37,995 bases of DNA from Gammaproteobacteria bacterium. GTDB lineage: Bacteria > Pseudomonadota > Gammaproteobacteria > Steroidobacterales > GCA-2729495. The notes under the pieces were generated by a model. The model was not told where the DNA came from. It searched no databases and saw only the letters and a program-made list of their open reading frames with translations. Location: NCBI GenBank assembly GCA_030066665.1, contig JASJBD010000046.1, positions 1-37,995 of the forward strand, written 5' to 3'. Positions 1-37,995 of this stretch are shown piece by piece. The first letter of the stretch is position 1, and each line of letters starts with the position of its first letter. The translations under genes and the position numbers were made by a program.

Positions 1-307
1 GCCATGCCGCACAGCACGGCCATGATCATGCCGAGCTCGATCAACTCCGCATCACTGAAGTGTTGGCGCAGGCGCTCGTACAAGCCCGGCGTCAGTTGAC
101 CGAAGCGGAACTGGATGCACTGCCCGATTACGAACACGGCCCGTTCACGCCGGCCGAGCGCGCGGCGCTGGCACTGGCGGATGAAATGTCGCTGACGAAA
201 CCGCTCGGTCAACTGACGCCGGGCTTGTACGAGCGCCTGCGCCAACACTTCAGTGATGCGGAGTTGATCGAGCTCGGCATGATCATGGCCGTGCTGTGCG
301 GCATGGC
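1..307. repeat. Perfect 103-bp inverted repeat at the window edge, probably a foldback chimera
   Basis: Bases 1-103 are the exact reverse complement of bases 205-307, with a 101-base spacer (104-204). Identity breaks at 104/204. The right arm lies inside an intact coding sequence (the CMD-like gene), so the left arm is coding sequence read backwards. A perfect, mismatch-free inverted repeat that runs exactly to the end of the sequence and cuts a gene is typical of a chimera from whole-genome amplification or of an assembly edge. It does not look like a natural terminator or transposon end. A real recent inverted duplication cannot be excluded from this sequence alone. Confidence 0.93.
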
Positions 308-416
308 CAAGTTCCTGTTCGTCTTTGACCTGGTAGAGAAGGAGGACAGCTGCCCCTTCCAGCCAGCCGGCCAGAAGCCAGTTGATCAGAAGCCAGTCGA
401 TCAGAAGAAGTCGTAG
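60..416 (+). CDS. Carboxymuconolactone decarboxylase (AhpD/CMD)-like protein, 5' end lost
   Basis: The reliable part starts near base 104. Residues 1-15 of the reading frame (GTG at 60) come from the inverted artefact arm and are not the true N-terminus. The rest has the alpha-helical CMD pattern seen in carboxymuconolactone-decarboxylase-like proteins: ERAALALADEMS, then a loop, then HFSDAELIELGMIMAV and a Phe-rich helix. No CxxC redox pair is visible in the surviving part, but it could lie in the missing N-terminal half. The C-terminus is a short repeat (QKPVD twice, then QKKS) encoded by a 15-bp direct repeat at 372-401. The 3' end overlaps the converging GT39 gene by 16 bases. The CMD family assignment is fairly safe; the reaction is unknown. 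Confidence 0.7.
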   Translation: MLAQALVQARRQLTEAELDALPDYEHGPFTPAERAALALADEMSLTKPLGQLTPGLYERLRQHFSDAELIELGMIMAVLCGMAKFLFVFDLVEKEDSCPFQPAGQKPVDQKPVDQKKS

Positions 417-1942
417 CGCCTCAAGCGGGCGTGGATTTCGGTCGCGGGCAAACGCGGACCGTCGACGTAAAAGAGTTCCAGTCCATTTTCGCGGTCCATG
501 CAGCGCTCGCACCGAAGTTCGCCGCGCTTCTCGACCGTGCTGAACAGCGGCTCCAGCTCCGCCGCGTCAAACCCGACGAACAACCCGCGCGTGTACGCGA
601 GGCCATCGGACCACAGGTGATAGCTCATGTGCCGCCCATGGGCCCGGGGCAACTGATCTGCATCGTCGAGCAGATTCAGCGCGGCGGAGTGCCCGTAATA
701 GGAACCAACGAGAATGGCGTCCGCGCGCTGCGCCGGAGACAGGTCCTGCCACGCGGCCGCAGTCAAAGCGACCAGTTCGGGCCAGGCATGCATCTCGGCG
801 AAATGCGGAAAGTAGCGCTCGAGCTCGGCTGGCTCTTCACCGGGAAACCCCTGCTCTCCGTCGCGCAGCATATCGGCCAGCTGCTGCAGGCGCTCGGACG
901 GCAGCACGGGCGCCGCGGCGGGCACGTTGATCACGCCCGACAGGCCCAGGACGAGCAGGCCGGCTCGGGCGGCGACACGCCAGCGCGTGCGGGTCAGGTC
1001 TTCCCAGAACAGTGCGCCAGCCACAGTGAAGAAACCGAACACCGGCACCGCGAAATAGAATTTCACACCGGCCAGCACGAAAACGGCCAGGCATAACCAT
1101 GCAGCCGTACCGAGCAGGCGCAGCTCGCGTGGTCCCGTGACCAGGCAGGCAATCGCCCCAACGCCCCAGATCAGCGCATACCCCGGATTCATGGTCACTA
1201 ACATGCCGAGCACCGGGTTCTGGAGCACCATGGCTTTTGGCGGCGTGCTGTTGTACGCAGCCACGAAGTCGAGAAACGGCCAACCGGTGATGAATTGCCA
1301 CACGACGAACGGGGTCGCAAACAACAACGCAACGGCGACTGCGTACCACGTTGCGGCCCGGCGCAACGCGACCGGTTGCCAGAGCAGGAACGCGATCGGC
1401 AGCGCCGCGCACAGGGCCAGTATCGAGAGCTTCGACAGGATGCCCAGTCCCAGGCAGGCGCCGAGTAACAGTGCTTGACTGGTCGAGCCGGATTGCGCGT
1501 AACGGACGGTCAGCCAGAACGCTCCCAACCACCAGAGCTGGTCGAGACCGTTCATGGTCAGAATCGACTGCACGGCCAGGAATCCCGGCGCGAACAGCAA
1601 TACCAGCGCGGTCAACCACCGGGCGAACAGGCCGCCACCGAGCAGCCGGCAAAGATCCACAGCGACCAGCGTAACAGCCATACCTAACGCGGCCGCGACC
1701 GTCCGGATTGCCAGGATCGAATCCAGTCCCAGGAACTTCAGGGTGGCTGCAAGCCAGACGATCATCGGCGGTGAATCGACCAGGCCGCCGAGCGTGTGAT
1801 TCGGCGCATCCAGAAAATACAGCTCGTCCGACATATAACCGTAGCGCTCGCCGGACAGGGCAAGAATCGCGAGCTTGGTCAGAACGATAAAAGCAAACAG
1901 CGGAGTCGAATTGCGCCCGATCGGCGCCGCGCCCGGCTGCAT
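401..1942 (-). CDS. GT39-family membrane glycosyltransferase (PMT/ArnT-like)
   Basis: A 513-residue polytopic membrane protein related to dolichyl-phosphate-mannose mannosyltransferases and ArnT. Such enzymes move a sugar from a polyprenyl-phosphate carrier to a lipid or protein on the outer face of the inner membrane. The N-terminal loop holds the acidic pair DE (residues 39-40, in SDELYF) followed by DSPPM, as in the family's first catalytic loop. About ten hydrophobic segments follow, then a soluble C-terminal domain of roughly 150 residues with YYGHSAAL and SYHLWSDG. The start is the ATG at 1942, whose A is also the last base of the upstream stop codon (TGATG), which indicates translational coupling. 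The open frame continues to 2098, but that extension lies over the upstream gene in another frame. The partner gene probably makes the lipid-linked donor. The acceptor is unknown. Confidence 0.85.
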   Translation of the reverse strand: MQPGAAPIGRNSTPLFAFIVLTKLAILALSGERYGYMSDELYFLDAPNHTLGGLVDSPPMIVWLAATLKFLGLDSILAIRTVAAALGMAVTLVAVDLCRLLGGGLFARWLTALVLLFAPGFLAVQSILTMNGLDQLWWLGAFWLTVRYAQSGSTSQALLLGACLGLGILSKLSILALCAALPIAFLLWQPVALRRAATWYAVAVALLFATPFVVWQFITGWPFLDFVAAYNSTPPKAMVLQNPVLGMLVTMNPGYALIWGVGAIACLVTGPRELRLLGTAAWLCLAVFVLAGVKFYFAVPVFGFFTVAGALFWEDLTRTRWRVAARAGLLVLGLSGVINVPAAAPVLPSERLQQLADMLRDGEQGFPGEEPAELERYFPHFAEMHAWPELVALTAAAWQDLSPAQRADAILVGSYYGHSAALNLLDDADQLPRAHGRHMSYHLWSDGLAYTRGLFVGFDAAELEPLFSTVEKRGELRCERCMDRENGLELFYVDGPRLPATEIHARLRRYDFF

Positions 1943-3090
1943 CAGCGCGCCGCACCCCGCCAGGTGTAGACCAGCGTTATGACATAGTTCCAGACCGCGC
2001 CGACCAGGATGCCGGCCAGTCCCGCGAGCGCCCAGGCGGTCTGTTGCTCGAAGAGATATTGCGCAACGCCGACATTTGCTATCGCGCCGATACTGCACGC
2101 GAGCACGAAGGACAGCCAGCCGCGCAGCAGTCCCCAGCCGCGCAACCTGAGGTCACGGTACGTGATCAGGTTATTCATGATGAAATTCGTCGTCATTGCG
2201 ACCAGTGTTGCGGCCGCTTGACTGAAGAGGAAAGTGTTTCCAATCACCTGCAACGACAGGCTCAACACGGCCATGTGCACGAATACGCCGACACCACCGA
2301 CCAGCATGAAGGAAACGAAGCGCGCCGGTATCCAGCGCCCGAACATCTTGTCGAGCAACAGCATGCCGTAATCCCAGAGCGCTTGCGTATCGAGCTTGCT
2401 TTCACCCGCCTCGCGACTGCGAAACTCGTAGGGCAACTCCTGAAAGCGCAATTGCTCCCGCGACGTCGCAAAGATATCCAGCAGGATCTTGAAGCCAATG
2501 CCCGACAGATCCCGCACCGTTGCATCGAAGATTTCCCGACGCAGCATGAAAAAGCCGCTCATCGGGTCCTGCAAATCCGCCGGTATCAGCGGCCGACTCA
2601 CGCGCGTCGCAAACTGGCTCATCCCGGCGCGAGCTGCGTTGAGGCCCGCGTCGCCACCGCCTTCCACGTAACGACTGCCGACGACGATATCCGTCTGCCC
2701 GCCTTGCAACACGTCGAGCATCCGGGGCAGCAGGGCTTCGTCATGCTGCAGATCACCGTCCATCACCGCAAGGTAGGGCGCCGCGGTGGCCAGCATGCCT
2801 TCGATGCAGGCCGACGACAGGCCGCGACGACCGATTCGCTGCAGGCAACGCAGCCTTGGATTGTCGCGCGCCAGCTCCCGCACGCGTGCGGACGTCCCGT
2901 CGGGTGAATCGTCGTCGACAACGATCAATTCCCACTCGATACCGGCAAGACAGGATTCGAGCCGGTCGACCAGCTGCCCGACGTTGGCCGCTTCGTTGAA
3001 CGTGGGCACGATGATGGCCAGCTCCGCCCCGCTCTGGAGCCCCGGCCGGCTGCTTTCGGACTGTGAAACCGCGATCGACGTACTACCCAT
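1942..3090 (-). CDS. Polyprenyl-phosphate glycosyltransferase (GT2) fused to a GtrA-like membrane domain
   Basis: 382 residues in two parts. Residues about 23-240 are a dolichol-phosphate-mannose-synthase type GT2 domain: IIVPTFNEAANV, the nucleotide-binding VVDDDSPDGT, and the DxD-type MDGDLQHD. Residues about 255-375 form a GtrA-like domain with four hydrophobic helices (FMLVGGVGVFVH, then TNFIMNN). The protein should load a hexose from a nucleotide sugar onto polyprenyl phosphate at the inner membrane and may help move the lipid across it. It is the first gene of a two-gene unit: its TGA overlaps the ATG of the GT39 gene by one base, so donor synthesis and transfer are coupled. GT2-GtrA fusions of this kind are known. 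The sugar cannot be read from sequence. Confidence 0.9.
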   Translation of the reverse strand: MGSTSIAVSQSESSRPGLQSGAELAIIVPTFNEAANVGQLVDRLESCLAGIEWELIVVDDDSPDGTSARVRELARDNPRLRCLQRIGRRGLSSACIEGMLATAAPYLAVMDGDLQHDEALLPRMLDVLQGGQTDIVVGSRYVEGGGDAGLNAARAGMSQFATRVSRPLIPADLQDPMSGFFMLRREIFDATVRDLSGIGFKILLDIFATSREQLRFQELPYEFRSREAGESKLDTQALWDYGMLLLDKMFGRWIPARFVSFMLVGGVGVFVHMAVLSLSLQVIGNTFLFSQAAATLVAMTTNFIMNNLITYRDLRLRGWGLLRGWLSFVLACSIGAIANVGVAQYLFEQQTAWALAGLAGILVGAVWNYVITLVYTWRGAAR

Positions 3091-3104
3091 AAGCCGTCTA
3101 TGAT
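3075..3104 (+). promoter_or_regulatory. Candidate sigma70 promoter for the hydroxylase-crtZ pair
   Basis: A -10-like TATGAT at 3099-3104 (five of six consensus bases) stands 18 bases after TCGACG at 3075-3080 (four of six). Transcription would start near 3111, about 40 bases before the ATG at 3152. The -35 part lies within the first codons of the divergent GT2 gene. This is a match by eye only. Confidence 0.35.
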
Positions 3105-3151
3105 GACATTATTTCGCGCCGCTGACCGCCCTCGCCCGTATTGTCGCCACC

Positions 3152-3946
3152 ATGGATTGGACCACCTATCTGCTGACCACCGTTGCGCTGTTCGTGTTTA
3201 TCACGTTGCGCTACCTGGCTATCGCAGGGTTCTTCTATTGGGCGCTGTGGAAGCGACCGGGTAACCTGCTTCGCGCGCGCAAGCTCACCGACATCACGCC
3301 GCCGCCGCAGCTGATCCGCAGCGAAATCAAATGGTCCGTGATCGCATCGGCCATCTATGCGGTGCCGGGCGCGCTGGTGCTCGAAGCCTGGAAAGTCGGC
3401 GGCACTGCCATCTACATGGACATCAGCGAGTACGGCTGGGTCTGGTATTTCGCCAGCGTGCCCGTGTACCTGTTCATCCACGACACCTACTTCTACTGGA
3501 CTCATCGGATGATGCACCACCCGAAGATTTTTCCGATCATGCATAAGGTGCATCATGAATCCAGGCAACCGACCCCGTGGGCCGGCTTCTCGTTCCATCC
3601 AACCGAGTCGATTCTGGGTGCGGCGATCCTGCCGGTCCTGGCATTTATTATCCCGATCCACGTTAGCGGGATCCTGTTTATCCTGGTGCTGATGACTATT
3701 GTCAGTGTGACCAATCATTCGGGTTTCGAGCTGTTACCCGACCGACTGCTGAAGGGCGTGATCGGTCGCAACTGGATTTCCGCGGCGCATCACAACCTGC
3801 ACCACCAGCGTTATACGTGTAATTACGCGTTGTACTTCCGCTTCTGGGATCGCGTAATGGGCACGGATCGGCTAGAGATGGAATACGAGTTTCTGCGTCC
3901 AGCGACGGCGGCGGCAGCGCTGGAGTCGGGCAAGCCCGGCGGGTAG
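3152..3946 (+). CDS. Sterol desaturase / fatty acid hydroxylase superfamily protein
   Basis: 264 residues, an integral membrane di-iron oxygenase of the sterol desaturase/fatty acid hydroxylase superfamily. The histidine clusters are complete: H110, HRMMHH (H118, H122, H123), HKVHH (H131, H134, H135), H149 and HHNLHH (H213, H214, H217, H218). Hydrophobic stretches lie near residues 5-30, 62-80, 97-112 and 155-185. The substrate is not determined by sequence. Because crtZ begins 29 bases downstream on the same strand and the crtYIB genes converge on the pair, a second carotenoid hydroxylation (for example at the 2-position of the ring, as by CrtG) is a reasonable hypothesis. A sterol, hopanoid or fatty acid substrate is equally possible. 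A candidate promoter lies at 3075-3104. Confidence 0.85.
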   Translation: MDWTTYLLTTVALFVFITLRYLAIAGFFYWALWKRPGNLLRARKLTDITPPPQLIRSEIKWSVIASAIYAVPGALVLEAWKVGGTAIYMDISEYGWVWYFASVPVYLFIHDTYFYWTHRMMHHPKIFPIMHKVHHESRQPTPWAGFSFHPTESILGAAILPVLAFIIPIHVSGILFILVLMTIVSVTNHSGFELLPDRLLKGVIGRNWISAAHHNLHHQRYTCNYALYFRFWDRVMGTDRLEMEYEFLRPATAAAALESGKPGG

Positions 3947-3975
3947 CGGGCCGCGCGACGCGGTATCATGAGCAC

Positions 3976-4515
3976 ATGATGGAGTTGCTACTCAAATTCC
4001 TGGTGTTTCTGCTGGCCTTCGTTGGCATGGAGGCCGTTGCCTTCTACACCCACAAGTACGTGATGCACGGTTTTCTGTGGTCGCTGCACAAATCGCATCA
4101 CAGCCCGCGCGAGGGAATCTTCGAAAAGAACGATCTGTTTGCGTTCTATTTCGCCCTGCCGTCAATTCTGTTTATCTGGCTTGGTGTGAACGTAAACCCG
4201 TGGTACCTGCCGATCGGCCTGGGCATGACGGCCTACGGGTTCTGCTATTTCGCCTTTCATGATGGCATCGTCCACCGGCGGCTGCCGTTCCGGTATCACG
4301 GCAAGAACGCCTACATGCGGCGAATTATCCAGGCACACTACGTGCATCACGCCACCACGACCAAGGCAGGTGCCGTTTCGTTCGGCTTTCTGTATACGCG
4401 GCCGGTCGCGGAACTGGATGCGGAACGCCGGCGGCTGCTGGAACTCAGCAAAGATCAGGTTTCATCCACAGATCCGGAGACCTTGGCGGTGCCTCGCGGC
4501 GCCGGTCCAGACTGA
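3976..4515 (+). CDS. crtZ: Beta-carotene 3-hydroxylase CrtZ
   Basis: 179 residues. CrtZ adds the 3 and 3' hydroxyls to the beta-rings of beta-carotene, giving zeaxanthin, in the inner membrane with a di-iron centre. All four family histidine boxes are present: HKYVMH (H26, H31), HKSHH (H38, H41, H42), HDGIVH (H95, H100) and HYVHH (H121, H124, H125). FEKNDL and SFGFLY are also typical of CrtZ. Hydrophobic helices lie near residues 4-22, 53-70 and 78-95. Two ATG codons in a row mark the start; the first is used here. Its last 71 bases overlap the 3' end of crtB on the other strand, an unusually long tail-to-tail overlap. Confidence 0.95.
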   Translation: MMELLLKFLVFLLAFVGMEAVAFYTHKYVMHGFLWSLHKSHHSPREGIFEKNDLFAFYFALPSILFIWLGVNVNPWYLPIGLGMTAYGFCYFAFHDGIVHRRLPFRYHGKNAYMRRIIQAHYVHHATTTKAGAVSFGFLYTRPVAELDAERRRLLELSKDQVSSTDPETLAVPRGAGPD

Positions 4516-5386
4516 CGGCAGTCAACGCCCGGCCCGCGCCTCTCATAACCCATTTCATCTTGCGCGGCGTGGACACGAAAGCGCGCTGATCCCAGGCCGC
4601 GGCGCCCCGTTCGCGCACTACCGCGCCGATATCTCCGTAGACCCCGCTGGCCGTGCTGACTGCCCAGCCTGCCCGGAAACCCAGCGCGCGCACGCCCTCG
4701 TTTGCCGACCGGTAGTAGCGATCCGCGACATCCAGCAAACGCTCGACGACGTCATACACTGTCTGCCGATGTTTCGGATAATCGACCTCGGCCGCCGGCA
4801 CATTGGCTGCCGCCAGCCAGTCCAGCGGCAGGTAGACACGGCCGTTCCCGGCGTCGTCCATCACATCGCGGGAAATATTCGTCAATTGAAAGGCGATGCC
4901 GAGGTCCGCGGCGCGGCCCAGCACGGCCGGTTCCTGCACGCCCATGACGTAGGCCATCATCACGCCGACGACACCCGCAACGTGATAACAATAGACAAGG
5001 GTATCTTCGAGGCTCTGGTATCGCCGGCCCTCGACGTCCATCGCGAAACCATCGATGAGTTCCATCGGATAGCGCTCCGGAATCCGGTAGCGCCGGGCGA
5101 CGCGCTGCAGGCCCTGAAATGCCGAATGCTCGACCGGTTCCCCGCGCAACGCTGCTGAAGTCTGCTGGCGGAGTTCATTGAGTCGCGCCCGGGCCTCCGC
5201 CGGGCCAATGTTCTCGCGCCCGAAGCCCATTTCCTGACCGTCGATCCGGTCATCGCAATAGCGACACCATGCGTACAGCATGTACACGTGCCGCCGGGTC
5301 TCGGAGTCGAATAGTTTTGCGGCCGCGGCGAAACTCTTCGAACCCCTGCGAATGGTTTCGCGGCTTGTGTCGACTACATTGTCCAG
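4445..5386 (-). CDS. crtB: Phytoene synthase CrtB, apparent CTG start
   Basis: Condenses two GGPP molecules to phytoene, the first committed carotenoid step. The aspartate-rich DDRID (residues 45-49) and DVMDD (174-178, after NISR) are both intact. The C-terminus (SPDLWMKP) also resembles other CrtB proteins. An automatic start at GTG 5287 would remove residues 1-33, including GSKSFAAAAKLFD and ETRRHV, which belong to the conserved CrtB N-terminus. Upstream of that GTG the frame stays open to a stop at 5441-5443 without ATG, GTG or TTG. The best start is CTG at 5386, two bases past the crtI stop (TGAgCTG) and 9 bases after AGGGGG, a strong ribosome binding site within crtI. This gives 313 residues, normal for CrtB. 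A base-call error at the start codon is the alternative. Confidence 0.9.
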   Translation of the reverse strand: MDNVVDTSRETIRRGSKSFAAAAKLFDSETRRHVYMLYAWCRYCDDRIDGQEMGFGRENIGPAEARARLNELRQQTSAALRGEPVEHSAFQGLQRVARRYRIPERYPMELIDGFAMDVEGRRYQSLEDTLVYCYHVAGVVGVMMAYVMGVQEPAVLGRAADLGIAFQLTNISRDVMDDAGNGRVYLPLDWLAAANVPAAEVDYPKHRQTVYDVVERLLDVADRYYRSANEGVRALGFRAGWAVSTASGVYGDIGAVVRERGAAAWDQRAFVSTPRKMKWVMRGAGRALTAVSLDRRREAPPRSPDLWMKPDLC

Positions 5387-5387
5387 C

Positions 5388-6887
5388 TCAAGCTGCCCCC
5401 TGGTCCTGCAATACCAGCCCCGCAGTGGCCTTGGCCGAATTCACGACGCCAGGCACTCCGGCCCCCGGGTGGGTCCCCGCCCCCACGAAATACAGCCCCC
5501 CTATTCTCGCATCCCGGTTGTGGACGCGAAAGTAGGCACTCTGCGTCAGGGTCGGCTGCAGCGAGAAGGCCGAGCCCTGATGGGCATTGAGCTCGGTCAC
5601 GAAATCCTGTGGCGTGAACATGCGGCTCGTCACCAGGTCCTCCCGCAGTCCGGGGATGCAGCGCTTTTCAACGTATTCGAGGATCCGGTCCCGGAAACGC
5701 GGCGCCTCAGTCGACCAGTCAATCTGCCCATTCGCGAAGTTCGGCACTGGCGCCAACACGTAATACGCACTGCAACCGGGCGGCGCCAGGTTGGGATCGG
5801 TCACCGACGGCGCGTGCAAGTACAGGGAGAAGTCATCAGCCAGCACGCCCCGCTCGAAAATATCGTCCAGCAGCTCCTTGTAACGCGGGCCGAAGAGCAC
5901 TGTGTGATGCGCCAATTGGGGATGCTGGCGACGCAAACCGAAATACACCACGAACAGGGACATGGAATAACGCTTCCGCGCCAGCGAGCGGCGCTTGCGG
6001 TCCAGCAGGCTCTCGTCGCGCAAGAGCTTTTCATAGGTGTGTACCACGTCGGCATTGCTGACAATGCCACTCACGGGAATCCGTTCGCCGGACTCCAGGC
6101 AAACGCCGCTGACACGGCCTGAGTTGGTGTCGATGCGATCTACCGGGCAGTCGACGCGCAAGTCACCACCCAGGTCCCGGTACAGTCTCGCCAGCGCCTG
6201 CACCAGCGCGCCAGTGCCGCCACGCGGAAACAGCACGCCCCAACGACGTTCCAGCGCGTGAATCAGCGCGTAAATCGACGATGAGGTGAACGGGTTTCCG
6301 CCGACCAGCAGCGTGTGGTAGCTGAAAGCCTGCCGCAATTGGGGGTCCTTGATGTACTTGGCAACGATGCTGTACACGGAGCGCCAGCTCTGCAGGCGCG
6401 CCAACTGCGGCCCGGCGCGAACCATGCTCCACATATCGAGAAACGGAACCGCGGCGAGCTTGACGTAGCCTTCCTGGAAGACCGCCTCGGAATACTCCAG
6501 AAATCGCCTGTAGCCATCGACGTCGGCCGGGCTGTGCGCGGCGATTTGTGCGTTCATACGCTCGAGATCGGCAGTGTAGTCGAGTGTATAACCGTCTTCC
6601 CAGCTCAGCCGGTACATTGGATCGAGCTGGACGAATTCCAGGTAATCGGCCATCGGCCGCTGCGCGAGCTGGAACAGTTCCTCGATGCACTCGGGTGCCG
6701 TAATCACGGTGGGGCCTGCATCGAAAGTGAAACCCTCGTCCTCGAACACATAGGCACGACCGCCGGGTCTGTCGCGCTTTTCGAGCACGAGCGTCGGCAC
6801 ACCGGACGCCTGCAGGCGAATCGCGGCCGCAAGACCACCAAAACCGGCGCCAATCACCGCAACCGGGAGTCTCGCTGAGTTCGTCAT
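5388..6887 (-). CDS. crtI: Phytoene desaturase CrtI
   Basis: 499 residues, the usual CrtI length. A membrane-associated FAD enzyme that converts phytoene to lycopene by four successive desaturations. The N-terminal dinucleotide fold is VIGAGFGGLAAAIRL (from residue 11), followed by LEKRDRPGGRAY and FTFDAGPTVI. The C-terminal FAD signature FVGAGTHPGAGVPG with the trailing Ser-Ala-Lys is present. The start is the ATG at 6887, which overlaps the crtY stop as ATGA; the longer open frame to 7124 lies over crtY and is discarded. The crtB start follows directly after the TGA. Translation of crtY, crtI and crtB is therefore likely coupled. Confidence 0.97.
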   Translation of the reverse strand: MTNSARLPVAVIGAGFGGLAAAIRLQASGVPTLVLEKRDRPGGRAYVFEDEGFTFDAGPTVITAPECIEELFQLAQRPMADYLEFVQLDPMYRLSWEDGYTLDYTADLERMNAQIAAHSPADVDGYRRFLEYSEAVFQEGYVKLAAVPFLDMWSMVRAGPQLARLQSWRSVYSIVAKYIKDPQLRQAFSYHTLLVGGNPFTSSSIYALIHALERRWGVLFPRGGTGALVQALARLYRDLGGDLRVDCPVDRIDTNSGRVSGVCLESGERIPVSGIVSNADVVHTYEKLLRDESLLDRKRRSLARKRYSMSLFVVYFGLRRQHPQLAHHTVLFGPRYKELLDDIFERGVLADDFSLYLHAPSVTDPNLAPPGCSAYYVLAPVPNFANGQIDWSTEAPRFRDRILEYVEKRCIPGLREDLVTSRMFTPQDFVTELNAHQGSAFSLQPTLTQSAYFRVHNRDARIGGLYFVGAGTHPGAGVPGVVNSAKATAGLVLQDQGAA

Positions 6888-8041
6888 TGCACGCTCTCCT
6901 GTCGGGAGGTAAACAGGCTGCCGATCGCCCGGCCGACCGGCACCGGCGGCTTGCCCGACAGAATCCGCACGCGGTCTCGCCAGGTCAGCGCCCCGGCATA
7001 GAACCGTCCGACCAGGTCTTCGGGCAGCCGATAGAAATGCTCCAGCACCCGGTATCGTTCTTCGGGTGGCCCGGCGAGAAACAGCATCCGGTTGAGCAAA
7101 CGGAAATACAGTCCCCGGCGCCACAGCGTGAAACTGCGCGCGCGAATTTTCGCCGCGAGCTCAGCGCTGGCCAGTCGATCCATCTTCGCTATGTCGTCGG
7201 CCAGGCGCACGGCTTCCGGTAATGAATAGCCGGTCGTGTAATGGAAAAGTCCGGCCCGGATGCCTGATCTTGGCACCTCTGGCCGATGGGCGAGAAAGGC
7301 CGTCAGGTCGCCGCCGAGAACGACGGGCAGTGCGCCCTCTTCCTCGCGCTCGACCGCGGCGATTCGCCAATCCCTGGCTGCGGCGTACTCGACAATCGAC
7401 GCGCGCATCGCGTCCCGTTCCAGCGCCGGGGTATCACTGTATCGCGTGTCTTCGATCAAGAAGCGGTCACGCCCCAGCGGCAATGTGTACATGAAACGAA
7501 ACCCGTCGGCCTGTTCGATGGTCGCGTCCATCAGCAACGGTCCAGTCAGGTCGACCGGCGCGGACAACTGCACGACCTGGCCGACGAACTTCTGAAACCG
7601 GATATCCAGAGCCTTGCTGCCAGGATCGCCGCGCCCGTCAATCACGGCAGCAGCACTGAATGAACGTCCGTCCGTCAGAGTCACGCCGTCGGCGCCCAGC
7701 TCGGCGACTTCGGCATTCAAAATGACACTGTCGCCAATGCGACCGCGAATCATCCGGTCGAACTGCTCGGAGAAGATGCTGTGATAGCTGCCGTGCAGAC
7801 GACGCTGGCGGGACGGAAACAGAATATCGTAATGCGGCCAGCTATAGCTGATGAGCGGCTGCAGCCAGCTCAGCTGACCGGAACTCACATCGGAACCGTG
7901 AAACGACCAGGTGTGATTGCCTCCGAGCACCTCGTCCCGCTCGATCACGAGGATACGCGTCTGTGGTTGCAGCGCGTGCAAACGAAAAGCGATCAGGCTG
8001 TTTGCCAGCCCGCCGCCGACGAGAATCAGATCTGGGTTCAC
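6884..8041 (-). CDS. crtY: Lycopene beta-cyclase CrtY
   Basis: 385 residues. Cyclises both ends of lycopene to give beta-carotene. It has the N-terminal dinucleotide-binding LILVGGGLANSLIAFRL, then ERDEVLGGNHTWSFH, a signature of the CrtY flavoprotein family, and further family segments FMYTLPL, LIEDTRYSD and the C-terminal FHYTTGYSLPEAVRLAD. The start used is GTG at 8041, 9 bases after the stop of the upstream small gene. The preceding bases hold no strong Shine-Dalgarno sequence, so translation may depend on the upstream gene. Its stop overlaps the crtI start (ATGA). It follows a conserved hypothetical gene and leads the crtY-crtI-crtB run. Confidence 0.96.
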   Translation of the reverse strand: MNPDLILVGGGLANSLIAFRLHALQPQTRILVIERDEVLGGNHTWSFHGSDVSSGQLSWLQPLISYSWPHYDILFPSRQRRLHGSYHSIFSEQFDRMIRGRIGDSVILNAEVAELGADGVTLTDGRSFSAAAVIDGRGDPGSKALDIRFQKFVGQVVQLSAPVDLTGPLLMDATIEQADGFRFMYTLPLGRDRFLIEDTRYSDTPALERDAMRASIVEYAAARDWRIAAVEREEEGALPVVLGGDLTAFLAHRPEVPRSGIRAGLFHYTTGYSLPEAVRLADDIAKMDRLASAELAAKIRARSFTLWRRGLYFRLLNRMLFLAGPPEERYRVLEHFYRLPEDLVGRFYAGALTWRDRVRILSGKPPVPVGRAIGSLFTSRQESVQ

Positions 8042-8050
8042 CTGGGAGAA

Positions 8051-8443
8051 TCAGGGCATTTTGATCTGGCCGCCGCCTGGCGGCACCGCGCCACCGGGGA
8101 CGTCGGCGCCAGGAACGATTATCGACGAAGCAGCCTCGCGCCGTAATTCCTCCAGCCTTTGCATCGCTTCCTCGACAGCGATACTCGCGCTGTCCCCGAA
8201 CTTGTCGGCCGCGTCACCGAGCGAGGCGGCCGGGATTTCAAATGTCAGCGGCAATGGGCCGGCGCGCGTCATCAGCTGCGTCTGGCCAACAAAAACCACG
8301 CCGCGGCTGGCGTCGGTGTCGCCGTTATGATCCACGGGAGTCAGGCGTTGAATCGTCCCGACCCGACGATCCGTAAAGACCTCTTCCTTGTAGAGGCCAT
8401 CCTTTTCCATTCTGATTTCGATTTCGCCCTTGTCGGCGGCCAT
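8051..8443 (-). CDS. Conserved hypothetical protein preceding crtY
   Basis: 130 residues with no signal peptide or membrane segment. It resembles an uncharacterised proteobacterial family I recognise from KEEVFTDRRVGTIQRLTPV and VFVGQTQLMT, followed by LPLTFEIPA and an acidic helix (EEAMQRLEELRREAA). The Gly/Pro-rich tail (GADVPGGAVPPGGG) is probably disordered. The ATG at 8443 is chosen because the open frame further upstream runs over the divergent srkA gene. It is the promoter-proximal gene of the unit leading into crtY, with a 9-base gap. Whether it has any role in carotenoid synthesis is unknown; co-transcription is an inference from spacing only. Confidence 0.8.
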   Translation of the reverse strand: MAADKGEIEIRMEKDGLYKEEVFTDRRVGTIQRLTPVDHNGDTDASRGVVFVGQTQLMTRAGPLPLTFEIPAASLGDAADKFGDSASIAVEEAMQRLEELRREAASSIIVPGADVPGGAVPPGGGQIKMP

Positions 8444-8527
8444 GCGCCCGCTCCTGTTGGATTCCAATCCATAAGGGTAACAGCACGGGCGATCCCATGC
8501 GTACCGGGACCCGAGGCGTCTTGCCAG

Positions 8528-8536
8528 TGTTACACT
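8528..8536 (+). promoter_or_regulatory. Candidate extended -10 promoter for srkA
   Basis: TGTTACACT at 8528-8536 fits an extended -10 element (TG, one base, then TACACT). No good -35 is visible upstream. The srkA ATG is at 8561, giving a leader of about 18 bases. The 117-base gap (8444-8560) also has to serve the divergent hypothetical-crtYIB unit, for which no clear promoter was recognised. Confidence 0.4.
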
Positions 8537-8560
8537 CCGCGCCCGCCCGGAGTTGCGTCC

Positions 8561-9553
8561 ATGCCCGCTGATTCGAGCCTCGCCTACCAGGACCTCCAAC
8601 CTGAAGACATTCTGGGCGCAGTGGAGAGCCTCGGGTTTCGCCCCGACGGCCGGCTCCTGGCGCTGAACAGCTACGAAAACCGCGTCTACCGCGTCGGCCT
8701 CGAAGACGCAGCCCCGCTGGTCGTGAAGTTCTACCGGCCGGGCCGGTGGACGGATGCGGCGATTCTCGAGGAGCATGAGTTCGCCGCAGAACTCGCCGCC
8801 GACGGTGTACCCGTGGTAGATGCCCTGCGCGTCGCTGGTCAGACGCTCCAGCATCGCGGCGAGTTCCGCTTCGCCGTCTATCCGTGCCACGGCGGACGCG
8901 CACCAGAACTCGACGACATGCAGCTATTGCGACAACTCGGCCGCCTGGTCGCGCGCATTCATCTGCGCGGCGCGACCGGGGATTTCGACGCACGTCCTCA
9001 CATCGATCTGGCCAGTTTCGGCAACGCGTCGAGCCGGTACCTGCTTGAAGCCGGGTTCATTCCGGCGGAACTGCAGCCCGCATATGCGAGTACCTGCGAC
9101 GATTTGTTTGCCGGCATCCAGGCCTGCTATGAACGTGCTGACCATCCGCGGCACATCCGCCTTCACGGCGACTTTCATCCTGGCAACGTGCTCGTCCGTG
9201 ACGATCGCGTGCACATCGTCGACCTGGACGATGCCCGCATGGGACCGGTCGTGCAGGACCTGTGGATGTTCCTGTCGGGACCCCGATCGGAACAAACGCC
9301 ACAACTCGAGGAATTGCTGCGCGGTTACACCGAGTTCGCCCGCTTTGACGCGCGGCAATTGCACCTGGTAGAGGCCCTGCGGACGTTACGCATCCTGCAC
9401 TACGCGGCCTGGCTGGCCCGCCGCTGGACCGATCCAGCGTTCCGCATTGCGTTTCCGTGGTTCAACTCGAATCGCTACTGGGACGAACACATCCTGAGTC
9501 TGCGCGAGCAGGTCGCAGCCATGCAGGAAGAGCCGCTGCAGTGGCTCGAGTGA
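8561..9553 (+). CDS. srkA: Stress response serine/threonine kinase SrkA (YihE/RdoA)
   Basis: 330 residues, close to the E. coli SrkA length. A cytoplasmic kinase of the aminoglycoside-phosphotransferase/choline-kinase fold, linked in E. coli to survival of envelope and antibiotic stress. Visible elements: the glycine-poor N-lobe with NRVYRV and the ATP-binding Lys in VVKFYRP (K56), the catalytic loop HGDFHPGN (D204), and the metal-binding DLDDA (221-225) followed by GPVVQDLWM. The C-terminal FPWFNSNRYWDEH is typical of the YihE group. Start ATG at 8561; the longer open frame to 8159 lies over the divergent gene. The VOC-fold gene follows after 17 bases and may be co-transcribed. Confidence 0.93.
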   Translation: MPADSSLAYQDLQPEDILGAVESLGFRPDGRLLALNSYENRVYRVGLEDAAPLVVKFYRPGRWTDAAILEEHEFAAELAADGVPVVDALRVAGQTLQHRGEFRFAVYPCHGGRAPELDDMQLLRQLGRLVARIHLRGATGDFDARPHIDLASFGNASSRYLLEAGFIPAELQPAYASTCDDLFAGIQACYERADHPRHIRLHGDFHPGNVLVRDDRVHIVDLDDARMGPVVQDLWMFLSGPRSEQTPQLEELLRGYTEFARFDARQLHLVEALRTLRILHYAAWLARRWTDPAFRIAFPWFNSNRYWDEHILSLREQVAAMQEEPLQWLE

Positions 9554-9570
9554 CCTACGACTGAACGAGA

Positions 9571-10491
9571 GTGATTGCACGCATTCTCAGGGGTCTCGAG
9601 ATGGTCACCTGGTGTGTGGATGACCTTGGCGCCGCGATCGATGGCTGGTCCCGATATCTGGATTTCCATGTCATCGCTCGCGAAGAACTCGACGCGGGAG
9701 CGGCGAGCGCCTGGAACACACCGGCGGCAGCCAGTTGCCCGAGCGCGTTGCTCCAGCCGGCGAGCGGCGAACCGGTCTTCATGCGCTTTGTCGAAACCGG
9801 CGAGCGTTACGGCTTCGACCGACCGCTGACCAGCGGCTGGACCGCTGCCGAGTTGCTGGTCGAGGATCCCGATGCGCTGGCCGACAAACTCGTCGGCACG
9901 CCGTTTCGTCGGCTGGCCGGTCCCGGGGACCTGTTTCCCGGCCCGAAGGCGCCGCGCGCCATGCAAATGACCGGCCCGAACGGGGAGCTGCTTTATTTCA
10001 CGCGAATTCTGCCCGGCGGCAGTCGCTATGGCATGAAGCAGGCACGCGCCTTCGTTGACCGACCATTTATCGTGACCATCGCGGGCACTTCCATGGCCCG
10101 CATGAGCACCTTTTACGGCGAGCAACTCGGCATGCGCGTGATGGAGCCGATCTCATTCATCAACGGGATTCTCGCGCATGCCGCCAGCCTGCCGCCGGAT
10201 ACCATTTTCCCAACCGCGATTGCACCGATCCCCGGGCGCAAATTCCTGATCGAACTCGACGAGTGTCCGGCCAGCCTGCCATCGCGGCCCATCACAGCGG
10301 GTCTGCCACCGCCCGGCATGGCACTGGTCAGCTTCACCGTTGCAAACCTGGACGCAACGCGCCTGGACCTGCGCACGCCGCCGACGCGTATCGAGGCAGC
10401 GCCCTATGGCGGGCGCCGCGCCGCTGTGATTTCCGGTCCCGCCGGTGAATGGCTGGAGCTGATCGAGACGCCGGTCAGTGGTGAGTGGTGA
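9571..10491 (+). CDS. Two-domain VOC (glyoxalase/dioxygenase fold) protein
   Basis: 306 residues formed by two vicinal-oxygen-chelate modules: one from about residue 8 (MVTWCVDDLGAAIDGWSRYLDF) to 150, the other from about 165 (FIVTIAGTSMARMSTFYGEQLGM) to the end. Each module carries the family's start of strand plus helix, with the sequence pattern FYxxxLGM in the second. Metal ligands are not obvious: no His is seen in the usual place at the start of module 1, so a metal-free or altered member is possible. The start is GTG at 9571; ATG at 9601 would also keep the first module. It lies 17 bases after srkA. The substrate is unknown. Confidence 0.8.
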   Translation: MIARILRGLEMVTWCVDDLGAAIDGWSRYLDFHVIAREELDAGAASAWNTPAAASCPSALLQPASGEPVFMRFVETGERYGFDRPLTSGWTAAELLVEDPDALADKLVGTPFRRLAGPGDLFPGPKAPRAMQMTGPNGELLYFTRILPGGSRYGMKQARAFVDRPFIVTIAGTSMARMSTFYGEQLGMRVMEPISFINGILAHAASLPPDTIFPTAIAPIPGRKFLIELDECPASLPSRPITAGLPPPGMALVSFTVANLDATRLDLRTPPTRIEAAPYGGRRAAVISGPAGEWLELIETPVSGEW

Positions 10492-10512
10492 GTCGTGAGG
10501 CACATCACTCAC
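10481..10512. terminator. Hairpin at a convergent gene junction, possible bidirectional terminator
   Basis: GTGAGTGGTG (10481-10490) pairs with CATCACTCAC (10503-10512), a 10-bp stem with one G-T pair and a 12-base loop. The stem overlaps the ends of both the VOC gene and the converging DUF938 gene. No U-rich tract follows on either strand, so it may only protect the 3' ends or help stop transcription. Confidence 0.4.
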
Positions 10513-11089
10513 GCACCCAGACAAGCAGCTGGTTATTGGCCGGCATCGGGTGATCGGCGAGGATGGACAGTCCCTGCAAGCCAGCCAGTTCATTGACAGC
10601 CTCGAAATCGCGAATGCCACTTTCCGGATCCTGCAACTGCAGGGAGCGGTTGAAGGCTGCATTGCTGGGCGTGGTGAACTCGCCACCGTAACGAAACGGC
10701 CCGTAGACGCACAGGCAGCCACCCGCCTCCAGCACTTCACCGGTTCCAGAGAAAAACTCTCTCACTTCGCGCCAGGACATGATGTGCAGCGTGTTGGCGC
10801 TGAATACCGCGTCCACGGCCTGAATGGACCACGGCCGCTGCTTTACATCGAGCTCCACCGGCGGAAGACAATTGTCCAGCGCGGCCGATTCAATGCATGC
10901 GGCCAGCATTGCCAGGTAGTCGCGCCGGTCCGTTGCCTGCCAGGTCAGCCATGGCATGGCCGCGGCAAAATGCACCGCATGCTGACCGGTGCCGGAGCCG
11001 ATTTCCAGGACCCGTTGCCGACTCGCGAGCACCTCCTTGATGACGTCGAGAATCGGTCCCTTGTTGCGCTCCGCTGCCGCCGAAATCAT
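10505..11089 (-). CDS. DUF938 family SAM-dependent methyltransferase
   Basis: 194 residues, the normal size for DUF938 proteins. It starts with SAAAERNKGPIL, a characteristic DUF938 opening, followed by the SAM-binding motif I VLEIGSGTGQHAVHFA (about residues 27-42), then ATDRR, the motif FSANTLHIMSW and the substrate-side YGPFRYGG. The family is related to human METTL26; its substrate is not known. The gene stands alone on its strand, with its 3' end converging on the VOC gene and its 5' end 124 bases from the divergent small four-cysteine gene. Confidence 0.9.
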   Translation of the reverse strand: MISAAAERNKGPILDVIKEVLASRQRVLEIGSGTGQHAVHFAAAMPWLTWQATDRRDYLAMLAACIESAALDNCLPPVELDVKQRPWSIQAVDAVFSANTLHIMSWREVREFFSGTGEVLEAGGCLCVYGPFRYGGEFTTPSNAAFNRSLQLQDPESGIRDFEAVNELAGLQGLSILADHPMPANNQLLVWVRE

Positions 11090-11213
11090 TGGCCCACTCG
11101 TGTTGCTGGTGACCCGCGCATTCTATCGGGCGACCAGTCCGTGATTGCCAGTCTCAAGTTATGGCCAACGCTGCCGATATCACCAAGGCAAGCACGTCGT
11201 GGGGAGACGCGGG

Positions 11214-11594
11214 ATGGCATTCGATCTGGGGAACACGAACGACCCTGGCCTGATGGCCTTCATCAGTCAACTGGTGGAGGACTCGAGCCTGTCGCCGGCC
11301 GAGGACGAGGTCGCGCGCGCGGCCCTCGACCAAGGCATCGATGCGCTTTCCACCGAGGATCGCGGGCGGCTCGAGAGCAGCGTGATCGAACCTTACCTTG
11401 GTGACTGCGAAGCCTGCGGCACGACACCGGCGTGGGAACAGGTCCTGATGGTGTACGACACCGGTCTGTGCGCGACGTGCTTCGACAAGCTCGAAGGCGC
11501 CGACACACTCGGTGTGCGACCGGAGTGGATGCCGCTCGTCACCACACCGGACGAGGATGAAGACGCCCCCGAGCCGGTGCCGGCGCCGCTTTAG
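11214..11594 (+). CDS. Small acidic protein with a CxxC-CxxC zinc-ribbon-like element
   Basis: 126 residues, no signal peptide. Residues about 1-60 are predicted helical and acidic (AFISQLVEDSSLSPAEDEVA). Around residue 65 lies CEAC, followed 18 residues later by CATC, which fits a four-cysteine zinc or iron site. The C-terminus is rich in Asp, Glu and Pro (TPDEDEDAPEPVPAPL) and is probably disordered. The start is the ATG at 11214, preceded by GGGAGACGCGGG; the open frame also runs upstream to 11145 but without a better start. I do not recognise the family. A DNA-, RNA- or protein-binding adaptor is plausible but unproven. Confidence 0.72.
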   Translation: MAFDLGNTNDPGLMAFISQLVEDSSLSPAEDEVARAALDQGIDALSTEDRGRLESSVIEPYLGDCEACGTTPAWEQVLMVYDTGLCATCFDKLEGADTLGVRPEWMPLVTTPDEDEDAPEPVPAPL

Positions 11595-11702
11595 TCCGCG
11601 CAATAAGCTCGCAACAAGCCAGACTACCGTGCGATTGCCGCCGCCGGTAACCCCCACGTATTGAGCTTCGCGCCCCGGGCACGAAGCGACTATGCTCTGC
11701 CA

Positions 11703-12749
11703 ATGCTCGCTCCCGGCAACCACATCTCCTACCCGCTCGATCGAACGAAGCCGGCCGACGGTGCGACACTCGAAGTGGCGCCCGGTGTCCACTGGCTGCG
11801 CATGCCGTTGCCGTTCGTGTTAAACCACATCAATTTGTGGCTGCTTGCCGATGGAGACGGCTGGACGCTCGTCGACACGGGCATCCGGTCCCGCAAGACG
11901 CAGGAAATCTGGGAGCAGGTGTTGCAGCGAGACATCGGCGGCAAGCCGGTGCGCCGGATTATCGTGACGCATCTGCATCCGGATCACGCCGGCCTGGCGG
12001 GCTGGTTGTGCGAAAGACTCGGGGCGGAGCTATGGATGACGCGCGAGGAATACCTGTTGGCGCGCGTTCTCGCCAGCGACCGGCCGCCGCCGCCAGAATC
12101 GGCCCGGCAGTTTTTCCAGGCTGCCGGCATGACGGCCGAGCAGCTGGAACGCTACGCCAGCCATTACGGCCAATACGCCCAGGTCGTGTCGGACCTGCCC
12201 CTGAGCTACCGCCGTTTGCAGCAAGACGAGGAACTCCAGATCGGCGCCAACCGCTGGCGCGTCGTCATCGGTCGCGGCCATTCACCGGAGCACGCCTGCC
12301 TCTATTGCGAGTCGCTCGGCCTGCTGATCGCAGGCGACCAGGTACTACCCACGATTTCACCGAACATCGGGGTGTGGCCGACCGAACCGCACGCCAACCC
12401 GCTCGCGGATTGGCTGGAGTCCTGTCGCCGCCTGCCCGTGCAGATTCCGGACAGCGTACTGGTCCTGCCCGCGCATGGCCGACCCTTTCATGGCCTGAAA
12501 CCTCGCCTGGCAGCGTTGATCGAGGAACACGAGTCCGGCTTGCAGCGATTGCGCGGGCTGTGTGCGGAACCGAAACGGGTGGTCGACGTGTTCGAGGCGC
12601 TGTTTCGCGGCGCGGTCACGAGCGGGAACCTGATCATGGCAATCGGCGAATCGGTCGCCCATTTACGCTACCTGCAGGCGGAAAACGAAGTGACGGTGAA
12701 GCGCGATGCCAACGGCGTCGACTGGTACCAGTCGCAGCGGACCTACTGA
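11703..12749 (+). CDS. MBL-fold metallohydrolase
   Basis: 348 residues of the metallo-beta-lactamase superfamily. The first metal motif is THLHPDHAG (H90, H92, D94, H95), the third ligand His is in GRGHSPEHACLY, the bridging Asp in IAGDQVLP, and the last His in LPAHGRPF. A helical C-terminal region (about residues 265-330: LRGLCAEPKRVVDVFEALF) resembles that of LACTB2-like and other hydrolases with a winged-helix-type tail. Likely a thioester, lactone or phosphodiester hydrolase; the substrate is open. The start is the ATG at 11703, in a 108-base gap. The 3' end overlaps the converging GST gene by 7 bases. Confidence 0.9.
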   Translation: MLAPGNHISYPLDRTKPADGATLEVAPGVHWLRMPLPFVLNHINLWLLADGDGWTLVDTGIRSRKTQEIWEQVLQRDIGGKPVRRIIVTHLHPDHAGLAGWLCERLGAELWMTREEYLLARVLASDRPPPPESARQFFQAAGMTAEQLERYASHYGQYAQVVSDLPLSYRRLQQDEELQIGANRWRVVIGRGHSPEHACLYCESLGLLIAGDQVLPTISPNIGVWPTEPHANPLADWLESCRRLPVQIPDSVLVLPAHGRPFHGLKPRLAALIEEHESGLQRLRGLCAEPKRVVDVFEALFRGAVTSGNLIMAIGESVAHLRYLQAENEVTVKRDANGVDWYQSQRTY

Positions 12750-13417
12750 CCCGTCACGCGCGGCGCCATATATTTCATGAAACCATCGACGGCGGCGCCA
12801 TATTCATCGACGGTCATGCTGCAGATCTCGTGTCCCTGAATTGCCTGCCACCACGTCGCGAGGCGACCACCGTTCGCGGTCGGATCGGATACCTCATCGA
12901 AGTTCGCGAAGACGACTTTTTTCAGCAACATCATGTAAGGCGCAGCCGAACAATCGCCGAGCGTGGGTCCACCGGCGACACAGAACGGGCCTGATCCCAT
13001 GAAATGCTTCAGGTAACCAAATCCTTTCTGCAGCGCCGTGGCCGTCTCGTCGACGATCGCCTGGTCCCGATTGGCTGGATTGAGCTGGCGGAAAAACGTA
13101 CTCGTGTGCGGCGCGATGTACAGGTCTACGATCCGCGATATCAGTCGCGAGGTCGCCCGCTCGAGCGGTGCGCCGGGAAGACCCGGCCGGCCCTCACCAA
13201 GATCTTCCAGGTATTCACAGATTACTTCGGATTCGGCGATGCACTGGCCGTCGACATCGAGACTCGGGATCTTGCCGATCGGGTTGATCGCGCGATACTC
13301 ATCCGACGCCGGTGAATCGCCGGGGATGCCAGCCAGCTCGAGCTCGATCCCCTTGAGCCGGGCGAGCATAAGAACGCGGGTCACGTAGGGGGAAGCAAGG
13401 GCGCCATAGAGTTTCAT
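12743..13417 (-). CDS. Glutathione S-transferase family protein
   Basis: 224 residues. The N-terminal thioredoxin-fold domain (about 1-80) begins MKLYGALASPYVTRV, with a Ser at residue 9 that could activate the thiol, the cis-Pro motif GKIPSL and the glutathione gamma-glutamyl-binding ES in CIAESEVICEYLED. The C-terminal helical domain (about 90-210) includes GPFCVAGGPTLGDCSAAPYMML, where the capping Asp is present. Cytosolic. Likely detoxification of electrophiles; substrate unknown. The start at 13417 is preceded by CAGGAGC, a good ribosome binding site; the longer frame to 13660 overlaps the divergent LLM gene and is rejected. Confidence 0.93.
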   Translation of the reverse strand: MKLYGALASPYVTRVLMLARLKGIELELAGIPGDSPASDEYRAINPIGKIPSLDVDGQCIAESEVICEYLEDLGEGRPGLPGAPLERATSRLISRIVDLYIAPHTSTFFRQLNPANRDQAIVDETATALQKGFGYLKHFMGSGPFCVAGGPTLGDCSAAPYMMLLKKVVFANFDEVSDPTANGGRLATWWQAIQGHEICSMTVDEYGAAVDGFMKYMAPRVTGQ

Positions 13418-13491
13418 TGGATGCTCCTGTTGTTGATTGTTCCGCAAACGGCAGGTTCCTGCTGGAGCGAATGGTCGGCGAACTGCGCCGA

Positions 13492-13527
13492 CCGGGTCAA
13501 ACCCGGCAGCCAGGCAGCGTCTATAAT
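13492..13527 (+). promoter_or_regulatory. Promoter with perfect -10 and a palindrome, upstream of the LLM oxidoreductase
   Basis: A perfect -10 box TATAAT lies at 13522-13527. No consensus -35 is present at the right distance. Instead CCGGGTCAAACCCGG (13492-13506), a 6-bp perfect palindrome with a 3-base centre, covers the -35 region. That is a plausible operator or activator site. Transcription would start near 13534, leaving about 23 bases before the GTG at 13557. Confidence 0.5.
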
Positions 13528-13556
13528 GCGCGGCTACCCAAAGCCGCGGGGTTGCC

Positions 13557-14642
13557 GTGGACGTAGACATCATCCTCGAGTGCGATGTGCCGCCGGCGCA
13601 GGTTGCCGAACTGGCGGTGGTCGCCGAACAACTCGGTATCCGGGCGCTGTGGTCATCCAATTACCATCAAAACTGGGATGCGTTCATGACGCTGATGCCG
13701 GCAGCGGCAGCAACGTCCCGGATCATGCTCGGCGCGCTCGCGATCAGTCCCTGGGAACTGCATCCGTTGAAGATGGCCAACTCCGCCCTGACGCTGAACG
13801 AGGCGTCGAATGGTCGCGGCATGGTCGCGATATCCGGCGGGGGCGGCGTGCTGGGCGCACTCGGCTGGAAAATTTCACCCAATGCGCCACTTTGGCCGGC
13901 CGCGGACCCGGTTAGCGGCGCGCGCTATCCGGAGCGTCGCGTACGGGGCGTGCGCGAGTGTATCGACATCCTGAAGCAGGCTCGCTCCGGAAAACTGTCC
14001 TGGCCGTACGAGGGGCAGGTATTCCAGGTGACGCGACCCTTCCAGATGGACTGGGCGAAGGCCGCCGGCCCGGTCATTTATGGGTGCTGCAGCGGACCGC
14101 AAATGATTCGTATGGGCGCCGCGCACGCCGATGCCATCCAGGTGAGCGACTTCACGGTCGACATGCTGCCGGCGGCGATGGACAACGTCAGGCGTGGCCT
14201 GGCGCGTCGCGCGGAACCGGCGGACGGCTTTCGGGTCGGCAATTTCTGGGCCTGGCATGTCAAACGGGACCGGGAGGTGTCGATGTACGAGGCGCGCCGG
14301 GAACTGATCTGGCGCGGTGCCGTGGCCGCGAAACACGCGCATGAGCTGCGCCCATTTTGCCAGGATGACGAAGAAGTGAAACTCATCGTTGACAACTGGG
14401 ACAACTTTTTCAAGGCTTTCTGGACACGCAGCGGGCAGATTGACGGAGTGCCTGACGAGCTGGTGAATCGCCTCATCGCGGGCTTGTCGTCCGCGGGCGA
14501 TCTGAGCGACCTGGATCGGGAGCTCGAGCGCGTTCGGCAGTTCGCCGACAGTGGCTTGACCGAGCTGTCGCTGCGCTTGTTCGACGACCCGCTGGATGGC
14601 CTGCAGATGATTGGCGAGCACGTTTTGCCAGTCTTGCATTGA
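13557..14642 (+). CDS. LLM-class (luciferase-like) flavin-dependent oxidoreductase
   Basis: 361 residues with the bacterial-luciferase TIM-barrel pattern: VAELAVVAEQLGIRALWSSN near the N-terminus, IMLGALAISPWELHPLKMA, the flavin-binding region GRGMVAISGGGG, then RRVRGVRECIDILKQ and AGPVIYGCCSGPQMIRMGAAHAD. Members use reduced FMN or F420; which one applies here is not clear. The start used is GTG at 13557, with a perfect -10 box 30 bases upstream; no alternative ATG keeps the first beta-strand. The stop TGA overlaps the ATG of the following exported protein (TGATG), so the two are likely translated together. Substrate unknown. Confidence 0.88.
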   Translation: MDVDIILECDVPPAQVAELAVVAEQLGIRALWSSNYHQNWDAFMTLMPAAAATSRIMLGALAISPWELHPLKMANSALTLNEASNGRGMVAISGGGGVLGALGWKISPNAPLWPAADPVSGARYPERRVRGVRECIDILKQARSGKLSWPYEGQVFQVTRPFQMDWAKAAGPVIYGCCSGPQMIRMGAAHADAIQVSDFTVDMLPAAMDNVRRGLARRAEPADGFRVGNFWAWHVKRDREVSMYEARRELIWRGAVAAKHAHELRPFCQDDEEVKLIVDNWDNFFKAFWTRSGQIDGVPDELVNRLIAGLSSAGDLSDLDRELERVRQFADSGLTELSLRLFDDPLDGLQMIGEHVLPVLH

Positions 14643-15187
14643 TGGGACTAGAGATGATGGCATTGCTCGACCGACGGATTGCGCTGCTACTCCTGCTGTG
14701 TCTCGCGGCGCCGGTCACGCTGGCGTCGGACGATCCCGGAGTGCCCGCGGCGCTCTACGATCAATACGCGCGTCCGGTGGGCTTGACGACGGCCGCCGGT
14801 GAAGTACAGGTCGCAATCGTCGTGTCAGCCAAGCGCCTCCGGCGCATCAAGCCGTGGGAAGTCGCGTTGCGGGACCGGTTCCCCGAGTTGGTAATCGTCC
14901 GCATCGCCGATATCCCGGGTGCGAACGCTGTTTACGAGAAGGTTGCCGCGACGCTGCGCAAGCGTCTGCCGGCCGATGTCGGTGTCGGTATCGACCTGGA
15001 ACGCAGTTGGGCCCAGCGCTTCGAACTGGATACCCAGGTTCCCAACATTTTGCTGTTCGACCACCATGGTGAACTGATCGCCCGGCACGCCGGGATGTAC
15101 AAGCGTGATCTGTTTCCACCACTGGAAGCCGACGTGGCCGCGGCTCTGGATGAGCAGCCGGCCGCCCGGGTGGCAACCGCGCAGTAA
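14642..15187 (+). CDS. Secreted thioredoxin-fold-like protein of unknown function
   Basis: About 181 residues. The N-terminus has a signal peptide: a charged region ending in DRR, a hydrophobic core (IALLLLLCLAAPVTL) and a likely cut after ALA-type LAS near residue 29. The mature part (VAIVVSAKRLRRIKPWE, then VPNILLFDHHGELIARHAG) resembles a thioredoxin-like fold with strand-helix order and a proline before ILLF, but without a CxxC pair, so thiol exchange is unlikely. The ATG at 14642 overlaps the stop of the LLM gene; ATG at 14654 is also possible. It may bind or hand over a ligand or protein in the periplasm. The fold is inferred, the function unknown. Confidence 0.8.
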   Translation: MGLEMMALLDRRIALLLLLCLAAPVTLASDDPGVPAALYDQYARPVGLTTAAGEVQVAIVVSAKRLRRIKPWEVALRDRFPELVIVRIADIPGANAVYEKVAATLRKRLPADVGVGIDLERSWAQRFELDTQVPNILLFDHHGELIARHAGMYKRDLFPPLEADVAAALDEQPAARVATAQ

Positions 15188-15205
15188 TAGACTCGTGTTG
15201 GCGGT

Positions 15206-16525
15206 CTAGTTGGCTGCAGACCGGGCGCGGATTTCCTTCTGGATGACTTTCTCCGGCGGATGCGCCGCCGTAACCTGCCCGCGCGAGCCGTGCACGCGCA
15301 CCTGCGCGATCCAATTGGCCGCCAACCAGGCCAGCAACGCCGTGCCGAACATCGCGCCGACCGGCGCCGCTATCTCAATCAATGAGTCCTGTCGCCAGAA
15401 GATGCCACTGTAGGCTTCCAGTGCCCACGTGTTCGGCGTTAGCCAGCCGACTTTTTGCAGGGCTTCCGGCATGAATATCCGTGGCACCATGCTGCCGCCC
15501 AACGCCGACACGACGAGAATCGCCGTATTTGCAATGGTTTGTGCCTGGCGCCGGGTCCGACAGGCTGTCGCCAATAACATGGCGAGACCGGCAGCGGTGC
15601 AGGAAGCAACCACGGTGACAACGAACCAGGGCAGCACGTGGCTCGGCAGATCCAGGCCATAGCCCAGCCACGCGACCACGAAGATCACGCCGACCTGCAA
15701 GACCCCCTGCAACACCAGGTACAGAAATTTGCCGTTGACCAGCACGGCGATACCGCCCGGACCCGCCAGCACGCGGTCAAGTACGCCGGACTCCTGTTCT
15801 TCCAGCAGCGATACGGCGCCATGGACCGACGCAAACAGCAGGAACATGAAGGCGACGGCACCGGCGGAATACGCCACGAGGTTGAGCTCGCCACCGTCGC
15901 CCGCGACTTCGTCATACGCGAGCATATCCTCGAAGGACCAGCCGGTGCTGCGACCGGCCTCCGCGTCGGCGCGCATTTCCGTCAGGCCGTCATCGACTTC
16001 GGCACGCTGTTCCTCGGTCAGGCTGAGGAACTGGTTCTCCAGCTCCTCGACGACACTACCCATCGCGACATCCGGCAGCCCGCCGAAATAGGCCTGGCGG
16101 ATCTGGCCCGTGAGCATCGGCACTGCAACGGCTTTGGCCGGGTCGCTGACAATGACTATGGGCTCTGGCCCAAACCCGCCGGGGGAGTCCAGTGGATCGG
16201 CGTCCGCCGGCAGCAACAGACCCACGTCTGCGACGCCGTTGCGAACCATTTTCCTGAGCATTTCCCGGTCCGCGTCGCCGGCGTTGTCGAGGCGCGTCAC
16301 GCGCAGGTTGGCTGAATCGTCGAGCGCGCTCAACAGTCGCGCCGAAGTCTCGTCGCGGACTTCATCGAGAACCGCGACATTCAGATTGAGGCTGTCGCCG
16401 GTCGTGGCCGTAAAGATCTCGGCCATGATGACGAAAAACACTGCAGGCAACACGAAACTCATCAACAAGGCGCCGCGATCGCGCAGCAGTCCCAGCAGCA
16501 TGGCTCTGAAAATCGCGATACTCAT
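15206..16525 (-). CDS. ABC-2 type transporter permease
   Basis: 439 residues. One transmembrane helix near residues 20-38 (LMSFVLPAVFFVIMAEIF), then a large soluble, probably periplasmic, domain of about 180 residues (NVAVLDEVRDE, VGLLLPADADPL), then five to six hydrophobic helices from about residue 225 onward (LVAYSAGAVAFMFLLFASVHG, VGVIFVVAWLGYGL, VVTVVASCTAAGLAMLL, TIANTAILVVSALGG). This layout is that of ABC-2 exporters of the YhhJ/DrrB kind. The start is the ATG at 16525, 10 bases after the stop of the ATPase gene, so the pair forms one transporter. Cargo unknown: such pairs export lipids, drugs or peptides. Its 3' end is 18 bases from the converging exported-protein gene. Confidence 0.9.
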   Translation of the reverse strand: MSIAIFRAMLLGLLRDRGALLMSFVLPAVFFVIMAEIFTATTGDSLNLNVAVLDEVRDETSARLLSALDDSANLRVTRLDNAGDADREMLRKMVRNGVADVGLLLPADADPLDSPGGFGPEPIVIVSDPAKAVAVPMLTGQIRQAYFGGLPDVAMGSVVEELENQFLSLTEEQRAEVDDGLTEMRADAEAGRSTGWSFEDMLAYDEVAGDGGELNLVAYSAGAVAFMFLLFASVHGAVSLLEEQESGVLDRVLAGPGGIAVLVNGKFLYLVLQGVLQVGVIFVVAWLGYGLDLPSHVLPWFVVTVVASCTAAGLAMLLATACRTRRQAQTIANTAILVVSALGGSMVPRIFMPEALQKVGWLTPNTWALEAYSGIFWRQDSLIEIAAPVGAMFGTALLAWLAANWIAQVRVHGSRGQVTAAHPPEKVIQKEIRARSAAN

Positions 16526-16535
16526 TCGGCACTCG

Positions 16536-17504
16536 TCACAGCCGCAGCTCCTCGCCAGTTGCCCGCAACAGCACACCCTCGAGGCAGGCCTCGCGGACGC
16601 GCACCTCGGCAGTTCGAAGTCCTGCCTGCTGCAGACGCGACGTCAGTTCCCCGACATGTGCGAGATCGCTGGAAACGGGCCCGCTCCAGGTAATCGAACC
16701 ATGGGCCGGTTTCAGCTCGAGTTCCTGCAGCAACGATACGCCGCTGTCGTCCGGCACATCCCGCAGCACGATTTTCAATTCCTGGCGCGTATCGAATTCC
16801 CGATGAATCAGCTCCGACGGCGATCCCTGCAGACAAATGCGTCCGTCAAGCATTACGGCAACGCGATCGGCCAGCGCTTCAGCCTGGCTCAGATCGTGCG
16901 TCGTCAGCAACATCGCCAGGCCGTTGGCGCGCAGACGGCGCAGCAGTTCGTGCACCCGCTCGCGCGCGCTCATGTCGACACCCACCGTGGGTTCGTCCAA
17001 CAGCACGACATCGGGATGGTGGAGCAGGCTCGCAACGATGTTCAAGCGTCGCCGCATACCGCCCGATAGAGTTTCGCAGTGCGCGTCCGACCGATCTGCC
17101 AAACCTGCCCAACGGATGGCTTCATCGACGCGCTCATGCAAAGTCGCGCGGGACACACCCATCATGCGCCCGAAAACTTCGAGGTTCTCGCGGACGCTCA
17201 GGTAGGGATAGACAGCCAGGTGCTGGGGCACGAAGCCCAGCCGCGAACGCACCTCCGCATGCCGCCGCGGATCCTGTCCGGCCAGACGAACTTCGCCCGA
17301 ATCCAGCGCAATCCGCCCGCAGGCGGTAGCGAGCAGCGTGCTCTTCCCGGCGCCGTTTGGTCCCAGCAGCACGAGTATTTCGCCGGGGTAGAGATCCAGG
17401 TCGACGCCATCGAGAGCCCGCCAGCCGCCGAGCATTTTGACCGCCTGGCTGATTTGCAACAGGGGCGGGTTCGGACCGCCAGCCGCCGTCGGACTGTGAC
17501 TCAT
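16536..17504 (-). CDS. ABC transporter ATP-binding protein
   Basis: 322 residues. Walker A GPNGAGKST (48-56), Q-loop VPQHLAVYP, signature ETLSGGMRRRL, Walker B VVLLDEPTVGVD and the H-loop TTHD are all present, so it should hydrolyse ATP. The region after about residue 230 is a C-terminal extension (LQELELKPAHGS, LQQAGLRTAEVRV) as in many ABC-2 exporter ATPases. The start is the ATG at 17504 (MSHSPTAAGG); five codons of open frame precede it. It lies 55 bases after the ThDP fusion gene on the same strand, so the ThDP gene and the transporter could share a transcript. The permease follows after 10 bases. Confidence 0.93.
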   Translation of the reverse strand: MSHSPTAAGGPNPPLLQISQAVKMLGGWRALDGVDLDLYPGEILVLLGPNGAGKSTLLATACGRIALDSGEVRLAGQDPRRHAEVRSRLGFVPQHLAVYPYLSVRENLEVFGRMMGVSRATLHERVDEAIRWAGLADRSDAHCETLSGGMRRRLNIVASLLHHPDVVLLDEPTVGVDMSARERVHELLRRLRANGLAMLLTTHDLSQAEALADRVAVMLDGRICLQGSPSELIHREFDTRQELKIVLRDVPDDSGVSLLQELELKPAHGSITWSGPVSSDLAHVGELTSRLQQAGLRTAEVRVREACLEGVLLRATGEELRL

Positions 17505-17559
17505 TATCCGGCCCAACAATAACCAAGCGTCATTGTAGACGCAGCGCGGGCTTCATTGC

Positions 17560-19797
17560 TCAGACGAGTTCCGCATCAGTCAGGATTTCAACTATGGCGG
17601 GGCCGGCACAAGCCAGCCCTTCCGCCAGGGCTGCATCCAGCTCGTCGGCGGCCGTCACCCGCAGGCCAAGCGCACCGCACAAACTGGCGTACTCGGCAAA
17701 GTTCGGGTTACTCAGCGAGGTTTCCCAGACCGGCCACTGACCGGCCCGCTGTTCCTTGCTGATCTTGCCCAGCTCGCTGTTATTCAGGAGCACATGGGTA
17801 ATGTTCATGCCGCTGCGAACGGCAGTCGTCACTTCGGCGAGGTATTGTCCAAAGCCACCGTCGCCGGTCACCGCAATCACTTTTCGCCCGGCGTACTCGG
17901 CGAAGGCCTGGGTCGCGGCCCAGGCACCCATCGCGGCGGGGAAGCCAAAGCCGATCGACCCCAGGTAGCCGGACATCAGCACGCGATGCCGGCGACATTC
18001 GAAATAGCGCCCGAAGGAATACGTGTTGTTCCCGACGTCCACGGCGATTACCGCATCCTCCGGCGCCAGGCGGGTGAGCGCATCGAACACCAGGGCCGCG
18101 TTCAGGCCGCGGCCGCGATCCCGGGATCGCCGTTGGGCTTTCTCCGCGCGCCAGATTGACCAACGCTCGGCAAGTTCGGCGCGCTGGTCGACTCCCGCTC
18201 TGTCATCCGGCAGGCCTTGTCGCAGCGCTTCGGCCGTGACGCCGATCTCGGCCCAGACGGGTAGCTCGACCGCGTGAAATTTGCCCAGGGCCATCTGGTC
18301 GAAATCGACCTGAATAATAGGTTTCTTGCGTTCGATGCCGGTGTGATCAGCAAATGACGCACCGAATACGACCAGCAGGTCGGCTTCGTTCATGAACCAG
18401 CTCGCGACCGGGGTGCCGCTGCGGCCGAGCACGCCGGCTGCCAGCGCGTGGTCATCCGGTATCTGGCCCTTTGCCTTGAAGGTCGTCAGCACCGGTGCAT
18501 TGAGGCGCTCTGCCAACGCGATCACCTCGACCATGCTGTCGCGTGCGCCGTAACCGACAATGATGGCGGGTCGCGACGCGACAGCCAGCCGGTCGATCGC
18601 AGTCGCGATAACAGCCGGATCGGCATGCACACGCGGATCGGCGACACGGCCAGCGGCGGTCCCCGCAGTCGCCGCCTCGTCGGCCGGAATTGTCTGTACC
18701 TCGTCGGGAAAGATCAGGTGGGCAACATCGCGTCGCACGATGGCGTTCTTGCAGGCGAGGTTCATCAGTTCGGCGTGGCGGGAGTCACGGAACACCGTCT
18801 GGCTGTAGGCTGCCACTGGCGCGAAAGCCGTCGCCAGATCGATTTCCTGGAAAGCGCCCGGACCCAGCACCTGCGATTGCACCTGCCCGGTCAGGGCCAG
18901 GACCGGGGCGCGATCAACCTTGGCATCCCACAGCCCCGTCAACAGGTTCGTCGCGCCAGGACCGGCGATTGTCAGGCAGGCCGCGGGCTTGCCGCTGAGT
19001 TTCGCAAACCCCGACGCAGCAAATGCGGCTGCGCCTTCGTGGCGCACGGCGATGTAGTTCAACCGGCCCTGCTCGACCTGCAGGCGTAACGCGTCGGCCA
19101 GACCGAGATTCGAATGACCAACCATGCCGAACACATGGGTGATGCCCCAGTTGACGAGGGTCTCGGCCATTAGGTCGCTGACTGTGCGGATGTGGGCCGT
19201 GCTCTCCCGGATGGCGACATAGATGCCATCGTCGCGGACTTCGACCGGGTACGTGTCGACACCGTCGTCATGAGAACCGGGCGATTTACCCGTCAGCGGA
19301 TGAAAGTCCCAGCCATGCCAGGGGCAGCGCAGCCAGCACTGGTCCTCCACGCCGCGCTCGATCGAACCCTCCGCCAACGGTCCGCCCTGGTGCGGACAGG
19401 CATTGTCCAGCGCGCCGTAGTCACCATCGAGTCGAGTCAACGCGACCGTTTTCGTGCCTGCCTGCACGGGCCGAACCTCGCCGTTCTGCAGGTCGTCTGT
19501 TTCGGCGACCTTGTACCAGACGGTGCGCCACCCGGCCTGCTCGTCCAACTCTTCCTGTGCAATCTGCTTGTGACTGCCGTCGCAGTACGGTGGCTTTGCG
19601 GTTCGCTTGCACTGACACAGGAACTGTTTCCCGGATTTTTCGGGCACATAGGCCAGCGGTTCGAAATCGCTGCCGGCGTGGGAACCGTCGCAAAACGGCT
19701 GGTTGCCGGAACGCCCGCAGGAACACCAGTAATAGGTCTTGCCCGCCTCCAGTTCGACCGGGGCTGGACGTGTATCGGCGATCGCGGGCTTGGCCAT
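17560..19797 (-). CDS. CDGSH-CDGSH-Rieske-ThDP enzyme fusion protein
   Basis: 745 residues in four modules. Two complete CDGSH iron-sulfur motifs (C25, C27, C36, H40 and C61, C63, C72, H76) come first. A Rieske [2Fe-2S] domain follows (C134, H136, C158, H161, with CPHQGGPL and CPWHGWDF; 21 residues between the ligand pairs). From about residue 202 there is a full ThDP-dependent enzyme of the acetolactate synthase/pyruvate oxidase/benzoylformate decarboxylase family: the catalytic Glu in RHEGAAAFAA (E254), GPGATNLL, and the ThDP/Mg site GDGGFG (from 645) ending in NN (672-673). It should attack a 2-oxoacid; the clusters could accept electrons from the ThDP intermediate (inference). The start at 19797 is set by AGAGGG just upstream. 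A signal-peptide-bearing D-2-hydroxyacid dehydrogenase faces it across 37 bases. Confidence 0.93.
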   Translation of the reverse strand: MAKPAIADTRPAPVELEAGKTYYWCSCGRSGNQPFCDGSHAGSDFEPLAYVPEKSGKQFLCQCKRTAKPPYCDGSHKQIAQEELDEQAGWRTVWYKVAETDDLQNGEVRPVQAGTKTVALTRLDGDYGALDNACPHQGGPLAEGSIERGVEDQCWLRCPWHGWDFHPLTGKSPGSHDDGVDTYPVEVRDDGIYVAIRESTAHIRTVSDLMAETLVNWGITHVFGMVGHSNLGLADALRLQVEQGRLNYIAVRHEGAAAFAASGFAKLSGKPAACLTIAGPGATNLLTGLWDAKVDRAPVLALTGQVQSQVLGPGAFQEIDLATAFAPVAAYSQTVFRDSRHAELMNLACKNAIVRRDVAHLIFPDEVQTIPADEAATAGTAAGRVADPRVHADPAVIATAIDRLAVASRPAIIVGYGARDSMVEVIALAERLNAPVLTTFKAKGQIPDDHALAAGVLGRSGTPVASWFMNEADLLVVFGASFADHTGIERKKPIIQVDFDQMALGKFHAVELPVWAEIGVTAEALRQGLPDDRAGVDQRAELAERWSIWRAEKAQRRSRDRGRGLNAALVFDALTRLAPEDAVIAVDVGNNTYSFGRYFECRRHRVLMSGYLGSIGFGFPAAMGAWAATQAFAEYAGRKVIAVTGDGGFGQYLAEVTTAVRSGMNITHVLLNNSELGKISKEQRAGQWPVWETSLSNPNFAEYASLCGALGLRVTAADELDAALAEGLACAGPAIVEILTDAELV

Positions 19798-19834
19798 TAG
19801 GTTACCCTCTTGTTGTCCTGTCGGGAGTATAGAC

Positions 19835-20929
19835 ATGAAAGGTTGGCTGCGACTCGCGCTTGTATCCTGGTTCGCCATCGCGTCGGCAACGGCCAGCGGG
19901 AGCGATATCGTGACCGAGCTCGGCCTCCGCGAGGCGACGACGCCAGTGCGTCAGGATCCGCGGTGGTCAGCGAGCGGACCGATTGTAGTCCGCGTCGATT
20001 CCGCGGAGCGCGCCGCCGAAATGCAGCGGATCGCGGGCGATCGCCCTGTCATTGCCGTCACCTCAGAGGCGGAAGCCCTGCCCGTCATGAAAGAAGCGAC
20101 CGCGCTAATGGGTTATTGCTCGGCCAGGCTGCTCGATGCCGGGCCCCAGGTCCGCTGGGTGCAGGCGTATTCCTCGGGCGCGGAAAGATGCGTTGTGCTG
20201 CCGCGTATTGCGGACGGGCAGATCCTGTTGACCAACATGCAGCGAATTTCAGGACCGGAAATCGCCGAACACGTCATTGGCATGCTGCTGACCTTCACAC
20301 GCGGACTGAACGGCTACGCGAGAGCCCAGGCATCGGGTGAATGGCAACCCGAGCTCATACCCATGTCGCAACGTTGGGAGCTCACCGGCCGAACCATGCT
20401 GGTCGTCGGCTTGGGTGGTATCGGCACCGAAGTCGCACGACGCGCCAGTGCGTTGGGCATGGAAGTCATCGCGGTGCGCGCCAGCGGCCGACCCGGACCA
20501 GACTTCGTTGCGGAAGTGGGCCGCCCGGATGCGTTGCTGGCAATGGCCGGGCGGGCCGATGCCGTGGCGAATACTGTGCCGCTGACCCCTCTGACCCGGG
20601 GCATGTTTGACGCCGGCGTGTTCGATGCCATGCCCGCACACGCCTATTTTCTTAATGTCGGGCGCGGCGGCACAGTGGTGACCGATGATCTGGTGGCCGC
20701 GTTACGCGGCGGAGCAATTGCCGGCGCCGGACTGGATGTGACCGATCCCGAGCCGCTGCCGGCCGGACACCCGTTGTGGTCCATGCCGAACGTCATCATT
20801 ACGCCGCACGTGTCCGCTGGATCGGATCTCGTGCGCGAACGCTTGTTCGCGGTCGCAAAAGAAAATCTGCGCCGCTACGTCGCCGGTGATCCCCTGGTAT
20901 CCGTGGTCGATCCCGAGCGCGGCTACTAG
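19835..20929 (+). CDS. D-2-hydroxyacid dehydrogenase with an N-terminal signal peptide
   Basis: 364 residues. Residues 1-20 look like a cleavable signal: MKGWLR, the hydrophobic stretch LALVSWFAIASA, then ATA before Ser-Gly. The rest is an NAD(P)-dependent D-2-hydroxyacid dehydrogenase: GLGGIG (192-197), catalytic R277 in NVGRGG, E306 in DPEPLP and H325 in TPHVSAG. The residue after the second strand is Arg (VIAVRAS), not Asp, which often means NADP(H). The start is fixed by GGGAG at 19824, 6 bases before the ATG; the open frame to 19739 lies over the divergent gene. Export of an NAD(P) enzyme is odd since free cofactor is scarce outside the cytoplasm. A membrane anchor or cytoplasmic use of the N-terminus is an alternative. 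Confidence 0.88.
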   Translation: MKGWLRLALVSWFAIASATASGSDIVTELGLREATTPVRQDPRWSASGPIVVRVDSAERAAEMQRIAGDRPVIAVTSEAEALPVMKEATALMGYCSARLLDAGPQVRWVQAYSSGAERCVVLPRIADGQILLTNMQRISGPEIAEHVIGMLLTFTRGLNGYARAQASGEWQPELIPMSQRWELTGRTMLVVGLGGIGTEVARRASALGMEVIAVRASGRPGPDFVAEVGRPDALLAMAGRADAVANTVPLTPLTRGMFDAGVFDAMPAHAYFLNVGRGGTVVTDDLVAALRGGAIAGAGLDVTDPEPLPAGHPLWSMPNVIITPHVSAGSDLVRERLFAVAKENLRRYVAGDPLVSVVDPERGY

Positions 20930-21220
20930 GCCAACCGTACTAACCCGCGAATGCGGCTCATTCGATAGTGAGTCTTTCCAGCATGTTATCGCGTTTTCTT
21001 TCAATTGAAATGAAGCCGGCCCGATTCGCATTGACAATCGCTGCGCAATGCCCATGATCCGCGCGGGTGATCGGTTACACTGTCCCTGAGCGGCGCTTGT
21101 TCCAACAATACGTCAACACAAGTCCGCCAACTGGTTCGAATAAGAAACAAAATTAGCCGGACCGCCCTAAATCAGTAGAACACAGCCCGCGGGTTGCATA
21201 GCCAGCGAACGGATTCGTCG
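20930..21220 (+). other. 291-base intergenic leader before the Rieske oxygenase gene
   Basis: No gene is seen here. A -35-like TTGACA lies at 21031-21036, but no good -10 follows at 16-18 bases. TACACT (21076-21081, four of six -10 matches) has no -35. The part near 20970-21010 and 21120-21160 is A/T-richer than its surroundings, as expected for a regulatory region. No clear terminator follows the dehydrogenase gene. It probably holds the oxygenase promoter and a leader, but none could be fixed. Confidence 0.4.
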
Positions 21221-22411
21221 ATGTCCACACAACTCCTCAGCGCCAGTTTTCACAGGGAATCTCTTCACGACTATTGGTTACCAGTGGAATTCGCAAAGCG
21301 AATCGGTCGGGACGCCCCTTACGGCGTGCAGGTTTTCGGTCGGCCGATCGTCTTGTTCAGAGATCGGACCGGGGTCATACGCTGTCTCGAAGATCGCTGT
21401 CCGCACCGGGCCGCACCGCTCTCGCTGGGAAACGTGTCGGGAGGTCGCCTCCGTTGCCCCTACCACGGTTGGGAGTTCGACGGCTGTGGCCGCTGCGCGC
21501 GAATACCGAGCGTCGCAGACAAAGAGATCGAGGCTGGTCGACAGCTCATCCGGATTCTGCCGGCCGCCGAAAAGGGCGGTATGGTGTGGGTCTGGCCAGG
21601 CAATCCGGACCTGGCTGACGAAGCCACGATTCCGTTGCCGTCATTGCCGCCTGCGGACGAGCCATTCGCCGCACTGAAGGAACACTACGACATCGCGTCG
21701 CACTACTCCCTGCTGTCCGCCAACCTGTCGGACCCGGCGCATGTGCAGTTCGTTCACGCCGGCATCCTCGCCCGGATCGTCCGTCGCAAGAGCTATCCGG
21801 TGCGATTCCTGGACGTCGGGGACACTGTCACAGGCTGGCCCGTGGGCCGAACCGAAGTGGAGAACAACGGTCGCATGAGCTACTACCACTACGAGTATCA
21901 GTCCCCGTTCCTGATCACGAAGACGGTCAAGAGCTGGTTCGGCAAGAAACCCGTCACCAACTTCCACTGGGAATTCGCCGTCCCGTTAAAGCGCAATCTG
22001 ACGCGGTTTTTCTTTTTCCAGTACCGCACTTTCTTCAACGGCCCGTTGACCAAGCGAATGATGGCGCCGCTGTACCGCCACATGGCAAAAAAGGTGACCG
22101 AGGAAGACCGGCGCATCATCGAGGCCCAACAATCGCAGCTCGAGCAGGGAGCGGTTTTCAACGCGCTCGTTCCAGCCGATCGCCTGCTCCGGCGGTATCA
22201 CCGCAAAATCAATATGCTCGAACGTCCGACCGACTGGTTTGCCGGTTTTGACGTGCCTTACCCGAGCGAAGGATCAGTGTCACAGTCCGCGGTTCGCCAG
22301 GAAGAGCCGGGAAGACCCTATATCGGTCTCGAGGAGACAGCCGCGGAACTGGTATCGCCGGCAGGGTATTTCGCTGACGAAGTTTCCGTCGACAACCTGC
22401 GCGGCAACTGA
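21221..22411 (+). CDS. Rieske-type non-heme iron oxygenase, large subunit
   Basis: 396 residues. The N-terminal Rieske domain has C60-P-H62 and C79-P-Y-H82, exactly the C-X-H-X16-C-X2-H spacing. The catalytic mononuclear iron site follows with N168, D171, H174 and H179 in NLSDPAHVQFVH. The C-terminal part (SYYHYEY, NFHWEF, TEEDRRIIEAQQSQLEQ) resembles vanillate O-demethylase and pheophorbide a oxygenase type enzymes that act without a small subunit. It would need a reductase, which is not encoded here. The ATG at 21221 opens MSTQLL; upstream codons to 21194 are also open but less likely. It stands alone after a 291-base gap. Substrate unknown: O-demethylation or ring oxidation of an aromatic or tetrapyrrole compound. 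Confidence 0.92.
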   Translation: MSTQLLSASFHRESLHDYWLPVEFAKRIGRDAPYGVQVFGRPIVLFRDRTGVIRCLEDRCPHRAAPLSLGNVSGGRLRCPYHGWEFDGCGRCARIPSVADKEIEAGRQLIRILPAAEKGGMVWVWPGNPDLADEATIPLPSLPPADEPFAALKEHYDIASHYSLLSANLSDPAHVQFVHAGILARIVRRKSYPVRFLDVGDTVTGWPVGRTEVENNGRMSYYHYEYQSPFLITKTVKSWFGKKPVTNFHWEFAVPLKRNLTRFFFFQYRTFFNGPLTKRMMAPLYRHMAKKVTEEDRRIIEAQQSQLEQGAVFNALVPADRLLRRYHRKINMLERPTDWFAGFDVPYPSEGSVSQSAVRQEEPGRPYIGLEETAAELVSPAGYFADEVSVDNLRGN

Positions 22412-22445
22412 TTCGCTGGCGCCCCGAACCCGCCGAGCGCTGCGA

Positions 22446-23264
22446 TCACGTCTGACAATCCGGGCAGTAGTAAAGTCGTCGCGAGCCCGCGTCAGTGCGT
22501 TCGATAACGCTGCCGCACACGTCGCAGCCTTTGCCTGCGCGCGCGAAGACGGCAAACCGGCGATCGTCCCGACCGGCGTCTCCGGCGCGCCGCGTGCGCA
22601 GTCGCGACGGCAAATTCGTCACGCCACGAGTTTGATACGAGCGCCGGGCAACCGCGAGTGTCTGACGCGCGAGGCGCTGCCGCTCGCTGCGACCCAGATC
22701 TCGTGGTTTCCGGCAATGCGAGACTCGCGCGAAAAAGAGTATCTCGCTCCGCAGGTAATTGCCGATCCCGGCGACGAAGCCCTGATCGAGGTAGAGGCTG
22801 GCCAGCGATCGACCCCGGAAGCGCGAATCGTTCAACCGGGCTGCAAGCGCTTGCCAGGTTAAATCTTCGCTCAGAACATCCGGGCCGAGGCGCCGCAGGA
22901 ATGGATGCGACTCCAGCTGATCGGCGGTCAGCACGTCGATATCGGAGGCGCTGTAGAGCAACGCACTTTGGGTATCGGTATGCAGGCCAACCCGCAGCGA
23001 TCGCCGAGTGCGCGGCAGCGCGCCGCGCGGGCGCACATACCAGCGACCGTAGAGCTGATTGTGCGAGTACAGCGTCAGCCCGTTGTCGAAATGCGTGAGC
23101 ATGGCCTTGCCGCGCGTTTCCACCCGGCTCACAGAAGCGCCAGTCAGCCGTGGCCGGAAGCGGCGGAGCCGGGGTGGCGCGAGAAAAACTTCGCGGAGCG
23201 GCTTTCCAACCAGCACCCGGGCCACTCGGTCCGCCGCCAGCCTGATCTCAGGGCCTTCGGGCAT
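22446..23264 (-). CDS. nei: Endonuclease VIII (Nei), Fpg/Nei DNA glycosylase
   Basis: 272 residues. A bifunctional glycosylase/AP lyase that removes oxidised pyrimidines. The N-terminal MPEGPEI gives the catalytic Pro2 and Glu3; K53 (RGKAML) and the helix-two-turn-helix (GFVAGIGNYLRSEILF) are in place. The C-terminal zinc finger is C-X2-C-X16-C-X2-C (CDVC ... CPDC), ending QT. The start ATG at 23264 comes 2 bases after the stop of the DUF2256-DUF3253 gene, so the two are one unit. MPEGPEI with the long Nei-type insert separates it from Fpg (MutM), which usually starts MPELPEV. Confidence 0.94.
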   Translation of the reverse strand: MPEGPEIRLAADRVARVLVGKPLREVFLAPPRLRRFRPRLTGASVSRVETRGKAMLTHFDNGLTLYSHNQLYGRWYVRPRGALPRTRRSLRVGLHTDTQSALLYSASDIDVLTADQLESHPFLRRLGPDVLSEDLTWQALAARLNDSRFRGRSLASLYLDQGFVAGIGNYLRSEILFFARVSHCRKPRDLGRSERQRLARQTLAVARRSYQTRGVTNLPSRLRTRRAGDAGRDDRRFAVFARAGKGCDVCGSVIERTDAGSRRLYYCPDCQT

Positions 23265-23266
23265 GC

Positions 23267-23638
23267 CTAGTCTTTCGCTCTCACGCGAATCGGGCCCCGC
23301 ACCCGGTCAGGATCGACCACGTGCCCACGCTGCGTTATTTCGACGCGATTCTGGTGCACCAAACGTCGCGCCGCGCGACGCGCCGGTTCCATGAGATCGC
23401 GCCATTCGTCGCCATTGGCAACCACGCGGGCTGCTTCGCTCGGACAAATCGTATGGTGCGTCTGCCGGGATTCGAGCAGCTCGAGAATGGCCGCCTCGAG
23501 TCGCCGATCGAGGCGACGAATGCCTCGCGACCTGCAACCGCGCGAACAGTAACGCACGGCTTCCCAGCAATCCTTCCATCGGCGTCGCATTTCGAAGCTG
23601 CGTCCGCAGCTCGCGCAAATTTTCATCTTGTCGGTCAT
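23267..23638 (-). CDS. DUF2256-DUF3253 fusion protein
   Basis: 123 residues. Residues 5-40 are a DUF2256 zinc-binding module (KICASCGRSFEMRRRWKDCW, then RYCSRGCR) with CxxC and CxxxC pairs. From about 43 to the end lies a DUF3253 module (RRLEAAILELLESR, CPSEAARVV, RDLMEPARRAARRLV), which resembles a winged-helix domain. DUF2256 and DUF3253 fusions are known in proteobacteria, function unknown. The start at 23638 (MTDKMKI) is chosen because the open frame further out lacks a recognisable domain; ATG at 23626 would remove three residues and is also possible. It is directly followed by nei (2-base gap), which hints at DNA metabolism. It lies downstream of the tRNA-Ser terminator. Confidence 0.85.
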   Translation of the reverse strand: MTDKMKICASCGRSFEMRRRWKDCWEAVRYCSRGCRSRGIRRLDRRLEAAILELLESRQTHHTICPSEAARVVANGDEWRDLMEPARRAARRLVHQNRVEITQRGHVVDPDRVRGPIRVRAKD

Positions 23639-23730
23639 GGCGGGAAGTTGTACGACAGTCCTGCGTCGTGGAGCCTGCAGAAGGTTTTCGATCGGAACGC
23701 GCTCGTGGATCACGCACGCAGTCAGGACAA

Positions 23731-23757
23731 AGCAAAAGGCCCCCGTGAGGAGGCCTT
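23731..23757 (-). terminator. Rho-independent terminator after tRNA-Ser
   Basis: Read on the minus strand, AAGGCCTCC and GGGGGCCTT form a 9-bp stem (one G-U pair) around the loop TCAC, followed by the U-rich TTTTGCTTTGT. It begins nine bases after the encoded CCA of tRNA-Ser and lies 93 bases before the start of the DUF2256-DUF3253 gene. It should end the csrA/tRNA transcript. Confidence 0.88.
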
Positions 23758-23765
23758 GGTCGCAC

Positions 23766-23856
23766 TGGCGGAGAGGGAGGGATTCGAACCCTCGAAGGGC
23801 TTTTAACCCTTACTCCCTTAGCAGGGGAGCGCTTTCGACCACTCAGCCACCTCTCC
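23766..23856 (-). tRNA. tRNA-Ser (anticodon GCU)
   Basis: 91 bases on the minus strand, with CCA encoded. The acceptor stem GGAGAGG pairs with CCTCTCC, the D arm reads GCTGAGTGGTCGAAAGC, the anticodon stem CTCCC/GGGAG closes the 7-base loop CTGCTAA (anticodon GCT), a long variable arm (AAGGG...CCCTT) marks a class II tRNA, and the T arm is GAGGGTTCGAATCCCTC. The tRNA reads AGC and AGU codons. Its place directly downstream of csrA is typical of gammaproteobacteria. Confidence 0.97.
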
Positions 23857-23945
23857 GAAGGCACGAATTACGCCCGGGCACATGGGCCCGGCGGTCGGTA
23901 GCTTACGCGATTTATCGGTAGTTTCGGAAGAGCGTGGCCGTCCGC

Positions 23946-24167
23946 TCAATCGGTGGCAGCGTCGGTTGCGTCGTGCACATGCCCGCCGCTGCTGCCGTTG
24001 CCCTGCTCCCGGCAAATACGCTGGTAGATTTCCTCACGATGCACGGCGATTTCCTTCGGTGCCTTAACACCGAGCCGCACCTGGTTGCCCTTTACGCCGA
24101 GCACGGTCACGTCGACGTCATTCCCGATGATGACGGTTTCGCCGACCCTGCGTGTCAGTATCAGCAT
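23946..24167 (-). CDS. csrA: Carbon storage regulator CsrA
   Basis: 73 residues. A dimeric RNA-binding protein that binds GGA motifs in mRNA leaders and represses or activates translation. The family core [33 protein letters not shown] and HREEIYQRI is complete, including the RNA-contacting Arg in HREE. The tail ([18 protein letters not shown]) is longer than in E. coli CsrA (61 residues), polar and probably flexible. The start at 24167 is preceded by a strong GAGGGGG ribosome binding site. The longer frame to 24296 is discarded. It sits between alaS and tRNA-Ser, 90 bases from the tRNA. Confidence 0.96.
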
Positions 24168-24467
24168 TCCAGCCCCCTCGTTGTTTTTTTTCTTTGTTCC
24201 CCCACCGCGTCCCATCCTGGTCCGCGGCTCCGGTAACGAGAGGTGTGCCGGCAGCAAATCATGCAGCGGACGATGGACCCCGAGACGATTGGTCAACGAT
24301 CACTGCGAAATGATTCGGAATTCACGCCCCGAACGGGGCCCCTGACTGCTGGCAGCTCCTCCTAAGCTACTCGGATAACTCGAATTTTACCTCAGCGAGC
24401 GCCGCCTTGACCAGAGGCAGGGGCCGAAATAAGTCACGAAAACAGGGAATTAGCGGGTGGCGCAGAC
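24168..24467 (-). promoter_or_regulatory. alaS-csrA intergenic region, csrA leader and likely promoter
   Basis: This 300-base stretch holds no gene. Next to csrA the transcript reads an A-rich run (AAAGAAAAAAAACAACG), then GAGGGGGCTGGA and the ATG, with several GGA trinucleotides farther up (AGGATGGGAC at 24211-24220, and AGGAGGA near 24358). These are possible CsrA binding sites for autoregulation. A -10-like TAAAAT (24384-24389, minus strand, five of six) has no good -35. A short perfect hairpin, GCCCC-GTTC-GGGGC, lies at 24326-24339. The promoter is not proven, and csrA may also be read from within alaS. Confidence 0.4.
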
Positions 24468-27080
24468 CTATTGACCTAGCCGCTCGCCGACGAGCTGCGG
24501 CACGGAGGCCAGCGCCGCGTCGAGCTGTTGTGGGTCGTTACCGCCCGCCTGCGCGAAATCGGGTCTGCCACCGCCCTTCCCGCCGACCTGCTGCGCGACC
24601 GCGTTGACGAGGTCGCCCGCCCGCACCCGGGCACTGACATCCTTGCTCACGCCCGCGGCCAGGCGCACCTTGCCGTCGTCGGTCGCACAACCCAGGACCA
24701 CAATGGCCGAGCCCAGCTTGTCGCGAAACCGATCCACGGCATCGCGCAGCGTCCTGGCATCGACGCCATCGGCGAGTCGGTTGGCAAGCACCCGCACGCC
24801 GGCGACTTCCACCGCATCCGCGGTCGGGTCGCGCCCGACCGCGCCACCGGCCAGCTGTCCCTTCAATTGCTGCAGTTCTTTTTCCAGCGCGCGATTGCGG
24901 TCGAGCGCCTGTCGCACACGTGATTCGAGTTCGGTACGCGAGCCCTTTACCAGCCCGGCCAGCCGATCCAGCGTCTGTTCCGCGTCCATCATTCGATCGA
25001 GCGCGGCTTGACCGGAAACCGCCTCGATGCGGCGAACTCCGGCCGCAATACCGGACTCGGCAATAATCTTGAAAAGCCCGATATCGCCGGCGCGCTCGAC
25101 GTGCGTACCACCGCACAGTTCAATAGAGAAATCACCAATACTGAGAACGCGGACAACGTCGCCGTATTTCTCGCCAAACAGCGCCATCGCGCCGGCCGCC
25201 TGGGCCGCATCCGGATCCATGAGGCGTGTCTCGGCCGCTTCGTTGGCGCGAATTTTCTCATTCACAAGCGCTTCGATCTGCGCGAGTTCCGCGGCCGTGA
25301 CTGCTTCATAGTGCGAAAAATCAAAGCGCAACCGATCCGGCGCGACCAGCGAGCCCTTCTGGGTCACGTGACTGCCGAGCACGCTTCGCAGGGCTGCATG
25401 CAGCAGGTGTGTCGCGGAGTGATTCAACACCGTCGCGGCGCGCAATTGCTCGTCAACCGCGGCGTCGACCGCCGCCCCCGCCGCGAAGCTGCCGGCATCG
25501 ACCCGGCCAATATGCAGATGAGCGTCGCCGCTTTTCTGCGTGTCGGTTACCAGAAATCTCGCGCCATCCGGGCCATGGATCGTGCCCTGGTCTCCCACCT
25601 GGCCGCCGCTCTCGGCGTAGAACGGCGAGCGATCCAGCACCAGCACACCCGACTCGCCGTCGGACAGCGATTCGACGGGTTCATTGTCGCGATATATCGC
25701 GACGATTTGGCCGGCATCACGCAGCGAGTCGTAGCCGGTGAACTCGGTGACGGCATCCACCGCGATGCTGCCATCGGTACCAGCCTTGAACTTGCTGTGC
25801 GTCCGCGCACGCTCGCGCTGTTGTTCCATGGCCGCCTCGAAACCGGCGCGGTCGATGGTCACGCCGCGGTTGCGCGCCACGTCAGCAGTGAGATCTTCCG
25901 GAAAGCCATAGGTGTCATAAAGCTTGAACACCACATCGCCGGGTAGTTCCGTCCCGCTCAGTCCGGCCAGCGCGTCGTCGAGAATTACCATGCCGTGGGA
26001 CAGGGTCTCGGCGAAGCGATCTTCTTCCATGCGCAGCACTTTCTGCACGTGCGCCGCGGCTGCGGACAGCTCCGGGTACGCGGCGCCCATTTCCTGGTCC
26101 AGCGGCGTAACCAGGCGATGAAAGAACGGCTCCTGCATGCCCAGTTCGTAACCGTGGCGCAGCGCGCGACGGATGATCCGGCGCAGCACGTAGCCGCGAC
26201 CCTCATTGCCTGGCAGGACGCCATCGGCGATCAGAAAAGCACAGGCGCGAATGTGGTCTGCAATGACCCGCAACGATGGCAACGCGCGATCCTCCGCCCC
26301 GGTCACGCCCATGATCGCATCAATCAGCTTCGCAAACAGATCGATGTCGTAATTGCTGTGCACGTTCTGCATTACCGCGGCGAGTCGTTCCAGACCCATG
26401 CCGGTATCGACCGACGGTTTGGGTAACGGTGTCATCTCGCCGTCAGCCGCGCGATTGAACTGCATGAAAACGAGGTTCCAGATTTCGACGTAGCGGTCGC
26501 CGTCCTCGTCTGGCGACCCCGGGGGCCCACCCGCGACGGACGGGCCATGGTCGTAGAAAATCTCGGTACAAGGTCCGCAGGGTCCGGTATCGCCCATGGA
26601 CCAGAAATTGTCTTTCTCGCCCATGCGACCAAAACGCTGCTGATCAACACCGATGGTCTTCAGCCAGATGTCGGCGGCTTCGTCGTCATCGCGATAAACC
26701 GTCACCCACAGGCGGTCGGTCGGAATTTGCAGGCTCTCGGTGACGAATTCCCAAGCGAAGCGAATGGCGTCTTCCTTGAAGTAGTCACCGAAGCTGAAAT
26801 TCCCGAGCATCTCGAAAAACGTGTGATGCCTCGCGGTATAGCCAACGTTTTCGAGATCGTTATGTTTCCCGCCGGCCCTGACGCACCGCTGGGACGTCGC
26901 AGCCCGACTGTAATCGCGCCGATCACTGCCCAGGAAGACGTCCTTGAACTGGACCATGCCGGCATTCGTGAACAGCAGTGTCGGATCGTTGCCGGGCACC
27001 AGCGACGAGCTGGGTACGATGCGGTGCCCGTGGCCCGCAAAGTAGTCCAGAAACAGCTGGCGGAGTTCCGACGTAGTCAT
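24468..27080 (-). CDS. alaS: Alanyl-tRNA synthetase AlaS
   Basis: 870 residues, full length. Class II synthetase that charges tRNA-Ala. The N-terminal catalytic core opens with [23 protein letters not shown] and [15 protein letters not shown], and includes [20 protein letters not shown]. The editing domain carries [11 protein letters not shown] and the CGGTH zinc/editing motif. A C-terminal oligomerisation/C-Ala domain ends with [15 protein letters not shown]. The start at 27080 is preceded by recX, with 17 bases between. In gammaproteobacteria recA-recX-alaS-csrA is a common order, and this window keeps it. No truncation or frameshift is seen. Confidence 0.98.
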
Positions 27081-27097
27081 GCTGTCTGTTCCGTTGC

Positions 27098-27559
27098 TCA
27101 GTCGTCGTCTGTGCCGTTACCAAAAGCGGCTCGCACCTGCTCGCTCGTGAAGCCGCGATTTTGCAGGAAACGCGCTTGCCGCGCCCATTCGCGATAGTCC
27201 GCCGGGATCGCCCCTCCAAAACGCTTGTCGCGGGCCTCACTGGCAGCCGCCACCCAGTCGTGTGCGCGCAGTTGCTGATCGATCAATTCGGCGGCGACTC
27301 CGCGCGCTTCGAGTTCCACCCGGATACGCACGGGACCCTGACCGCGACTGGCCCGGTTCGCCGCGAATGCCTCCGCAAAACGCGCGTCACTGGCCAGGCC
27401 CTCACGGACCAGGTCACTAAGTGTTGCGTCTATTTCGTCTGCTGTGAAGTCCCGGGAGGCGAGCTTGCGGCGCAATTCGTTCTCGGAGTGCTCGCGGCGG
27501 GCCAGGCAATCCATAGCCACGCGACGCGCCGTGCGGCCAGCCCGCGAGCTCTGCGTCAT
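27098..27559 (-). CDS. recX: Regulatory protein RecX
   Basis: 153 residues, a typical RecX length. It is helical throughout with three repeats of a three-helix unit: [22 protein letters not shown], then [43 protein letters not shown] and [16 protein letters not shown], where RGxGPxRIRxEL is the RecX signature. RecX limits RecA filament growth and activity. It lies 28 bases after recA, the usual arrangement, and is probably read from the recA promoter. The open frame starts at ATG 27559. Confidence 0.95.
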
Positions 27560-27587
27560 TGGCGCCGGGTCGGCATCGGCCGCCGGA

Positions 27588-28625
27588 TCAGGCCTCGGCG
27601 GCTTCGGCCTCGCCCTCTTCGACCACCGCGACCGGCGATGGCATCAGCCGATGCCGAATCTGGGTCTCGATTTCGGTCGCGATCTCCGGGTGCTCTTTCA
27701 GGAACTCGCGGCTGTTTTCCTTGCCCTGCCCAATGCGGTCACCCTGGTAGCTGTACCAGGCCCCGGATTTCTGCACGATGCCTTCCTTGACGCCCAGATC
27801 GATCACCTCGCCGAGGCGCGAAATACCCTGGCCATAGAGAATTTCAAATTCGGCCGTCTTGAACGGCGGTGCGACCTTGTTCTTCACCACCTTGACCCGG
27901 GTCTGGTTGCCGATGACTTCATCGCCTTTCTTGATGGCGCCAATCCGCCGGATGTCCAGGCGCACCGAGGAATAGAACTTGAGTGCATTGCCGCCAGTCG
28001 TGGTTTCCGGATTGCCAAACATCACGCCAATCTTCATGCGAATCTGGTTGATGAAGATCACGATGGTGTTCGATCGCTTGATGTTGCCGGTCAGCTTGCG
28101 TAGCGCCTGCGACATGAGGCGCGCCTGCAGGCCGACATGAGTATCGCCCATCTCGCCCTCGATTTCGGCTTTCGGCGTCAAGGCCGCCACGGAATCGACA
28201 ACGACGACATCGACCGCGCCGGAACGCACCAGCAAGTCGGTGATTTCCAGAGCCTGTTCACCAGTGTCGGGTTGGGACACCAGCAGGTTGTCGACGTCTA
28301 CGCCCAGCTTTTCGGCGTACACAGGATCGAGGGCATGTTCAGCGTCGACAAATGCCGCAGTGCCGCCGCCCTTTTGACACTCGGCCACGACCTGCAACGT
28401 CAGGGTCGTCTTGCCGGAGGCCTCCGGGCCGTAGACTTCGACCACGCGACCTTTTGGCAGGCCGCCGACGCCGAGCGCGACATCGAGCCCCAGCGAACCG
28501 GTCGAAACCACATCCACGTCGCGGGCCGCGCCACCATCACCGAGGCGCATGACAGAGCCTTTGCCGAATTGCTTTTCGATCTGGCCCAGCGCAGCAGCCA
28601 GGGCCTTCTTGCGATTGTCATCCAT
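27588..28625 (-). CDS. recA: Recombinase RecA
   Basis: 345 residues. ATP-dependent DNA strand exchange and LexA co-protease activation. The Walker [10 protein letters not shown] (66-74), the substrate-binding loops ([19 protein letters not shown] and [22 protein letters not shown]) and the DNA-binding region [12 protein letters not shown] are standard. The C-terminus is acidic ([10 protein letters not shown]), as usual. No defect is seen. The upstream leader is 107 bases; a clear LexA box was not found there. recX follows after 28 bases. Confidence 0.98.
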
Positions 28626-28732
28626 CGTTTTGGGATCCCGTAAGAAGAAGTTTGTGTCAGAAGACGGCGAGCCAGGATTATTTCACAGATCCCTGGACCC
28701 GGCAGCCTCGTGAAAGCGACAGCTTAGTGCAG
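28626..28732 (-). promoter_or_regulatory. recA upstream region, weak promoter, no full LexA box
   Basis: On the minus strand, AATAAT at 28677-28682 could be a -10, with no matching -35. CTGT directly upstream (GGATCTGTGAAATAATCCTGG) looks like one half of an E. coli-type LexA site, but the other half reads CCTG rather than ACAG, so the CTGT-N8-ACAG palindrome is incomplete. No other CTGT-N8-ACAG is seen in these 107 bases. The leader next to the ATG contains GGGATCC as a weak ribosome binding site. Confidence 0.3.
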
Positions 28733-29275
28733 TTAGGGCTCAGGGCATGAGCCCGCCGGAAATGCCGCCGCCACGGTATAGCGCGCGCCTTTGGGATCAG
28801 TAATCGATTCCACCAACACGAAACCGCGCAATGCCCAACGCAGCGGACGATCCGGTGCGGCCGTCATGGGTGCCCGATTGACCTTGCGCGCCAGCGTCAG
28901 GTGCGCGCGGAACGCGCGTGCATCACGCGACAGCCCCAGGGGTTCCAGTCGATCCCATAGCTCGATCGACACGCGCGCCAGTTCGGCGACCGGCTCGCTG
29001 GTGCCCAGCCACAGGATTCGCGACTTGGGCCAGTAGCCGATGCGATCGAGACTGAACTCTCCGGCCGGCGGCACGACTGCCGCCGCCGCATCGAGAATCC
29101 GGGGGTAGAGCTCAGCGGCAACATTGCCCAGAAACGCTAATGTCAGATGGTAATTATTTGCCGGCACGGGTTTCCCGCCGGCCGCGCGGACCACGCGGCG
29201 GCAACGCTTGTAAATATGGTCCCGCAGACCCGGCGTCGGCCACAGCGCGAAAAACAGGCGACGCGTGTCAGCCAC
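28733..29275 (-). CDS. thpR: RNA 2',3'-cyclic phosphodiesterase ThpR
   Basis: 180 residues, a 2H phosphoesterase. It opens 2',3'-cyclic phosphates in RNA. The two catalytic HxT motifs are HLTLAFLG (H43, T45) and HLTLARK (H125, T127), with the usual spacing of about 80 residues, and the start RLFFALWP is typical. The start is GTG at 29275, with the first 8 bases overlapping the pncC stop, so translation is coupled. recA begins 107 bases downstream, so it is probably not part of the same unit. Confidence 0.93.
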   Translation of the reverse strand: MADTRRLFFALWPTPGLRDHIYKRCRRVVRAAGGKPVPANNYHLTLAFLGNVAAELYPRILDAAAAVVPPAGEFSLDRIGYWPKSRILWLGTSEPVAELARVSIELWDRLEPLGLSRDARAFRAHLTLARKVNRAPMTAAPDRPLRWALRGFVLVESITDPKGARYTVAAAFPAGSCPEP

Positions 29276-29768
29276 GCTCGGTCAGACGCAATACGCCGCG
29301 TAACGCAGCAGCCACCGTTTGTCGCCGCACGCCGTCGCGATCACCGGCAAACGTTTCCAGCTGGGTCGCGCGCTGACCGTCCGTACTGGCCCACGCGAGC
29401 CAGACTGTGCCCACGGGTTTGTCGGGGCTGCCGCCGGCGGGACCGGCAATACCGGTGACGGCTACCGCAACGTCCGCCCCCGAGATTTCCAGCGCACCCG
29501 CGGCCATGGCGGCTGCCACCTCGGCGCTGACCGCCCCGTGGGCTTCGAGCACCCGGCGGCTGACGCCGAGCATGTCGTGCTTCAGGGCGTCGCTGTAGGT
29601 GACGGCACCACCTTCGTACCATCCCGAACTGCCAACCTGATCGGTCAGTATTTTTGCGATCCAGCCCCCGGTGCACGATTCTGCCGTGACGAGTCGCCAC
29701 TGCGACTGGCCAAGTGCCTCGGCAACCTGCTCGGCCAGGGCCGCGAGCTCTCGATCATCAGGAACCAT
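29268..29768 (-). CDS. pncC: Nicotinamide-nucleotide amidase PncC (CinA C-terminal domain)
   Basis: 166 residues, the stand-alone CinA C-domain. It deamidates nicotinamide mononucleotide for NAD recycling. Key elements: TAESCTGGWIAKIL, with the active-site Ser, GAVTYSDALKHDMLGV, and GIAGPAGGSPDKPVGTVW. The CinA N-terminal (MoCF-like) domain is absent, as in E. coli YgaD. The start used is the ATG at 29768 (MVPDDREL), because the larger frame to 30128 lies over the glycosyltransferase gene; its 5' end overlaps that gene by 11 bases. In many gammaproteobacteria pncC stands next to recA or mutS, as it does here. Confidence 0.93.
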   Translation of the reverse strand: MVPDDRELAALAEQVAEALGQSQWRLVTAESCTGGWIAKILTDQVGSSGWYEGGAVTYSDALKHDMLGVSRRVLEAHGAVSAEVAAAMAAGALEISGADVAVAVTGIAGPAGGSPDKPVGTVWLAWASTDGQRATQLETFAGDRDGVRRQTVAAALRGVLRLTERG

Positions 29769-30858
29769 TCGAACGAGCCTCCAGAACCTCGCAATAGACG
29801 TCAAGATTACCGCGCAGCATCCGGTCGGGATTGAACATCCGTTCGACGCGCTTGCGACCGGCGACACCAAGCTCGCGCCGTCGCGGCGCATCTTCGAGCA
29901 ATCGAATTGCGGCCGCCGCCAGGCCACTTCTGTCGCCCGGCTCGACCAGCATGCCGGTTTTACCATGCTCGACGGCTTCATCGACGCCGGGCACGCGCCA
30001 ACCAACAACCGGCACGCCGGCCGCCTGCGATTCGAGCAGTGCGATGCCGAGCCCTTCCCGAAACGCCGGGTGCAATACGAGCTCGAAGCGGCCCAGGAAC
30101 TCGCGAAGATCCCGGCGAAACCCGGCAAACCGCAGAATGTCCATTAGCCCGGCCCGCTGGAACGCATTGCGCAACTGCGATTCGAGTTGGCCGCTTCCGA
30201 ATAGCATGACCCGGAGCCCCGGGACCTCCGCCCGGACGCGCGCCAGCACCTCAGGCAATACCTCGTGGCCTTTGCGCGGAATGAACTGCGCGATGACGGC
30301 GATCGGACGTTCGGTGGGAGTCAGGGCAAAGTGTTCGCGAAAAGCCGCATCCGTCCAGCTCGGCTGGCAAGCCTCGACGGCAACGGCGCTGTTGACGACG
30401 CGCAGCTTGCCGGCGGGTACACCGTCGCGGCGCAACTGGTCAGCCACGCCGGCCGAGATCGCCACGATGCGATCGGGCAGACCATACTTCCAGCGCCGGG
30501 ACAGGACGGGTTCCGGATTGTCGACCCGCCGCGTCAGCACCAGCGGTCGCGACATCAGCCGGGCGGCCAGCAACCCCCAGCTGTCGGCCCCGCGTCGGCT
30601 GTGAATATGCACCAGATCCGGCCGCAGTCGCCTGACGAGGCTGGCAACTCGCCATAACAGGCGCACGTCGGCATCCCCCGCGACCGGCAATTCCAAGGTC
30701 CGCAGCCCGGACTCGCGCGCCGCAGCCGCCACGGCCGTATCACTGGCGCAAACCAGGGTATGACGCTCACGGCCCGTGCCGAGACCCCCGACGAGGTCCA
30801 GCACCTGGCGCGCGCCACCGAGAAGTTGGCGACCGGTCTCGACATGCAAAACATGCAT
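29758..30858 (-). CDS. GT4-family glycosyltransferase
   Basis: 366 residues, a retaining GT-B enzyme. The N-terminal Rossmann part begins [19 protein letters not shown] and has [13 protein letters not shown]; the C-terminal part contains [14 protein letters not shown] and the sugar-nucleotide-binding EX7E motif (E-G-L-G-I-A-L-L-E in [19 protein letters not shown]), then [11 protein letters not shown]. Likely transfers a sugar to a lipid or polysaccharide; acceptor unknown. The pncC gene starts inside its 3' end (11-base overlap). The start ATG at 30858 is 83 bases from the divergent mutS. Confidence 0.92.
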
Positions 30859-30941
30859 GGGCCGCGATCATAGCGCGCGTTTTGCAAGTAGTTTGGCAGA
30901 CCGGTTTTGGCGCGCGGGCTGCGATCGGGAATAATGCCGCG

Positions 30942-33539
30942 ATGAGTGCGCCCGCCGATGAAATGACAGCGACCGCAAACGCCGGCCACACGCCGATGAT
31001 GCGGCAGTATCTGCGCATCAAGGCCGAATTTCCGGACACGCTGCTCTTCTATCGAATGGGCGACTTCTACGAGTTGTTCTATGACGATGCACGCCGTGCC
31101 GCAACCCTGATCGACATCACGCTGACGAGTCGCGGCAAGTCCGCCGGACAACCCATACCAATGGCTGGCGTGCCATATCACGCGGCGGAAAGCTATCTGG
31201 CGAAGTTACTGCGGCAGGGTGAGTCGGTCGCGATCTGCGAACAGGTCGGCGATCCGGCCACCAGCAAGGGACCCGTGGCCCGCGAGGTCGTGCGCGTTCT
31301 GACGCCCGGCACCCTCACTGACGAGGCACTGCTCGATTCGCGACGAGACAACCTGATTGCAGCACTGTGCCCGGACGGCTCGCGTGCCGGCCTGGCGTGG
31401 CTGGAGCTCAGCTCCGGTCGCTTGTCGATCAGCGAGCTGGCCGACACCGACATGGCCAGCGAACTGGAGCGCCTGCAGGTGGCAGAACTCCTCTTACCGG
31501 AACAGGCCGCGCCGGCCGGTCTGGCGAGCATGGATACCCGAACGCGCGAACTGCCGCCATGGCAATTCGACGCCGACACGGCGCGGCGCAAGCTCTGTGA
31601 GCAATTCGGCACGCTCAATCTCGACGGCTTTGGTTGCGCGGACCTGCCGTTGGCCATCCGCGCGGCAGGTGGCTTGTTGCAATACGTGCGTGATACTCAA
31701 CGCAGCAGCCTGCCTCACATCGACGGCCTGACCGTTGAACGAGCGGGCGACTCGCTGCTCGTCGACGCCGTCACCCGGCGCAACCTGGAGATCGACCGCA
31801 GCCTGGCCGGGCGAGAGGCCGACACCCTCGCCGGTCTCATGGATCGCTGCGCCACGACCATGGGCAGTCGCATGCTACGGCGCTGGCTGAATCGCCCGTT
31901 GCGTGATCACACGCTGCTCCGGCAGCGCTATCAGGCCGTCGGACAACTGCAGGCAAATGCCGGGCCGGAATTGACCGACCTGCTGCGCCGGGTGGGCGAT
32001 GTGGAGCGGATCCTGACACGAGTCGCGTTGCTGTCGGCGAGACCGCGCGACCTGGCGCAGTTGCGCACTGCGTTGCAATTGCTGCCGGCAATCCGTCACC
32101 GAGTGCCGACCGACTCACCATTGCTGCAAGCACTGGCGCAACAACTTGCCGATCGGCCCGCGATCCAGGCACGGCTCGAACGGGCGCTGGTTGACGAGCC
32201 CCCGATGCTGATTCGCGACGGCGGTGTCATCGCCGCGGGCTACGATGTCGAACTCGATGAGCTGCGCAATACGAGTCAGCATGCCGATGCGTACCTCGCC
32301 GAGCTCGAAGTTCGCGAGCGGGATCGCACCGGGCTGCCATCGCTGAAGGTCGGCTACAACCGCGTGCACGGCTACTACATCGAAATCAGCAAGGCTCAGG
32401 CGGAGCAGGCGCCCGCCGACTACATCCGTCGCCAGACTTTGAAAGGGGCCGAGCGCTATGTCACGCCAGAACTCAAGGACTTCGAAGGCCGCGTGCTAAC
32501 CGCCCGCGAGCGCGCGCTGGCCCGGGAAAAACGCCTGTACCACGAACTGCTGGAGGCGCACCAGCCGGAGCTGGCCGCACTGCAGTCGATGTCGGCGGGT
32601 CTCGCGGAGATCGACGTGCTGGCGAACTTCGCCGGTCGCGCCCGGGACCTCGACCTGCGCGAACCGGAGCTCACCGGCGAGCCGGGGCTGGTCATCGAGG
32701 GTGGTCGCCACCCGGTAGTCGAGCAGGTATCGGGCGAGGCGTTCATCCCGAACGACCTGTCACTGGACCAACAGTGCCGAATGCTGATCATTACCGGCCC
32801 CAACATGGGCGGTAAGTCGACCTACATGAGACAGGCCGCGCTGATCGCCATCCTCGCCCACGTCGGCAGTTTCGTGCCGGCCACGGCCGCCCGACTCGGG
32901 CCCATCGACCGGATCTTCACGCGCATCGGTGCCGCGGACGACCTGTCCGGCGGTCGCTCGACGTTCATGGTGGAGATGAGTGAGACCGCCAATATTCTCA
33001 ACAACGCGACCGAGCAGAGCCTCGTGCTGCTGGACGAAATCGGCCGTGGCACCAGCACCTTCGACGGCCTGTCGCTGGCCTGGGCCACGGCACGGCACAT
33101 CGCCAGCGACGTGGGCGCGTTCGCGCTATTCGCCACCCACTACTTCGAATTGACCGCACTCGCTGATGAACTGCCCACGTGCGCGAACGTGCACCTCGAT
33201 GCGACCGAGCACGGCGACCAGTTGATTTTCATGCACCAGGTGAAGCCTGGCCCGGCGAACCAGAGTTACGGTCTGCAGGTGGCACAGCTCGCCGGCGTGC
33301 CTCGCGCCGTCATTCGTCAGGCGCGCGACTATCTGGCGCAGTTGGAGCGGGAGTCCGCCGCGCAGCGGGCAGCGCTCAGCCCGCAGCGCGAACTCGACCT
33401 GAGCAGCCAGCCACCAGCACGCGACACGCCCGCCGAATCTACCGATACATTGCGCGACGCACTCGCTGCGATCGAGCCTGATGAGCTCAGTCCCCGGCAG
33501 GCGCTGGACACGTTGTATCGACTGAAAAAGATCCCCTGA
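30942..33539 (+). CDS. mutS: DNA mismatch repair protein MutS
   Basis: 865 residues. Recognises mismatches and recruits MutL. The mismatch-binding domain I carries the wedge [15 protein letters not shown] (Phe and Glu of the F-x-E motif are present). The connector, lever and clamp follow, then the ABC-type ATPase with Walker [10 protein letters not shown] (619-627), [14 protein letters not shown], the Walker [17 protein letters not shown] and [10 protein letters not shown]-terminal helix-turn-helix dimerisation tail closes it. The start at 30942 (MSAPADEMT) is preceded by CGGGA; an ATG at 30960 is possible. The open frame begins at 30882, which would add 20 unlikely residues. Confidence 0.98.
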
Positions 33540-33624
33540 GTGACGTCTGCCTGGAGCGCCGCGGCGTGTTGACAGGCCTGTCTCGCAGCGTCAGGCTGAC
33601 TGCGTCGCGCAGCGAGAACCAACA

Positions 33625-34506
33625 ATGACATTGCCCCACGAGCGCTTCGAATACTCCGCGATGACACAACGCGAACCCTGGACGCTACCGGATGGCGCCC
33701 GCGTTGCTGTGTACCTGGTGATCAACATCGAGGAATGGGACATCAACAAACCGGTCGCGCGGGAGTACGTCACGTCGCCGGCCGGCGTCGCGACGGTGCC
33801 GAATATTCCTAACTGGGCCTGGCACGAGTACGGCATGCGCGTCGGCATCTGGCGCGTGATGGAAGCGCTGGAACGACGTGGCCTGAAGGCGAGTGTCGCG
33901 ATCAACGCGCGGGTCTGCGAAGGTGCCGGCGAACCGGTCGCCAGGGCCCTGCATCAGGCCGGTTTCCCGTTCATGGGCCACGGGTATGCGCAAGCCCCGA
34001 TGCACGTCGTGGACGACCAGCGTGCGGTAATCCAGAAGACCTGGGATGTGCTGAAAAGCTACACCGGCACCGCACCGCTGGGCTGGTTGGGGCCGGGTTT
34101 ACACGAAACGCTGGAGACGCTGGATTACCTGTCGGAAACCGGCTTTCGATTCGTCTGCGATTGGCCGATGGACGAGCATCCCGTGGTGATGCAAACCAGC
34201 CACGAACCGGTCATCGCCATGCCGTACAGCATGGAACTCAGCGACCTGCCGATGATGGTCGTGCATATGCATGAATCGCATGTGTGGCTCAACCGGGCCA
34301 TGGACCAGATTGACCGGCTCCATGCGGAAGGCGCGGCCCAACCGCGCGTCATGTCGATGAGCGTGCATCCCTACATCATGGGGGTCCCGCACCGGATGAA
34401 GTACTTCGAGGCCGCCCTCGATCACATCCTGTCGAAATCGGATGTCTGGTTCACAACGGCCGAAGACATTTACGCCTGGTCTATCGGGTCAGAGTCACGA
34501 CCCTGA
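33625..34506 (+). CDS. Polysaccharide deacetylase-like protein (PuuE/allantoinase type), atypical metal site
   Basis: 293 residues with the NodB/polysaccharide-deacetylase barrel pattern, as in PuuE-type enzymes: VYLVINIEEWD at strand 1, GIWRVMEALERRGLKASVAIN, FMGHGYAQAPM, GPGLHETLETLDYLSETGFRFVCDW and SMSVHPYIMG near the end. The classical CE4 Asp-Asp of motif 1 is replaced by Glu-Glu-Trp-Asp, and the HxxxH motif is reduced to GHG. It is therefore a divergent member, perhaps acting on amide or cyclic-amide substrates rather than chitin-like sugars. The start is ATG at 33625; ATG at 33661 is possible. It is read after mutS and overlaps the converging hydrolase by 37 bases. Confidence 0.85.
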   Translation: MTLPHERFEYSAMTQREPWTLPDGARVAVYLVINIEEWDINKPVAREYVTSPAGVATVPNIPNWAWHEYGMRVGIWRVMEALERRGLKASVAINARVCEGAGEPVARALHQAGFPFMGHGYAQAPMHVVDDQRAVIQKTWDVLKSYTGTAPLGWLGPGLHETLETLDYLSETGFRFVCDWPMDEHPVVMQTSHEPVIAMPYSMELSDLPMMVVHMHESHVWLNRAMDQIDRLHAEGAAQPRVMSMSVHPYIMGVPHRMKYFEAALDHILSKSDVWFTTAEDIYAWSIGSESRP

Positions 34507-35150
34507 CTCTTTTTGTTGAAACACCCGTTGCGCAGGAACGCCGCGACCTGATCGGCGGCACGCCGCGACATGACCATGGTCCAGTGCGTATGTCGCATCT
34601 CGACATGATCGGTAATGCCGGGCAGACGGGTTTCCGCGACCGTAACCACGCCGTCGTTCGGACCCTCCAGCGCGCCCGGTAGCAGCAAGCCGGTACCGAT
34701 ACTGACCGTACCGGCGATGACACCAACATCGCGGTCGCCCTCGTACGACTCGAATGGCGCCTCCAGCACCGCATCCCGAATCGTTTGTCCGATGATCCAG
34801 TCACCGGCCGGCAGTTTGGACACGGCGCGACCGATGCTGGTCCCCCGCAACGGCGCTCCCATGCACACGACCCTGCCGGGCGTCTCCGTCGGCATTCCGG
34901 CGCTGACCTTCAGGGCCAGCACGCCGCCCAGGCTGTGGCCAACCAGGTGTACCTGCGGTGCGGTCACCTGACTGACAAAGTCGCGCAGACGAGCAACATT
35001 GGCGTTGATGCCCTGCGTGACCGACGGATAAGAGAAATTGTGGACGACGTACCCGTGACGATTCTGCAGCCGATGGCGCAACGGCTCCATCACGATGCCG
35101 TGCATCCACAAACCGTGAATCAGGACAATGGCGTCCGATGAATCCGTCAT
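34470..35150 (-). CDS. Alpha/beta hydrolase (lipase/esterase-like)
   Basis: 226 residues. IVLIHGLWMHG (oxyanion region), the nucleophile elbow GHSLGG, an Asp in PNDGVVTVAE and the C-terminal His in HTHWTMVMSRRAADQV give a complete Ser-Asp-His triad. It resembles small lipases/PGAP1-like hydrolases without a signal peptide. The tail (CFNKKSQGRDSDPIDQA) lies in the overlap with the deacetylase gene and is not conserved in my view. The start is at 35150, just after the REP-like palindrome (35171-35326). Substrate unknown; an ester or lipid is likely. Confidence 0.9.
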   Translation of the reverse strand: MTDSSDAIVLIHGLWMHGIVMEPLRHRLQNRHGYVVHNFSYPSVTQGINANVARLRDFVSQVTAPQVHLVGHSLGGVLALKVSAGMPTETPGRVVCMGAPLRGTSIGRAVSKLPAGDWIIGQTIRDAVLEAPFESYEGDRDVGVIAGTVSIGTGLLLPGALEGPNDGVVTVAETRLPGITDHVEMRHTHWTMVMSRRAADQVAAFLRNGCFNKKSQGRDSDPIDQA

Positions 35151-35170
35151 CGTTCAACTCTACCTGACTG

Positions 35171-35326
35171 CAAGAGCGGGTTTGTCCGCGAAGTTCTCGG
35201 TGTGGGCCGCGTGGCCGGTATGTCTCATCGGAAGTAAAGCGCAGCGAAGCGAGCCATGGAGATGAGACGTACCGGCCATGCGGCCGACGCGCCGCCACAG
35301 TGCTTCGCGGATAGAGTCGTTGCTAC
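35171..35326. repeat. Long imperfect palindrome with REP-like ends (REPIN/MITE-like)
   Basis: The core is an inverted repeat: 35202-35229 against 35261-35288, 28 bases with three mismatches, around a 31-base loop. Outside it the arms extend weakly to a second pair of ends: CAAGAGCGGGTTTGTCCGCGAAG (first 20 at 35171) on the left and CTTCGCGGATAGAGTCGTTG at 35303 on the right. These share CCGCGAAG and resemble the REP family known from pseudomonads (GAGCGGGTTTATCCGCGAAG type). Each end can fold on its own (GCGG...CCGC). The element fills the gap between the hydrolase and aspS and its right end covers the aspS stop codon. Nonautonomous, no transposase here. Confidence 0.7.
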
Positions 35327-37098
35327 GACGAACCTGGCGGCTTCCGTAACCGGATGCCGGTCTCCCGCAGTTGCTGATCGGCGACCGGACCAGGTGCCTC
35401 GGTCAACAGGCAGCTTGCCGACTGGGTCTTCGGGAACGCAATCACGTCACGAATGCTGTCGGCGCCGGCCATCAGCATCACGATGCGGTCGAGGCCGAAC
35501 GCAATACCACCGTGCGGCGGGCATCCATAACGCAGCGCGCGCAACAGAAAGCCGAACTTGCTCTCCGCTTCCTCTTCGCCGATGCCGAGAATCCGGAACA
35601 CGGCGGCCTGGATGTCCTCGCGATGAATACGAATCGAGCCGCCGCCGATTTCGCTGCCATTGAGCACGATGTCGTAGGCGCGGGATAGCGAATTCCCCGG
35701 CGCGGCTTCCAGTTCGACCGCATCGTCATAACTGGGCGCCGTAAACGGGTGATGCAGCGCCGTCCAGCGTTTCTCTTGCGGGTCCCAGTCGAACATCGGG
35801 AAATCGACGATCCATACCGGGTGCCAGCCAGTCGCAACCAGGCCCTGATCCTTGCCGAGCTGCACACGCAGCGCCGCCAGCGAATCGTTGACGATCTTCG
35901 CTTTGTCCGCGCCGAAGAAGACCAGGTCGCCATCGACCAGGCCCAGGCGTTTGATCAGACCATCGACCGTGGCGTCGGGGAGGAACTTGAGGATCGGTGA
36001 CTGCAGACCATCGCGACCGTCGGCGACCTTGTTGACCTTTATATAGGCCAGGCCCTTGGCACCATAACGACCGACGAAATCGGTGTATTCGTCGATCGAC
36101 TTTCGCGTGAGTTCCGCCCCACCGGGCAGCTTGAGTGCCGCCACACGACCCTCGGGATCCGCGGCCGGCCCGGCGAAGACTTTGAATTCGACGCCGCTCA
36201 TCAGGTCGCCGACTTCAACCAGCTCCAGCGGGATGCGGAGATCGGGCCGGTCGATCCCGAAGCGTTCCATGGCTTCCGCATAACCCATGCGGGGGAACGG
36301 ATCCGGCAGCTCGTCGTGCAACACTTCCTTGAAGACATGACGAATGAGCGCTTCCATCAGCTGCATCACGCCGTCCTCGTTCAGGAACGAGGTTTCGACA
36401 TCGAGCTGCGTGAATTCAGGCTGGCGGTCGGCGCGCAGGTCTTCGTCCCGAAAACACCGCGCGATCTGATAATACCGATCGAAGCCCGACATCATCAGCA
36501 ATTGCTTGAACAGCTGCGGCGACTGCGGCAGCGCAAAGAACTGACCCGGATGCGTGCGGCTCGGCACGATGTAATCCCGCGCCCCTTCCGGCGTGGTGCG
36601 CGTCAACATCGGCGTTTCAACGTCGACAAAGCCGTTGTCATCGAGAAAGGCCCGCAGGCTGCGAGTGACCTGGTGGCGCAGTCGTAACCGTTCCGCCATC
36701 TCCGGGCGCCGCAGGTCGAGGTAGCGGTAGCGCAGCCGCAGATCTTCGTGCGCATGCTCGTCGTGATGGAACGGCGGTGTCTCGGCCGGGTTCAGCACCT
36801 CGAGCTCCGAGGCGAGAACCTCGACCTCACCGCTGGCCAGCTTCGGATTGATCGTGCCTTCGGGACGCGGCCGCACGAGCCCCTTCACTGCCAGCACGTA
36901 TTCGCCGCGCACGCGCTCGGCGTCCGCGAAAATATCCGGCCGATCCGGGTCGAAGACGACCTGCAGGAGGCCCTCGCGATCCCGCAGGTCGATGAATATC
37001 ACGCCACCGTGATCACGGCGGTTGTGCACCCAGCCGGCCACGGCCACCTCCTGGCCGACCTGGTCCGAGTTGATTTCGCCGCAGTAGTGGGTGCGCAT
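35323..37098 (-). CDS. aspS: Aspartyl-tRNA synthetase AspS
   Basis: 591 residues, bacterial-type length. The N-terminal OB-fold anticodon-binding domain runs to about residue 110 ([32 protein letters not shown]). The class II core has motif 2 [14 protein letters not shown] and the C-terminal motif 3 [15 protein letters not shown]. The bacterial GAD insert lies between them, near residues 280-420. Whether it also makes Asp-tRNA-Asn cannot be decided here. The start at 37098 is preceded by GGTTTTTCTC with no strong ribosome binding site. The last codons lie in the right REP-like end. DUF502 stands 51 bases upstream on the same strand. Confidence 0.98.
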
Positions 37099-37149
37099 GA
37101 GAAAAACCTGTCCGGGCCCGTCGAAGCCCCGTCTAGAGGGCGCAGGATG

Positions 37150-37806
37150 TTACGGAGCCGCCTCCGGTGGCGCAAGCTCCTGCGGCGCATCCTTGCGGTT
37201 CCATGGCGGCACGACGACGCCGAGCGACACGATCATTTTCAGCGCCTGTTCCACATCCATGTCGAGCTCGATCACCTCGCTCCGCGGCACCATGATGATG
37301 AAGCCGGAGGTCGGATTCGGCGTGGTTGGCACGAACACGCACATGACTTCCTCGCTGGTCCGGACCTGGACTTCCTCGAGTGTCGTCGAGGTCTGGAAAC
37401 ACAGGCTGTAGACACCCTTGCGCGGATACTGAATCAGCAACACCTTCTTGAACGATTGACTGGTGTCGGCGAACAGGACTTCCGCAAACTGCTTCGCTGC
37501 CCCGTAAATACTGCGCACCAGCGGGATGCGGTCCAGGATCGATTCCCACAAATGGATCAGCTGGCGGCCGAGAATATTCGCGACAATCAGACCGGTCAGG
37601 AACAGCACAAGAACCGCCGTGATCAGCGTGAGTACGACGTCCAGGTAAGGCACGGTCCAGCCGATCAGGTTTTCCGGCCGCAAAGCGGGCGGGATGATGA
37701 CCAGGCCCTGCAGCAAGTCGGCGAGCAGTTTGAGGACCAGCAAGGTGACGCCGAGCGGCACCCAGACCAGCAGTCCGGCCACGATATATCGACGGAAATG
37801 TCTCAT
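37150..37806 (-). CDS. DUF502 family membrane protein
   Basis: 218 residues. Two transmembrane helices lie near residues 8-36 (VAGLLVWVPLGVTLLVLKLLADLL) and 55-78 (VVLTLITAVLVLFLTGLIVANILG), followed by a cytoplasmic domain with RIPLVRSIYGAAKQFAEVL, PRKGVYSLCFQT and VFVPTTPNPTSGFIIMVP. These segments are the DUF502 signature. The family is widespread and uncharacterised in bacteria. It sits between aspS and an FmdB-like gene, the classic order in gammaproteobacteria. The C-terminus (APPEAAP) is low complexity. Confidence 0.95.
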   Translation of the reverse strand: MRHFRRYIVAGLLVWVPLGVTLLVLKLLADLLQGLVIIPPALRPENLIGWTVPYLDVVLTLITAVLVLFLTGLIVANILGRQLIHLWESILDRIPLVRSIYGAAKQFAEVLFADTSQSFKKVLLIQYPRKGVYSLCFQTSTTLEEVQVRTSEEVMCVFVPTTPNPTSGFIIMVPRSEVIELDMDVEQALKMIVSLGVVVPPWNRKDAPQELAPPEAAP

Positions 37807-37897
37807 GCGGATGCGCTCCGGGCCGGCACCGGCAGCTGGCCGGCCACACGTGAATCCTCGCGCAAGCGCCGCGCGGGCTCAAGCCGCGTGCCGGGAG

Positions 37898-37995
37898 TCA
37901 GGCGCTGTCTCCGGAACTGGTGGATTTGCTGGCGCCGTTCGACCCGGATTTCTTTGCCGATTTGTCCGATTTGTCCGATTTGTCCGATTTGTCCG
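37898..37995 (-). CDS. FmdB-family zinc ribbon protein, C-terminus only
   Basis: The minus-strand frame ending with TGA at 37898-37900 codes DKS repeats, then AKKSGSNGASKSTSSGDSA. FmdB-family proteins have a zinc ribbon at the N-terminus and a low-complexity Lys/Ser/Ala tail like this one, and are found in the aspS-DUF502 neighbourhood, which is why this call is made. The zinc ribbon itself lies beyond the window, so the call rests on context and tail composition. The gap to DUF502 is 91 bases. Confidence 0.6.
   Translation of the reverse strand, partial: DKSDKSDKSDKSAKKSGSNGASKSTSSGDSA
37961..37995. repeat. 9-bp tandem repeat at the window edge
   Basis: TTTGTCCGA is repeated three times and a fourth time without its last base (37961-37995), without mismatches, coding Asp-Lys-Ser on the minus strand in the FmdB-like tail. 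The window ends inside the repeat. A diverged unit (TTTGCCGA) precedes it. The repeat may be the reason the assembly stopped here, so its true length is unknown. Confidence 0.9.

Follow-up and report, generated by a model that had tools for sequence, protein, structure and literature searches.

Rieske-fused thiamine diphosphate enzymes with CDGSH (NEET) modules: a candidate 2-oxoacid oxidoreductase family and its glutamate-synthase-like neighbours

The thiamine diphosphate (ThDP)- and FAD-dependent enzymes PoxB, POX and PQO share a three-domain ThDP fold with a catalytic glutamate, and in POX and PoxB a phenylalanine, which we take to be Phe479 and Phe465, respectively, acts as the relay between ThDP and FAD. 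The acetohydroxyacid/acetolactate synthases (AHAS) have the same fold. In pyruvate:ferredoxin oxidoreductase (PFOR) and the other 2-oxoacid:ferredoxin oxidoreductases, which belong to a different ThDP subfamily, the ThDP intermediate is oxidized by Fe-S clusters. Among [2Fe-2S] modules, Rieske ferredoxins such as CarAc and T4MOC belong to dioxygenase systems; the clusters of NEET (CDGSH) proteins are known to be labile or to act as sensors, and the cellular role of NEET domains is disputed. The combinations CDGSH-Glu_synthase and CDGSH-Rieske_2 have already been reported in a survey (Sengupta et al., 2018; PMC5859297), in the main text of which the words 'thiamine' and 'TPP' have no occurrence.

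Here we analyse a gene that joins two CDGSH modules, a Rieske domain and a ThDP enzyme. It lies in a 37,995-nucleotide stretch of DNA (the window) from a gammaproteobacterium of the Steroidobacterales (contig JASJBD010000046.1, assembly GCA_030066665.1).

Module anatomy of the window protein

The open frame on the minus strand extends from 17560 to 19878 and has 772 codons in the ORF list. The ATG at 19797 (Table 1) appears to be the better start, since the start of the relatives matches it, a purine-rich AGAGGG stretch lies directly upstream, and a longer protein would run into the divergent neighbour, whose likely start is at 19835. All Pfam matches in the resulting 745-residue protein are above the curated cut-offs: zf-CDGSH reaches 64.7 bits (cut-off 29.5) in two stretches, with the ligands C25/C27/C36/H40 and C61/C63/C72/H76, Rieske reaches 64.7 bits (cut-off 20.3) at residues 94-171, and TPP_enzyme_N, M and C match with E values from 2e-31 to 1e-33. 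The nearest solved structures to the CDGSH modules, a type shared with the NEET proteins, are 3tbn and human CISD3 (6avj). The Rieske module is of the type found in Rieske ferredoxins, e.g., CarAc (1vck) and T4MOC, with the difference that in the present family it is fused to a ThDP enzyme. As judged from its sequence, the ThDP part is a complete enzyme with the pyruvate-oxidase/acetolactate-synthase fold, and its central domain corresponds to the one that in relatives presumably binds FAD or ADP. The predicted ThDP site is present, as is every cluster ligand. The list and order of modules and the ligand and catalytic residues given in a preliminary description of this DNA were borne out by Pfam and by the ligand alignment.

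Table 1. Features of the window that are discussed in the text, with their coordinates.
Feature	Coordinates	Strand	Basis or remark
Luciferase-like flavin monooxygenase	13557..14642	+	Pfam Bac_luciferase
Whole gene, CDGSH-CDGSH-Rieske-ThDP enzyme, 745 aa	17560..19797	-	ORF and Pfam; same order in L001-L009, L011
ThDP enzyme C domain, residues 587-738; predicted ThDP-Mg site D646-G647...N673	17584..18039	-	Pfam TPP_enzyme_C
Family signature K678-I-S-K-E682	17752..17766	-	K678, K681, E682 identical in 86/86
ThDP enzyme central domain, residues 397-525	18223..18609	-	Pfam TPP_enzyme_M
ThDP enzyme N domain, residues 205-321; catalytic Glu254 at 19036-19038	18835..19185	-	Pfam TPP_enzyme_N
Rieske [2Fe-2S] domain, residues 94-200; C134-x-H136, C158-x2-H161	19198..19518	-	Pfam Rieske
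Two CDGSH (NEET) modules, residues 3-77; ligand motifs 19678-19725, 19570-19617	19567..19791	-	Pfam zf-CDGSH, two stretches
D-2-hydroxyacid dehydrogenase-like divergent neighbour; signal-like N terminus (by eye)	19835..20929	+	Pfam 2-Hacid_dh_C

The Rieske ligands C134/H136/C158/H161 are identical in 47/47 aligned proteins. The gap of 21 residues between the ligand pairs, which had been singled out as unusually wide, is real; it means little, because it is a lineage trait and members of the same family have a gap of 16 (21 of the 80 listed loci, the other 59 having 20-22).

The ThDP site and its nearest relatives

Conservation was read from 86 alignment rows (the window protein, 80 loci and five plasmid copies), which were picked as relatives, so that they do not provide an independent test of the signature. 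E254, D646 and G647 are identical in 86/86 rows, and N673 is kept in 81, with Asp in the other five. H228, N230, K678 and K681, likewise found in 86/86, constitute the pocket's own fingerprint, and these four residues accompany E682 and the Rieske-ThDP core in every row, the window protein included. The invariant E682 aligns with a glutamate of POX that we take to be Glu483 and that is shared by PoxB, POX and PQO, whereas the aligned AHAS, which has the same fold and similar scores, has Gln at this position and differs from the family in its pocket signature and Fe-S modules. To judge from alignment ranges, H228 may resemble His28 of cyclohexane-1,2-dione hydrolase.

Lys678 occupies, in all 86 rows, the alignment position of the relay phenylalanine of PoxB and POX. 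Because of this invariant replacement the protein is, by its residues, not a standard pyruvate oxidase, and since the phenylalanine is lost at the gap between ThDP and flavin, the electron path of POX would not be kept. Among five non-family comparison rows, Phe occurs at the relay site in Streptomyces poxB only; the site is loose among annotated oxidases, Met being found there in a Metabacillus protein annotated as pyruvate oxidase.

Foldseek returned E. coli PoxB and the pyruvate:quinone oxidoreductase (PQO) of C. glutamicum as the best matches, and PoxB is also the top PDB sequence match, although identity between the family and PoxB/POX/PQO is only about 24-34%, and these enzymes differ from it by the relay phenylalanine and by the N-terminal Rieske and, in the window protein, CDGSH modules. 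In a second PDB comparison with residues 201-745, PoxB came first (Z 41.3, 510 residues, rmsd 2.4) in a tie with HKA synthases (Z 40.9 and 40.7). Next, all within about 3 Z units, came acetolactate synthase, cyclohexane-1,2-dione hydrolase, glyoxylate carboligase and benzaldehyde lyase; by structural score, an oxidase cannot be told from an acetolactate synthase, an HKA synthase or a lyase. The best NCBIfam model, pyruvate oxidase, gives 369.9 bits against a cut-off of 742, which misses the equivalog threshold, and the protein falls below all 25 NCBIfam cut-offs shown. The match to this profile stops at position 531 of 574 and the protein ends three residues later, the C-terminal membrane-binding tail of the PoxB type thus being without counterpart.

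We consider it unlikely that the protein is a PoxB-like, flavin-dependent pyruvate oxidase that would hand the electrons of FADH2 to the fused clusters instead of to the membrane quinone. The top rank of PoxB in sequence and (with the tie mentioned) in fold speaks for such an enzyme, as do the invariant Asp498, which aligns with a PoxB residue, Asp292, that we take to be a FAD contact, and the absence of the membrane tail, as expected without a quinone acceptor; the invariant lysine and the low NCBIfam score argue against it, and most residues at PoxB positions 251-254 and 274-278, presumably FAD positions, differ in the family. Somewhat less unlikely is a non-redox carboligase, decarboxylase or C-C lyase, the Rieske and NEET modules of which would sense redox state or iron, stabilize the enzyme or regulate it. 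The kept POX-type Glu682, the invariant Rieske ligands in the 47 aligned proteins, the presence of Rieske in the haloarchaeal copy examined and the recurrent linkage to other proteins with Rieske or CDGSH electron-transfer modules (see below) count against this reading, which draws its support from the tie of HKA synthases with PoxB, the closeness of synthases, hydrolase, carboligase and lyase, the lost phenylalanine relay together with the pocket's own fingerprint, and the labile or sensor behaviour of NEET clusters.

Family spread and linked genes with Rieske or CDGSH modules

The Rieske-ThDP core is constant in 80/80 loci among the matches listed (79 genomes), so that the family comprises at least 80 loci, and it is found in about ten bacterial phyla (by record titles, mostly of MAGs) and in haloarchaea, where plasmids carry it at 60-62% identity; the five plasmid copies are annotated 'thiamine pyrophosphate-binding protein'. 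With the core so widespread, the window protein is not unique. The order CDGSH-CDGSH-Rieske-ThDP recurs at ten other loci with 65-76% identity, which form one clade with the window protein in the tree; the CDGSH pair is an addition within this clade, and a second clade has CDGSH-Fer4_19-CDGSH in its place. Chance and an assembly join, the latter named in the preliminary description as a possible refutation, are excluded by these ten loci. That separate genes were joined through an error of assembly or reading frame accordingly has a negligible probability, even though the window genome consists of 171 draft contigs and the relatives are mostly MAGs: L002, one of the ten loci, comes from a MAG that forms a single chromosome record of 3.5 Mb. 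Among the open-access matches listed, titles and abstract starts describe no CDGSH-Rieske-ThDP or Rieske-ThDP protein; we found no functional study of the family in the open-access literature, and we know of no assay of one of its enzymes.

A protein with glutamate synthase domains (GltS-like) recurs near the family gene; it carries a Rieske domain of its own, for which the same CDGSH pair is sometimes substituted. By tblastn, 34 loci have a GltS match; without L038 and L079, which have ordinary GltS, Rieske-GltS or CDGSH-GltS lies near 32 of the 80 listed loci, two of these (L060 and L077) being short contig-edge fragments. In Labrenzia sp. THAF82 (L076), the genes of the Rieske-ThDP protein and of the GltS-like protein are direct neighbours. 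Neighbours were clustered from a coding-bias gene caller and tblastn, raw frames being swamped by antisense frames, and the caller's GltS cluster has 30 members, the two ordinary ones among them. Rieske/CDGSH-GltS is present in 52/79 family genomes (31/50 plus 21/29) at a threshold of at least 63% identity, with matches of 34-50% taken as ordinary GltS and a contig-edge fragment of 58% (G343) excluded; the 27 family genomes with no partner match include many drafts. In a 274-genome sample of the window's class, Rieske-GltS occurs in 3/4 family genomes and 6/270 others (Fisher p = 1e-4, relatedness not corrected); the Rieske motif was seen in all nine, and contig-edge matches in G048 and G056 were not counted. 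It also lies near the gene on 2/4 haloarchaeal plasmids. A ferric-reductase-like protein is found near 18/80 listed loci, and all 16 of these proteins that were inspected have a Rieske motif fused to them. The window's own draft genome, 87% complete, yielded neither the GltS partner nor the Rieske-ferric-reductase protein, and so neither seems obligatory.

The Rieske domain or the CDGSH pair occupies the same place in the GltS protein. In a tree, the 19 CDGSH pairs carried by ThDP and GltS proteins are set apart from two solo CDGSH proteins of the same loci (SH-aLRT 100); only these two are true solos, L103 and L105, solo by the motif rule, being GltS hits counted with the 19. The derivation of the fused pair from an adjoining solo CDGSH gene (L004, L006) is not supported, as both solos lie apart from the group of 19. 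Strict module matching, in which CDGSH-ThDP would always go with CDGSH-GltS, had been suggested by L004 and L005 and is rejected, because CDGSH-Rieske-ThDP occurs together with Rieske-GltS in L002 and L003, the L057 and L062 genomes have CDGSH-type GltS (by match extent) with a ThDP protein lacking CDGSH, and 30/274 class-sample genomes, none among the four family genomes, have CDGSH-type GltS without the ThDP enzyme (called by a match from query residue 1-5, with CDGSH motifs inspected in six of the 30, L103-L108).

We regard it as very unlikely that the Fe-S modules are docking handles with structural clusters, joining the ThDP enzyme to the GltS-like protein or other partners for substrate hand-over. 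The interchange of Rieske and CDGSH pair at one GltS site and the related CDGSH pairs on both enzymes are consistent with docking, but the window genome did not yield the partner, module pairing is not strict, and redox ligands are retained beyond what docking would need.

The other neighbours in Table 1 are context, putative parts at most: among the 80 listed loci, only L002 has the hydroxyacid dehydrogenase-like gene beside the family gene (63% identity) and the luciferase-like one near it (74%).

A possible electron route and its meaning

With a probability of about 0.45, we favour a presumably cytosolic ThDP-dependent 2-oxoacid oxidoreductase, from which electrons would leave through the Rieske/NEET centres to partners with matching modules. 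The enzyme would decarboxylate a 2-oxoacid, and its enamine would be oxidized, the electrons passing to the Rieske cluster either without an intermediate carrier or by way of a central-domain flavin. In the clade of the window protein they would continue from the Rieske to the two NEET clusters. They would then leave NEET or Rieske singly to a soluble or membrane partner, typically the Rieske/CDGSH-fused, FMN and [3Fe-4S] glutamate-synthase-like protein and, in some genomes, additionally the Rieske-fused ferric-reductase-like membrane protein. Module anatomy, conservation and phyletic spread, and likewise the architecture and linkage of the partner, are seen in the sequences themselves; cellular location, cofactor binding, substrate, electron path and direction, and the interaction with the partner are inferred.

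This oxidoreductase reading is supported by the kept cluster ligands and ThDP site with the invariant E682, by the PoxB/PQO matches (notwithstanding the HKA synthase tie), and by the linkage and co-occurrence of the GltS partner, the CDGSH-pair tree and the Rieske-fused ferric-reductase neighbours. It is weakened by the lysine in place of Phe, the unseparating structural scores, the partner missing from the window genome, the loose module pairing and the frequency of CDGSH-type GltS without the ThDP enzyme. The earlier suggestion that the clusters could serve as an exit for electrons of the ThDP intermediate is plausible and a fair lead, because the best Foldseek matches are PoxB and PQO and neighbours with Rieske or CDGSH modules recur. 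The likeness then drawn to PFOR stands as a proposed functional parallel, not as one of parts, since Pfam finds no PFOR/POR and no 4Fe-4S ferredoxin domain in the window protein and the ThDP part is of the POX/AHAS type.

What is new here is the association of Rieske/CDGSH-GltS with the Rieske-ThDP family, the CDGSH-Glu_synthase and CDGSH-Rieske_2 combinations being those already known from the survey text (PMC5859297). In bacteria and haloarchaea alike, the ThDP enzyme and the GltS-like protein might form a two-enzyme redox couple, in which electrons from 2-oxoacid decarboxylation, carried by interchangeable Rieske/NEET modules, would drive a reductive step, perhaps an amination, on another 2-oxoacid; we consider this extension improbable as it stands. 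If it were true, the NEET domain would be a plug-in electron connector, a role that, to our knowledge, is not usually assigned to it. Electron exit through Rieske/NEET centres would represent a third design for ThDP intermediates, beside FAD/quinone (PoxB) and 4Fe-4S ferredoxin (PFOR). NEET domains would also gain a defined catalytic electron-transfer partner that could be assayed in vitro, and the linked Rieske/CDGSH-GltS gene provides a concrete candidate for this partner.

The window gene and its modules

The minus-strand open frame at 17560-19878 could encode up to 772 amino acids; a start at 19797, which yields a protein of 745 residues, agrees with the starts of relatives, lies directly downstream of a purine-rich stretch and is separated by a short space from the divergent neighbouring gene, whose likely start is 19835. 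Pfam places zf-CDGSH (two stretches), Rieske and TPP_enzyme_N, M and C in this order, all above curated cut-offs. Together with the residue columns (see table), this bears out the preliminary description, which had proposed a fusion of four modules with all ligands and catalytic residues in place. The nearest solved chains are 3tbn and human CISD3 for the CDGSH part, Rieske ferredoxins for the Rieske part and PoxB for the remaining ThDP part.

Judged by eye, the product of the divergent neighbour has a signal-like N terminus, which would be odd for an NAD enzyme; its relative (63% identity) also adjoins the ThDP gene in L002, a locus carrying a relative of the window protein. Genes for methyltransferase-like, small, metallo-beta-lactamase-fold and luciferase-like proteins occur in the same order at 10508-14642 of the window and 8244-12489 of L002 (compared by eye on sequence starts; luciferase-like proteins 74% identical), with two ABC-transporter genes (15206-17519) intervening in the window and not in L002.

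Features of the window protein, of its neighbourhood and of related loci (L numbers)
Feature	Location	Strand	Basis or remark
CDGSH-1 ligands	C25/C27/C36/H40	- (gene)	motif columns
CDGSH-2 ligands	C61/C63/C72/H76	- (gene)	motif columns
Rieske ligands	C134/H136/C158/H161	- (gene)	motif columns
ThDP site	catalytic E254; D646-G647...N673	- (gene)	family alignment, residues present
D-2-hydroxyacid dehydrogenase-like protein	19835-20929	+	hydrophobic signal-like N terminus (by eye)
VanA-type Rieske oxygenase, close to ThDP gene	21194-22411	+	Pfam
CDGSH, Fer4_19, CDGSH, Rieske, ThDP enzyme in one frame (larger relative)	L066:5410-8079		Pfam
CDGSH, Fer4_19, CDGSH, Rieske, ThDP enzyme in one frame (larger relative)	L048:1920-4565		Pfam
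Protein of ~260 aa, 'FVGW/FVGY' stretch near start	L036:3589-4365 and 17 other loci		no Pfam match; stretch seen by eye; beside the ferric-reductase-like protein
Solo double-CDGSH, pirin-like, methyltransferase-like, CDGSH-Rieske-ThDP and CDGSH-GltS genes	L004:4145-9768	one strand	tubeworm endosymbiont MAG; pirin and methyltransferase names by eye

A widespread family with variable Fe-S attachments

At least 573 relatives were confirmed in one scan of genome contigs, and the 80 best loci, from 79 genomes, were retained; the other 493 may include ordinary ThDP enzymes. The Rieske-ThDP core is a single frame in all 80 kept loci, some cut by contig ends, and the window protein is a member of a family, not a curiosity. 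Its genomes, mostly MAGs, are titled as Pseudomonadota, Acidobacteriota, Gemmatimonadota, Nitrospirota, Myxococcota, Planctomycetota, Calditrichota and others. The core also occurs on five plasmids, four of them haloarchaeal (60-62% identity) and one from Mycobacteroides (55.5%), and every copy is annotated 'thiamine pyrophosphate-binding protein'. Within a sample of 274 genomes of the window's class (presumably Gammaproteobacteria) it was found in only four, the window's own included. This sporadic, partly plasmid-borne occurrence would be expected of a transferred gene.

The wide Rieske spacing pointed out in the preliminary description is indeed shared by relatives, with 20-22 residues between ligand pairs in 59 of the best 80 loci; it is a lineage trait, since the gap is 16 in the other 21. 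The window protein and those of 12 of these 80 loci have two CDGSH motifs ahead of the core. In a core tree of 81 rows (quick search, SH-aLRT support) the window and ten of the twelve form one clade (99), and L048 and L066 a second (96), whose CDGSH-Fer4_19-CDGSH extension is unlike the CDGSH pair of the first. Because the two extensions differ, Fe-S modules appear to have been added more than once; the CDGSH label needs two changes on this tree, although its starred branches are compatible with a single origin.

Linkage to a putative glutamate synthase-domain partner

A tblastn search with the GltS (PF01645) core located a close relative in the fetched flanks of 32 of the best 80 loci (34 minus two ordinary GltS). 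In the Woeseia locus L013, Pfam identifies this partner as a Rieske-PF01645 fusion, and one strand carries antiporter, Rieske-GltS, DUF5996 and Rieske-ThDP genes in this order. In L004 and L005 the partner is a double-CDGSH-PF01645 fusion, recognised by Pfam (L004) and by motifs, and its gene immediately follows that of the ThDP enzyme. As the L004 protein is 56-61% identical to nine aligned Rieske-GltS proteins, Rieske and CDGSH modules occupy the same place of the same GltS enzyme. The aligned proteins retain C417, C423 and C428 (L004 numbering), which we take to be the glutamate synthase [3Fe-4S] cysteines. A tree of 21 double-CDGSH modules separates 19 from ThDP or GltS proteins from two solo proteins of L004 and L006 (SH-aLRT 100), and groups the ThDP-protein modules of L004 and L005 with those of GltS (82), apart from the other nine; this fits module exchange between the two enzymes, though on only 76 columns and few solo proteins.

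Other neighbours among the best 80 loci are a ferric-reductase-like protein (18 loci; PF01794 and PF00355 by Pfam in L070), beside which lies, in the same 18, a protein with no Pfam match, and a Na/H exchanger (14 loci, one a fragment). Rieske-GltS lies ~4 kb downstream of the core gene on the Halorarius plasmid, where a Na/H exchanger adjoins that gene, and ~1.4 kb downstream on the Salinirubellus plasmid; no GltS was among the genes listed for the stretches examined of the Halorubrum, Haloferax and Mycobacteroides plasmids.

Genome-wide, the partner (a GltS match of at least 63% identity) is present in 52 of the 79 genomes of the best 80 loci (31/50 plus 21/29); six of the twelve CDGSH loci are among these 52. 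In the class sample, Rieske-GltS occurs in 3/4 family genomes versus 6/270 others (Fisher 1e-4, uncorrected for kinship; two contig-edge matches omitted). All nine carry the Rieske motif, and the ThDP gene adjoins Rieske-GltS in two of the three family genomes having both. Judged by match extent, CDGSH-type GltS occurs in 30 of the 274 genomes, none with the ThDP enzyme; motifs were seen in the six loci retrieved, and L104 and L106-L108 are examples of such double-CDGSH proteins.

ThDP pocket and possible reaction

For the predicted structure (47 sequences, pLDDT 86.8, pTM 0.79), the best Foldseek matches were PoxB and PQO of C. glutamicum. A second comparison ranked PoxB first (Z 41.3, rmsd 2.4, 510 residues), level with HKA synthases (40.9 and 40.7) and followed by PQO (39.7) and, at 38-39.1, acetolactate synthases, cyclohexane-1,2-dione hydrolase, glyoxylate carboligase and benzaldehyde lyase. 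With scores so alike, the fold does not decide the reaction. Among 58 NCBIfam models, the 25 listed all fall well short of their cut-offs (best of those listed, 369.9 versus 742).

All 86 family rows retain H228, S229, N230, F316, Q317, K678, I679, K681, E682 and Q683. The computed alignment pairs E682 with Glu483 of POX and F316-Q317 with Phe121-Gln122, in what we take to be POX numbering, and these matches favour a pyruvate-oxidase-like pocket. K678 occupies the position of the Phe between ThDP and FAD in POX and PoxB, a site that itself varies in five comparison rows (Phe, Met, Gln, Asn, Met).

Beyond the demonstrated anatomy, conservation, spread and linkage of the family, the best-supported reading, to which we give a probability of roughly 45%, is that the protein would be a 2-oxoacid oxidoreductase from which electrons can leave through the clusters. 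Against this reading speak mainly the loss of the Phe relay and the lack of partners in the window's genome (87% complete), where we found only an ordinary glutamate synthase, no GltS partner, no Rieske-ferric-reductase protein and no other CDGSH gene. The alternatives would be a non-redox ThDP enzyme with sensing clusters, which we hold to be unlikely, and, somewhat less likely still, an FAD-dependent pyruvate oxidase whose clusters replace the quinone.

Combinations of CDGSH with Rieske_2 and with Glu_synthase are among those reported earlier (PMC5859297). Among the papers listed in our literature search for the fusion or its parts, none deals with a ThDP enzyme that bears a Rieske or CDGSH domain. 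What appears new here is the presence of electron-transfer attachments on a POX/AHAS-fold ThDP enzyme; in the oxidoreductase reading, turnover of a presumed 2-oxoacid would send electrons out of the ThDP enzyme along a predicted path of putative cofactors.
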